A stretch of 64,000 nt of DNA from Xylona heveae TC161 (lineage: Eukaryota > Ascomycota > Xylonomycetes > Xylonales > Xylonaceae): the NCBI RefSeq assembly GCF_001619985.1, contig NW_017264198.1:992001-1056000 (forward strand), written 5' to 3'. Shown piece by piece: positions 1 through 64,000 of the stretch. The first letter of the stretch is position 1. Every line of letters starts with the position of its first letter. Made by a program: the position numbers and the translations under genes. The notes beneath the pieces are model-generated. The model did no database searches. It was not told where the DNA came from and saw only the letters and a program-made list of their open reading frames with translations.

Positions 1-619
1 GTATTTCCTCAGGTAGGATACAATGCGAGCGACCTGAGAATAAATTGTCAGAAATTATTAAGACATGAAGATTTGAAATTCTAGACTGACTTCGCCAATC
101 TCAGGCATGATTATCGGTTTTACACGGAGATTTCTTAAGCAAGACTACCGTGGAAGGACTGCGCGAAAGCGCCAGATTCAGCAAACCGAAAGTGCCAGAG
201 AGACCACAGCTGACAACGAGATGGGCTCAATTGGTAAATAATTGGAAGACAAAGAGGACCTTAAAAGTTCTTGAAATCAATGATGTTTTCTGTAGACTGG
301 CCTCGCCGTTGTGTTGTTTTCACGTTTTGTAGATGCCGTTAAGCGCCGTCGCGTCTCGGATGTCATAGCTGCACTCTGTCGCGTCACGTAAGCACGTGCG
401 TCATGGATTATCGCCATAACCGCCTGATCTGGGGAACTCTATGCTCATGCTCAGATACAGTGCCATCCGCAGACGCCACCATTCCTATAACCTCAATCCT
501 TTTTAATTTAACGTCCAAGCTAGTATTCTAAAATAACCGTTTCCACGTTGGCGGGATTATTCTGGACTAAGAATAAGCCGGAGGCTGCAAGACCCACGAC
601 GCCTCTGGCGGATCCAAAT
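1..619. other. Intergenic, 5' flank of MIX23
   Basis: I see no convincing gene here. The only open frame (150-332, plus) is 60 codons with no recognisable content. Around 385-400 there are two close CACGT cores (E-box like), plausible upstream elements for the MIX23 gene. That role is inference. Confidence 0.4.
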
Positions 620-1473
620 ATGTCACAGCCTCCGGGACAACCCCAATTGACACCCCAATTTTGCTTCAATCAGACTGCATTAAGAGGTTAGTGCCGTTGT
701 TTTTCTTTTTTGCGGTGGCTGTTTCTACTATCCCACAGTCCAATTTACTGGATGTTTCATCCCGCTGTTACATGCTTCAGCGACCAATCTTCCAACCCTC
801 TAAACGACCACCGCGCAGCTTTTCCGCAGTGCCTTTTTTCATAGAGTCAAGGAAATTAATATTATTGCAGACTTCCTCAGAATATCCCGTTCTACAATCG
901 ATGATTCTATTGCCCAGAATCTCAATGCGCTAGTTACTCCTTCGCGAGCTGGGTTCAACCCCTCATCAACTGCATCCCGGCAAACAACGCCTCCTCGAAG
1001 CCGCATCATCGACCCATCTGCATGTGATGGTTTCAAAGATAGAGTCCTTTTCCAGTCATGGCAAAATCGCTCGGATGTGTTGAATTACTGCGCAGGGGTG
1101 GCGACAAGTCCCGACCCGGATGATCCCGACGTTGTTTCCAGGCAGGTGGAATCTGAGCGAATGAGAGAGAGGGTCGTGGATGAGAGACTCGATCCGTATG
1201 TCTATTCTCTTCTCGTCTGGTTATATTAGTTCCAGCATTCGAAGGAGTGCGTTGGATGAGTCAAATGCTAATTCAGATTCGTTTAGATACTCGGCGCGAT
1301 ATTTTCCTCGAGAGGCGCGAACAGAGATGCTAGCCAGTGTGATCCGTAATGAACGTGGAGTAGAGAATATAATACGGAAGCGGACATGGGATATGATCGC
1401 TGAACGATGTGGAGATAGTGGTGTGAGCTGGGAAGCGGCATTGGATCGGTGGAGAGCAGGGCGAGAAAATTAA
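620..1473 (+). CDS. mix23: MIX23 / caffeine-induced death protein 2 (Cid2) family
   Basis: Three exons, 620-686, 871-1195 and 1287-1473, give 192 residues. Introns are GTTAGT...GCAG and GTATGT...TTTAG. The joined protein starts MSQPPGQPQ and has the Cid2/MIX23 pattern: a first Cys at residue 15, then a helix with the STIDDSI core, a Ser/Pro-rich linker, Cys 74 and Cys 96, and a C-terminal ERC motif (Cys 172). Family knowledge: MIX23 (human CCDC58) is a small intermembrane-space protein imported through the Mia40 disulfide relay, and it influences protein import into the matrix. Fission yeast Cid2 is the same family. The frame is continuous across both junctions (RDFLRISR and DPYSARYFP), which fixes the splice sites. 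Exon 3 ends at an in-frame TAA. The start is the only ATG that keeps the N-terminal Cys segment. The family call is firm; function is inferred from the family. Confidence 0.88.
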
Positions 1474-2429
1474 AATTAAGCTCGGCCGGTTACTTGAACA
1501 TATTTGGCGTCTTTGGGGAAAGAATGTGTATATATAGCATTTGGCAATCGTATTTTGAATGGACAAACAGTACTTTTCTCTCCTCTCCTCGTAATCTTTC
1601 CTGTCAGAAAGACTGAGACTAACGTAATTGCAAAACTGCAAACTATATACGGGGGCAGGAAAAGATGTATCTCTCGAACCCGTCATTGTGAATGAAGCTG
1701 CACGGTCTCTACAGAAACACTTCGGCCATGAGCGGTCGGGGGCGAAAGCTAGAACACAAAGCTGCATCCGCTTTTCAAGCCTCTTTATCTTGGTGTTTTT
1801 TTTTTTTTTTTTTTTTTTTTCTCCTTCGCCTCATCCAACTTGGTTCATTTTTTAATTCCTTTAAGGGAAAAAAGAAACATCGCTCTCTTGATATTTTTTT
1901 TTTTTTTTTTGGAATACTTGAAATAATAATTGTAGATTTTCTTCGTCATTTTGTTTATTCATTTCTTCGGGATATTAGTTATTGCTCTTAGAGCTCAGTG
2001 AAAACGCAATTGCGAAATAAGTCAACCTTTCCGCTCATTTCCTACTGTGACAGACAAAAGCTCTTTACACCTACATTAATATTTTTCATATCCTTCTCCT
2101 CAAACGTTTAGATCGATGCGGCGATTGATCTCATGCCTTCATTGCCATGGAAAGCGTCACGCGAGACGCTTGCACAGGAAGATACTCGGCCCGTTCCGTC
2201 CTGATTGATCCGGTATAGATAAGATTAAATTAAGGGTCCTGGTCTATAAACACCCTAAACACCCTAAACATCCCTGAAACGCTACAGCCTTCTCCACAAT
2301 GCGAGGCAACTGCTCTCAGCCTTCGATCTTTATAGCGTCATTCGCTTCTTCATTTTCTCAGACATCAAGTTATAGGCTCATGTAATTGCTTGAAATATCT
2401 AATCCAAACACTTGGATGTGCTCACCAAA
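1474..2429. other. Intergenic with poly-T tracts and a TATA/CCCTAA block
   Basis: No gene is supported. Long T tracts lie near 1796-1820 and 1892-1910. A TATA-like CTATAAA at 2244-2250 is followed at once by two CACCCTAAA units (about 2250-2270). This block lies about 180 bp upstream of the phosphotransferase start and is a candidate core promoter for it. Confidence 0.4.
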
Positions 2430-4076
2430 ATGCCCAAGACACGTCGGTTGTTGAACAAAGAGATTACATTATCCGCTGCTCTAAACGATGAGTCCAACAT
2501 ACTCCAAAAATTAACGTATTGGGAGAAAAGAGACAGGCTCTACGACCATGTTCTGCGTCATTCTGAGTCAATCCAGGCAATAACTGCGCATCATCTGGGC
2601 TTAGGAAATTCATCAGCCTGTATCATTTCCAGGCCTCAGGAATGGCTGCATGGGAGTTTCAACCTTTGCGTCCCCATGACGATTGAAGACTGGAAAAAGC
2701 GTATTATGATTCGATTTCCTCTGTCTTACCGTGTCGGTGAAGAAGTCTGTCCCGGAAATGGCGACGAAAAAATCCGATGTGAAGCTGCCACTTACGCTTG
2801 GCTGGAAGAAAACTGCCCAACGGTGCCTATTCCGCAGCTTTACGGGTTTGGGTTGTCGACAGGACGGCAAGTACGCTAGCATCACTCAGACTTCCTATCA
2901 TCATGCTATGCGTTGCTGACTTAACTAATGCAGTTCACATGTGTCAGAAACCTCTCCTTCGTTTGTCGTTGGTACTACAACGTTCGCTGTGCAGTCCGGC
3001 GGTGGCTAGGATATGCAGTCCCCTCGCGATATGTCCCTCATCAAACCAACGACCATCATCTGAAGGAGCTAGATCTAGGGTACGTGCTCATCGAATATAT
3101 CGAAGACGACCGTGGAAAAATGCTCTCAACAACCTGGGACGAACAGCGGCACGACGCAGAGCGTCGAACCAATCTGTTCCGCAGTTTGTCGAGGATACTG
3201 TTGGATATCGCACGGATAGAGTTGCCACGAATCGGGTCATTTACAATCGATGATGATGGTATGTTGAGTCTTACGAATCGGCCATTGAATGTTGAAATCC
3301 AAGACTACGAAAATCAAGGGATTCCCACGGGTATTCCGCGGGATTATACCTATGCGACGACAGACTCATATGTGACGGACTTACTATCGTTCCATGAGAA
3401 TCGGTTGCGCTTTCAACCAAATGGGGCAACGCACGAAGCTGACTGCGTGTATCAGATGTGCGCGCTTACTTTAATGAGAGCTCTATCCACTCATTTCATG
3501 CGGCGGGATCTGCGCCGAGGCCCGTTTGTCCTGGACTTTACTGATTTGCACAAAAGCAATATATTTGTTGACGACCAGTGGAACATCACTTGCCTAGTTG
3601 ACCTTGAATGGGCATGCTCTCATCCGATTGAGATGGTCCAGCCTCCCTGGTGGCTGACTGATCGGTCCCTCGATACTTTGAAAAGGGAGGAATACGATCC
3701 AATACGATCGGAGTTCATGCAGGCGCTGAAGCTTGAAGAAGCGGAATGTATCAAGATTCGGCGTGACAATTTCCTAAAGGGACAAAAGCACAATTCTTTG
3801 CAACTTTCGACCGTGATGCAACAGTCATGGGACAGTGGTACATTTTTCTTCGTCTGGGCCGTTCAAAGTTGCTCGTGTTTGTGCGGCTTATTTTACGAGC
3901 ATATCCAGCCGCTGTTCGCTAAGAACCACCTGGATGACGATAACCCTTTTTTTACTATCATGATGCGCTATACATCTACAAATGTGATGGGATTCGCGGT
4001 CATGAAGACTAAGGACAAGGAAGATTATGATGAGCGTCTTCGAAAGGAATTCGAGTCCTTGGAGGAAGAAGATTAG
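2430..4076 (+). CDS. APH-like phosphotransferase, copy A
   Basis: Two exons, 2430-2870 and 2934-4076 (63-bp intron, GTACGC...TGCAG), give 527 residues. The ATG at 2430 (MPKTRRLL) is chosen because copy B at 43220 starts with the matching MSITRRLL; an upstream in-frame TTG at 2412 is not a normal start. The fold signals are those of aminoglycoside/choline-type phosphotransferases (PF01636 superfamily). There is a nucleotide-loop-like GSFNLCVP from residue 75, a β-strand with IRFPLSYRVG, the catalytic TDLHKSNIF (Asp 351 base, Asn 356) and the metal-binding DLEWA (Asp 370). No signal peptide or membrane segment is seen. Substrate is unknown; fungal members are rarely antibiotic kinases. The gene faces a 74-aa gene (4467-4691, minus) with a tRNA-Lys in between. 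Copy B repeats the kinase/small-gene pairing. Active-site residues look intact, so activity is possible. Confidence 0.85.
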
Positions 4077-4138
4077 TCTTACGTTTAATTTTGCAGGATA
4101 TATAACATTTTGAACATGGTCTGTCAACAACGGAACAA

Positions 4139-4226
4139 GCCGGGGTAGCTCAATCGGTAGAGCGTGTGGCTCTTAATCACTTAAGAGATCACCTCAAGGT
4201 CGCGGGTTCGAGCCCCGCCTTCGGCT
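4139..4226 (+). tRNA. tRNA-Lys (CTT) with intron
   Basis: A full cloverleaf can be drawn. The acceptor stem GCCGGGG pairs with CTTCGGC (two G-U pairs), the D arm is GCTC...GAGC, and the anticodon loop CTCTTAA reads CTT. The T arm is GCGGG-TTCGAGC-CCCGC. A short intron (about 15 nt, roughly 4176-4190) follows the position after the anticodon. It contains CTTAAGAG, which can pair with the anticodon region as in other eukaryotic pre-tRNAs. The anticodon stem has one apparent mismatch. The exact intron limits are inferred from stem pairing. The gene lies between the two convergent protein genes of module A. Confidence 0.88.
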
Positions 4227-4466
4227 TAGCTTTTTGTACTTCTACAGCGTTATTTTTTACCTCACTCTTCCTCACACGGTCTCTGGAGAAGAGATGGGTC
4301 TTCTTTTCCTCTGCAACTGATTAATTCAAAGTTTGGCATTGCTATGTTTAACTCGCGCAACGATTCATGCCCCGCACTTCCTTGAGAGTCACCATGGATT
4401 TCACCGATGCCCTCTGCCAGCTGATACAGTTCTAAACCTGGATAGTATTACCCTCCCAACGATGAT

Positions 4467-4691
4467 TTATTTGGACTTCGAGCTCGAAGTAGAGGCTTTG
4501 TCCAAATTCTCTTTCTCTATGTGCACCGCTCCCAGGAGGTTCTTTCTTGCTTTCTCTGTTCTCTTGTCCTGGGCCGCCACGCCAGAGGACGAGAGTTGAT
4601 GCAAGGATATGGGATCTCCTCGAATCCCATACGTAGCCTCTTCGAGTTTTCCGTCGTATTTGGACGTTGACTTTCCGGAAGACTTGTCCAT
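4467..4691 (-). CDS. Small conserved protein (74 aa), partner of APH copy A
   Basis: A single open frame of 74 residues begins MDKSSGKSTSKYDGK and ends with a Ser/Lys-rich tail. I do not recognise a named family. Its reality rests on a second copy at 41359-41583: the two share KL, GIR, a following Asp, and the core LxQLSSSGxAAQ, then a KA...LxGA stretch. The protein is hydrophilic and lysine-rich, without signal peptide or membrane segment, and is probably helical in the middle. It is convergent with the APH-like kinase (stop codons 390 bp apart, tRNA between). In the other copy the stops are only 10 bp apart. A role as a substrate, regulator or antidote of the kinase is possible, but this is speculation from linkage alone. 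Confidence 0.6.
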   Translation of the reverse strand: MDKSSGKSTSKYDGKLEEATYGIRGDPISLHQLSSSGVAAQDKRTEKARKNLLGAVHIEKENLDKASTSSSKSK

Positions 4692-5032
4692 GTTTTGGAT
4701 GAGGTTGACTGACGGCAGTCAGGGCTTCTTGTTTCCGAGGATGGAACTTTCAGGCGACGGGGATTGCCTATTGAACCGTAACTAAACATTGTCAATATGC
4801 TTTCTTCGAGAGAAAATCAAGAGTCGAGTATAAAAAAAGAATTCTCATATGCGATGAGCCAAAATAAACTGGACATCCCATAATGCTCGAGGCGACACAC
4901 CCCGCTTCCAATGAAAATAATCTGGGGTAAATGCGGGGGGACACAACTCCCCGACGACCTCTCTGGGGAGTTAAACATGCGGGGAGGAGAATTTGGAAAG
5001 ATAACCTGGGGCATACTAGATAATAAAGAAGA

Positions 5033-5054
5033 GCCCGCCCGCCCGCCCGCCCGC
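5033..5054. repeat. GCCC microsatellite
   Basis: About five perfect GCCC units in a row. It lies between the small protein of module A and the transcription factor gene, with no coding sequence around it. Confidence 0.85.
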
Positions 5055-5380
5055 GAGAACAAATGTGAGTAACGCAGGACCATGACAATGAAGAGATTCC
5101 AATAATTCTCTCCCATTTCTCCGGTTGTTCCTTTTTTTTCTCACCTCAAAATCTCCTTAAAACGCCGTTTATTTGATAATACTGGTGGGCTGGCCTGTCT
5201 GTGGTGCTCGTGCCTTCTTATCACCCTGCCTTCTCTTCTTTTTAGGATAATGTTCGATGGCTATTAGTTTTTTTTAAATAACAAGTACGGTTTCATTTTT
5301 TATATATACATGGGTATATATTACATCTAGGCATCCAGTATATGGTGTGAGACTTGCTGGCTTCCCCTCTCCGCACCCCT

Positions 5381-5405
5381 CTTCTTCTTCTTCTTCTTTT
5401 TTTTG
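5381..5405. repeat. CTT microsatellite ending in a T tract
   Basis: Five to six CTT units run directly into a poly-T stretch. In the reverse direction this would read as a Glu/Lys run in short open frames that I do not accept as genes. Confidence 0.75.
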
Positions 5406-6561
5406 CCCGTGGTCCGTGGTTATATCGCTCCATGTGACGACCTGGCTGGGATGTAAACATTGAGCATTGGACAATCATGGGCGCAAGGCTGAATTGTGCA
5501 GAACATAAGGTACCTACCTGACCTGACCTGACCTACCTTGGGTAAAGATCTTTGCTTACCATAGGTAGGTGCGTAGATCTAGAAAAAAAGAAAAGAAAAA
5601 GGAAAAAGTACTATTACTTCTTTAAAAAAGAAGGAGGACAAAACAAACAAACCAAAACAGAGAATAAAAAAGGAATGGCAATTTTCCGAGTGCAGCGAGT
5701 TGTATAAAGGTGGCATGACATGTTGAAGGAAGTTTTGTCGGATGTAACAATACCGAATTGATTGTTAAGTGAAGAAAAATTTGGGTTTTAAAAAGAAATA
5801 GAGGGGGCGGGGGTGGGAAGCGTTTTGAACAGCTCAACTCAACTCAACTCAGCTTAAGCAGCCAGGCGTTGAGCAAGCGGGTTGTCATGCAGGACAGGGG
5901 TCTCACAAGGCTGCAAGGCAGCAAATGTCACGTTATTCGTGTAACACGGGGTCGAGTGGAACTCACGTAGGAAAGTAGGTACAGCTGGATTGATATTGAG
6001 AGGGAGAAAAAAAAAGGGCAGGGCCAAGGACCCACGGCGCTGCACTGCTAGAAAGTTGGGACAGCAGATAAACAACACTACGCACAAGCGGCAAGGACAA
6101 AGCAGGGGGCTGCACTGGCAAGAGCACTGCTCCAGTAGAGCACTCGACTGTGTGATGTGATGCGCTGAGAGGGAATATCTTTCTCTTCTTCCGTCATTTT
6201 CATTCTATTATGCATCTAATACAGCCGAAAAAAGTAAATCGACTTTTACTTTCTTGCTGCTCTCGTAAGGTGGGTCCGTGGACTTCATGCAACCTGGAGG
6301 AATTAGGGAGATGAAAAAGAAGTTGTAAAATATTGAAACGGTTTAACAAGGGCGTAATAGTTCCTTATTCCCCGACCAGACAGATTTCCAAGCACCAATG
6401 AAAAATGCAAAGAAAGACCATACTATTATATCAAAGCTCAGGTATTAGGCAGCAATAGCTTTACGCATAATTTTAATTCAAGACTCCGGGAATCGTGAAG
6501 ATCAAATGCAGCCGATTGACGGTCTTCGAGATATTTGCCTGTTCGCAAGAGATTGAACTTG

Positions 6562-9198
6562 TTAGCATTCTCGATGCCAGTGCAATTCCTCAAGAAGAGA
6601 GGGAGGAATGAGCAGAATAAGGTTCAAGGGGACGAGCCAGGAAAGGCTCCCCTCAAACTTGACAAATGGAAACCACCCACCAGATAACCTGACCGTCTCG
6701 AGGTACCGACTCGCGATTTCATCCCCTCCTTCGACGACGGCGATGACGCCATCTTCCTGCCGCAGACGCGTTTTCGGTGGCAGCCCGCGCATCTTGAGCA
6801 GCATGTGTAAAATGTCTGCGAATCGTTCGCCTTGACTGTAGTAGTACGGTGGTTTGCGGTCAAGCGGCCACTGCGTAATGTCAGTGTGAATGTTCACTTT
6901 CGCAAATATGATAGAGTAAAAAAAATAATTGAAGAGGAATAAGCTGTGGCCTGGCCTGAACATATGTACCTTTGCTTGATCCTGAGTCTGGACGTCGTCT
7001 CCCCAGGTGCGAAACAACCAACTCATTCGCTCAACACAATTCAAGAGGATGATTGCGGCGAGAAAAGTCTCAAACCAGCCGCTCTGCTGTCTTTGTAACA
7101 GTCGTCGTTCGAGATCGTTCATTGCCGTCTTACTAAGTTGGACAGCACGCTTTTCTGCACCTGAACGCAGTTGTGAGCAGAGCAAGGAGTAGGACTCGGC
7201 GTCTGTGTTCTCATCAATGGGAAAACTGCCATTGTTTGTTGTCGTTGTGCTGGCGGGTAGTGATGATGGGAATTCGGTGGGGCAGGTAGATGGGGGAAGG
7301 TTGGGATTGGCAAATGTCTTCCAGGATATTTCTCCGTCAACAATGACGTGCGTTGCTGTCCAGAGTTCGAGAACACGTGGTAAGAGGGTATCCTGATACA
7401 GAGCATTAGCGGAAAAGTTCTTCTCAGAGCGGAGGCTCCCTGAAGGTATAAGTTTTAGCCTACATTTTTTTGAGTGGCAAGTTCAGAGGCGAGGTTCAGA
7501 GTGGGTTTCATAAATGCCGAAGTTTCCCGCTCGTAAAAGTAGGGTGCCATTTTCTTCAGATATTGCTCGAGCTTCGGATGCAATTCATCTGCTTCCCAGT
7601 CTAGCAAAAGCTGTTGCGACTGAGGAGCATCGCCAGTGGCATCTGATTGCGGCAGTTCAGCAGGGCTTTCGAGCGCACTAAACGTCACGAAAAGAGAACT
7701 GTCGAGAAAGTGCGTAGCCTCAACCCGGCCGGGATAAGGCTGGTATTTGCGCTTGCCCTTGGCCGCATTTACTTCATGGTATGCAATAGTATAGTACAGA
7801 CCTATGCAGGTTAGATAAGAAAAATTCTATCTCCTTTCATCGTTGTACACGTACTTGCAGAGTATAGCTCGAGCTCATCTGCTATGCGCGTCCGTATGCA
7901 AGGCTGCTTCCACAAACGAGCGCTCTCGACATTGATACACGTGCTGCAAGGGCTTTCGCCCGAACACTGCCAAGCATTAGTTACTGAGGCAAACCGGACA
8001 CTCTCGTCACCAAAGTCATACCGGCTTCTTCAACATCCTACAGCGAATACATGCACCCCGCTTGCGAACTTCCTGAACCTCTTTCCGTCTACTCGCAGAG
8101 AATCTGCCTCGAACTTTGGGGCGTGGTGGTCGCGAAGATGCATGGAACTCCGATGTGTATTCCCTGTGAGGGGTATTTGGATTGATAGCAATCGGCCGTG
8201 GGAAAGTAGCCGCCCTGGTCGCCATGGCTTCCAGCAGAGCCGGATCTCGAGATCCATCAAGATAGAACGAATCGCCAGATCCAGGCTGCTGAACCATGGG
8301 CCACGTTGATGATGCACGCAGAGTCTGCGGATGAAAGAACTTGTCAGAGATGCCGGCATTTGACACGCCAAGACCAGGCTCCATGGTCATTGAAGCCGAG
8401 GGCATCATTGATTGCAATTCCTCGGTCGCTGACATTGCTAGCGACAGATTCGAAGGGTGAGGCTGACCCGCCAGTGCGGCAGTGGCCTCGGCACTTGCAG
8501 GCAGCGAAAGGCCAGGCAGGTGTGGTGATTGTTGTGACGGTGATGAAATAATGTTGCCAAAGAATTGAATAGGTGGAAGCGCACTATTAGAGCCGTTAGA
8601 TCCCGGAGGAGGTGGATCTGTATTTTTATCAACATTAGTATCTATATCCGAAGCATGCATAACACTGCCTATACTGCCAAAGCTTACAATTATGTTCCTG
8701 TTGGCTTGCAGGCCCAGAAACTGATCCCTGTTGGCTCTGACTCCAGCGTTCTTCGGACGGAGATTTTTCGTTGTGGCTATCCTTGTCATTCCTGGCTTCC
8801 GAGTCTGATTCGCGCGATGGCGAATCTTTCTTCTCGGACAAATCAATCTGCCTCGAGACCTCGGCCAATGTTTCCAATGCGGTCCAATTCCGACTGGGCG
8901 CATACGGCAATTCAACAGATTTCCCTTTTTGTCCATTTTCCTTGGCCGCCTCTTTCGCACTCTCGGGTGCGTCGGCGAAATCGGGAAGTTCGTGCAGCTG
9001 CAACAAAGCGCGCTGGCGGTCTCGCAGAGCAATTGCAGGACATTTCTTGACGAGATGAGTTGTGAGGCTATCAATTCGTCCTTTCGGAAATTTCTCGCCG
9101 CACGCTTTGCACGTATGTTGGTATCGATTGCTGGCGTCTTCCAATTTCTGGCCGCGCTCGAAGAACTCGAGAATGAGTTGATTTGGTTTGCGGCCCAT
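6562..9198 (-). CDS. Transcription factor with BED-type finger and Zn2Cys6 cluster
   Basis: Six exons read in minus order: 9198-8688, 8617-8022, 7966-7855, 7801-7464, 7392-6970 and 6870-6562, giving 762 residues. All phases agree. The N-terminus (MGRKPNQLIL) has a BED-like finger, C30-x2-C33-x14-H48-x4-C53. A Ser/Pro/Gln-rich region follows. The fungal binuclear cluster then appears in mid-protein: Cys 360, 363, 370, 376, 379 and 392 (x2, x6, x5, x2, x12). A hydrophobic C-terminal region lacks clear DNA-binding features. Intron 2 falls inside the zinc cluster, just before Cys 370. The last intron (6969-6871, 99 bp) is a multiple of three and stays open, so read-through is possible. Role: nuclear sequence-specific regulator; targets unknown. 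The last Cys spacing (x12) is longer than the usual 6-9. Confidence 0.83.
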
Positions 9199-10110
9199 GA
9201 CGCGACGTAGTCTGGGGAGATACAGGGATGGGTGAACGACAATGGCTCGAAACCGACCCCAAGGCGACCCAAACAAGCAATTGGCCTGGGTCCGATCGAC
9301 AAAGGCACTCGTGAAAAGGACAGACGATCGCGGCCTGATAAAGGCCAGCCAAGAGACGTGGGGAGTTTAGTTGAGTCCTGTTGTTGACTATGGTGCCTGC
9401 AGGTGAGATGGGCGGTGAGGGGGTCTGGGGGGAGGAAATAGGGCGTTATGTGCGTTGTGTCGAGGTGCGCTGCGTAGTTTGGATTCCTCGCCTTTCTAGG
9501 GAACGCGGTGAGTGTCTCATTTTGTCGAAGTAAAGCACAAAATATGAGTACAATCAACAGCGACTGAATCCTTACCTATTCTACCCTTCCTTCTCGTAAA
9601 TTCAGCGATAAATGGACACGCATCGATCATGCCAACAGCGAAGGACTGGGGCAGTTCCGATTGTGGTCGATCTGGAGGGATTCCTTTTGACGGGCATTTC
9701 CCTTTTGGAGAGACCAATCACAGGCGGTGGGGAGAGAGTTGCTGCTGACCGCTTCCTTTAGCGCCAAATTCTGCTGCCGAAATCAAATGCCATTGCTTAG
9801 TCATCGCTCCTCATCTCGGCGTCTGTTTATCTCCCGCATCATTACAAGCCGTCATATTCCTATCCTACAAGGTCACCATGATACCATCCATCACCCCAGG
9901 TTGTACAAGTCATTGTGGACCAAACGAGACATTTCAATGATATAAACAATCACCCTTTCCGCCAACCTCGCAAGTCTTCTGAGAAAATGACCGAGCCGGG
10001 TTATGCCGTAACTGGTAATAATGCAAATGCGTCTTGGAAAATACAAGAAAGTAGAGAGAGAAAGTGCATATATATATTCATAAGTAGGAAATCGAAGTCT
10101 TAGGTATGTG
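9199..10110. other. Intergenic between the TF start and the IML2 3' end
   Basis: No gene is supported. The open frame of the first TF exon continues upstream of the ATG at 9198 but contains no earlier in-frame ATG, only TTG. The rest is the presumed TF promoter and leader plus the IML2 downstream region. Confidence 0.45.
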
Positions 10111-12879
10111 TTATGAGGATGATGGGGATGATGATGGCGATGACCTAGCCGCCATTGATTTCAACGTTTCCTGCGCTGTCGTCACCTTGAGCCCAATTCT
10201 GCAAAACATGTCAGTCTTCTCTCACATATTCAAAAGATACCATAAGATCAAAAAGAAAGGACGCACCGGGCATCAAGTCCGAAGCTCTCCCAATGAGCCA
10301 CCTTTTCGAGCCAGAAACTGCACTCGTTCAATCGGTCCTTGTCAGCGGCTGTGCCATCTCGATCCTGCCAGTAAGTAACGGCCATCTCGTAATGAGCCGT
10401 GGGTAAAACCCAATCGTCACGGTTGTGGCCCTTGAACAGGGACCTGTCGTGGAAGAGAACATTGTCTTGCAACAATTTTCGGGCTTCGCCATTTTTGCCT
10501 TTGTATCGCAGGATGGCGGCTTCTAGTAGTGACGCAATACCCAGTTCATCCTGAGATTCGCGGCTGTAATTGGAATTCTCAGACGAAGTAAACCAAGCAA
10601 GGGCAGCTTCGGACTTTTCAAGGTGTGCCGCTGTCATCCGTTTATAGCCATTCCATAGATAATTCATCTCCTCAATGGGAGAAACGCCAATAGCATCAAT
10701 AAATGATATTTTCCAGTCAAGCGAGCGCTGCTCCCACTTGCGAATCTTTCGAGCAACATACTCGTCGAAGGGTAGTTGCCGAGCCATGAACCTCTTTTTG
10801 CCTGTGTGTTTGGTTGCTGTTTTGAGGTATTTTTCGGCCTTGTGAGCATGAAGTGCCTATCTCGTTCTTAATATCAGTTGCACTTTGACATATACTCCCC
10901 CCATAAAAAAACATACCGCTTGTTTCTCGTCTATGGATTTGCACTGGCGGTAGAGTTCCACGTAGCAAGAACCGGCGATAAAGTAATATAATCCGTGGGA
11001 CCAATTGTTAAGCGTGATGCACTGCAACTTTATCAGTTTTCCTTTCGGATCACCATGTTTTGTGAACCAATGACGGACCTTCAAGAATGACTCGGCACAG
11101 AGCTCATATCGATGCAAGTACATGGCATTCAAGCTCTTTTCAAACATTTCCAGTGCCTCCACTTGCTTCAGCATACTCTTTTTATCTTGGGACAGCAGAT
11201 TGACTGCCTTTTCAAGGTGCTTGTTGGCGGCTTGCATCCTGGCTTCTTCGAGCAGCCACAGATGACTTTGCGGATATCTTCGACGCATCTCAGCGAGGAG
11301 ATCCTCGCAGCGCTGCTTTGGATAGCCACCAACTCCTTCTGGAGTGGTATCGGGGATAATGTCGCAAAATGAGACGAGCCCATTATAATATCCCAAAATA
11401 ACAATACCGGCCATGGCACCATGAATGTTGTTATATTTTGTGGCTTGCCATAGAAGCTTCACTCCCTTTTCTCTATCGCCTCTGAACCCAATGATAGAAA
11501 GGAGCTTTCCGAAAGCAGGGGGGATGATAGAAAGCAGAAGTAATAGCAGGCCAAAGCAAAGGTTTGACCCTGAGTGCACAAAAATGTCAATGGGATTAGA
11601 GAAGTCATCCGGATCCGCGCTACTTTCATCTTGCGCGACAATGGAGCTGGGCGATTGAAGCTGGGAGGCTGAAGACGTAGCGGGACCTTTGTTGGTCGAC
11701 TGAGTATCTATTGTGATTTTCTCCATTTTCGCGGCCGTATCTTTGATTTCAAGATGCCCTTCATAGTCCTGCGGTGTCGCGCCGCCTTCTTTTGTCTCAT
11801 CCGCATCAAAGAAATCATCCACATCATCGTCTTCTGGATGTGAATATGGAGGTGGAGAACCTAAGGAAGCATGGTCGGTCTGAGCAACACTTCCATTGAG
11901 TACAGTTTCATCTGTCTGCACTGACGATGCCATGGAAGCTTGTTCAGCCGAATGACCGCCTTTCTGAACGAGAGACTTAGGAATATTCTTTATTGACTTG
12001 GCGGATTTGATAGAGCCACCGGTCCGGTTGGAGTGTATAGAAGCCGAGGAAGCATTACCCAGGGTCGTAACAGTTTTCCCCTTTGCAAACCCACTTTCAA
12101 CAGCAAGGATGCTTTCCAAGGTTATGTATGCTTTCCGCAATTTGTAGAAGCCCTTTATGCTCTCCGTCAAACTTTCATTCAAGACGCCGACCACCGCACT
12201 CATCAGCTGCGCTTCCGATTGGCATAATGCATACTCAGTGCCGGCAGGATAAATAGATGAATGGTATGATCCAGGGTCACGTTGTGCGTGGCGTTGTTCA
12301 TGCCACGCCGCATTTTCGGCATCGGAAAGTCGCTCTTGGGCTGTAGAATATGATCTTAACAGGAGGTCCCGACCTTTCTTTTGAAGATAAATTCTTACCT
12401 TCTCGCATGACATCTTGTTCGAAGCCAAGTGTAGCCTTGAGGAATGTGACTACTCCTTTTCCGAGCTGAATTTATAAATGTCAGTGAAACTGTATTAGAT
12501 CCAAAACAACAAAGAAAAAGAAAGGCTCAAGATGAGACCAGACCAAGTATTCATACTTTGTGAAATGCGGAGCTCTCTTCATTTAATCCGGCTTCCGCTT
12601 TATCGACATCGTCATTGATGATCCAGGTCACGGCTATATCACCAAGACCATTAGCATACTCCGGAGCATTTCATTTGCAGAAAATTATATTAGACGGAAA
12701 GCTTACCCCGCATAGCATGCTCCACTATAGCCAAATTAGTTCCATGGCACATCACAGTTAGACAAACGTCTCCAGAGTTTGCTTTACTCACAGTGCTCTG
12801 GCTCATCTAGAGCCGTAAGTGACTGGGTCGATGCATTGGGTTTTTGCTTGCCCCCAAGCCACGACCCCATGCGCATCAT
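10111..12879 (-). CDS. IML2: IML2 / TTC39-type outer-membrane and inclusion-clearance protein
   Basis: Seven exons in minus order: 12879-12792, 12724-12707 (18 nt), 12633-12557, 12465-12399, 12340-10917, 10856-10267 and 10198-10111, giving 783 residues. The protein matches the fungal Iml2 family (DUF3808, TTC39-like). An N-terminal helical repeat region is followed by a long acidic, Ser-rich insert (about residues 180-290, with DDDVDDFFDADE). A hydrophobic stretch (CFGLLLLLLSIIPPAFG) comes next, then TPR-like repeats to the C-terminus (MHxHRYELCAESFLKVRHW, VARKIRKWEQRS). Family knowledge: yeast Iml2 is needed to clear misfolded-protein inclusions, interacts with lipid-droplet proteins, and is found at mitochondria, cytosol and nucleus. 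The tail ends in a Ser/Pro run before TAA. The gene is divergent from SEM1. The 18-nt exon is supported by reading-frame and family continuity (EHLEHAMRAVTW). Confidence 0.88.
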
Positions 12880-13454
12880 CTTGGAGTGAAACTGCACAAT
12901 TCCAGCGTAATTAATTAATATTGTAGAATGTGCCCTCGCTTCGTCCAACTGACTGCAATGCCAAGATAATGCTGCACTGTCAGGCGGGGGTTAACCGGGT
13001 ACACTTCCGCTGAGCAAGGGAGTAAGCTGGAGCTACCATGCTTTTCGCGGTCAACACGGTGTGGTTTTCGTTTAGCTGGCCCACAATAGGCCCTGGCGAG
13101 TGAAAAACATCGTTGTCATGAAGCTATTACAGAGCAGTGGGGATATAGAGAGAGAAAGAGAGCATCAAGTGTCCTGGAGACAGGCCGGCGCACTATATCG
13201 GCAGCCGGCAATATGTCATCCCGGCGTTTACGAAGTGAAAGACGCCGGAGAAGCTATTAGCTGCGGACACTTTCCGCTGTGTAACTACCGCGGCAATCTC
13301 CGCACCCAGCGACCTGTGAAGTCAATCACATCAAGTTCAAGACATTGAGTGCATAGAGCTGATACTAGGTCATCATTAGTTCCATCTAACCCGCCAAATA
13401 CTGAGTATCTTTCGACAGTACATTCTTCCTATTCTGAATCACTTTTCCGCCAAA
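12880..13454. promoter_or_regulatory. Divergent promoter region IML2 / SEM1
   Basis: The 575 bp between two divergent start codons must hold both promoters and leaders. I see no clear TATA box. GGCCCACAATAGGCCC at about 13075-13092 is a short inverted repeat. No coding content is supported. Confidence 0.5.
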
Positions 13455-14023
13455 ATGTCGGGATCAGCTGAAGGATCTGCCAACACGACCAAGGCCGTGA
13501 CCGAGGAGCCTACTGCCAGCGGCCAGGCCAGCGCGCTGCCGCCCAAGCCCACTGCTTCGCTGGAGGAAGATGATGAATTCGAAGACTTTCCTGTGGATGG
13601 TAAGCCAGGCTCATGATCTACAGAGTTACCTTGCTCGATGGTGTTCAATATGAAGCTTTGCATGATAGCTTGACAATTGCTGATGGGCACGATGAACATG
13701 CAGATTGGACGAAAGAGGAGACCGAAGTACCTGATGGCGAGACGCATCTCTGGGAAGAAAGCTGGGATGATGATGACACGAGCGAGGACTTTTCTGCGCA
13801 ATTAAAGTGAGTAACTTGCCCTCTATATCACCCATACCTATACTTCACAATCCATCTCTTTCTCAGGTTAGCAACAGCGCTATCCGGAGTCCAGTCATCC
13901 TGGCTTCTTTCATTATCCTCCGCGCTACTCAAAAAGAAACAAGAATCTTATTTCTAATCAAATTACCTCTTGCGTGGAAACAGGGAAGAGCTTAAGAAGG
14001 TTGAGGCGAACAAGCGCGGATAG
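13455..14023 (+). CDS. SEM1: 26S proteasome subunit Sem1/Dss1
   Basis: Three exons, 13455-13599, 13704-13806 and 13984-14023, give 95 residues. The protein is small and very acidic. It has the Sem1/DSS1 signature: EEDDEFEDFPVDDW at the first junction, then HLWEESWDDDDTSEDFSAQL, and a short basic helix EELKKVEANKRG at the end. Family knowledge: an intrinsically disordered subunit of the proteasome lid, also a part of TREX-2 mRNA export and of BRCA2-like complexes. It acts in nucleus and cytosol. Splice phases agree, and the first junction recreates the DDWTKEE motif. Another AG (at 13864) precedes the true acceptor of the second intron but breaks the frame. Length is normal for fungi. Confidence 0.95.
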
Positions 14024-14831
14024 ATTCTTTATCATTTACCACCTCCATCTCCGCAAAATATTCTACGACCTTGAATTAACATCCTAATCACCCACCTATC
14101 CTTTTTTTGATCCCATTTTCACGGCGTTTGGCGGCATCTCATATGAGTAAGATGACTCTTCAAGATCAGATTAGCTCGAAATTCATACCTATGTACAAAT
14201 TAAGATTGTATACCAAATATACAAAATTTTTGTAAGCTCTACTATGTAGATCATTTTCAGCCATTCTACTATTATATGCAAAGTGCTATATCCAAGACGT
14301 GATTTACTGACATCAATGAGTTCCCTTATATCTCTTTTTTGCTTGCCTCTGAATACATTGATAAATTATGTTCAGCAATAGGCGTTATAAAACTTCAACA
14401 TAAAGGTGTAGAATTCCATTATACAGTGAATGGTGGCAGAGCCCCCATGGATTACGAGTCCTGAAGTCTTGGTGTATCAGGATAAAGTAGTCTCCTTTGA
14501 TGCTGCAGCAATTCGGCACCTGCCACCCTGTCCAATATTATAACCCAAGGATTCATCTTTTAAAATTTTTGGATATATTTATTATCAACCTAAATGATAT
14601 CGCTAACAAACGCGCCCAGCCCGCCTGTTGTATCGTAATACGGAAATAGAAAGAAGTAGGTATGGAGGATAGATGGATCGTAGCATGCATTCATCGTAAG
14701 AGGGTATCCCTGCGGGCCTGTGGCCTCCGAGGTTCCAGGACACATCTACACAAGGAGATTTTTGAAATGATTTTTTTAGGTGGGCGTGTCACGTCATGAG
14801 AAAAGAAAGAGATGTGACGTCGAGAAGTCGC
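14024..14831. other. Convergent intergenic region SEM1 / PGK1
   Basis: Both genes end into this 808-bp stretch. It is AT-rich, with no coding frame longer than about 60 codons. It should contain both polyadenylation regions. Nothing else is seen. Confidence 0.5.
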
Positions 14832-16336
14832 TTATTTGCTCGAGAGAGCAACGACACCAGGGAGAGCCTTGCCCTCAAGAAGCTCAAGGGAACTGTGACG
14901 AGAATTAGCAAATATCCCTTTATGAAAAATTCAGAAACCGAAAGGGAACGTACGCTCCACCACCAGTGGAGACGTGAGAGAGCTTGCTCTCAACGCCGTA
15001 CTTGGCGGCAACGGTAGCAGTGTCACCACCGCCAATGATCACAATCTTTCCGTTCTGGGCGGCAGCGACGGCAGCGTCCATGGTGGCGCGAGTACCCTTG
15101 GAGAAGGCCTCAAACTCGAAGACACCAGCGGGACCGTTCCAGAGGATGGTGGCAGACTCATCAATGGTCTTCTTAAAGAGCTCAGAGGACTTGGGTCCGC
15201 AGTCAAGACCCATCCAGCCGTCAGGGATACCCTGCTCGTCGGTGGCGTAGCCGGTCTTGGCATCAGCAGCGAACTTGTCGGCGGTGGTGAAGTCGACGGG
15301 GAGAACAATCTCGACACCCTTGGCCTTGGCCTTCTCGACGAGGTCCTTGGCAGTCTTGCTGCCGGCCTCGTCGAAGAGCGACTCACCAATGGGCATGCCC
15401 TGGAGAGTCTTCTTGAAGGTGAAAGCCATACCACCGCAAATGATGAGCTTGTCAACCTTGGAGATAAGGTTGTCAATGAGCTGGATCTTGTCGGAGACCT
15501 TGGCACCACCGAGGATGGCAAGGAAGGGTCGCTTGGGGTTCTCAAGAGCCTGGGCAAAGTAGTCGAGCTCCTTCTTCACGAGGAAGCCGGAGGCCTTCTG
15601 GGGAAGGTCGACACCGACCATGGAGCTGTGGGCACGGTGAGCAGTGCCGAAAGCGTCGTCTGTAAATTTGTTAATTCTATTGTCGACGAAATTGCAAAAA
15701 GGGTTCATGTGGGTATCGTACTGATGTAGACATCACCAAGAGCGGTGAGGCCCTTGCGGAACTCAGTAACGGCGGTGGGGTCAGCCTTGTGCTTCTTGCC
15801 CTCAGCATCCTTGGCGGAGCCTTCCTCCTCAATGTGGAATCGCAAGTTCTCAAGGAGAATGATCTGGCCACCAGTGGCCTTGTTGACGGTCTCCTCGACC
15901 TCCTTGCCCACGGAGTCATTGGTGAAGATGACACTGCGGCCGAGCAGCTTCTCGAGCTCGGGGACAACGGGCTTAAGAGAGTACTTCTCATTGCGCTTGC
16001 CGTCGGGACGGCCCAAGTGGGACATCAGAATGACGGCCTTGGCACCGTGCTCAACGGCATATTTGATGGTGGGGAGGGCACCAACGATACGCTGGTTGTT
16101 GGTGATTTGCTTCTCAGCGTTGAGAGGGACGTTGAAGTCAACCTATCAATGCAAGATATATTAGCGATTACGTCCAGAGACAGGTCCAATTGGCATTGGT
16201 CTCATTATTTAAAGCTGGAATTCGGATAATACTAGCAAGACAATCTAGTAAAAAAAATGTTAACACATACCCGGATCAGGACACGCTTGCCCTTGAGGTC
16301 AACGTCAGTGATGGCGAGCTTGTTGGAAAGAGACAT
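14832..16336 (-). CDS. PGK1: Phosphoglycerate kinase
   Basis: Four exons in minus order: 16336-16271, 16142-15722, 15659-14954 and 14892-14832, giving 417 residues, the standard fungal length. The enzyme transfers phosphate from 1,3-bisphosphoglycerate to ADP in glycolysis, in the cytosol. Hallmarks: [29 protein letters not shown]-type N-terminus, [38 protein letters not shown], the WNGPAGVFE segment and the nucleotide-binding GGGDTATV near the C-terminus, then [18 protein letters not shown]. Codon use is strongly C-ending compared with neighbours, as expected for a highly expressed gene. Because of that bias, long antisense frames appear opposite it; they are not genes. The last intron (14893-14953) lies in the conserved GGGAS sequence. 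Confidence 0.97.
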
Positions 16337-17750
16337 GATGGCGATTGATTAAAAAGAAACTTTTGGTCTATACGTAAGAAAGATTGAAGTTGGAGTGATG
16401 ATAATTGAAATGATGATGGCTAGGAGAAGGGGGAGAGAGACGAGGAGGGGCAGAAGTAGAGCTTTCTTATGTAGTGTACAAGTTACAATAGCGGGGCATG
16501 TTGGTGGGGTGATATAAAATGACGCCAACTTGTGTCTGGTCTGGTCTGGTGTCTGGCGTGGTTTCGGGAAAATCCAACGATAAGGCCACCAGGCCGCAGT
16601 ATCGAATTTAGCTCCAGGGCCAAAGACAGATGATGAATTCAGAATCTACTGCTTTTTGCTCAACTAGCCACACAGGTGCCACCTTCTTCCATGCACCAGG
16701 AGCACATTGACCCCCGGCCGATTTACAAGAGGAAGGTTTCGTGGCTCTGGCACATTCAACCGCGTCTACCGGCTGTTATATCCACCAACCATACTGTCTG
16801 GCTGGAAAACTGCGTGATTATTTCTCACCCTCTTCCAACCGCGGAAACTTCCCAATTATTCCTTATCGTTTGATTATGACTATTATATTAATTCGCTCGA
16901 TTGGGCTGAATAAATAAAAACAAATTTAATCGATGCTCTGATTGCATTTTCCATTTGCCCTTTAATGGAAATACAGCCATGTGAATTTACCATTTAAATG
17001 GCACTTGAGCTCGTGCATTTATTCAGTTGAGCTGTAGTGCTAATACAGGCACTGATAAAAACACAGTTAAACTACATACCACGTAAAGCGAGGCATGATG
17101 CCTGAGAAAACTGAATCCAATCTGACCACACGGCGGCCCACGGGGGGGCTCCACCCGGAAGGATTTCGGATGACTTCGATGGAGGACGATCGTCGGCCCA
17201 ACCCAGCCAGACCACCAAATCTATCGATCCCCTTCGAATGTGAGAAAAATAATTCCTCTTTGTCACCGAAAAAGAGGGCCACAACACACCACTCAACACC
17301 TTGATGGACCGTGCGCCCCTGCTACACGGAGTGGTTGCTCATTATTCCCGCTCCTCTCGTACTAGAGTCTACCGGTACAGGACTGCAGTACTGTCGTATT
17401 CGTACCCGCAGTTCTAGGATCCTCCAATTTCTAAGAGCGCTTATCCTGACTCGCTACGATAACATCATAGGCGGCCTACTCATCCCAACTTTACTTCTTC
17501 TCACCCAACTTTGTCTCAACTAGGCAATCGCTGTGCTCTCCTACCCTCGTCATGATCATCGTCACCATAACGATCGTCCAAAAATGAAAAGCCTTTCCTT
17601 CCTGCTTTGCCACCATTGACTTCGAGAATTTTCAGTTTACACATGCCTTTGCGTTTTTTGGGATACAAAAGATAATATTTTGCTAAAAACCCGAGAAATC
17701 AATAGACAACCCCCCCGGTCAAATCGGGCTGCATACATTTGTAAAGACAT
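16337..17750. other. Intergenic, PGK1 upstream region
   Basis: The PGK1 promoter should lie in roughly the first 500 bp. It includes pyrimidine-rich leader-like DNA on the minus strand (16370-16460) and TCTGGTCTGGTCTGGTGTCTGG repeats near 16534-16556. From 16.6 to 17.75 kb I see no supported gene; short open frames at 16676-16873 and 17095-17304 have no recognisable content. Confidence 0.45.
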
Positions 17751-17951
17751 CTACATTGTATTCCGCAAAGCCTCAAAGCTGCGGCTGATCATGTTCGACA
17801 CGCGCTCCGCCTCAAATAATAATTTGACCCATAGCATCCCCCCGCCAAAATAACGGAACCCTGCAATTACTCCAGTCCCAAGCGCGAGAGAGATGAAAAT
17901 CGAAAGAAGCAAGAGAACAAAGAAGAATGCTGTAATAATGGAGAATGGCAA
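17751..17951 (-). CDS. Possible small membrane protein (66 aa)
   Basis: An ATG-initiated frame of 66 codons has a strong N-terminal hydrophobic segment (residues 5-31, from IITAFFFVLLLLSIF on). A Gly-rich turn (FRYFGGG) and an amphipathic C-terminal helix follow. I recognise no family. It lies 210 bp downstream of the Mpv17-type gene on the same strand. It could be a real small membrane protein, the last exon of a gene whose upstream exons I cannot see, or chance in T-rich DNA. Confidence 0.28.
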   Translation of the reverse strand: MPFSIITAFFFVLLLLSIFISLALGTGVIAGFRYFGGGMLWVKLLFEAERVSNMISRSFEALRNTM

Positions 17952-18161
17952 AAGGAATAATAAACTGGAGTGTTCTTTGAAAAGGTAATTTCGGTATCAA
18001 GAAGTCAAGAGGCGGAGCGATACCGATAACGATCGTGAGTTGAACGCCGTGTGGCAGAGCGGACGCTGAGCCAGCCTAGTAAAGGATTGCGCTTTCTCCC
18101 CCTTCCCGCGACTGATCAGAGCAACAACGACTTCAATCAAATGATAATCCGATTTGAGGCC

Positions 18162-19099
18162 TTATTCGCGTGCTCGTTCGGCGGAGTTGGTGAGCGAGAG
18201 ATAAGCGGTCCAGGCAATGCCAATAGTTGACACGAAGGGCTGAAGAGCATTGTCAGAAAGGCCAGTAAAAGGTCGCTGAGGTTTATCCGTCACTTACAAG
18301 CTGGAACTGAATAGGCATAACCCTGAAGTTGATGATTTGTACCGCAGGCCAAAGAACGTAATTGGCCTTTAGGGTGGGTACGTAGATATCCTGGAACTTG
18401 CGAATAATTTCCTTCTTGCCTCCGCCCTCAGCAATTGTCATGAATGTGAAGAAGCATGTTAGACCTTCCAGAAATATCAGCGAAACTAATGCTTCATATG
18501 GGGCGACCGGAAAATGAGCTGAACCCGCATACCAAATGGGGCGAAGATGAATTGGTCACAAGCTACACGCTTCAAGGCTTGACCAGTGCCACTCGTCTTG
18601 GTAATCGGAAAAGCACGGGCAAGCAACCCAAACCACTTGAGCTGGAGCGGTGCCATCAAAAAACCATAAGCCATGAATCGAGTGAGTCGTTCGAAGTCAA
18701 AAGGCGGGGGCAGTCTCTCGGAGGGAGGGACAATGTCGGTACTAGGTAGCCGGTTCTTCCTATCAAGCTCATGAATTTCAATCGCGAAGAAGTCATCTTT
18801 GCCCGGACCGCCCTTTCGCACAGCTCGTTCTCGTATTGCGGTGATGTTTTGAGCGACTGTATCCGCAATGCCGCCGAGGACCTAAAATATTTTCGAATGA
18901 GCTTGGGTCTAACAAAAATTGCTGAGGGTTTATTTTAGGTAAACTGACAGCATTCGTGATCATGGTCGTCAAGACTATTGATGCAATAACAAGTCAGCCC
19001 TATGGACCCACCGAGAAGACAACGGTCGGGGATGGACAAACGAGGTTTTTCTGCATAGGATGCATTGAATTTTTGAATAAGTCTCGATACTATCGCCAT
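18162..19099 (-). CDS. Mpv17/PMP22-family membrane protein
   Basis: Five exons in minus order: 19099-19042, 18974-18949 (26 nt), 18881-18533, 18485-18298 and 18239-18162, giving 232 residues. The joined N-terminus reads AEKPLLTTMITNAVLGG followed by IADTVAQ, a classic Mpv17/PMP22 start. The C-terminal half has the family core: DQFIFAPFG, FQDIYVPTLKANYVLWPAVQ, NFRVMPIQFQLPFVS and a final W-x-AYLSL segment. Four membrane helices are expected, with a place in the inner mitochondrial or peroxisomal membrane; the family forms channels or metabolite pores. Between helix 1 and 2 there is a hydrophilic insert of about 50 residues (RKGGPGKDDFF to PSERLPPPFDFERL) that yeast Sym1 lacks. This suggests a separate fungal paralogue group. 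Phases agree at all four introns. Confidence 0.86.
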
Positions 19100-20038
19100 T
19101 TCGATCAAGAATACGATAGAATGTAAAAGAGGCTGTAGAGAATAAAAAGAGTTGTAAGAGACGTGTTAGCCAGAGGATTTCCAGAAGCTCAGAGAATGGG
19201 GAAGGCCCGTGATGACTCGCAATGGCGATACCGGGAAACGACCACAAAGGAACGGGAAATCCGAACGCACCACTCTGCCATAAATATATTTGCTATTTAA
19301 TGTCCGAAGGACTCGTCGAGGAGCACTTTCAGCCATGCTGGAAAAAAAGGAAGAGATACGTTGAGGTTTGAGAGTTGTACAGCTCCTTGTGGGTGGATGA
19401 GGTCACCGGTCGCACTTGCGCCAAGGTGACGAGAGCGGGATACGGCGACCCAAGCAAAGTGAGCACGAGGAACAAGGAAAGTTGGTATATAAGCTTTCTG
19501 AGCTAGAAGAAAAAGTGATAACGATATTCTTTAAAAAGTATGAGGACCGCAAAATATGCACGACCGTTAGGCAAAAGAAGATGCTGAATATCAACTAAGT
19601 CTAGACGCACGTCAGGCGGGATGCGATGTGGAGAAAGAAAGAGAAATCCGTCAAGGCAACGGGGGCTTTGAAACAAGCAGGGTGAGGAGAATGCTGCCGA
19701 AGAGGGCCAAATGGATAGGTTTATTGCTCCCTCCAATTACCGCCGTATTCTCTACTTAAAGTCTAAGCTCATCTGTTACTGTGGCCAAGTTAAACTGCTG
19801 TACTGCCATCCGGGCTGGCTGGGCCGATTCGCTATTTTAGGCTTCTAAACCAGCCAGTCCGGGGTCTCCAATGTATCTCCTCGCTCCACATCGTCATCCG
19901 ACACGCAACCAGCCACGATCACGTGAATGCGACTCGACTTCTCCCTCAATAGTAGAGGGATTTTCAAAATTTTTTTGTCTTGGTACAAGAAATGCAAGAT
20001 CAAGGATTTAAATAAGGTTTATTATGCTTCATGGACTG
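19100..20038. other. Intergenic between the Mpv17-type gene and TRS65
   Basis: No gene is supported in 939 bp. Short frames at 19403-19736 on both strands are chance overlaps without family features. The stretch next to 19100 is the presumed promoter of the Mpv17-type gene. Confidence 0.45.
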
Positions 20039-22020
20039 TCATGAATCTTTTCGTTGAAAGGATGCGATGCTGGGTAAATCGCGTGCCCAGATATCGGTAG
20101 CTTCTTGCGTTATCAAATCCACGACCCGAATCGCTTCAACATACAACGGTCCTACAGCTAAGGCCAGGAACTGCATTTCTGCGCTGTGGCAACTTTCAGG
20201 CGCGAGCGGTCTATATAAGTCATTGGAATGTTAGCGCTCATTCGACAAAGACCCAATAGAGAGTGGTCGTCGTCATCGGAATTATGGCTTACCCTACTCG
20301 AACTTCGGTGCTTAAGCAGATAAGATCTGCCGGCTCCGTCAATGCATTCCGTTGTAGCGCATAAACGAAATTCTCGTCTGCTACAGCGTCTGTGACAGGC
20401 TTATCTCGCCGATCATTCCACGATGATCCAGAAGGCCGAGCAAGGTGCTTTTTGACATCCCCCTTCCTTCGCCGCGGAACTGCCATCAATGCCAATTTTC
20501 GTGGTTTCGCTGAACGATTCACTATCACAATGTCCCATCGGAATCGCTCTCCAACGTAGACTTTCTCGGGACCCGAAAATGTAAAGATCAGTCCAAGGGA
20601 AGCAGCTGTAGTGGACCAAGGAGGCTGCACTGTCTCGGATGGATCTGGCCCGAGAGTAGGGACTTTTCCGAGGGGACCTTGCGCAAGCGTCGCTGCCAGA
20701 CTTGGTGCAGAAGGGACGCTCCTTGGTCGATGGACGGACTGCATCAATTGATGTTGACCACCGAGGGTGGGATTTAGTGGAACAGAGAAATCGACTGTGG
20801 CCTTCCATTTCATTGTAACCCTTGGGCGACATTCCTCTGATACCAAAGCAACAGAGCTCACGGTTATCTCAAGAGATCTCACAGTAGAGTAAGGATCAGA
20901 AGAGTTGCCAAAGCTGTTTTCCGAGGTGAGACGGTAGAGAAACGAAACCTCATCCTTCGCATGACAAATTAAAGGCATGACGTCCTTGTTTGGATGATCG
21001 AGAGCCTCTGCCGAACCCCCAATGAGATCAACGTCAACTTTCTCGAATCGTATCTCATATTCAGCGTACGGAGCTATATCGAAACTGAGCGACGCAATAA
21101 TTATTGGTCTGGGAAGTTGTGGATGTAGTTTAGAGTATCTAACTCGGGAGGTCATGGCCGGGACTACTGGGAACGAACGTGGATTATTTATTAGTTGCCG
21201 TACAACTCCGCGTGATGGGCGAGAGACAGGTGCCACACGAGACACTCTCGTGGCAGAAAGGCGTGGTGCGCCGGCAGTTCCAGAGTCATTTCTCAACGAC
21301 TCGAACAAGTTTAAGTCCACAGGGACTCCACTTGGGAGGTAGTCCTCATTATTTCGAATGTTGTCTGATATATCAACTGGCCTCAAACTGCCAATTGCTG
21401 AGAGATAAATCATAGGAGAATGAGGTCGAATTCTCGGGCGGGCTAGAGATTGTTAATAAAGCCTCTACCTCTTTTCATAGCGTGGGGCCCATCTACTTAA
21501 AACAATGCTCTTCTTCCAAAGAACGAATATACTCCGGTCACTGGCCTCCTCTGCGCCACCCGCGGAGCGTTCAACGATTGTCAAGGGGTCGACCGATTGC
21601 TCCACCTCGCCGGAATAGATGAGCTCCTTTTGTTGAATTGCTATTCCATGGGATAATCCTTCTTGATGGTGGTTTGGCTGCAAGTTTACGAGGTGGGCTT
21701 CCAACGTCAGGTTGAGCCGTGACAGGTACGAACGAAGCTTGTTCTCCGGTATATACGGAGTTTGAAGGACAATATAGACAGTGAGAGACTCATCTAGAAA
21801 TCTATGAATAAGTAAGATGCTTATCCCAAGTATAAGAAGCTCAGCATAACGAACCAAAAAACAGCAGGCGCCGCTGTGGGATAGAAGTGAGAAGCGAGGA
21901 CTGTACGGCATCATCTAAGGAAGAAGCTATTGTCTCTTCTATTGGCACCTCAGTCGCAAAGGGAACAACAGTGTCCAAAATGGACCTCCCTGCAAAAAGC
22001 TCGCTTTCATCGAAATCCAT
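20039..22020 (-). CDS. TRS65: TRAPP II trafficking subunit Trs65
   Basis: Four exons in minus order: 22020-21855, 21793-21497, 21442-20293 and 20210-20039, giving 594 residues. The protein matches the Trs65 family (PF12735). An N-terminal part includes SLTVYIVLQTPYIPENKLRSYL. A conserved centre follows at the third exon (RPRIRPHSPMIYL), and the C-terminal part has Ig-like β-rich segments (FSGPEKVYVGERFRWDIVIVN) and ends in FLALAVGPLYVEAIRVVDL. Family knowledge: Trs65 is a fungal TRAPPII subunit that helps activate Ypt/Rab11-type GTPases at the late Golgi. The intron 21443-21496 was chosen over the visible continuation of the upstream frame because it restores both frame and the conserved ARP-type motif. 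It is divergent from PRP40. Confidence 0.87.
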
Positions 22021-22474
22021 TATATCACACGTTCGGCCTCTTGGCGTTTCGATTTAGGAGGCCATGCTTCACTGGTATATATTTCGGGGTAAGTGGGTCT
22101 GGCTTCGTGAAGAGTTCAGCAATTGAAAGACAATTGATGTACTATTTCGTTGAAAAGTTGCCAACAGAAAATCTTGCCTGTCATCCAAAGTGAGAGATAG
22201 TTTCATTGATCCTCCATGACCGTAGTGGTTGTTGCTCGCGATATGATAATGAGGACCCTGAAGCATAAGGCCGAGCAACTATAGCCGAGTCCGGAACATA
22301 GCGAGGTCGCGTAATTCTTCCCTCGTTCCTATTATTGCTTGCTACACTATACAGTCTCATTCAACCGATTTTGTCTTCAATTCACTGTTCCGGCCTGCGC
22401 GACGCCGCAAACAGACCTCGCATCTCGACGTGTCAGGCGATTTATTGTGCAGATACGGGACGCAGTTCTACACA
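22021..22474. promoter_or_regulatory. Divergent promoter region TRS65 / PRP40
   Basis: The 454 bp between start codons holds both promoters and leaders. No clear TATA box is seen. The segment next to PRP40 (22320-22470) is pyrimidine-rich, typical of fungal leaders. Confidence 0.5.
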
Positions 22475-25266
22475 ATGAATGGAGTTAACGGCATGGCGGG
22501 TCCTCCCGGACTGTGGCAGGAGGCTCGTAATGCCGATGGGCGGGTATACTACTATAATTCGCAGACAAAGGCTTCACAATGGACGAAGCCGCTTGAGATG
22601 ATGAATCCGACGGAGGTAAGGCCTATGGCGACCACATTGAGCAGTAAAGAGAAGCTGACATGAAGATATAGCGAGCGCTTGCAAACCAACCATGGAAAGA
22701 ATATACAGCCCAGGGAGGCCGAAAATACTGGTAAGTTTTCGGCTGACCAGGATTGGCAATACCAAAGCTAAGAAAGTGCTGTATAGGTCCAATACGGAGA
22801 CGAAAGAAAGTTCTTGGAATATGCCTGAAGTATATAAGAATGCGCTTGCCAATGTCCCCGCCGCAGCGCCTTCAATTCCGCCGTGAGTGTACTCCGTCCT
22901 CTCCTAATGTTTTCCTGTATCTCACACGTTGCTTAGAGCGCCAACTTTTGTTGCTGGCGGAACTTCATCATTGCCGTCTTTTCAGCCACCTCGATCGAGA
23001 GATGATTTCTCCGGAGCGGATCGAATGGGACAAGACCGACCGATGGGCTACGGGCCCGTGGATATGAACGGAATTCGTGGAACACCCCTAGGATCCAGCC
23101 AGACCGATCCCGCATACTCTTCTTTCGAGGAAGCTGAAGCCGCCTTTATGAAGCTTCTGCGGCGCGCAAATGTTCAGCCGGACTGGTCATGGGAGCAGAC
23201 AATGCGAGCAATCATCAAAGACTCACAATACCGAGCTCTGAAAGATCCCAAGGACCGAAAGGCAGCATTCGAAAAGTATGCAGCCGAGGTGCGCATGCAA
23301 GAAAAGGATCGTGCAAAGGAACGTCTTGCGAAGCTACGGGCCGACTTTGCTATTATGCTGAGGAGTCACCCCGAGATCAAACATTATACGAGGTGGAAGA
23401 CCGCTCGGCCAATCATTGAAGGAGAGACTATCTTCAGGTCTACAAATGATGACAATGAACGACGGCAGCTGTTCGAAGAATACATGATTGAACTCAAAAA
23501 GGCACATGCAGAGCACGTGGCTACTACTCGAAAAGCAGCCATGGACGAGCTGGCGGGAATCCTCAAGGCTCTTGACTTGGAGCCCTACACACGCTGGTCT
23601 GAGGCTCAAGGAATCATACAAGCCAATGACCGATTTCAAGGGGATGACATGTTCAAAACTCTCAGTAAATCTGACATCCTGACTGCGTTCGAGGATCACA
23701 TAAAAACCTTGGAACGCACTTTCAACGATGCGCGCCAGCAGCAGAAGAACTCCAAGGCCAGAAGAGAGCGACAGAATAGAGACAACTTTGTGGGTTTGCT
23801 CAAAGACCTCAAATCTGCTGGTAAAATCAAGGCAGGGACAAAATGGATGAACGTGTTGCCCCTCATCGAGGACGACCCCCGTTATGTTGCGGTGCTCGGC
23901 CAACCGGGTTCCACGCCATTAGATTTATTCTGGGACGCGGTCGAAGACGAAGAAAGGGCCCTTCGAGGAACCAGAAATGAGGTCTTGGACGTGATGGATG
24001 TATGTCTCCGCTTCTTCCTCTCGTTATTCCCATCTCATCGCTCTCGAGCGGGGCAATTGTCACTGATACAGATAACTAACACTGCATTGAAACAGGATAA
24101 ACGCTACGAAATCACGCAGAAAACTACCTTCGAGGACTTCCTCTCTCTCATGCAAACCGACCGTCGCACAGCAGACATTGACCGAGACTCGCTTTCGCTC
24201 ATCTTTGAGCGGCTGCGAGAAAAGGCCCTCCGCCGAAGCGAAGACGACAAGCACCAAGCAGAACGGCACCAACGCCGTGCTATTGACGCCCTGCGTTCGC
24301 GCATCAAGCATCTCGATCCTCCTGTCTTGATCGGAGACACCTGGGAACAGGTTCGGTCCCGGGTACAAAACACAGAAGAATACCAAGCCCTCGATTCGGA
24401 CGATTCGCGCCGCACTGCTTTTGAGAAGGTCATCCGACGCCTCAAGGAGAAGGAAGAAGACGTAGAACGCGAAAGAGAACGCAATCGCAGCCGGAGAGGC
24501 GGTCATCGCGACCGAGAGCGAGAACGAGAACGCGAACGCGAACGCGATCGTGACCGAGATCGTAATGGCTATCGACCTCGTCGTCGAAGCCGGTCTCCGG
24601 AACTGGACCCCTACGAGGCCGATCGCAGAAAAGCCATGGCCGACCGGGAGCGCCAGTACCGCAAATCCAGCACCACAGGCTTATCCCCTCCTCCGCTCAG
24701 CGCATCGCACCGTGACCGTGACCGGGAACGGGATCGCCACGAGCGTGCCTCAAGCCGTCAGGCCTCAATGAGTCACTATGATCGCGAGCGGCGAGAGCGA
24801 GAGGAAGAGCGCGAGAGGATGTATCGCACAAGAGGCGATCCGCGCGGTAGTCGAGACGAGCTCGACTATGGTGGCGATGCGCGAAGCGGTAGCAGCGTTA
24901 GGAGACGACGGGCTGATAGCGATGCGGAAAGCGCGGGCAGCAAGCGGGAGAACAAGGTGAGTTTCCTTACTATCGTAAACATTGTGCTTAAAACCTTTTC
25001 TACTATTACCCACCCTTGCATTGACATTTCCCTTCCTACTCCTTATTATTTCTCTTCCCGCCTGTTTTGGTTTTTCCGCGGCCATATAAAATCAATTGAG
25101 ACTGACATGTTCCTTTTTTTTACTACAGCGAACACGGAGAGATCGATCCCGCGAGCAATCTCCCCGCCAGCAGAGATCAAAGTCCCCGCCTGGCACCCAG
25201 CAGGCGCCCAAGGACGATCCTGCTGTCCATTCCGGCAGTGAGGAGGGCGAGATCGAGGAGGAGTAA
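22475..25266 (+). CDS. PRP40: Pre-mRNA-processing factor Prp40
   Basis: Six exons, 22475-22615, 22672-22730, 22787-22882, 22937-23999, 24096-24956 and 25129-25266, give 785 residues. Prp40 is a U1 snRNP component that bridges the 5' splice site and the branch-point protein in the nucleus. Two WW domains are visible (Trp 14/36 and Trp 55/77). They are followed by at least four FF domains from about residue 150 ([41 protein letters not shown], and so on). A C-terminal tail rich in Arg-Glu and Arg-Asp dipeptides (genomic about 24460-24860) ends in EEGEIEEE. Two introns keep an open frame (24000-24095 is a multiple of three, and the frame also stays open past 24956), so an unspliced reading gives a long false protein. 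Splicing restores family sequence ([20 protein letters not shown]). The RS/RE tail is absent from budding yeast Prp40. Confidence 0.92.
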
Positions 25267-26181
25267 ACCTTCTCGTTAATTTTATCATAATGTATATTAG
25301 CTTGGCCTGGTCAAAAGCATTGGTTCAAGGCGCAATCTCTTGCTCAGTTCCATTCCGTCGGGCCTGACAATGTGCGATAGAAAATAATAATAAAAGTCAT
25401 ATCTGCCAAGTTTGTAACCGGTGGTTTTAATCAATAATAGATCGGCAATGATTCCAGGTCAATACATTCCGAAATAGTGTACCTACCCTTTGTTACAGAA
25501 GGAAACCGTAGACCCATTGGTAGGTATAATGATCCTTGGTGCGACAGAATGCGTCATTCAAATATCGACGTCACGTGCATGTATGATTTAATAAAATGTA
25601 GTTCAAACATAACTTTTCTCTATTGCGTAAAACCGTTGGATGCTCCATAGGCCGCTCCATGTCAAATAAAAGAAGGGAAGGCCGGGGATCTAATGCTATG
25701 TATGACAATACTCATACTAATGTAGCGACATTCGACGTTCGGAGCAATAGTCTTGTCAAAGATATCTATACCCGTCCCATCACCATTCAGCCAATGCAAA
25801 AATACCTATAAACCATTCCATGCCGTGCTAATCTAGATTACGAGTCGCTTGTTCCGGGAATTTCACCCAGAATTTGAAAGACAGCAGTCACCTAGCTTGA
25901 CCCACGCAAACATGGTTCTGCCAATAAGATGCTATCCAAGTTGGAACCTTGCTAGGAACCAAGGCACTGGCAGCAAGCAGTTGAATGCGCAGGAGGCAGA
26001 CTGCTGTCGTCGTGATATGTCGTCTTCGTCGTCATCTTCGTTCGCGAGGTTCTCTTCCTCAGCATGGAGGCGCGTCTTCCGCCCCCGCCGCAGGTAGCCA
26101 TTTACATTGCTTCCACCTGCAGAAGCAATTCGGTCCAGCCGCAGAGGGGGAAGGTGTCTTCTTTCATGTGGGATGCCCTTT
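25267..26181. other. Convergent intergenic region PRP40 / RLI1
   Basis: A 915-bp stretch between two convergent genes. It is AT-rich to 25.85 kb and should contain both 3' ends. I see no supported gene. Frames at 25985-26097 are chance extensions of the RLI1 region. Confidence 0.5.
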
Positions 26182-28511
26182 TTAACTCTCCTCCTCCAAG
26201 AAGAACTGAAGAATGTAGAATTAGCACATGCCAAGTGGAATGTAGCATCGCAAAGGTGACAAGAACTTACATAGTTACCGTTGAGCTTCTGCTCCTGGTC
26301 CATTTGACTCTGGTATTTGTTAATACGAGGTCTATAGGAGTTGGGGTCACGTCGGAAGGTGACATCGAGGTTCTTCAAGAAGCGGTTGCAGCCAGTGAGC
26401 AAGCTCTCAGGCTCGCAAGCCTTGGCGTCGACGGAAGGCTGGCCCTCGAACACAATGACTCGGTCGGCAAGGTAGGTAGCCATGATAAAGTCGTGCTCGA
26501 CGACAAAGGCGGTTTTCTTAGCGTGCATGATGAAGCGCTTGATGACACGGGAGGCGACAATACGCTGCTCAGAGTCGAGGTAACTAGATCAACGGTCAGC
26601 TTGATCACGGGCTCTGATTTGAATCACACGAGAACTTACGCGCTAGGCTCGTCAATAAGATAAACGTCCGCAGGCTTTCCGAGAGCAAGAACAATGGCGA
26701 CACGTTGCAATTCACCACCAGAAAGGTTCTGAACCTCCTGGTCGATGAAATCATCAATCTTCAACGGCTTGTACACATCGGTCTGGAATTGTGGGTTGAG
26801 GAAGGCAGCCTTGATCTTCTTGAAGAAAAGCTGTCTGACGGTACCCTCGAACTTCGCCATAATTTTCTGCGGCTTCATGGAGATGTTCATGGCCGGCACC
26901 TGCTGGTTGCCATCGGGCTTTTCGGCTCCCACAAGCATCTTACAGAAGGTTGTCTTGCCTGTTCCGTTCTCACCCATCATAACAATGATCTCAGAATCAG
27001 TGAAGTCGCCCGATTCGATTTGGAGATGGAAGTTGCCCATAGTCTTTTCCATGGAAGGGTAGCGGAATGCGCGAGACTTGTCAATCATAAAATCATCGCC
27101 AGCCTCAGCAAGTCGGAACTGCAGGGATTCATCACGGAATCGCAAATTCTCAGTAGGAATGTGACCGTCCAGGAATACGTTGATGCCTTCACGGACGGAG
27201 GCCGGAAGGGTTACAACACCATAGGTAGCAGGTCGTCCGTACAGAACGCAGACGAAATCAGACAGGTAGTCAAGGACTGACAAGTCGTGCTCGACAACGA
27301 TGACGTAGTCGTCTGGCCTAAGCAGGCCACGAATGGCCTTGGCAGCGTTCAAACGCTGCTTGACGTCAAGGAAGGACGAAGGCTCGTCAAACATGTAGCT
27401 AATGAAGGAATCAGTAACTTGCATTGAAAACAATAACATGGAGCATGAGCGTACACATCAGCATTCTGGACGCAGACAATACCAATAGCGAATCGCTGCA
27501 GCTCTCCACCAGAAAGCAGTTTGATGTCACGGGACATGACCGACTGGAGATCTGAGGAATGGTTAGCACAATCAAAATTGCATTCAAAAGCAGAAGGAGC
27601 AACCACATACCAAGATTCTCAATGACGTCTTGAGTGTTGCCTAGTTGGGCACGCGACTTGAGCAGCTCACCAACCTCACGCTGGGGGCCCTTGACAGCCT
27701 TGGGAATTTGATCCACATACTGCGGCTTAACAACAGCCTTGAGATTGTCCTCGAGCACCTTGGTGAAATAGTCTATGACGAGTCAGTTGGCGAAATGCTT
27801 GAGTTTCCAGAGAGAGAGGGCGCACTCTGCAATTCGGAGCCACGGAAGTACTTGAGGACTTCCTCCCAGTCCGGGGGGTTGTCATAACGTCCCAAGTTTG
27901 GCTTGAGCTTGCCACTGAGAATCTTCAAAGCCGTACTCTTTCCGATACCGTTTGTACCAACTAGACCGAGAACCTGTCCGGGACGAGGCGTGGGCAGACG
28001 GTGAAGCTTGAAGCTGTTGGCGGAGTATCGGTGGGTGACTTGAGTTTCAAGGTTGGTGGGCAGGTTGATGATGTTGATTGCGCCGAAGGGGCATTTCTTT
28101 GGGCAGATACCGCATCCAATACAGAGGCTTTCCGAAATGAAAGCGATCTTCGAATCGGGGCTGACCTCAATACAGAGCTTGCCAGTCCTGACGACGGGGC
28201 ATGACTTTTTGCATTCTTGTCTGCATTTCTATTTTTTCGGTCAGATTCTGCGACCCTGCAACATCGAGTATTTCATACATACCTTGGGTTTGCACTGTTA
28301 TGCGTTGACAATCGTTAGATGCTCGTGTCCAAAATTTCTTTATTGTTGAAGTGGGGTAGGCGGGGCAAATGGGGCATCGTAGGGGCATTGCTTCAGGGAC
28401 GCACCTTGTCGCTATTGACAATAGCAATACTATAAAGATGATTGTGTTAGTTTCTGGCATTATTGGCATTGTTTCTCCATAGAATACTCACCGAGTCAAC
28501 TTGTCAGACAT
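26182..28511 (-). CDS. RLI1: Rli1 / ABCE1, ribosome-recycling ATPase
   Basis: Nine exons in minus order: 28511-28492, 28429-28405, 28294-28283 (12 nt), 28228-27826, 27772-27611, 27551-27455, 27398-26640, 26583-26271 and 26205-26182, giving 604 residues, near yeast Rli1. It has an N-terminal Fe-S domain with two cysteine clusters ([26 protein letters not shown]). ATPase 1 has Walker [10 protein letters not shown], signature LSGGELQRF and DEPSSFLD. A hinge follows, then ATPase 2 with GENGTGKTT, signature LSGGELQRV and DEPSAYLD. It splits 80S/post-termination ribosomes and supports initiation and ribosome export. The 12-nt exon encodes CKPK, including the first cluster Cys, so skipping it would remove a cluster ligand without shifting the frame. 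The C-terminus (FFLEEES) comes from a 24-nt last exon. It is essential in yeast and is divergent from CHD1. Confidence 0.96.
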
Positions 28512-29070
28512 TTTGGGCTAAAAATTCAAGGTCTTAAAAAGACCAGCACGCACGGAGATGTAACTTGGTGGTAGCAAAGAGCCAAAAGAAATCTTCTGAT
28601 TGAGCAGAAGAACACACCAAGGCCAAATTTGAGAAGCCCAATAGAAGTCCTTCAACTAGATCACCCTCCGATCTAGTTGCGTGCGTGCCACGCGTGTAGT
28701 TATATGACGACCTTGAAATTCTCGTGAGAGACAAGGCGATGCGTGAATGTGGAACAAATTGGACAGAAGCGATGACCATTCGGGAATAGCTCGTCGTTGA
28801 TTGGGTACAGGTTGTTGCTGAGTCATTGATTACATAATTCGCTATTGTCTCGCAGAAGATTCCCCGGTGGTAAGTCCTAAAGAGGACTAGTGTCGCCTCA
28901 CTGATTGTCCGCAGCGAACTCTCTCCAAAGAAAGACGAGACTCTCCAACATGTAACTCCGCTCCACCTTAATCACGACTCTTACTTTCGAACCCCCAAAT
29001 CCAAACCCTTCCGAACTTTCAAACACGACGGATTCGGACGATCTCTTTCTGGCCGAAGGCCTTCGGAGCC
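28512..29070. promoter_or_regulatory. Divergent promoter region RLI1 / CHD1
   Basis: The 559 bp between the RLI1 start and the proposed CHD1 start. A palindrome-like CACGCGTG occurs at about 28689-28696. CT-rich leader sequence precedes CHD1 (28960-29060). No coding frame is supported. Confidence 0.5.
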
Positions 29071-32000
29071 ATGGCTTGTAAGTCCTCTAACTTTTCCTAT
29101 CTCTTTTCCTCTTTGCGTGGTGCTGCCGCCCGAGGTTCACTCACGCGGCCTCATTATCGGAATCCATCAAAATAGTGTCATATCCCCGTCCGATTCATCA
29201 TGACGATGCTTCCTTGACATTTTCTACCCTATTTCATGTCTGCTTGATCCAGTCGAACTGGAAATTTCGGTCACAGGTGCCATTGCCTTGCTCCTCCATC
29301 CTCGTCTTCACCGTCTCTCTCGGTCTCACCACAACAGAGGCCTGTTTTGGAAAGTTTGAAGACCTATCCCAGAGGACCATAGCTTCTTTGTACTTAAGCA
29401 AGAGCTGGGCTTTGATCGCGTGATTGCCTGCTGTCTGGTCGCACCACTTGTTTTCCAGCGCGACGCTCTCTTCTTTCTCAATCAACTGCTGACGTTCTTG
29501 TTCCACAGCGGGTAGCATGGTTTTCCAATCCCCTACGAACCCGGCCCATTCGACGGCCTTTCAAAATGGGCACGGGTCTCCGTTAGCGAGCAACGTTATG
29601 ACTGCTGATGAAATCTCATCGCAAAGCGAAAGTAAGCATCCCGCTGTCAATGATCCCGAAACCTGCGACCGCTCATCATCTCCAGTCGATCAAGTGGACG
29701 GCCCGTCGAGCCAGGACGAGAATCCAGACATTGAGGTCTCTGAACCATCGGACGATTCTGAGAGCGGTTCTGAAGACGCCGACTTTGACGTGGAATCTCC
29801 TCCCGCCACCAATGGCATACGCGAATCCAGTGCGTCCTCGCAGGATCGACCAAAGCCGACCAAACGGAAGATGGGTGTTGAGGATGATGAATACATTATG
29901 AACAATCCAGAACTCTATGGGCTGCGGAGAAGCGTATGTGTTGAACAAGCTCTTGTCCACTACTGTGGCTAATAGTTTCACAGGGACGTGCCCGAACAAA
30001 CCGCCAAATTGTAGGTCACTGCGCACTCGGAGGTTCAACTATACATTAACAAGGTGTTAGATTGAAGAAAGCTCAGAGGACGATGATTCGGGTTCAGACG
30101 CAATCACTGCTCGCAAGCGGCGAAAGGTGACAGCTTCTCGAAAATGTAAGATCCTCCCGCATTGTACGCGGTTAGAAAAGTGACCGGCTTTCTAACGCTT
30201 TCATCGGCAGCATCAAAACCCGCTACTCCCATGACTCAGTCCCCCTCCGAATCTGAATCTGACTCGGACACGTATGGGGCCCGCCACGGCCGAAGCTCAA
30301 ATAAGAGAAAGGCGCGTCGTCAGCTCCAGCCAGCCTCTCTGGCTCCGCCCCCTGCCGAACTTCGCTTTTCCACCCGAAGAGCCGCAAAAGTCACCAGTTA
30401 TAACGAAGATGACGATGACGATTTTCTGAGTGAGGAGGATTCTGAGTATATGACACCAAATTATTGGGCGGCTGCGGTCGATGAAGATGCTCCTGCAATT
30501 GATGCTGTGCTCAATCATCGGTTCAAGGAGGATACCGGTGAGTAAACTCCCAATTGTCACTCTTTACTTGTTAGGTTTTGGCTAATGATAGCTTCAGGCA
30601 AAGATAAACCACACCCCACAAAAGATGACTTTGAATTTTTTGTTAGTCCACTACCGTCTTCTGCTCTGTTCTTCTGCCGCTAATGCTACGTAGATTAAAT
30701 GGCAAGGAAAGGCGCACTATCATTCGACCTGGGAGACAAGCGCTTCGCTTTCTGGGTATCGTGGCTTTCGACGTTTGGAAAATTACTTCCGAAAGATCGT
30801 CACCGAGGAGATCTATATGCTTCATGAGCCTGACATTCCTCCGGAGGAGAAGGAGAAATGGAATCTCGATCGCGAGCGCGACGCTGATGCTATCAATGAT
30901 TATATGCATGTCGAGCGTGTCATCGGGACTAGAGAAGGAGATGAGGAAACGGAATACTATGTCAAATGTACGTGCTTTAGGGTCATCCTCATGCCTCATT
31001 GAATATTCTCTTTCTGACTTCGATCTAGGGAAGGGCCTCTTCTACGATTCGTGCACTTGGGAGACAGCCACCTTGGTGAGCGAAATCGCACAGACTGAAA
31101 TCGATCGCTTTCTCGATCGCACCTCACAACTTCCCATTTCAAATCGCAGCGAGTCGAATAGGGCCACCCGAAGCCGGTTTGAACGCATCCGAGAACAGCC
31201 ATCGTACATTAAATTCGGCGAGCTTAGAGATTTCCAGGTTACTGGGCTGAACTTTCTGGCCTACAATTGGTGCAAGGGCAATAATGTCATACTGGCTGAC
31301 GAAATGGGTCTGGGGAAAACCGTGCAGACCGTCTCATTCTTGAACTGGCTTCGCCACGACCGTGGCCAACAGGGCCCTTTCATTGTCGTGGTGCCTCTGT
31401 CTACGATGCCCTCATGGGCGGAAACGCTCGATAATTGGACTCCTGACATCAATTACGTCGTCTATAACGGAAACGAGACTGCCAGAAACATCATCAAGGA
31501 GTACGAACTTTTGATCGACGGCAATGCAAAGCGGGCCAAGTTCAACGTTCTCCTTACAACGTACGAATATATCCTCGCGGATGCAGCCTTCCTTTCTCAA
31601 ATCAAGTGGCAATTCATGGCTGTTGATGAAGCTCATCGACTGAAAAATCGGGAATCTCAGCTCTACTATAAGCTCCTTGAGTTTAAAGCGCCTAGCCGAT
31701 TGCTCATCACTGGAACACCGATGCAAAATACTCTTGGAGAGCTTTCGGCCTTGATGGACTTTCTCATGCCCGGCCACGTGGCTATTGATGAGAACATGGA
31801 TTTGCAGTCTGAGGCAGCCGGACAGAAGCTCGCCGAGTTAACATCCGCTATTCAACCATTCATGTTGCGCAGGACAAAACAAAAGGTCGAAAATGACTTA
31901 CCGCCAAAGAGCGAAAAGATTATCCGTGTGGAGCTTTCTGATGTACAGTTGGAGTATTACAAGAACATATTGACACGAAATTACGCTGCGCTGAACCAAG

Positions 32001-34511
32001 GCGCCACGGGCCCTAAACAATCGCTCCTAAATATTATGATGGAACTCAAGAAAGCGAGCAACCATCCATTTATGTTTCCAAATGCGGAAGAACGCATTCT
32101 TGGTGGAAGTCTCCGTCGTGACGATTTGCTCAAGGCGCTCATAACAAGCAGCGGCAAGATGATGCTCCTTGACCAGCTCTTGACCAAATTGAAGAAGGAC
32201 AATCATCGGGTTCTCATTTTCAGCCAGATGGTTAAAATGCTTGACCTCCTTGGAGATTATCTTCATCTACGTGGCCATCAATTTCAACGTCTTGATGGAA
32301 CGATTGCAGCCGGCGCACGTCGTATGGCAATTGATCACTTTAACGCCCCTGGCAGCACAGATTTTTGTTTCTTACTCTCCACCAGAGCAGGTGGGCTGGG
32401 GATTAATCTCATGACTGCAGACACGGTAATCCTATTTGATTCGGACTGGAATCCGCAGGCGGACCTCCAAGCAATGGCCCGTGCTCATCGTATTGGTCAG
32501 AAAAACCCTGTCAGCATCTACCGACTGGTCTCAAAGGAAACTGTTGAAGAAGAAGTCCTCGAACGCGCCCGCAACAAGCTAATGCTTGAATTCATCACGA
32601 TTCAACGCGGCGTCACCGATAAGGATTCGAAGGAGCTCAGTGACAAGATGGCACGCGCCGGCCGCTCTGTCAATGAACCTACCTCCTCTGAAGATATTTC
32701 GCGGATATTGAAACGCCGAAGTCAAAAGATGTTTGAACAATCTGGTAACCAGAAGAAGCTTGAGGAGCTTGACATCGACTCTGTTCTTGAAAATGCCGAA
32801 GAGCATAAGACGGAGGGTCCCACAGGAATTGAAGCCGATGGCGGCGAAGAATTCCTCAAGAGTTTCGAATATATGGATGTCAAGATCGATTTAGAGTGGG
32901 ATGACATCATTCCGAAGGATCAATTAGAGCAACTCAAAGCAGAAGAGAAGCGTAAAGCAGATGAAAAATATCTTGCCGACGTAATTGAGCAAAATGCTCC
33001 GAGAAAGCGCAAGGCAGCGTCGGATGAGCGCGAGCAGCGCGCTGCTAAGAAGCGAGCGAGGGACCTGGCGGCAGAGAGCGCTGCTCTGGACGATGAGGAT
33101 GACAGCGCCGAGCTGGATCCCAAGCGACCTTTGAATTCGAAAGAGGTCCGAAATCTTATTCGAGCATTCCTCCGTTATGGCTCCCTAGAGAATCGTGGGG
33201 ATGAAATTGTCGAGGATGCTAAACTTGTCAACCGAGACAGAGAGGTCTTGAAGTCTACACTCGACGAGATCTTGAATACTAGTCGGCAGCTCGTTCAAGA
33301 AGAGCAAACACGCGTTGAGGCCATGGAACGTGAAGCGAACAAATCCATCACAAAGAAAGACAGAAAAGCTGTCCTTTTTGATTATCAGGGCGTCAAGCGG
33401 ATTAATGCAGAGACAATGCTCGAGAGACCAGCGGAGATGCGTATGCTCAAGGAAATTACTGAATCCGCCCCTGATCAAAAGAACTTTCGTGTTCCAGAAG
33501 CTTCCAAAGCTGCGCATTATTCTTGCCCCTGGGGCGCTAGAGAAGACGGCATGCTTTGCGTTGGCATTGTGAAACATGGATTCGGCGCCTGGGCGCAGAT
33601 CCGTGATGATGCAGAATTAGGCTTGAGCGACAAATTATTCTTGGAAGAGCATAGAGTTGACAAGAAAGAAGAGCGGATGAAGGGAGAGGAGAAAAATGCT
33701 AAGTCACCAGGAGCTGTCCACCTCATCCGCCGTGCCGACTATCTATTAAGTGTCCTTAAAGAAAAGACCAGCAACGGATCGAACTCTGCAGCCAGACGAG
33801 CGGTCGAAAATCATCATAAGAACAACCGGAAAAATGGTGTTGGTCGCCGTTTGGAAAAATCCACCAGCGTATCAGCGAGTCCGGCTCCCTCGTTGCGTAG
33901 AGGACAGCGCGAGGCTGAGAAATCCAGAAATCGTGGACACAGTCATAGTGAACATCGCCACAATGCCGAACGACGAGTTTCGCATGATAAAAACGGCCTT
34001 CCAAATAAACCTGACAGTCGGCGGAAACATGGCGGAGGGGACGAGGAAAGTAAGCATCGGCGCCGCAAGTCGGAAGACCGCCAACACCATCATCGCCGCA
34101 GCATTGACAATGAACCGAATGATCACACCCAGGTCCTCCGTGGTCTCTTCAAGCCCGTCAGAGAGAGCCTGAAACATGTTCAGAGCGCGACCAAAGACGG
34201 TGTCAAAAATAAGACCGAGCGTGCCAAGATCCTCAAAATAGAGCTCACGAAAATTGGACATTTCATTAAAGATCTGCTTCGCGCCGAACCTGAGCGGTCG
34301 GGTGGTTCTCTAGAGGAGCGGTTCTGGTAAGAGCGCCGTGTGGGTCTGGGTGCAAATAATTTAGCTAATCAATAATTATAGGGAATATGTAGCCCACTAC
34401 TGGCCGAACCCGGGAACTCCTGGCAGTAACCTGAAGAGCATGTACGAAAGGATAGAGGCTGCGGACTTAGAAACGAAGAAGGCCCCGAAGCAGGAGGCGC
34501 CGCCCGCCTAG
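29071..34511 (+). CDS. CHD1: Chromodomain helicase CHD1
   Basis: Nine exons: 29071-29077, 29509-29933, 29984-30010, 30061-30145, 30211-30537, 30598-30641, 30694-30967, 31029-34326 and 34382-34511, giving 1538 residues. The 7-nt first exon (ATGGCTT, then GTAAGT) joins in frame to MASGSMVFQ; translation from the ATG at 29517 would give 1533 residues instead. An acidic Ser-rich N-terminus leads to two chromodomains (FEFFIKWQGKAHYHSTWE; WKGLFYDSCTWE). The SNF2 ATPase has DEMGLGKT (about 487-494), DEAH (about 596-599) and the helicase C part with LLSTRAGGLGINL and MARAHRIGQ. A SANT/SLIDE-like DNA-binding region (WGAREDGMLCVGIVKHGFGAW) and a C-terminal CHD1 helical domain (LRGLFKPVRESLKHV to HYWPNPGTPG) follow. 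It spaces nucleosomes in transcribed genes, in the nucleus. Domain order is complete. Confidence 0.95.
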
Positions 34512-35540
34512 CCGTCAAAGACGTCGAACTTGCAGGGCAAGACTCCTGCCTTGGGAAATTCTATGAAAAGGAATATCTAAAAGCAGGGCGACACAGATCT
34601 AGACGGCCAAATCTAGAAGTTGAATATTTTCGAACTACAACAACACTCCTTACAGGCTCTCACATCTCATCGGATCATTTCGACGGCTCATATTTAGCAT
34701 CTTGTACTATGGCAGACTTCACTCCTCCACACCACTCCCTCAATCTCCTCCGTTCTCGACATGCCAGATCCAAAAGCAAAGGAGTTTGTTTCATGCAGTT
34801 CTATTGGCGTTGCGGTATTATCAAACGATCGATTTCGATAGTCGGTGACAAGCGGCGCGCGCAAATCATTTCGGAATTTGCTTTGATTTATTTTGTTTTC
34901 ACACACTGAAAACCGCATGCCTTTATTTTAAGGGCCTGGATTGCACCTCTTGCATTTAGGTGCCTTTTCAATCCATTTCTTCATTGAGTGGCGTTTGGGT
35001 AATCCATCTACGCTGACAGTTACTGCGTTGCGTATTTGGTTGTTTCTTCATTGTGCTTCATACCAAATAACTTCTATATTGTGTCATTTTCATACCATAC
35101 CAAAGCAGCGCATGGAAGAAGGCAGTATTTACTTTTTTCTACGGGTATTTGTTTTTTTTTTTTTCTTTTTTCAGATCATCCTATTTCATGGCTGTTCAAT
35201 CATAGTCAAGACGCAAGAAGCTAAGGGTAGATGCATTCATCTCAAATACACGTTACTTTCCATCATGTGCTTACCTCATTCGGTCATGGCTCGTCTTTTT
35301 ATTCCCCTTCTGAATGTGTACTTGTTGGTTAGATGAAATATTCAAGGGTTTTCTCATCTAAATCTTCTCGGAAGTGCTGCTTTGTACATTACATACAATA
35401 CATCACATGATCACTTTACCATTACTATCTAACGTTGTCTTCACTCATTTTTCCGGCATTTTGATGTACGCAAAACACTACTATAAGCTGTTTGTTCGTC
35501 CTTGGTGCGGTCCTTTTTTAACCTCAGCATCGGTCTTGTA
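34512..35540. other. AT-rich intergenic region downstream of CHD1
   Basis: A 1.03-kb stretch, T-rich on the plus strand, with poly-T runs at about 35150-35172. Open frames here are T-rich chance frames. The region ends at the TA target site of the transposon. Nothing else is supported. Confidence 0.5.
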
Positions 35541-35568
35541 CAGTACCTCGCCAAAAATCACGGCAATT
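35541..35568 (+). repeat. Left terminal inverted repeat of the mariner element
   Basis: Starts CAGTAC directly after a TA dinucleotide and contains ACGGCAATT. It pairs with the right end at 36860-36887, with mismatches mainly at positions 7-10. Confidence 0.85.
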
Positions 35569-35625
35569 CTTCCGACGCGTCGCGTCCACCATCATGAGCA
35601 TTTTTATTCAACAATAGACAGCAAC

Positions 35626-36708
35626 ATGCTGAGGAGGCCGCTGGCTCCAATTGCCAGCAATATTGTTAGGCGGAGAGAGCTGAGTAACTCTGAACGCGTT
35701 GCAGTTTGTTCGGCCTCAAAACTGAAGCATACGAATGCTGAGATCTCTAAGCAGTTCAAAATACCATACTCCACTGTCAAACGTACGGTGGAAAGTTACC
35801 ATGATACAGGCAATCCAAGCCCTGAAAAACGTCCTGGACGGCCTAAAAAGTTGAGCGATCGATCAATACGACTAATTGAGCGATTAATTCGCAAAGACCC
35901 AACTATAAATTATAAGCAATTGATCGAAGAAGTTCAGCTTGATGTCTCCTGCAACACCATCAAAAGAATGCTTGGAGAGTCTGGAATTTCAAAATGGATC
36001 GCTCAAAAAAAGCCCCGGCTTGGTCCTGAGGCTGCACGGAAGAGATATGAATGGTGTTTGGCACGTCGCGACTGGGTTCAGGAGTGGTATTCCATCATAT
36101 GGACAGATGAGTGTTTGGTGGAGCGTGGTGCAGGAAAACAGCGCTGCTGGGTCTTCCGAAAGCCACATGAAAAATGGAAGAAAGTTATGATTCAACCATA
36201 CAGCAAGGGCAGGGACTTAACCATCATGGTCTGGGGTGGATTTTACACTGGTGGGAGGACTGATTTAATTGATATGCCAGGAGATCCCCTCTCCGCTCGG
36301 GGTGGCTCTAGTGCAGCATCATATATCTCAGTTCTTGAAGAAGGGATCCCCCAGATCTATGAGCCAGGCCTCACCTTCATGCATGATAATGCCTCAATAC
36401 ACCGGGCAAGAATTGCGCGACAATGGCTTCAGGATCATGGAATACCAGTGATGGAATGGCCCCCGTACTCACCAGATTTGAACCCTATAGAGCACGCCTG
36501 GCATATGCTTAAAGAATGGCTTTATAAGCACCATCCAGAGCTCCTTGACGATACATCGGTAGATTGGAGGGCTGAGAGAAGACTTTTTGATGCTTTGAAG
36601 GCAGGCTGGGATGCAATTAGTGAGGAAATATTTGTTTCTTTAGTGGAGAGTATGCCCCGACGGATCGAGGCAGTAATTGCAGCAGGTGGATGGTACACAA
36701 AATACTGA
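35626..36708 (+). CDS. Tc1/mariner transposase (DD34E)
   Basis: An intronless frame of 360 residues from the ATG at 35626 (MLRRPLAPIA). The frame is open further upstream, but that part reaches outside the element and is not transposase-like. The N-terminus has a helix-turn-helix (NAEISKQFKIPYSTVKRTVE) and a GRPKK hook, then a second HTH. The catalytic triad is visible: Asp 161 in WTDE, Asp 254 in HDNASIH and Glu 289 in YSPDLNPIEHAW. The 34 residues between the second Asp and Glu define the Tc1 type. Conserved VWGGF also occurs between the first two. It cuts and rejoins its element's DNA at TA sites in the nucleus. All catalytic residues are present and the frame is unbroken, so it may be active or recently so. 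RIP-type decay is not apparent. Confidence 0.92.
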   Translation: MLRRPLAPIASNIVRRRELSNSERVAVCSASKLKHTNAEISKQFKIPYSTVKRTVESYHDTGNPSPEKRPGRPKKLSDRSIRLIERLIRKDPTINYKQLIEEVQLDVSCNTIKRMLGESGISKWIAQKKPRLGPEAARKRYEWCLARRDWVQEWYSIIWTDECLVERGAGKQRCWVFRKPHEKWKKVMIQPYSKGRDLTIMVWGGFYTGGRTDLIDMPGDPLSARGGSSAASYISVLEEGIPQIYEPGLTFMHDNASIHRARIARQWLQDHGIPVMEWPPYSPDLNPIEHAWHMLKEWLYKHHPELLDDTSVDWRAERRLFDALKAGWDAISEEIFVSLVESMPRRIEAVIAAGGWYTKY

Positions 36709-36859
36709 CCCAGGATTTAGCAATAATAAATTGATATTCTTTAAAGTCACTATCTACTCTATTTATATGCCAAAATACAAGTTCTAATATCAATTTCTCA
36801 TTGAGTTATCCATGAATATATTTTGTGGTCCGGAGGATGGTTGGGGTGGCATTTGTGGA

Positions 36860-36887
36860 AATTGCCGTCATTTATGGGCTAGTACTG
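36860..36887 (-). repeat. Right terminal inverted repeat of the mariner element
   Basis: The mirror of the left end; it finishes GTACTG, followed by TA. It sits 151 bp upstream of the ankyrin gene start. Confidence 0.85.
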
Positions 36888-37038
36888 TAACATACGGTGT
36901 CGACGGATAAAAATCTATCCGGGTGATAGCTGACGAGTATGCAGGTGAGCCTTAGCCGCACGGTGGCGCATTCATCTACAGGCGAAATAGGTCACCTTCA
37001 ACGGGAGATCTCTCCACTACCTTGTATACCGCCAGACA

Positions 37039-37963
37039 ATGTTGGAACGACAAATGGATGAAGTAGATATTTCAAGTTTAGTTGTTGGGAACCCTCCTCC
37101 AACCTGTGATCCTACGTATTACGCCCAGAAACCTGCCCCAGAACTCGAGCAATTGAAAGCGGCGGCTAAATCTGGTGACGTTGACCGAGTTCGCGAGCTT
37201 TATGCTTCGCATCAGCTTTCTCCGAACGATTTTGTTTATTCTCTCACCGTGGCGCAGCAGCATCATCGGATCGACGTTGCTAGGTTCCTGCTGGCTCAAG
37301 GTGTTCGCATACAAAATTTCCACGTGGAGAATGCCATCAACGAGAGAAATTATCCTTTTCTGACGCTTTATTTGGAGCACGGATATGACATTAATAAACC
37401 AATCAACTGGACAACTCCTTCGCCGCTCATGTTCGACACCCTTCATTCATGCTGCAAGATGGTGTCTGACTGATTACAGACGATCATTTGACGACGAGAA
37501 GCTTTGCAGGTGGCTACTCGAACGAGGCGCTGACCCAAATGCACCGTGTGTCCTCGATCTCACACCACTTTCTGTGGCCGTTCAGATCGCATCTTTTGGT
37601 ATTATAGCATTACTTTTTGAGCACGGCGGCTCAATCGACCATGGGCAGTTATTGCATTATGCTGTCAGGAGAGACCTAAAAGATTGTATTGACGTCCTGG
37701 CCTTCGTCCTCGACAGAGGCGCACCTATCAATCAGATCATGTACGAGAATTCTCCCGCCAGCTACGAATTGCAAAAGCCATTTGGAATCGGAACCCCTCT
37801 TCATGAGGCCGCGAGGCTGGGCAAGCTGGATGTGGTCGATCTTCTTCTCGCTCGAGGCGCTGATCCAACCAGGAGAGATGTGCGACGGCAGTTGCCTGTT
37901 GATATCGCTGAATGTTACAATAACAATGAAGTGGCGGAACGTCTCCGCGGTGTAAGCCGATGA
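37039..37963 (+). CDS. Ankyrin-repeat protein
   Basis: Two exons, 37039-37430 and 37480-37963 (49-bp intron GTTCGA...TACAG), give 291 residues. The N-terminus is a short acidic leader (MLERQMDEVDI). Ankyrin units then run through most of the protein, clearest as LKAAAKSGDVDRVRELY, CRWLLERGADPNAP with LTPLSVAV, and TPLHEAARLGKLDVVDLLL with RGADP. No transmembrane or enzymatic domain is seen, so a binding or scaffold role is likely; partner unknown. The donor GTTCGA is unusual. The frame of exon 1 stays open 14 codons past it, but only splicing joins the two ankyrin halves. The upstream space is just 151 bp to the mariner element, so its promoter may include or be displaced by that insertion. 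Confidence 0.78.
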
Positions 37964-38749
37964 TGCATGGAAAACACCATTGATCTTCGAGCCCATGAAT
38001 AGATGCCTTTATGTATGCCAAAGCTTGTACATGGACCTGTAACGTTCTAAGCAGTACGCATGACTGATAATTTTTCCTTTGCCTGCAAATAAACCTATTT
38101 AAATTGACAACCCTAAATGCTATGGTTAATCTGTAATAGCTACTAGAGCTTGTTCTGTCCCAAGCAACTACTACCAGTGGGGGTTGCTAGCTAACGGCAA
38201 GCATCACAATAGCCAAAATGTTATCGGATTGGTGGTCTCTACGCCGTGGAAACGTTCCCGTCAAGCGAAGGTTGCCGACCCCCCGTAAAATCTTAACTTG
38301 ACTAGCCCAGGGACCATTTCGCTAGGTTCGTGATCGACAAGCGCTGTTCATTCGCTAGTTGTAATCTTATATGGACCCTGGGTCCCAATGTAGGGACGGA
38401 CAGACTCCAGCTGGCTGGACAACATCATCTTGGTTACATGCAATTTTGACAGTAGATGGTGAGAAAAGAGATGAACAAAATCTTGATATAACCACCCAAT
38501 GAAATTATGCTGTGCTAGAGAAAGCAGAGATGGGTAATAATTTGCATTTCGCTACTTAGAGGGGAGAGAAAATGAAAGAGCCTGCTTTTCAGATTCGATT
38601 GTGTACAACAACTAGATCCATTAACAAACCCTGAATCGAGCCTGTTATGCAACGATGACTCCAGAGAAACATTAAATGCAACCCAAAGCTTGCCTTCGAA
38701 TTCACAACATGGCAAAGCAAACAATTGAAAGAAAAGGAAATTCAGGTGG
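37964..38749. other. Convergent intergenic region (ankyrin gene / RIM2)
   Basis: A 786-bp stretch with no supported gene. The frame at 38515-38766 on the minus strand overlaps the RIM2 end and has no family features. Confidence 0.5.
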
Positions 38750-39979
38750 TTACAAAGGCATCCCAAACAAGCTTAGTACCAGCTCATACACGCCCAAGGC
38801 AATACCGGCAGCTGGTACGGTGCGCAGAAGATGAGGAGTTAGTCCGCCGTACATGGAGAGGAATCCCTCCTCTTTTAGGATGAGGCGAAAGCATTGGACC
38901 AAGCCAGTATATTTAACGCGTCCATTCTCGCTTGGTGCTTGACGTAATCTCGTCCTGATAACCTAAACTCCGCAATTAGAAGTTAGTAAGTGGCATAGAT
39001 ACAACTAACGGCCAACCAGAAGGGGTAATACCTCGTGAGGGTATGCCACAAGAACGGCAAGAAGCTTAGATATCCCCGCAGCACTGCTCATACGGACCAT
39101 TGCTTGGACCTGACCCCTGGCGCTATCATCTCGGCCATGGCCAGACCTCCCCGACTCCATTCCGGCAAGGGAAATCTTCAATTGTTCGTACAGAACGAGA
39201 TGTAAAGTACTTTCGATTGTCCCCAGATAGCTAGCGGAGAGACCTCTGTATAAGCCTCTGATACCCTCACCTCGCATTGTCTGCGCAAGGCAATCCAGAC
39301 TGTTCCTGTATTGACGCTGTTGAATGCCACCCGCCTTGCCGTACGGTTTGTCGAGTTGAAGTCTTGTTTTGATAACCCACAACGGGTTGGTGGCCGTCCC
39401 TGTAACTATTCCAGCGGCTGCAGCGGAAAGCATGTGGACCATGGGCTCGTCCTTTCCCCAGTGGGTTGCCTCTGAAACGATCCTTTTACAGTTGCCGTAG
39501 GTGTGGAATTTGATTGCGCTCGCCGGGACTATTCCAGTCAGGCTTGGACCGAGTCCGCGGAAGAAAACGCGCCAGCCTTCTGTGCGCCGAATGGTAGAGA
39601 GAGTGGAGAGTGTTTCGTGGAAATGGTTGCACGAGGAATTGAGAAGCTGGACAGTACGAGCAGACATCGGCGTAGCAGAAGTATGAATAGACGGAGGTGA
39701 CCGATAAAAGTCGGCCTGCAAACGAGTCCTCAACACATCGAGAGGCGAGGTAAAGACAGCTGCTGCCATCCCGCCGCTCCTGGCAGCCGGGGAAATGTTA
39801 GCAAAAGAGAGCCATCATTGGACAATCCAGTGGGGATATGCTTACGCGCCAGCAATGAAGTGAGCCCAGGCTTTCGTGGCAGATGTCTTATTGAGAGTGA
39901 CGAGTTCAGCGTTACCTAAAGACTTGTGGTCTCGCAGTAGCGCTTCTTGGGGAGGATTTTCCAACTCGGCCGGACGCAT
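38750..39979 (-). CDS. RIM2: Mitochondrial pyrimidine nucleotide carrier Rim2
   Basis: Three exons in minus order: 39979-39846, 39779-39032 and 38962-38750, giving 364 residues. Three mitochondrial-carrier repeats are present, each with its signature: PLDVLRTRLQ, PLWVIKTRLQ and PHEVIRTRLR. The second repeat has the Rim2/SLC25A33-36 style W at PLW, and the third has the E of PHEVIRTRLR. Six inner-membrane helices are expected. The family exchanges pyrimidine (deoxy)nucleotides and supports mitochondrial DNA and iron use. The ATG at 39979 (MRPAEL) is the first in-frame ATG; the frame runs further up with only TTG, so a short upstream coding exon cannot be excluded. The first intron splits the GASGGMAAAV motif. 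This gene is the left border of the accessory island. Confidence 0.9.
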
Positions 39980-41358
39980 TCTGTGGGCTGTCCCAAACAC
40001 CGGAGAGTCGAAAGACGATGGGAAAAGGCATGTGCGGCGACGAGGCAAGAGAGACTGCTTGAATTGCCAGAAAACTTAGATCCTTCAGTGCAGTTTATGC
40101 TCGCAATACCTATTATTTAACCTGCAGAAAAGCGACTCCTCGTTGGTGTCATATTTCCAATAACAAAAGGGTGTCATCTTTCCCTCCTGGCTTCGCTTCA
40201 CAAATGAGCGAGCTGCAAGACTTATCCAGTTATGCAGAGTAAGTATTAGTTATACCTCCAATGAGGAAAAGCACGCTACTGTAGAACTATAACTGGCGAC
40301 CCCGCTAATCGTTAACCAACCCGCGCTTATCAGTCGCTAATCTTTAACCCCACGGGGAAGCTTAACGATGTTGCTATCGTTTTTGCTTCTGTCCCCTTTG
40401 TTTATGTTACAATTAATCTCAGGGACTTTTACTCCCAGCGCCAAACATAATTAAATATAGTACCTAATTGTTGGCTCGGAATAAGTTCCACGGCATGTGT
40501 TGGTAATGAGAGAAGGTTTCGGCTGGGTGTAGCACTGGCTGTTCCGACAAGTGCCTTTGTCTTCTGTTTGGGATAGTGTTGCAACATGTAATACACGGAG
40601 TTGAGGGAATATTAAATATACTTCTAACGAGCGGCACACAATTTGGTTCATTGTGGACATGCTCAAAGCTACAGTACTACATCTAACAAGTTGGGTCGGG
40701 GCCTCTGAAGTATCTTGTATCGGGCGTTTCCACACTGAGGGAGGCATATTTGTATCCAGCAGACTACGAAATATCCTACAATATATGGGCTCGAAAAAGA
40801 TTTGAGAGGAAGATCCCTCCATCCACGGCATGTTCTCACGATCATCTGCTCGCGGCTGCCTAGAACTTCCATCAATCTTCTGCAAGAGGCTGATTTAGGC
40901 TGTACATGCAAGTAATACCTGCAGCTTTCATTTGTTGTTAGGAAAAACGAGGCTGCGGGAAAAGGCTGAAAGTCTGTTTGATTGGATAATGAAATTCCGC
41001 GCCGCAAGCCGCAATTTGTACACGGCCAAAGAATCCTTGTAGAATTGCCATCATCACAAGCAAAGCGGGGGTATCTTTTTAATAACTGGACAAGCAGATT
41101 ATGCCTCGCTGCGGGGTATCTAGATGCCTGATAAATAACAAAAAAAAAATTACGTAGAAATTCTGATCGCTCTATAAGAAATGCCAATTCCAGTGTCCAC
41201 ATCACTCTTCCTATGCCAACGGCGCATACCTCTGAATCTTCGAAGCACCACATTGTACGGTGGTTTCTGGCCTTGAGATACAAGTTGGTAAGACGATTAA
41301 TTTCTAGCCATAAATGTATTGCTGAATATTCAGGGCGTTTAGCTTCTTCAACTTCAAG
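39980..41358. other. Left edge of accessory island, no supported gene
   Basis: About 1.4 kb. A direct repeat of CGCTAATCxTTAACC lies at 40303-40317 and 40335-40349. It is followed by CCCCACGGGGAAGC (about 40346-40360) and ACTCCCAGC (about 40430); similar blocks occur on the far side of module B at about 43467-43530. A 233-codon open frame on the minus strand (40669-41370) has no recognisable domain and is not accepted. Confidence 0.4.
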
Positions 41359-41583
41359 ATGACTGATCAAACTCCACCCAATTCAGGCAAGGGGAAGCTG
41401 GCAGCCATCGGAATTCGAACCGACCTCAAGACATTGCAACAACTAAGTTCTTCGGGCCAAGCGGCCCAAAAAACACGAGAGGATAACCAGATTGATAAGG
41501 CAATGAGGTCTTTGGACGGAGCTCTCCAGGCTAAATTTGGGCCAGGAAAAAACAAAAACCAAGAAAGTTCTGGTAGAAAGTGA
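41359..41583 (+). CDS. Small conserved protein (74 aa), partner of APH copy B
   Basis: A single frame of 74 residues starts MTDQTPPNSGKGKL and ends in a polar Gln/Ser/Lys tail. It shares a central block with the 74-aa protein at 4467-4691: GIR, then Asp, then LQQLSSSGQAAQ against LHQLSSSGVAAQ, and a following KA...LxGA. The surrounding residues differ, so the block is conserved by selection or is the functional part. It is hydrophilic and probably helical, with no membrane segment. The stop codon lies only 10 bp from the stop of the convergent phosphotransferase. I recognise no named family. Its co-duplication with the kinase is the main evidence that it is a gene and that the two work together. 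Confidence 0.65.
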   Translation: MTDQTPPNSGKGKLAAIGIRTDLKTLQQLSSSGQAAQKTREDNQIDKAMRSLDGALQAKFGPGKNKNQESSGRK

Positions 41584-41593
41584 AAAGCAGCTT

Positions 41594-43220
41594 TCACAGA
41601 ACGTTGTCTTTTCCAACCAAAGATGTATTCTCGAATGCCTGTTGGAGCTGCTCATCATACTGTTCCTTATCTGCGAGTTTGCAGCCTGCAGTGTATACCA
41701 TACTCTTTCCCCAAAAATATGGCATGATCAAATTGAACTCCTCTATGTTGTCTGTGCAAAATAAGGGCCGAATGTGCTCCCGAAAAATAGTGAACACACC
41801 AGAAGGGCTAGAGAGTGCCAACGTATACCAAAACGTTCCTGATTCCCAATTTCGGTTCATGACATTGGAGAGGCGTGGCAATAAATTGTTGCTTGGCGTT
41901 GCAGAAGATTTTTTCTCTTCCTCATCCGACAGAATTGTCATGAATTCTGTTCGAATAACATCGTATTCTGGTGAGACCAACTGGTCTATACCTTTATTCG
42001 TTAGCCAATGAGGAGTGTTGACCAGTTCAATCGGCCTTGAACACGCCCATTCCAAATCCACCAGGCAGGTTATATTCCAGTCGGCATCCACAAATATATT
42101 GCTTTGATGGATATCACTCAGAGACAAAACAAAAGGACCACGGCGAAAGTCTCTTTGGAAAAATGAGTGGAAAACAGTCCGCATTGCAGTAAGCGTAGAC
42201 AGTTGATGGATACAGTCACCAAGATCATTCACAGCATTTGGTTGATACCGAAAGCGGTTGTCATGAACGCCAAGGAGATCCACCACATAGGAGTCAACTG
42301 TGGAATATGTGTAGTCACGGCCTATGTCGGTTGGGATATTCTCATTCTCCAATTGCTGTAGTTCAATCGACAGTGGTCGATTTGCGAGCTTCAAGAATCC
42401 GTCATTGTCAATGATAAATGAACCAATCCTAGGGCAAGGAATCCGGCTCATATCTAGAAGAATTCGGGAGAGACCACGGAAGAAGTTTGTACGTAGTCTG
42501 GTATCATGCTGGCCATCTTCCCATGTGTTGGAAAGCATAACACCTTGTGTTTCTTCAATATATTCGACCAGAATATATCCAGCACCAATGGTATTTGGGG
42601 GAATGCTGGTGGTCTGACGGCGAAGATACTTTGAAGGGGCTGGATATCCGAGCCATGATAACAGCTTGCGACGAAGGATTTGGAACCATCGGGTAAGGGC
42701 CGGCAAATTTTCAAGTCGGGTAAACTAGAACTAGTTAGCCAGGGTATCCAGAGACGAATAGCGATCGCTTCCGTACAGTTTCCCCAGTGGAGAGAGCAAA
42801 GCCGTACAGCAGTGGAATTGGGATGTCCGGGCAATTTTCTTGAAGCCAGGCGTAGGTTCCCGCCTCACATCTGATCTTTTCATCGCCATTTCCCGGCCTG
42901 AAAGCTTCGCCTACACGGTATGGAAGCGGGAACCGTATAAGAACACGTTTGTCATTCCAGGAAGGGACGACGACGGGAATGCAGACGTTGAAACTTCCAT
43001 GTAGCCAGTCTTCCACTTCTGCCACGCGGCATGCTGTACTGGACTTCAAGCCTAGATGGTACGCAACCACTTTCCGAATCCAAAGGTGATTGTCATCGAG
43101 GTGGGCAAAGAACTGGTTTCGCTGATCATAGTATCCCAACTGATGAAGAATATTTACTTCCTTCCCCTTAGCAGAATCATAAGTGATCTCCCGTCGAAGG
43201 AGACGTCGCGTTATCGACAT
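41594..43220 (-). CDS. APH-like phosphotransferase, copy B
   Basis: Two exons in minus order, 43220-42777 and 42724-41594 (47-bp intron, GTACGG...TTCTAG), give 524 residues. It aligns over its whole length with copy A at 2430-4076, with the intron at the same position (after the STG motif). The best-kept stretches are the loop GSFNVCIPV, IRCEAxTYAWLxENCP, the catalytic SDIHQSNIF (Asp 352, Asn 357) and WNITCLVDLEWACS. A TATA-like TATATAAAGG lies about 50 bp upstream of the ATG (43270-43280), which suggests a regulated promoter. Substrate is unknown; the fold is that of small-molecule or protein kinases of the APH superfamily. All key active-site residues are present. It overlaps nothing but ends 10 bp from the small gene. 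Confidence 0.86.
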
Positions 43221-43699
43221 GCTGAGCGGCTAGAGGGATAATTGTGTATCATCTCCTCGGCAGGTTGCTTGGTATATAAAGGGGTGACCGACTGGCAAGT
43301 GGTCTGCTCTCCACGTCTTTTGCCTCTCCGCTGCGCAGTCTCTGATTGGATTGAGGAGGTAGCCCTTGGCGGGCGCCAAAAGGCTGGTTACTGAAACTAA
43401 TTAAAAGGTCACCTCGCCAAGCATGATCTCCCCGCCTATCATCCACGAACTGTAGTTAAAATATAAACCCCCGTGGGGAAGCCAAACTCGGCTGTTTGGG
43501 ATTTCTATTTATTTACCCCTTAAACTCCCAGCACCACCGGCGACTTAGTCCACTCAGCTAAACCATTACTGCTTCATCCAACTATATGATCCTTCTGACA
43601 TCTACATCTAAGCGAGCATAATATATGCTTCTAAGAAGATGTGTATTGTAAATTTTCGCTCCTCAAAATCCCCTAAGCTGTTTGCTGACAAGCCTCTAG
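43221..43699. other. Intergenic between APH copy B and the kinase-like gene
   Basis: Contains the TATA-like TATATAAAGG for copy B and, at about 43467-43530, blocks CCCCCGTGGGGAAGC and ACTCCCAGC that echo those at 40.35-40.43 kb. The first exon of the kinase-like gene may lie in its last 150 bp. Confidence 0.4.
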
Positions 43700-44503
43700 T
43701 ATAAGACGCGCCAGCCGATCGAGGAGCCGTCTCCACAAAACATCATAGCATGTGGAAACCTTGGTGTCGTTCATAAACTTAACGGCCAGCTAGTTCGGAA
43801 GCTTCCTTCTAATCCCTCGAATCCAAATAGCTTGCGTGCTATCAAGACTGAAGCTCGAATTTACCAACACCTCCAGAAGCATAAGCGCATAGCTCGATGT
43901 TTATCGGCCACGGACGACCACGTTGATCTCCGCTATGAATCTCATGGGGATCTGGCCTCATATTTGCACAACCATACAGTCACGGAACGGTTCCGAATTT
44001 GCGTAGCTCAACAAGCTATTGAAGCCATCCATTACATCCACGAAAAAGAGGTCATCCATTCGGATCTTTCTGCTCGACAATTTTTGCTGGACGGCCGACT
44101 CAATCTTAGACTGTGTGACTTTTCTGGCTCTTCTTTAAAAGGCTCAGATGCTCTCGTCCTGGAAAATGCTTCTCATTTTTTACCCCGGGATGAAGACGCC
44201 CCAAATACTGTTTGCAGTGACATATTTGCTCTTGGTTCTACTCTTTACGAAATCTTTGCCGGCAAGATGCCTTATGCAGGGCTATCAGAAGAGGAGATTC
44301 TAAAACTATATTGCCAAAAAGTATTCCCTGATTTGAGTATGATCAAAAGGGAAGCTTGGAGGCGGGTCATCACCAAATGCTGGCACGCTGAATACAACAA
44401 CACGGCCGAGATATTTGGAGAAATTCATAAACGATCATGGATTTGCTATCGTTCTTGGCTAAGACTCTGTCCAAACAAAACCACCAAGCCGGCTCCAACG
44501 TAA
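43700..44503 (+). CDS. Protein-kinase-like gene (5' end unresolved)
   Basis: An open frame from 43700 to the TGA-independent stop at 44501-44503 encodes about 267 residues of a eukaryotic-type kinase. A short glycine-loop-like segment (CGNLGVVHKL) is followed by VRKLP (candidate ATP Lys) and a Glu in TEARIYQHL. The catalytic loop is HSDLSARQF (in place of HRD-LxxxN), the metal site is CDFSGSS (in place of DFG), and the back part has DIFALGSTLYEI and W-hinge residues. The Asn of the catalytic loop is replaced by Gln. The HSDL/DFS variant is common in a fungal-specific kinase group, so activity is uncertain. An in-frame stop sits just before 43700 within CTCTAG, a good acceptor, so a short upstream exon with the start codon is likely but not identified. 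It is convergent with a small Cys-rich gene. Confidence 0.65.
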   Translation, partial: YKTRQPIEEPSPQNIIACGNLGVVHKLNGQLVRKLPSNPSNPNSLRAIKTEARIYQHLQKHKRIARCLSATDDHVDLRYESHGDLASYLHNHTVTERFRICVAQQAIEAIHYIHEKEVIHSDLSARQFLLDGRLNLRLCDFSGSSLKGSDALVLENASHFLPRDEDAPNTVCSDIFALGSTLYEIFAGKMPYAGLSEEEILKLYCQKVFPDLSMIKREAWRRVITKCWHAEYNNTAEIFGEIHKRSWICYRSWLRLCPNKTTKPAPT

Positions 44504-44602
44504 TTCGACCACACCACTCGGACAGAACTGCCTAAAATTGCCCCTTAATCGCCACATTGTGGGTGCGCTAGCGTTTGCGTGCAGAGGCATATGGCCTTGC
44601 AA

Positions 44603-44879
44603 CTATCCGGTAGTGGTGGTAGCTTGAGTCTACAAATAGTCAGAGTGCTCCGAATTTTAATTACACGCGCTTCCGAAAGGCTTTTACCTGATGTTGTGGG
44701 CATTTGGTTTTGGCTCTGGTGGAAGGATTATATATCACTGAATAGTTTGGGCAGCTGCTTCTCGGAGCATTTGCAGGCTTTTTGGGACATTCGGGCCCCG
44801 GAGTGATGAATACTGTGTTGCAAGCTGGATTGACGCAGCCAGAGGTATAGATAGTAGTGTTTGTGTATTCGATACACAT
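44603..44879 (-). CDS. Possible small Cys-rich protein (72 aa)
   Basis: Two exons in minus order, 44879-44688 and 44629-44603 (58-bp intron GTAAAA...TTGTAG), give 72 residues. The protein starts MCIEYTNTTIY and has six cysteines (SGCVNPAC, PECPKK, SSCPNY, KCPQHQ). This resembles the many short MC-x-Y type fungal proteins with paired cysteines that may bind zinc. No signal peptide is seen. Without the intron the frame ends a few codons later at 44661. It is tail to tail with the kinase-like gene (99 bp between stops). I do not recognise a named family; existence is moderately supported by the Cys pattern and plausible splice sites. Confidence 0.38.
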
Positions 44880-46806
44880 TTTGAAGGATTCTTTGAAGAT
44901 GCTGCTGATGGGGCTGTTCAAGAAGACGAGACCCATCGTGTGGTTTATATAGACCGTACTTGAAATGAGGGGTAGGATAATTGCCACCAAAATGCATCAA
45001 ATGATCAGCCTTTATTGCTTTTTGTTCAAGAGCATCCGAGTAGCACACAATTGGGTACTTTGCAGGACTAGAAAAGCCGAAATTGCAAGGGGGATTCATG
45101 TTGCATCGAGTCATGAAAACAATCGTACATAATAGAAAATGGATGACAGCCTTTTCTTCCCCCGGCAGTGCAAAAGAAAGGTGGCATGTATGTCCGAGCA
45201 CAGAGCAGCTGCGGGACCAATTTGCTAATTCAATGTCTCATCGAGCTCCAGAGCGGAGAGCGAGAATACAGGTTTGGTCAAATGCACATGCTTGCTAACT
45301 TGCATATATTTCAGCCGCATATAGCGAACATATAGTGCTTAGAAACCATCTGGCCAATTCGAAGGAAAATAGTCAAAGCTTTTGAGGGGATCCGGGGATC
45401 CGGGGAGCAACGCATTGGCAAAGGGATCGCCATATTCGAGCATGGAGCTGACGCTGTAAGCGCTCGGCGTGCAGTCCTACTCACCGTGTATGATTGTTAT
45501 TCGAGCATGCTCTGTTCCGCCGCGAGCTGGTCTACTGCAGTCTAATAAGTTGAAGATAGATAGAGGTCCAACAAAGCATCGGAGAGCCCGGGTGGCTGTT
45601 TTATGTCTACATCCATGCTATTGTGACAGCCTTGCAGCATATCGAAACTGGTGAATGCATTTTCAGGAGTTTATAACAATTCAGAAGGACCAAACATTTT
45701 ATGACAATCATCTGACGGCCTGAAAAGAATTCCAATTTGACGGACTTTTTCTCTGCTACTCAATGCAAATATCTGTTCTGGCTGTGACAAGAAAAAGAAA
45801 GAAAAAATTACTATTATTTATTGAGACTTCAAAAGGTTCACTCGAATACAGTCACATATAGCAAGCGACTATCCCTGTAACTAAACAGGATGTACTCCGT
45901 ACTGTGTTGGGATTGACTACCGGATAATCTTGGCTAACAAGGATTATTCCCGTGTGGGCACAAGGGTACTTTTGCCTGGGCACAGCGGTATCCGTGCATG
46001 ATGAGTAAAAGAAGACGTGTGCATGGGCACAAGGGTTTTTTTACGTGGGCATGGCCATAGCGCTCACACTTATACGGGCACAAGGATAATTTTACAAGAG
46101 CAAAAGGGAGCTGCATACCGGGCACAAGGATCTTTCTCACAGGGCATACAAACAACATAAGAGACAGGACATGTTAACGAACATGGAGACTAATGATACT
46201 ATCTCATATCACTATCCCACATAGAAACGGCATGCCCAAGCCTTTTCTGGAAGCATTGCCGCCCCTAACCCGTAGTTCGGTCGCGCGGGTCAGTCCAGTG
46301 TGGGCGCCTAGCGGCACGGGACGAGGACCACTGGCGGCTTCACTAACATCATTTGCCGTACGTACCAAATTAGGAAAACAATGTTTTCACGTTTGCCTCT
46401 TTGAAAGCGAGATGTCATTGACGGAACGGGAATCAACAATTCAGTTGAACCTAATGATAATGCTCATCCGTGTTTTTGCCTTGACTGCAAGGCCATCAGT
46501 ATCCATTTTTCTGTCGTGCTTGGTCATCCCATGCTTTCTTTTACTCCTTGCTACAAGTCCGAGGAGGCTTGGAGTATGCACGGAGAAAGCCCCGATTCTG
46601 TCAATGCAATGTAAAAGGAACGACGAGCGTTGATACACTCTTTCAGCAAAGCTTAAGTTCCTGCAGACCAGGCTCCAGTCATGGGTGAGTAGCTGTGACC
46701 TTTTTCCTTCGCTTTTCTTATGGCAATACGATATAAAAACCCCCTTCCGGCCACAACTAAACTTGATGGAAAAGCAGGACAATAGACCGTACTTCAAACG
46801 GAAATC
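44880..46806. other. Gene-poor stretch of the accessory island
   Basis: About 1.9 kb without a supported gene. It holds TACTCCGTA at 45893-45901, the degenerate minisatellite at about 45956-46147, and AGGGGATCCGGGGATCCGGGG (about 45386-45405), a short tandem of GGATCCGG. The last 80 bp contain GATATAAAAACCCC (about 46730), a TATA-like element for the next gene. Confidence 0.45.
45950..46150. repeat. Degenerate minisatellite with GGGCACAAGG core
   Basis: The core GGGCA(C/T)AAGG or close variants recur at 45956, 45978, 46025, 46046, 46076, 46120 and 46142. Spacings are about 22, 47, 21, 30, 44 and 22 bp, mostly near one or two times 22. On the minus strand one frame reads recurring LCP motifs across the repeat. 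I treat it as an eroded tandem repeat. Confidence 0.6.
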
Positions 46807-47649
46807 ATGTCTTCCTCCTCGATATACCCCTCTTCAGTTCAGCCTCCGATGATCCAATTTTCTTGTTGTTCAATTGAGACTCGCCCAGAATATGTTGCCT
46901 ACCATGTTTCATATGGCACCCCGGAAGAACACGACCAGTTCCACACAATCCTGCCGTCAAAGGATCCGAATACAATTTGTCATTTTGATCCCCAACTCAA
47001 AGATTGGTATTATGAACAATTTATTAGCACGACCGAAGTGCTTCGAAACAGTTCAGTACACTTCAGTGCGCTCACTCGCCTTTACGGAGAATTAAAGCAG
47101 TCGAGGGATCGATATGATCGGCTCCAAGCACAAGCTACAAGAGCATTCCCATACAATCAATTGGAATTTTCACATCTACTTGACCACATCTTTGTGGTAG
47201 AATTCGCACACTTCCTCCTTAACCGCTTGGAGCTGGACGTTGACGCCATTCAAAACCAGCAATGGAAGAAAATTTTACTAGATAAGGACACGCAAACCTT
47301 CTTTACTTATGGTCGCATTTGTCAACCTGGACCCCCGCTCGAACAAGTCAGAGGACATCCCATGACAGTCTTGAGATCCCTTGCCAACGAGGCGTGTGTA
47401 CTTGGTGAATCGAGGAACAAATTTCTCTCTCAGCTGTCCGAGACTGGAGTATCAGAAATCAGCACAGATTGGTTGAAGCAATATCACCGCTCTCTTTGGT
47501 CTCAAATGAGCCAACTGCGACAGCACATTCACAACTCACCTCTTACCATTTCTTTTGACTTTGCCCATGAGAGAGCGCTCCGGTACTTCCTCCAGAAGCC
47601 ACTAACAAGTGCAACATTATGTATTTTCCTGCCGTGGGAGCAAAGGTAA
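46807..47649 (+). CDS. Hypothetical protein (280 aa)
   Basis: A single open frame of 280 residues from the ATG at 46807 (MSSSSIYPSSVQP). I recognise no family. The protein is mixed polar/hydrophobic and rich in His, Gln, Phe and Tyr, probably helical (LTRLYGELKQSRDRYDRLQAQ looks like a coiled helix). It has no signal peptide and no clear membrane segment. Residues such as EFAHFLLNRLELDVD and TFFTYGRICQPGPP look like folded protein rather than random frame. A TATA-like GATATAAAA lies about 75 bp upstream, which supports a real promoter. The frame ends at TAA; a further 3' exon cannot be excluded. It lies in the accessory island between repeat-rich spacers. Confidence 0.55.
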   Translation: MSSSSIYPSSVQPPMIQFSCCSIETRPEYVAYHVSYGTPEEHDQFHTILPSKDPNTICHFDPQLKDWYYEQFISTTEVLRNSSVHFSALTRLYGELKQSRDRYDRLQAQATRAFPYNQLEFSHLLDHIFVVEFAHFLLNRLELDVDAIQNQQWKKILLDKDTQTFFTYGRICQPGPPLEQVRGHPMTVLRSLANEACVLGESRNKFLSQLSETGVSEISTDWLKQYHRSLWSQMSQLRQHIHNSPLTISFDFAHERALRYFLQKPLTSATLCIFLPWEQR

Positions 47650-48706
47650 CTCAACCATCCTATAACTTTGTGAGCATGCTGCTGATTGGTACATAGAGGC
47701 CCTGTAACAGCTGCTAACTAGCACCATACCCCTTGGCCTCGAATAACAAATTGTAGGTGATATCCTAACATTACGAGCACTTTGCCACGTGATTTTCAAA
47801 ATATCGTTTAAGGTAGTTGTAGTACCTGTTATCGAATTTATCAATTGACTCTATCCATTCGAGCCGTGTTAACTTTCTATTGGTGTAGTTCCTTCAGCAT
47901 ATTACTGTTTTGAAGAACAATATCCTTTAGCCCCTCAGGAATCGATGCGACCCGGGACTGCCGATCAGGTTCACACGCGACTTACTTGTTAAGGCACTAT
48001 ATAAATAGATGACTAAGCACAATGGTCCAATGGAACACTTTACCGCAAATCCTCGCAAGGAAGCGGGGCATGAGACATGGAGAGGTAAATAGTTACTCAT
48101 AGTGCTGCCCAACAACGTGGCAGTCTCACGGTCATTCACATACCAGTATCCAATGCTTGACATACCTCTTTCTTGTTTAACAATTTATGTCAACCTCATA
48201 ATCTACATTCTCATCATTTATTCTTTGTACAATAAAATTTAAAGCATTTAGAAAGCAGCACACCACGCACTGTTTCACGTTTGTTTATAAGCTACCTTAC
48301 TTATTGTCATTACTTTCTTTCAGTCATTTATTAATACCTCACGACTTTCTCTTTCCAACCTCTTGGCTGCGCTTTACTCAAACTTTACTCTTTGATTGTG
48401 AGGAAGCAGATATATTATTTGTCCCCCATCTCCGGAAGTTATGCTTACACATTATCTAGAATAATTCATTACAATCGCACGCGCACACAGTTGCTGCCTC
48501 CGCCCGTTCCGCCCGCATTCTCCGCCATCGCTTCCGGGCCTGAAGATCAACTATACTCTGCGATCAACTATATTCTGCAATCGGGAATTAAAATTCGGTA
48601 CCTCGTCTGATATATCGCATTGACTCGTTCGAAACTTCCTGGCGCATTTCTAAGTCTGTTGTTCCGCCTATATTATACATACCAGCCGTACGTGGCCTCT
48701 TGCGAC
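47650..48706. other. AT-rich intergenic region
   Basis: About 1.05 kb, strongly AT-rich after 48.15 kb. Short frames on both strands have no family features. The frame of the next gene is open upstream to 48620, but the first ATG in that frame is at 48707. Confidence 0.45.
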
Positions 48707-48943
48707 ATGTCCGATAAGGTTGGGAGCAAGGCACTTAGCGGAGAAACGGAAATGATCTCAAATTTCAAGTTTGAGATACCGGAGGATATGGTCATGACGT
48801 TCAAAGGCCATTCATGCAACATCACCGATGCGGAAGGGAAACCGATTGAAAGGGTAACTTCGGAGAAGGAAGTGACGAGAGATATTCCCGCTGGATATTT
48901 TTGCTTTATAATGAGGGCCCAGGTTAAGTTTGAGAAAAAGTGA
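48707..48943 (+). CDS. Possible small protein (78 aa)
   Basis: A frame of 78 codons from ATG 48707: MSDKVGSKALSGETEM, then FKFEIPEDMVMTFKGHSC and a C-terminal FIMRAQVKFEKK. The alternating polar/hydrophobic pattern suggests a small β-rich fold. There is no membrane segment; two Cys. I recognise no family, and it does not share the LSSSG core of the other two small genes. It is convergent with the 385-aa gene (109 bp between stops), repeating the small-plus-large layout of the island. Read in the other direction the same DNA is also open for 93 codons, which lowers confidence. Confidence 0.4.
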   Translation: MSDKVGSKALSGETEMISNFKFEIPEDMVMTFKGHSCNITDAEGKPIERVTSEKEVTRDIPAGYFCFIMRAQVKFEKK

Positions 48944-48991
48944 CGGGGGGCCATGGGTCATACTCGAGGCAAAGAACAAATTTCATCATTT

Positions 48992-49019
48992 ACAACAACA
49001 ACAACAACAACAACAACAC
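48992..49019. repeat. ACA/CAA microsatellite
   Basis: About nine perfect ACA units in the space between two convergent genes. Confidence 0.9.
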
Positions 49020-49052
49020 ATATATACCCCATGGCTTTTCCTTAGTATTTTT

Positions 49053-50372
49053 CTACGTTGCAGCATCCTCTACGTTAGAGACAACTGGATCTCCCAAGCC
49101 AAACAGATTAGAAAGATCAAACCCACTAGAATAACTGATTCTAGCAACAAAGAGAGCGTCCTCATTGACTGTCTCTGGCAGATACATGGTGAGACAATTC
49201 GTAATTGCGAGTCCCCCTTTCCTCTTTTCACTTCTCCATAAATTACTCAACTTCATCCCTGTGCGGAACGGTTCGGGGAGATTTTCAATCATGTGGCGCC
49301 TCATGAACGAGAACGAACAGTACTGGCCATCCGCCAGCCACGCCAAATTTGCTATTGCTAATTTAATTCCAAACGGCAATAGACAGTATAAGGAATCATT
49401 ATTGAACTTACAGGGCAATTTCTCGCGACTCTTTGCTCCATTCTTATCCTCATGGCTGGTTTCGCTTGATGATGCCACGCTTTCCTTTCTGCCGGAAGGA
49501 CTTTCAAGAGCTAAAGGTTCTCATTTTTTCAACAAAAAAAAAGTCACTACACTCTTCAATTGCAGAAAAAAAGGGGAAAGGGTGTGAAAAGAGAACAGGA
49601 TCTAGAAGTGATTGTGTCCGCCAGGGGGGTGGGTGGCAGGTTTACTTGAACATGGAAGGACCAACAACTGACCTTTAAGGAACTCGTCATACTCAGGACA
49701 CGCTCGTAGCAAGGGCTCATTATGTTTCAGTCTGTTCAATGTCTGGCTTACTATCGGCGGCCATTCCTGGATCCGATCCGATTCGACCTTTTCGAGAAGG
49801 CTGTTGAACACAGTAGACCCCATATGCTTTGCCGTCCACGTTGTCGACGAATACACAAGCCCCCAAGTAATCAAGCTATGCGCCGATAAAAGGCGAATTC
49901 TCCGGCATCTTCTGGCCGTAAGTTCTTTTCTGGAATCCAAAACGTTCTCCGAACCAGCCGGAGAGTTTCTTTGCGGGCCAGAGAAAATCAACACCATGTT
50001 CCGTCGGAGCGTTTCCAAATGTCTCGAGTTCAATTTCCCTGTAGGAGTAGTAGTCGTTGCAGTAGCAGTAGGAGTAGGAGTAGGAGTAGGAATAGTTGTC
50101 GGAGAAGGAGTGGTTGACAGAATATTTCTCTTAAAGGCTTGCACATGTGCCCAATGTCGCTCAATATTGTTCTGTCTGGCTCCTGTAGTTGCCGCCCTCT
50201 GCTCCACGATCGCCTGTCGCATCTGGGAGACAGCTTCGAGAAGCTGGGTGCTTAATCCGACGAGTTCGCTCCACTGGCTTTCCTTTGGCCGGAGAGTTTT
50301 GCATTTCTGTTTAAGCCGGTCGGATTTTCCAATCAGCATCTTCAGCTGCTTGAACGTCGTTTCTAATGCCAT
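49053..50372 (-). CDS. Hypothetical protein with Pro-Thr repeat (385 aa)
   Basis: Two exons in minus order, 50372-49673 and 49510-49053, with a 162-bp intron (GTCAGT...TTTAG), give 385 residues. The N-terminal third (MALETTFKQLKMLIGKSDRLKQ) looks like a helical, possibly coiled-coil region with regular Leu and Ile spacing. A TPTPTPT-type linker (genomic about 50040-50110) follows, which is an imperfect trinucleotide/hexanucleotide tract in DNA. Then comes a region with many Arg and Leu. The second exon has IKLAIANLAWLADGQYCSFSF and a C-terminal GFDLSNLFGLGD. I recognise no domain. Joining the frames is supported by phase (KALESPSGRKES) but the donor GTCAGT is weak and the intron is long for this locus. 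Without splicing, the first exon ends at a stop at 49602. Confidence 0.5.
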
Positions 50373-51403
50373 TGATGTAAAAAGGTAATTGAGTCTGCCT
50401 AAATATTTGTTTGGTGCCGAAGGAATAGCAGGTGAATACTCGAGTTTTCACTGTAACATGTGTGCTCTGACGAATATCTAATATTGACTTGAAACGCGCG
50501 GGGTAAAAATCTCACGAAGAATAACGTGGGGTTAGTGGCACAGTAGCAGACTCACTAGCTAAACTTAGTGGTATCTAACCGCCTAGCCCGCGGTACGCCA
50601 AGTCTAGTTTTCCTTAGCTCAGGGTCCTAGATTCCTATCTGTACTTGTAATTGTAGCTAAAGGCCGCCGGCCCGCCGATGGGCAAGTGTGTCTCCTCGTG
50701 GCAACCCAATGTTGTGGATTATTATTTTTTTTTTTGAGCGCCAGTAGACGCATCAGATATACATACAACGAACCGTCAAGCTTAAAATAAAATAAAATAA
50801 AAAGAAAATAATAAAAAAAAAATATAAAAATAAATGTGAATGAAAATCTGTCAACAAGTCATAAGGCGAATCCTGCAATTGCAACAAGTTAACAATTGAC
50901 CGAACAGCTTTGTATCCCCGTAGAAGCTAAATCAGGAGCACGTAAAAAAAGTATCTCTACATTCTAGAAAAAATACAAGAGTGTGAATTTGGTACTATGG
51001 AGTTATTAATCATTTCCGCTCGCTGGTCAATAGGGAATAAGTGTGAACAGTGAGTCTCTTTCGACTGAGCGGTGTTTTGAAAACGAGAAATGGCGGCGCC
51101 GCGGCGAGAATTGACCACATGCACTCGACCCCTTGTCTTTGAGATGTATCTTAAAACATGGCTACATGAGGCTTATCTTTAGCTCAATTGTCAAATACGA
51201 GGGACTATGACCTGACGGAGAGAGAGGGAGAAGGGGCAGGCTTTCGGGAAATTTTTGGAAAACGATATTAATTTCTGTTTAGCGCTTTTCCCCTCTTATC
51301 TCAATCACACATACAACCCGAACACAACAGGTAAGCTATTACCTAACACGAACACGAACACGATATATAGAATACAATACGCTCAATGCGTACGCTCCGA
51401 TAA
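50373..51403. other. Right edge of accessory island
   Basis: About 1.03 kb without a gene. It holds a low-complexity A-rich block at about 50783-50833 (AAAATA units) and a T tract at 50724-50737. It ends at the MON2 stop codon. Confidence 0.5.
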
Positions 51404-54400
51404 TCATACACCGAACCCTTCACCAACCACGTCAAGCGCCTGGGTAAGTTTGGCGAGAATGCCCTGATCCCGCGACGCAACCCCGACAGCTTTACTTACT
51501 AGCGGAAACAGCCGATGCAGATGCTTCTTATGCATCGAGTTCACGCCAGGTGCCTCAGGGATGGCTTTTGGCTCGGAATCCAAGTCGATGAGCTTGGAAA
51601 GGATATATAAGAGCTCTACGCGTTGAGAAGCAGGTTGGGGCATACGGCCTCGGAGAGGCTGATCGGCCAAGTAAGCGCGGAGGGAGATGCCGGCGCGAGT
51701 GATGAGGTAGGGGGCAGCGGCCTGAGCGAGTTTGATGCGGTTGCTGGAACCATCGTGGACGGCAACAAGCCCAAAGAGTTCATCGAGGCAGGCGTAGCTC
51801 ATTCGGGATCGAGGACTGGCATGAGGATCATATGTTCGACCCCAGCGTGGCTTGGCAAGGACAGAAAGCGGCTCTGTTCCGGGCTCGGGAAGTTCCCATG
51901 GGTCGGATGCGTGGATGATAGAGTTGCGGAAAAGAGACTCTGCGTATGCGCGGCGAGTACTGTCTGGGATAGTGGTAGCGGCGCCTAGAGCTGGGGTGAT
52001 GAGCACGCGCAGCCGATGAAAGGCTTCCATGTCGAAATTTTGATCAGCTAGGAGGTCGGTGTTGGCTGGAGCTTGGCTGGACTCTGCAGCGACGATGCTG
52101 TCCGTCGTGCTAATGACTTGGTTCCAAAGCTTTTTGAGCTCTTCGTCGTCAGATAGTATTCTAGGAAGCAATGGGAGCGTGCTTTCAAGGATGGACACCG
52201 TCGCTGTCGTGGCTCTCTTCCAAGTCGGAGGATCCTTGCCCTCAAGCCGCCACAAATACTTTCCGTTGATGGCCATGGAGAGATTACTCAGGGACACGAG
52301 CAATGCGCCGCTCGTGTAAATGTCCTGGTCCTGAAGATGTTGGATGATGCATGCCTCTAGAATCTCCATCGAAGCCTTGGACAAAGCAACAAAGGTAAGC
52401 TCATGTGAGCCGGGTTCTGGCGAAGGCTTTATGTATGGCAGGGAGACAAAGTCGGCAAGTTGTGAAATGATAATTGATGGAACACCAGGCACATCTTTTC
52501 GGATCATCCTGACGCAGTCCAATGTATGGGACTGTAAAGCTGTGAGATAGTCGATGTCTGCCGTGTAGGCAGGTGTATCGGAATACCATACGCATTCCCG
52601 GAGATTGTTGGATATTTCTCTTACTCTCTCCACGTCTAAATCTGCCTCGATGAGGCGATATATCTCTTTTAGAAGCTGAACATATGCTATGTAGGCGTCT
52701 TGGTTGTTGCTCTTCGAGTTCTTCACCGCCGACTTTGATATCGGGATACCCTTCGTCCAGAGACCCCACACCAAGTGAACAGATGAAGCTCCTATCTGTT
52801 CGACGTTTTCGACTTTGGCGATGACGTCTCTTAGTAAAGCAAACACTTTAGCACTTATTTCTAGACATTGTCTTTCAAGATAAGCTCCAAGGTAACCCAT
52901 GAGTATCTCCCATGACAATGCGAAGCCCTCTTGCCGAACGAGAATCGCGAGATACGTGGAGAAAAGCGTCGAGATACCATCCAGCATTACTTTTGTAGTA
53001 TCATTCCACGCAATCTCATCTTGTGTTGGGACCGACCGGGACGGTCCAAGCTCATTTTGCTGAGCGAGGTTTGCTTCTATCATGTTGAAGATTGTCATAC
53101 GAAGGCAGGATTCCCAGGCCAAAGGTGACAGCCTATCTCCGTACACATCAAAAATGCGGAAAAGGCTTTGAATCGCTCCTGAATGCACGGTTAGTCCAAA
53201 CTGGCAAAAGCAAACCTGGACAGAGTACTATACCATTTCTCACTTCTGGCCTGCGGTCAGTGGTGACTGCTGTCAAGCGGAGCAACAACAACATCCATAA
53301 TGCTGCATCGCTGGCCTTGGGATCGTTGCCCTTTGCTTGATCAATAAATTCGCTCTCTCTTCGGGCTTTCAGCACACTGTCATCAAAGGAAGAGTCATTC
53401 CGACCCTGAAGAAAATCCGAGAGACTCCAAAAATACGTGACAGCCTTTCCGGGGTCAGTGATTTCTGCTTCCGTAACCAAATTCAAGAGACTTACCGTTA
53501 GTGAAATATTGAGATCATCGGCTTGGGAGCAAAAGTTAAATAGGGTATCGATAAGAACTAAATCGCATGTGCTGGGTAAGGAGGAAAGAAAATCAGAGCA
53601 GATAATCTCGAGCGACCCAAATGATGATCGAACAAGCTTGGGAGATCGTGATTTTGATGGTTTGTGGGTTATTGGAGTTTCTTCTCTATCGTCATGTGTA
53701 CTTGATTGAGGAATATCGAAGACACTATCCACAATGTCAAATGCGATATCCCACCCTCCTGCAAGTGGGTCTCCGCAGTCGGCGAGGATTGATCTGAGAG
53801 CCTCAAGCGCAAGCCTGTGGATCTCATCATCGACCGAACTCGAGGCCACAGATTCTTCTTGATTGGTAGCGTAAAGCGATGCGATTCCGATTTTCAATGC
53901 CGACAGTGCTCTCCTTTGTACAGAAGTTCGCAATTCAACATCTTGAGATACAAGAGATGAAGTAGCCGCGATTACCACCATCTGATTTAAGGTGTCCGCA
54001 GCTCGAAGACGAACAGATGAATCGGTCTCTGTTGACGAAGAGACGGATACCAATTGATTGACAAGAACCTCCCACCCGCTCTCGCCTGCTTCATGGTAAA
54101 TTAATCGGGACATATTGACCCGGGCCAGATCACCAAGTTTTACCAAGGCGAAGTGGTTTTCTTGAATCTGGGACGCAGCTGTTGTCGAGATCCCGGACAG
54201 GCTCGGCAACCTTTTATGCGGTAGCTCTTGATCCGGAGATTTGGACTCAGGATTCCGAGGAGCTTTGGACAATCTTCTCGCTGGCTCGTAACTCCCATCG
54301 CCAGCAAGTTTACAAAGCGCTCTGAGCATCCCAACAAATGCATTGTTCGGAAATTCGCTAGTGCTTTCGAACATCCTTGACGCCGCCGTCTCTACTGCTG

Positions 54401-56894
54401 TTATTTCACCGCCAAAGTTTGCAAGTAAATTGCCGGTGTCATTGCCAGTCTGTACTTCGACTCTTTGATTCGGGCCGATGGTACGACCGCCTTTTCTGCT
54501 AGAGGCAAAAAGTATGAAGTCCGCCTGCTGAAGAGTTTCGAGAATAATTGACCAAGACTGAGCAAGTATTGGACCAAGGGCAATTCCAAGGTTCAACAAA
54601 GCTCTTAAGCATAATAGATTTCGAGTGGTCAGTGTAGGCGTGCCTGCATCCACCGACGGCTGACGTTGCCTGTCTGCAGACGTTCCTGAAGACTGGCTCA
54701 CAAGGCTCTCAACACTTAGGAGGCCTTTAGCATTCGCAAACATGCCATGGGATTCTACAGTAGGTGTACTAGGTGCAGTTGTCGACAAGTTCGCCGCAAG
54801 TATCTGTGAGGGAACAGCAGCTTTGCCTAGCGTTGTAAGAAAGGCATCACGTGGTGTCGACAACTCTAGTAAACCAGCGACGTGCGTAAACTTTTGAAAC
54901 GCGCGTACAAGGTTGTGATAGTATTCGGCATCCAGTGCAGCGTAGAGGAAAGTAGAACAAGTAGCAAGAACAGCTGGCCAGCAGTCTGTGATAATCGCTG
55001 CAGATGTCTTGATATCGGCGTACAAGGGATGATCAAGGAGCTTTACGGGGTTCACCGGAAGTTGGTCTCTTCTGTGAGAATGTCGACGTGAAAATTTCCT
55101 CTGAAGAGCTACCCTCACTGGTTTTTCGGAGTCGGCAGTTGGACTCTGTTCATCCGCGTCTGGAGTTTCAGGGCGAGCTCGTCGTTTGGATCGAGTATCA
55201 GGGATTGTGAGAGGTAGAATAAATCGGGCCAAACCCTCAGAAAAGCTGTTGATGCAACTTAAGGCGAGGGCGTAGATGTACGAGTCAGGCAAGCTTGGTG
55301 GCTCAGCCTTGTCCAGTTGATCAAGACATTGAACGCGTAGAGTACTGAACTGGCTACTTATGCCGGAAACATGGGCATCACTGACACCTACAGCTCCACC
55401 AATAATACCAGCAACGCCTCCGGCTTCCAAAGCAACCTGTTCGCCAGACGCATCCTTACCTCCAGAGCCTTGAGCCGGCATCGTCGATTGATGACTCAGA
55501 CCAATCACATTCGGCTTCTCCGCTGCTAAACGAACCAGAACTGCTAGTTGATCCTTTAATATTGTCTTCCTGCCTTCAGATTCATCATACTGTTGGTAGA
55601 TTTTCCGGATCAATCCCGAATCAGCGTGCAAATCTCGGATGATCTCCATGCATACTGCTCTCTTCCACAAAGGCGCTGCGTCAGGCTCGAGCATGTGAGT
55701 CAGCAAGCTGAAAGCCATCTCACATTCAGATGCGAGTATACTGATATGCTTTTTCAGGAGAATCTGCAAAATCCTTATGGTTCGTACAGTCGTGGGAAAG
55801 CTGTGCCTCTCAGACAAGGATTTAATGATGAAAGGCATTAGATGAGTTCGCAGTACGTTTGCTTGCTCCATATGAGTCAAAAAGAGTCCCGCGTGATTGG
55901 CAAGAATTGACTCAAGCAATTCAAGCCCAAAGCTTTGCGGCAGAGTTGTGGAACGAAGGAATTGAGGCTTTTGCCCTTCTGTAAGAAGGCAGATATCGTT
56001 GAATACCTAGAGCACAGGTAAGTACTATCATACTAAAAAAAACAATTCATCCAGACAAACCCTGTAAGCATCAAATGCAGCGGTGCGAACAGGAACTGAG
56101 CCATCTGCTGTTGGCGCTTCCGCCGTAGTTGGGATCTGGAGAGCTTTCTCTGAAATTGATTTAGTTAAGTTTCCCGCAACAGGGACTCGGGACTGTAATG
56201 TACCATCTTCTGTTACAACCTTGTCAAAAACAGAGACGACAAGCTGCTGTAGCGTTGCTGCAGATGTACTGCTGACTACTCCAAGCTTGCTATTTAATAA
56301 AGCTGCACAAATTCGCAGCGCCTTTCCCAAAAGATCACCTTGAAGGTCTTCAGCGAAATACTGCAGGAGCGGAGGCAACGCCTGCAGAATCTTAAGTTGC
56401 ACTTCGACACCTGATCTCGTTAGTAACACTTCAAGGCGGAAATCAAGGGCAATCCCAGACCTAAGGATGTGCTCTCGCTCAAAGCCTCGAGAACGTCTCT
56501 CAACCTGGCTCGGGGAAGGCCACGTGACACAACGAGACGCTGAAGACATGATACTCCTATACTTGAGAATTTGGCATTTTTAGTTGCGCAAGCGATCAAG
56601 AATGGATTGATGAAATCGGGGCGCCGACTCAAATCTCGTGGCCATTAGCATATATAAAGTAGTCACACGAAACGCAATCATGAGACGAACCAGCTGCAAG
56701 CTGTGTTTCGGAAGTCGACGGCAATGCCTTGAGCTGAGTCAAGGATTCCTCGGCAGCCTGAAATGGTATTGAGTTATTTGACTTTAAGTTCGATTGCCGT
56801 AACCGTCAAAACATACATGTCGGAGCTCGGAGTTCTTTCTCTTGGACTCCTGTATGAGATTGGACAGCTCACTGCTGAGTATCTGGGCAGTCAT
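51404..56894 (-). CDS. MON2: Mon2, large Arf-GEF-like Golgi protein
   Basis: Six exons in minus order: 56894-56817, 56757-56691, 56634-56461, 56410-56061, 56006-53234 and 53178-51404, giving 1738 residues. Mon2 resembles the large Arf-GEFs but lacks the Sec7 catalytic domain. It forms a HEAT/ARM-rich scaffold at the trans-Golgi and endosomes with Dop1 and the Neo1 flippase. N-terminal DCB-like sequence is seen (MTAQILSSELSNLIQESKRKN; FINPFLIACATKNAKFSSIGVSCLQRL; LKILQALPPLLQYF). Then come HUS-like elements (ILQILLKKHISIL; WKRAVCMEIIRDL; TAAFDAYR), a long Ser-rich middle, and C-terminal helical repeats (GAIQSLFRIFDVYGDRL). Exon 3 begins after an unusual GAG acceptor. All phases agree. The start ATG gives the conserved short exon 1 of the family. 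It is divergent from MMS2 and borders the accessory island. Confidence 0.92.
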
Positions 56895-57287
56895 TCTCCC
56901 AAATTCAGCTCATCAAAGTTTCAGATCTCCAATCCCCTTTCATTGGTGAAATCCATCAAAATTACTTGGTGGCGTCATTTGCCATTGTACGCCGACATGT
57001 TGTTTGGGCTACGTGACCTCTATCCCTAGGCTAAAGCGGCCACTCTAGGCAATATGTGCTTCTGGTGTTGACCCTGACGCGCAAGCGACAGAAACGGAAT
57101 GTTTAAGCGAAGGGATATTGTGTCGAAAGAGAACAGCAGGAATACCCGGTGAGCGGAGGCTAACCCAAAATTGAAAGTGGGCTGTGACTGACGATCTGTC
57201 ACAGATGCTTGGAACTGATTAACTTACCCCTCCAAAACTATCAACATTTCTTTATCGCTCACTGCTCTCAACTTTCAAAACGACATC
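56895..57287. promoter_or_regulatory. Divergent promoter region MON2 / MMS2
   Basis: The 393 bp between start codons. No clear TATA box or strong palindrome is seen. No coding frame is supported. Confidence 0.5.
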
Positions 57288-57941
57288 ATGGGAGCCAAGA
57301 TACCTAGAAATTTTCGTCTCCTTGAGGAGTTAGAGAAAGGTGAAAAGGGTCTCGGAGCGGGTACGTCATCGAACTCATATTACCGATCTTTTGTTCGAGT
57401 TATTTCAACCCCTAACATTGGCATATAGATGCTTGCTCCTATGGACTTGCCAACGGCGACGACCTCCTGATGTCGGACTGGAATGGGACAATCCTTGGGC
57501 CCCCTCATGTAAGCAGGTTTGCGTCGGAGTCTGCTGGCTTCATGGGCTAAATCGAGAGTCCAGAGCGTTCACGAGAACCGAATCTACAGTTTGAGCTTGC
57601 ACTGCGGTGAAAACTATCCTGACGTGCCTCCGGATGTTACTTTTGTCTCAAAGATTAATTTGCCCTGTGTTGATCCCAGAAATGGCAAGGTAAGATGGCA
57701 AGGTAGCTTCATCCGCGTGCTGAGCATATCACTGACGTCAACCAGGTTGATCCCACTAAGCTGCAGTGCCTGTCGCAATGGAAGCGTGACTACACCATGG
57801 AGACCATTCTCAGCGAGCTAAGAAGGTAATGCCGATTATTTTCCCGCGGAATTTTATTATAGCTAACTGTCTGGTACCAGATCAATGGCGTCTCCCGCCA
57901 ATAAGAAGTTGCCTCAGCCTCCCGAGGGCAGCACATGGTAA
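57288..57941 (+). CDS. MMS2: Ubiquitin E2 variant Mms2
   Basis: Five exons, 57288-57360, 57429-57508, 57564-57689, 57746-57825 and 57881-57941, give 139 residues, the family length. The protein reads [21 protein letters not shown], then [21 protein letters not shown], then [21 protein letters not shown], and [17 protein letters not shown] at the end. It lacks the catalytic Cys of true E2 enzymes, as UEV proteins do. Family knowledge: Mms2 pairs with Ubc13 to build Lys63-linked ubiquitin chains, for example on PCNA in error-free DNA damage tolerance. It acts in cytosol and nucleus. All four introns have consensus ends and exact phase, and the joined protein has no gap against the family. Confidence 0.96.
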
Positions 57942-58382
57942 ATGAACTGCGGGAATAATTTAGAAGTCTTGCTTTTCATGTTCATGCTTCGAGATCACGA
58001 ATACATTAGAGAAGCGAAGCTGGATGACGGAAATGATGAGCTAAAGAAGCGCCTGCGGAGTACTTTCAGTTTCCAGCCCATTGTTGGCCTTGCATTGGCG
58101 GAGTACATTGCATGCTTGCGAGTATTATATATGACGAGCGAGTCCTTTCCAGCGACATAGTGTTTACAGCAGATAAATGATGACTTGATGGCAATCAAAT
58201 GTTGCAATTACTCATGACGTATCGTGTTTGAGATGTTTCTATTTTCACTTGATTTTATACTCCGTACACTGAAGGTATTGGTTCGGGCACACTGTCGGAG
58301 CTACATCAAAACATTTCCGCCTGGATCTTGACCTTGATCTTACTCACTACTGTAGCACCAAATGCACCGGCAAAGGGAGTGA
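57942..58382. other. Intergenic MMS2 / LYR gene
   Basis: The 441-bp spacer contains TACTCCGTA at 58258-58266. A 72-codon frame (57942-58160) starts right after the MMS2 stop and is not accepted. Confidence 0.5.
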
Positions 58383-59390
58383 ATGCCGCGCTTCCTTCTT
58401 CCTAGCCAGTCAGGACGACATCGTTTCGCATGTATGTCGGGTCTTGGACTTTGTGAAGAAGCATTTCAAATTGACCTTAGAATTCAGGCCTCGCGCTGTA
58501 TCGAGCGTTGGTGCGGCAATGCGGTCGAACACCGTTCCCGCGTGATCAGCAGAATAGTCTGCGAGCGATCATTGCGCAGGAGTTCCAAAAGAAAAAGGAT
58601 TGGCAAAGCATTCCTCTGTTGAGAGTGGCTTTCCAAGCTGGCTACGAGGTACAATATTCCCACCATAAATGGAAAGACTATGAATGTTTTTGCTAAATAT
58701 TTTATTTACTACCTCCAGGCGAACGATGTCCTCGCGTCCTCTGCTAGAGGAAGTGTAGAAGGCACATCAAGAATACTGAAGCTTCTTCATGAGCTCGGCC
58801 CCTCACTTATTGAGCGTCCATCGCTCAGTGTGACGAAGAGTCCCGACCATACTCGGCCAAATGGGAACAAGAGCAAGTTTCACCCACCAGCTCCGTACCC
58901 TGGCGCGTCCCCGGTTCTGTCCAGACCATACAAGCAAATCAGCGGAAGGCGTCACATTCCCGTACTCGTGAACGCGAATGGCTTTCCCATTCTCCGTTTC
59001 AAGAAACCCCAATCGCCATTCTTGAGTCGCATTCTTCGCCAAAAGATAACGCAGCGACATCGTCGAGTCGAACGGATGCATGCGCTTGAGAGCATGATGC
59101 AGCTCGCCAATGAAGAGGATGAATGGGATTCGCTGCTTCAGGCACAGCATGGGATTTCTCTTATGCCAGAATCGAAGTGGACGCGAGAGATCCTCTTTGC
59201 GTTGATGAACACTAGGGAGGTGCTCAAACAGCAATACGAAGCAATCGGTGCGTTGTCAGCGAGAATGTTGGATATAGTCGAGAAAGAGAAAGAGCTGGCA
59301 GCACAAGAAAAGGCAGAGAGATTACGAAGCAAGAGACTGGAGAGACTGGCTCGCAAGCGGGCCAGAGGAGGTCAGGAACATTCGAGATAG
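58383..59390 (+). CDS. LYR-motif mitochondrial protein (long form)
   Basis: Three exons, 58383-58431, 58488-58648 and 58719-59390, give 293 residues. The N-terminus (MPRFLLPSQSGRHRFAC) runs into LALYRALVRQC, the Complex1_LYR motif. A following RDQQNSLRAIIAQEFQKKKDW fits the LYR helix bundle, and Phe in VAFQAGYE may be the conserved Phe. LYR proteins are small helical factors, mostly in mitochondria, which bind acyl-carrier protein and assist complex assembly or Fe-S delivery. This one is about twice the typical length: the rest is a basic Pro-rich middle and a Lys/Arg/Glu-rich coiled-coil tail (KEKELAAQEKAERLRSKRLE). I do not assign it to one named LYRM. Phases agree at both introns. Confidence 0.82.
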
Positions 59391-59614
59391 AAGTTTGGAC
59401 GACGTCAATCAGTAGCCGCTATTGGGTTCGTTAATACTTGTTCGTATACACTCGCAGCGGCATTAGAATTTACAAACTCTGCAATTCAGAAATATCCATG
59501 GCATTTGTTCTACTGAATCTTTCTAAATGGCTGTGCAGCAAATGTAGTTGAATGCAGTCCCAAAACTCCTCATAAATGCAAGTATCCAGAGATAGCAAGT
59601 ACGCGCTCAGTATT

Positions 59615-60525
59615 TCAAGCCCCAACCTTCAACTTTTCCACATCATCAGCCAAATCCCCACCCTCGTAATCTTCGTCGCCCTTGGTTGTCGCGACACCCT
59701 TCTCCCAGAGCTCACGTCCCGTCATCTTTTTCTCGTCCTTGGAACCACCTTTCCTTCCCCTTTTCTCCTCTGCCTCCTTTTCCTCTTTCCGGCGGATTTC
59801 TTCTTCTTCCAACTCCTTGCGGAATTTTTCTCTCCACTCAAGGAACGATTCGCGTGTCACAATGGTACCGTGAAACTTGCGATTCTCTTCCTCTTCGGCT
59901 TTTGCAAGCTGGGCCTCATGAAGAGCGTGCTTAGCCTTCTGGCGCTCGGAAATCAGCAGCTCCGCGCCATCCTTGAGCGTTCCAACTAAGGTGAAGATCA
60001 TGTCGAATCCCATGTTGTCTTCGATTGTTGATTGTAACAAATCCAGGAGTCGTGCTTTATCTTCCTGAATATCGAGGAAGGGGTGTTTAGGCGCATTTGG
60101 CGGGGTCAGGATATCCAGGAGCGGTGCTTCATCAGGATAGGCCTCTGGATAAGACACATTGAGCAAGATGATGGCTGTAGGGTACAATTATCTTGGTTAG
60201 CTTCTGCTTTGGAGTATATGCCATCTCATTTCCTCAGCAGGATAAGTGAAGCTAAAAGCACAAGTTCGGGTCTGCGTACGAGGCTCAGGCTCCTCCTCGC
60301 CCTCTTCATTTGTCACATCCAAAGCTATCGATATCCGGAATTCCTTCTCAGAAACATCTGTAGAGTGCGACGAAAAGTTAGTCACCTCAAGATTTATCAA
60401 GCATGTCTAAATTTCATGTAAAGCTGAAATATCAAAGCGGTGGCTCAAGAGCACGTACCGGTAATCTCCTCAGGGAAAATGGCGCCAAGCACCTCCCGCT
60501 CTTGCTGCTGCTCTTCTCTACCCAT
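59615..60525 (-). CDS. GIR2: Gir2, RWD-domain partner of DRG GTPases and Gcn1
   Basis: Three exons in minus order: 60525-60459, 60357-60280 and 60174-59615, giving 234 residues. The RWD domain occupies about residues 1-115: MGREEQQQEREVLGAIFPEE at the start, ISIALDVTNEEG, and the RWD hallmark SYPEAYPDEAP. A highly charged Lys/Glu helix follows (ELEEEEIRRKEEKEAEEKRG), ending in ALADDVEKLKV-type sequence. Family knowledge: Gir2 (RWDD1 in animals) binds the Rbg2 DRG-type GTPase and the Gcn1 protein, linking to translation stress control in the cytosol. Phases agree. It is divergent from ACL4 and convergent with the LYR gene. Confidence 0.9.
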
Positions 60526-60823
60526 GATACACGAGAGAATCAATAATCTTCGATAGGACCAGACGTGAATGCGGCGCGCATATGCTCAACCACATGGTGG
60601 GGGAGGGTCCAGTCGGACTTTGTGCAGGACCCAATCAGGTTTAGCGTAATGACATAGCATGGTCAGTGTTCTCGAAATTTTGAGACGCAAAAAGAGGATT
60701 TACAGCATATATTTTCGAACTTCGTCCTTTGTCCAACTCAATATTGTCAATATTTTCTTTGATTAATTGTTAAAAATCACACAAAGAACCCTTTATATAT
60801 TTTCAAGCCATATATTCTTCGCC
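60526..60823. promoter_or_regulatory. Divergent promoter region GIR2 / ACL4
   Basis: The 298 bp between start codons of two translation-related genes. No TATA box is obvious close to either start, apart from an AT-rich block at about 60740-60810 next to ACL4. Confidence 0.45.
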
Positions 60824-62162
60824 ATGGCCAAGTCCAAGGCAGACCAAAAATCGAAGAATAATCAGAAACGCGAAAAGACCATCCTGAACACTACGCAAGG
60901 TCACCGCGTATCATCAAGTCAACAGAAGCCTGCCGAGACTCCCGAAGCTCTTCTTGAACAAGCTACGGCCCTTCTGCAAATTGGACAACCTGAAGATGCT
61001 CTACCGTTTGCGGAGCGCGCATTGCAACTGTTGCAACCAGACGACGGCGACGTTTCACCCGCAGCTGTGCTTCCAGCGCTAGACTTGGTCGCCGAAATCA
61101 ACATTGAATTGGGCAATATTGACACCGCCAGAGAATTGTTTCTGACCGCAGCATCCCTTGATCCTGAAGGACTTGTTCCGCAACCGCTGGGCGGTGGCGC
61201 AGAGAAGTTTCTATGGTTAGCGCAATTGTGCGAGCAAGGTGGAGCAGAAAGTGTAGTATGGTTTGAAAAGGGCGCCGCTGTTCTTCGAAGAGAAATTGGG
61301 GAGCTGGAGAAGCATGGGCATGGGGCTGACGTGGAGTTGGAAGTGGAGGAGAAGAAGGGCAAACTTGCAAATGCCTTATGCGGTATTGCGGAGGTTTATA
61401 TGACTGATTTGTCGTATGTCTCTCCCTTCGTCCTTTTTCCCCTTTCATTTTCCTTGTAGACTCTATAGCCCTACATTCATCAAGAAGTAAACTTGCTAAC
61501 AATTCTGACTGCATAATAGGTGGGAAGAAGATGCCGAAACCCGCTGCGAAAATCTGGTTACCGAATCTCTCCTGGTGGCGCCCAATCAACCTGAAGCCCT
61601 CCAAACCCTCGCATCTGTACGCATCTCACAGACCCGCTTTGACGATGCCCGTGCGGCGCTTTCCCGAAGTCTGTTGATCTGGAAGGACCTCCCTCCTGAG
61701 GATCCCGATGTGCCACAATTTCCCACACGTATCAGTTTAGCCAGATTGCTTATGGAAGCTGAGATGGAGGAGGAAGCGATTGAGGTTCTAGAGCGGCTGA
61801 TAACTGAAGATGACCACTCCGTGGAAGCGTGGTATTTGGGTGGTTGGTGCTTGCATCTCATGGCCGAGAAGAAGAACGAAGAGCCTTCTAGCGCCAATAT
61901 TGACCCTGCGAAACAACAAGCCGTGGTTAAAAATCTCGCACGAGCAAGTCGTGCATGGCTACAAAACAGTTTGCGACTATACCAAGCCCTCGAGTATGAG
62001 GATACGCGGTTGGGCGAGCATGCTACTCAGCTGGTAGAGGTTCTAAACCAGCAGTTAGGCGACAATGGAGAGGGAGATGATGATGATGAGGCTTGGGAGG
62101 ACGAGGGTGACGCTGAGGAGGATGAGGACGAGGATGGTGATCAAGAAATGGGCGGTGCATAA
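60824..62162 (+). CDS. ACL4: Acl4, dedicated chaperone of ribosomal protein L4
   Basis: Two exons, 60824-61413 and 61520-62162 (106-bp intron), give 410 residues. A basic N-terminus (MAKSKADQKSKNNQKREK) is followed by TPR repeats (ALLEQATALLQIGQPEDALPF; PALDLVAEINIELGNIDTAREL; PEALQTLASVRISQTRFDDAR). The tail is very acidic (DDDDEAWEDEGDAEEDEDED). The joint W-EEDAETRCENLV matches the family. Family knowledge: Acl4 captures nascent Rpl4 and escorts it to the nucleus and the pre-60S particle; the acidic tail suits binding a basic client. The start at 60824 is chosen over an upstream in-frame non-ATG codon because MAKSK is the family start. Length and layout are normal. Confidence 0.92.
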
Positions 62163-64000
62163 GTGACGTTAGTCGCTTATTCATTATAAGCATCGAAGCT
62201 TTCCTCTTCCCTTCTCCCGTTACGCGCTTCCATATAATGGTAAATATTTGTTAGGCTTGGAGGCACAAGCTGGCAATGTTCTTCTCGTTGGAGATATCCT
62301 ATAAGTGATGAGACATGATCATAGCATTTGGGATGGATATTAAAATTCAGACTCAATTCCTTTTCCCCGCGTGTGACAGCTTTGTTTCAACAGCTGTGAG
62401 AAAATTGGTAATAGCTCGCCTAGGAGCTCTGTAATTTTCAAAGCTATCGTGTTATATTTTCAGTTCCTCACCTGTGACAATCTTGTCCAAAAATCCAAAA
62501 AAGGGACTTATGAGAAACATGGACCATGGCAGGTTTCTACCTGACGCGCATTGCTTTTCATATCACTCACACTTCGCTAGTTTCATGAAACCTCCGAATC
62601 AATCGGGTATGTCATTGCGAGGCTTGAAGGAGCTTCTGTATTGGCTGAAACAACTTGACTAAGAGAGGTGGCTAACTATTGGTAATACTGCTGTAGGGCG
62701 CATGGTGGAGATGCGTAATGGATTGCGCAGATTATGACTGTGCATAATCGACGGAGCAAAAGCTCAACAAAGATATCTCGTTCATCGCTTGAATTTTCCC
62801 CTCACAACGGTCCACCAACGGCTGAGCTTCAAAGAATGACATTGATTGGACTGTCACTGAACCTCAGCGCGCATTTCAACGTGTGCGTTAATGGTGGGGA
62901 CCCTATAGGCGGGCCCTTATTACGGAGTACAAAATGATCTAGTCTATCATTGACTTTTAAGGAAAGAGATCAACAAGATGCAGCATCTTGCATACGATGC
63001 TGTATGTGCGTTACGAGAGGACGGCTCTTGAGTATCATGGGACACCAAAACCTCAAGAGATGGGCAATTGATGATCCTCTTCCCAATCCTGTTGGAAACA
63101 AGGCTACGAAGCAACCAATATGCAGGCCACGCAGGCTATGCTTCATCTGAAGCCCCTCCGTTGCTTACACGTCGGGCCGAAAAATTGATGAAGCTCTGAA
63201 AAAAACTGTGCCGCAACGCCGCAGCAGGCATGTTGTCGTTAAAATCCCAACGGCCTTGTAGGGTCAATCCCCGGTCCCTTATCTCTGGGTCAATTCCTCG
63301 GTCCCTTGGTCGTTGTCCCCACAGGCAGGATTGTTGTGTCGGCCAATAATGTTTCATGAGAAGTGTAGGGAGAGCTGGATATCAACCAGGCTGAAGAAGG
63401 GGTATCGACTGGAGATAGCATGCATATTTGGATATCGGTACACGCACTTCGAGACACCGGTACTTGGGCATTGATCGTGGTGGCTACATCAGTAGACGCC
63501 GATATCATTGATATTTGGAATTGAGACAGTGTTGAGAGGACATCTCCACATATGTCATTCTCATACGATATTGCGTTACGAACGCTGGATGATCGACGCC
63601 CATCTCCATCCCTTGGGTTCCAAGGCATCTGCTTCTTGGGAAGAAGGAAAGTGCTCTAAGTTAGTGGGGAGCAAAAACTCTTTGGTGATGTTCCAGCTGC
63701 GGTTGGTTGACACCCCTGAAGCAGAGTCCCCAGTTGGATGTGACCAGGCCCTATCGGGTCGGTTCCATCTCAATTTCAGCTACAGGGAGCGAGGTGTACG
63801 GGCGGTTAATTGGTGGATAGGTAGGTGAACGACCAGGTCGAAATAAACCCCACTTCTGATCCAGCAAGGTTTTTTACTTTGTCTTGGTTTTTTCTGATTA
63901 TCATCTTTGTTCCCTCCCAAGGGATCCTACTGTATTTGCAAATTCGTCAATTGACATTATTCATCTTGGATAAGAACGATTTATTGATGAACAGTATCAA
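62163..64000. other. Right-end gene-poor region
   Basis: About 1.84 kb to the window edge without a supported gene. TACGGAGTA lies at 62921-62929. A two-unit direct repeat built on GGGTCAAT and CGGTCCCTT lies at about 63259-63311. Frames on both strands (for example 63290-63628 minus, 112 codons) lack family features. A gene may begin beyond the window. Confidence 0.45.

What the first reader, a model, noticed from the sequence alone, without database searches (positions are those of the whole stretch)
41359..43220. Two-gene module: APH-like kinase and 74-aa protein, tail to tail (copy B)
A 74-residue gene and a 524-residue APH-like phosphotransferase face each other with only 10 bp between stop codons. 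The same pair, with the same relative orientation and intron position, occurs about 37 kb away (2430-4691). The two small proteins share LxQLSSSGxAAQ although their ends differ. Co-duplication of a kinase with a tiny unknown partner suggests a functional pair: substrate, regulator, or an antidote as in selfish or conflict systems. The functional part is speculation. The 3' ends must overlap as transcripts.
Basis: partly seen in the sequence, partly recalled or inferred. Interest (0 to 1): 0.78.

Follow-up and report, generated by a model that had tools for sequence, protein, structure and literature searches.

The report
Duplicated fungal kinase and small-protein pair
A fungal kinase gene and a tiny neighbouring gene of unknown function exist as two old, diverged copies in the same stretch of genome, so they appear to have been copied together, but whether they work together is not shown.

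Summary
Copy B holds a 74-codon gene (41359-41583, +) facing a 524-residue kinase gene (43220-41594, -, one predicted intron), with 10 bp between the stops. Copy A (2430-4691) is the same convergent pair, inverted as a block. The kinases are 50.7% identical over 523 positions. The small proteins are homologous: 35.4 bits, reached by 0 of 1000 shuffled queries; 28 of 70 aligned residues are identical, 18 of those 28 with different codons. That argues for a real protein under constraint. Kinase A passes the Pfam APH cut-off; kinase B alone does not.

One correction matters: in copy A the stops are 390 bp apart with a tRNA-Lys gene between them, so overlapping 3' transcripts are not a shared feature.

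The small family had no significant match in Pfam, NCBIfam, solved structures, prokaryote genomes or viral contigs. Fungal genomes, the decisive place, could not be searched. The most economical reading is an old inverted duplication of a two-gene segment in a copy-variable fungal kinase family. A functional partnership is possible but unproven; nothing found supports toxin/antidote.

The parts
41359..41583 (+). small gene B, 74 aa, pI 10.1
   Evidence: open frame; homologous to small gene A; third-codon-position excess of differences; the only frame of six open through both copies; A at -3 of the start codon and an in-frame stop upstream with no other ATG between
41594..43220 (-). kinase B, 524 aa in two predicted exons
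   Evidence: spliced model; 50.7% identical to kinase A; PF01636 E 0.018, below the gathering cut-off
42725..42776 (-). intron of kinase B, 52 nt, GT-AG, predicted
   Evidence: matching protein position to the intron of kinase A
41584..41593 (.). 10-bp gap between the two stop codons of copy B
2430..4076 (+). kinase A, 527 aa in two predicted exons
   Evidence: PF01636 E 5.4e-6, 26.8 bits against a cut-off of 23.2
2871..2933 (+). intron of kinase A, 63 nt, GT-AG, predicted
4467..4691 (-). small gene A, 74 aa, pI 9.5
4138..4227 (+). tRNA-Lys (CTT) between the two genes of copy A
   Evidence: ARAGORN and Rfam RF00005, 53.9 bits

Best explanation
This is an old duplication, inverted relative to its partner about 37 kb away, of a two-gene segment in what is most likely a filamentous fungus. 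One gene encodes a kinase of the APH (PF01636) family; the other encodes a small, basic, hydrophilic protein with a conserved GIR-D---L-QLSSSG-AAQ core that is predicted, at low confidence, to be helical. Shown: both small frames are homologous and look protein-coding, and the kinases are most alike around their catalytic loop. Inferred: the kinases are active phosphotransferases, and the two genes were copied in one event. Inferred with less confidence: selection kept both genes in both copies, so the small protein may bind the kinase or be its substrate. Co-retention of two independent neighbours fits the data at least as well. The confidence below is for the duplicated pair of real genes; the first two rivals split the separate question of whether they work together.
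For: Both genes have their only in-window homologue in the matching place of the other copy, in the same convergent order. Intron position is shared. 0 of 1000 shuffles reach the small-protein similarity. Differences by codon position are 33/29/55 over 70 codons for the small genes and 198/155/336 over 518 codons for the kinases. Only the proposed frame is open through both small genes. The best conserved 25-residue kinase block (88%) is NIFVD--WNITCLVDLEWACS-PIE. PF01636 genes are reported over-represented among copy-number changes in another filamentous fungus, Coccidioides posadasii (PMC9782707, passages).
Against: Only one pair of copies in one genome; no fungal relatives could be searched, so linkage elsewhere is untested. 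Spacing and the interposed tRNA differ between copies. No synonymous distance could be computed (NG86 returned no value, YN00 failed), so the event cannot be dated and a single event cannot be proved. The codon-usage score supports the small frames only weakly: ranks 5 and 6 of 85 ATG frames of 60-95 aa, and the same score is near zero for both kinases. In tblastx the small genes also match in an antisense frame almost as well (31.8 against 34.5 bits), so the tblastx score alone does not pick the strand. No exact same-strand 9-mer is shared between the roughly 500-bp upstream regions of the two small genes or of the two kinases.
Confidence: 0.7

Rival explanations
1. A dedicated two-component module: the APH-like kinase phosphorylates, or is regulated by, the small protein, whose serine-rich core is the contact or target.
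For: Both genes are present in both copies after strong divergence; the serine motif lies in the longest identical run of the small proteins, QLSSSG; 17 of 74 (A) and 12 of 74 (B) residues are S or T.
Against: No interaction, structure or expression data; the small model is low confidence (mean pLDDT 60.6) and the kinase model unusable (34.0). Tight linkage alone can explain co-duplication.
Confidence: 0.3
2. Independent neighbours: the kinase family expands by segmental duplication and carried a neighbouring small gene with its own role along.
For: The APH family is copy-variable in a fungus (PMC9782707, passages); a 390-bp gap with a tRNA gene in copy A shows that the arrangement is not rigid.
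Against: Both small genes appear constrained and neither was lost.
Confidence: 0.55
3. A selfish toxin/antidote pair in which the kinase is the antidote, by analogy with the kinase domain of Spok spore killers.
For: In Spok proteins a kinase domain gives resistance (PMC6660238, passages).
Against: Spok is one protein with a nuclease and a kinase domain; here no nuclease domain was found by Pfam in either gene, and the neighbours that matched Pfam are mostly housekeeping-type genes.
Confidence: 0.04
4. The small frames are chance open frames inside 3' flanking DNA of a duplicated kinase.
For: Codon-usage support is weak, and an antisense tblastx match is almost as strong.
Against: Protein-level similarity above all 1000 shuffles; differences concentrate at third positions; only the proposed frame is open in both copies; equal length and clean starts.
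Confidence: 0.05

Closest known systems
Phosphotransferase enzyme family, APH (PF01636)
   Same: Kinase A passes the family cut-off; the motifs D-x-H-x-S-N ... VDLEW are kept in both (motif roles recalled).
   Different: Kinase B alone is below the cut-off; the profile match covers residues 191-378 of 527 in A and 343-377 of 524 in B, leaving long regions outside; the usual first histidine of the catalytic loop is F in A and L in B (usual residue recalled).
Spok spore-killer kinase domain (Podospora)
   Same: A fungal kinase-like domain, there tied to a conflict system (PMC6660238, passages).
   Different: Spok is a single protein with a nuclease domain; no nuclease domain was found here by Pfam.
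FunK1 fungal kinases
   Same: Fungal kinase family with lineage-specific expansions (PMC3203195, passages).
   Different: FunK1 is described as sharing homology with Pkinase PF00069; these kinases match only PF01636.

Membership tests
APH, PF01636 | profile score at or above the curated cut-off | tested here: met
   Kinase A 26.8 against 23.2 bits: met. Kinase B 15.3: not met on its own; it is placed by 50.7% identity to A
APH, PF01636 | catalytic-loop Asp and Asn and metal-binding Asp present | tested here: met
   KA FTDLHKSN at 349 and LVDLEW at 368; KB LSDIHQSN at 350 and LVDLEW at 369; residue roles recalled
APH, PF01636 | phosphotransferase activity | not testable with these tools
   needs an enzyme assay
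APH, PF01636 | APH fold | tested here: inconclusive
   AlphaFold2 model from an alignment of 3 rows has mean pLDDT 34.0; no fold search was run
Spok spore killers | nuclease and kinase domains in one protein | tested here: not met
   Pfam at E up to 10 gives only PF01636 for the kinases, nothing for small A and a weak EAD4 match (E 0.12, below cut-off) for small B
FunK1 kinases | similarity to the protein-kinase profile Pkinase PF00069 | tested here: not met
   only PF01636 matched at E up to 10; PF00069 is in the library. Whether the library holds a FunK1 profile was not checked

The most novel reading that the evidence does not exclude
An undescribed family of small basic fungal proteins serves as dedicated partner or substrate of a subfamily of APH-like kinases, and the two are inherited and duplicated as a module.
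Probability: 0.3. Interest if true: 0.6.

Novelty: new member of a known kind. Interest (0 to 1): 0.36.

Why it matters
APH-family kinases are copy-variable in at least one filamentous fungus (27 genes with diversity data in Coccidioides posadasii; PMC9782707, passages). The passages I saw give them no established cellular role; deletion of one in Penicillium digitatum changed neither resistance to six fungicides nor virulence on citrus (PMC3532085, passages). A conserved small partner would give a handle on what such kinases act on, and makes a simple linkage test across fungal genomes possible.

Tried and rejected
Searches for relatives outside the window found none confirmed by tblastn: viral contigs with kinase B exon 2, small B, the small alignment and the kinase exon-2 alignment; genome contigs with the small alignment and the kinase exon-2 alignment. 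These collections are viral and prokaryotic, so the misses say little about fungi. Solved structures gave no hit for full kinase B or the two-copy exon-2 profile; kinase A alone was not searched there. Small B and the small alignment gave only chance-level hits (best E 0.7 and 0.32). NCBIfam gave none for the small proteins. A phosphoglycerate kinase frame of the window was compared with solved structures to place the organism, without result.

A Pfam EAD4 match of small B (E 0.12, 13.4 bits against a cut-off of 27; absent in small A) was rejected as chance. The AlphaFold2 kinase model was not used for a fold search because its confidence is too low. A bacterial promoter/terminator scan is not informative for a fungus.

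Literature: the peptide core was searched in two calls (19, 59; seven peptide strings in all), with 0 papers. Topic searches found 433, 503, 6, 49, 19, 29 and 7 papers, of which 20, 20, 6, 15, 10, 12 and 7 were listed; no listed title or abstract start describes this pair. I read passages, not whole papers, of PMC3532085, PMC9782707, PMC5374152, PMC3203195, PMC6660238 and PMC3591445. One search for two cited references in PMC9782707 gave nothing.

One search confirms that no loci were fetched.

Full report
What is there. The window is from a eukaryote, most likely a filamentous fungus. This is inferred from short GT-AG introns and from neighbours such as CHD1, an FF-domain (PRP40-like) protein, Mon2, Trs65, Iml2, phosphoglycerate kinase and a probable RLI-type ABC protein. 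No tool named the organism and no whole genome is held. Of 53 stop-to-stop frames of 150 aa or more, 30 were scanned against Pfam as such, and the two kinases were scanned in spliced form.

Copy B. The 74-codon gene at 41359-41583 (+) faces a kinase gene running from 43220 to 41594 (-). The kinase has one predicted intron of 52 nt (42725-42776) and encodes 524 aa. Ten bases separate the stop codons. The start codons of both small genes have A at -3, and in each an in-frame stop lies upstream with no other ATG in between.

Copy A. The kinase at 2430-4076 (+) has one predicted intron of 63 nt (2871-2933) at the matching protein position and encodes 527 aa. The small gene runs 4691-4467 (-) and encodes 74 aa. 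The arrangement is again tail to tail, but the block is inverted relative to copy B. The stops are 390 bp apart, and a tRNA-Lys(CTT) gene sits at 4138-4227 between them. Overlap of the two transcripts is likely in copy B (inference from the 10-bp gap) but is not forced in copy A, so it is not a shared feature of the pair.

Is it more than chance? The kinases are 50.7% identical over 523 positions by BLASTP, or 267 of 518 aligned residues by MAFFT. The small proteins align at 35.4 bits. In the window, tblastn finds each small gene from the other with E 2e-6, and every other listed hit has E 0.067 or worse. Of 1000 residue-shuffled queries, 0 reached 35.4 bits and the best gave 31.2. No third copy of either gene was seen in the window.

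Is the small frame a gene? In the protein alignment 28 of 70 aligned residues are identical, and 18 of those 28 use different codons. Differences by codon position are 33, 29 and 55; in the 20-codon core (GIR...AAQ) they are 4, 5 and 12. That pattern fits purifying selection on the sense frame, with the caveat that the alignment was made on the protein. Of the six frames, only the proposed one is open through both small genes; each other frame has at least one stop in at least one copy. Against this, a tblastx match in an antisense frame scores almost as high (31.8 against 34.5 bits), and a codon-usage score trained on seven neighbouring conserved frames is a weak test: it ranks the small frames 5th and 6th of 85 ATG frames of 60-95 aa but gives the two kinases values near zero. 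dN is about 0.72 for the small genes and 0.44 for the kinases; no dS could be computed, which I take as saturation, so no ratio and no date can be given.

What the proteins are. Kinase A matches PF01636 above its cut-off; kinase B matches it below the cut-off. Neither full kinase B nor the exon-2 profile of both copies matches a solved structure by sequence. The two most conserved 25-residue blocks between A and B are NIFVD--WNITCLVDLEWACS-PIE (88%) and GDEKIRCEA-TYAWL-ENCP--PIP (84%). They contain what I recall as the catalytic Asn, the metal-binding Asp and the helix-C Glu of APH kinases; the catalytic Asp lies five residues before the first block. Conservation there suggests that both are active enzymes (inference). 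The small proteins are basic (pI 9.5 and 10.1), hydrophilic and rich in Ser/Thr (17 and 12 of 74). AlphaFold2 gives one helix at residues 23-60 of small B with low confidence (mean pLDDT 60.6). They have no match above threshold in Pfam or NCBIfam and only chance-level matches among solved structures.

How it most likely works. The firm part is two diverged copies of a two-gene segment, in inverted orientation, with both genes kept in both. The kinase presumably transfers phosphate to a small molecule or protein (inference from the family). Whether the small protein is its substrate, its regulator or an unrelated neighbour cannot be decided from one pair of copies. I give a functional partnership about 0.3 and independent neighbours about 0.55. 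A toxin/antidote role gets about 0.04: the fungal precedent for a kinase domain as antidote, Spok, is a single protein with a nuclease domain (PMC6660238, passages), and no such domain is seen here.

Comparison with what is known. PF01636 genes are over-represented among copy-number changes and show raised nucleotide diversity in Coccidioides posadasii (PMC9782707, passages), so duplication of such a kinase is ordinary. Other genome papers read them as possible aminoglycoside-resistance genes by name alone (PMC5374152, passages); the one deletion I saw, in Penicillium digitatum, changed neither resistance to six fungicides nor virulence on citrus (PMC3532085, passages). The possibly new part is the small family. 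Seven strings of its core were not found in the text of 5.39 million papers, and no title or abstract start listed by the topic searches describes the pair (lists capped). Those searches cannot exclude descriptions under other words, and fungal proteomes could not be searched.

Noticed in passing
43700-44503 (+): A protein-kinase-like frame (PF07714 E 6.7e-22, PF00069 E 5.3e-18) lies upstream of kinase B in divergent orientation, with HSDLSARQFL at the catalytic loop; it recalls the filamentous-fungus kinases called Ffk in PMC3591445 (the likeness is recalled, not tested).
   Followed up: partly
35362-36708 (+): Frame of 448 aa with Tc1/mariner-type transposase domains (DDE_3, HTH_Tnp_Tc3_2) between the two pairs; two inverted-repeat pairs were found in 34800-37200, neither of which brackets the frame.
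   Followed up: partly
36991-37963 (+): Ankyrin-repeat frames directly after the transposase frame; the first is below the Pfam cut-off.
   Followed up: no
4138-4227 (+): The only tRNA gene found in the window, tRNA-Lys(CTT), lies between the two genes of copy A; none lies in copy B.
   Followed up: yes
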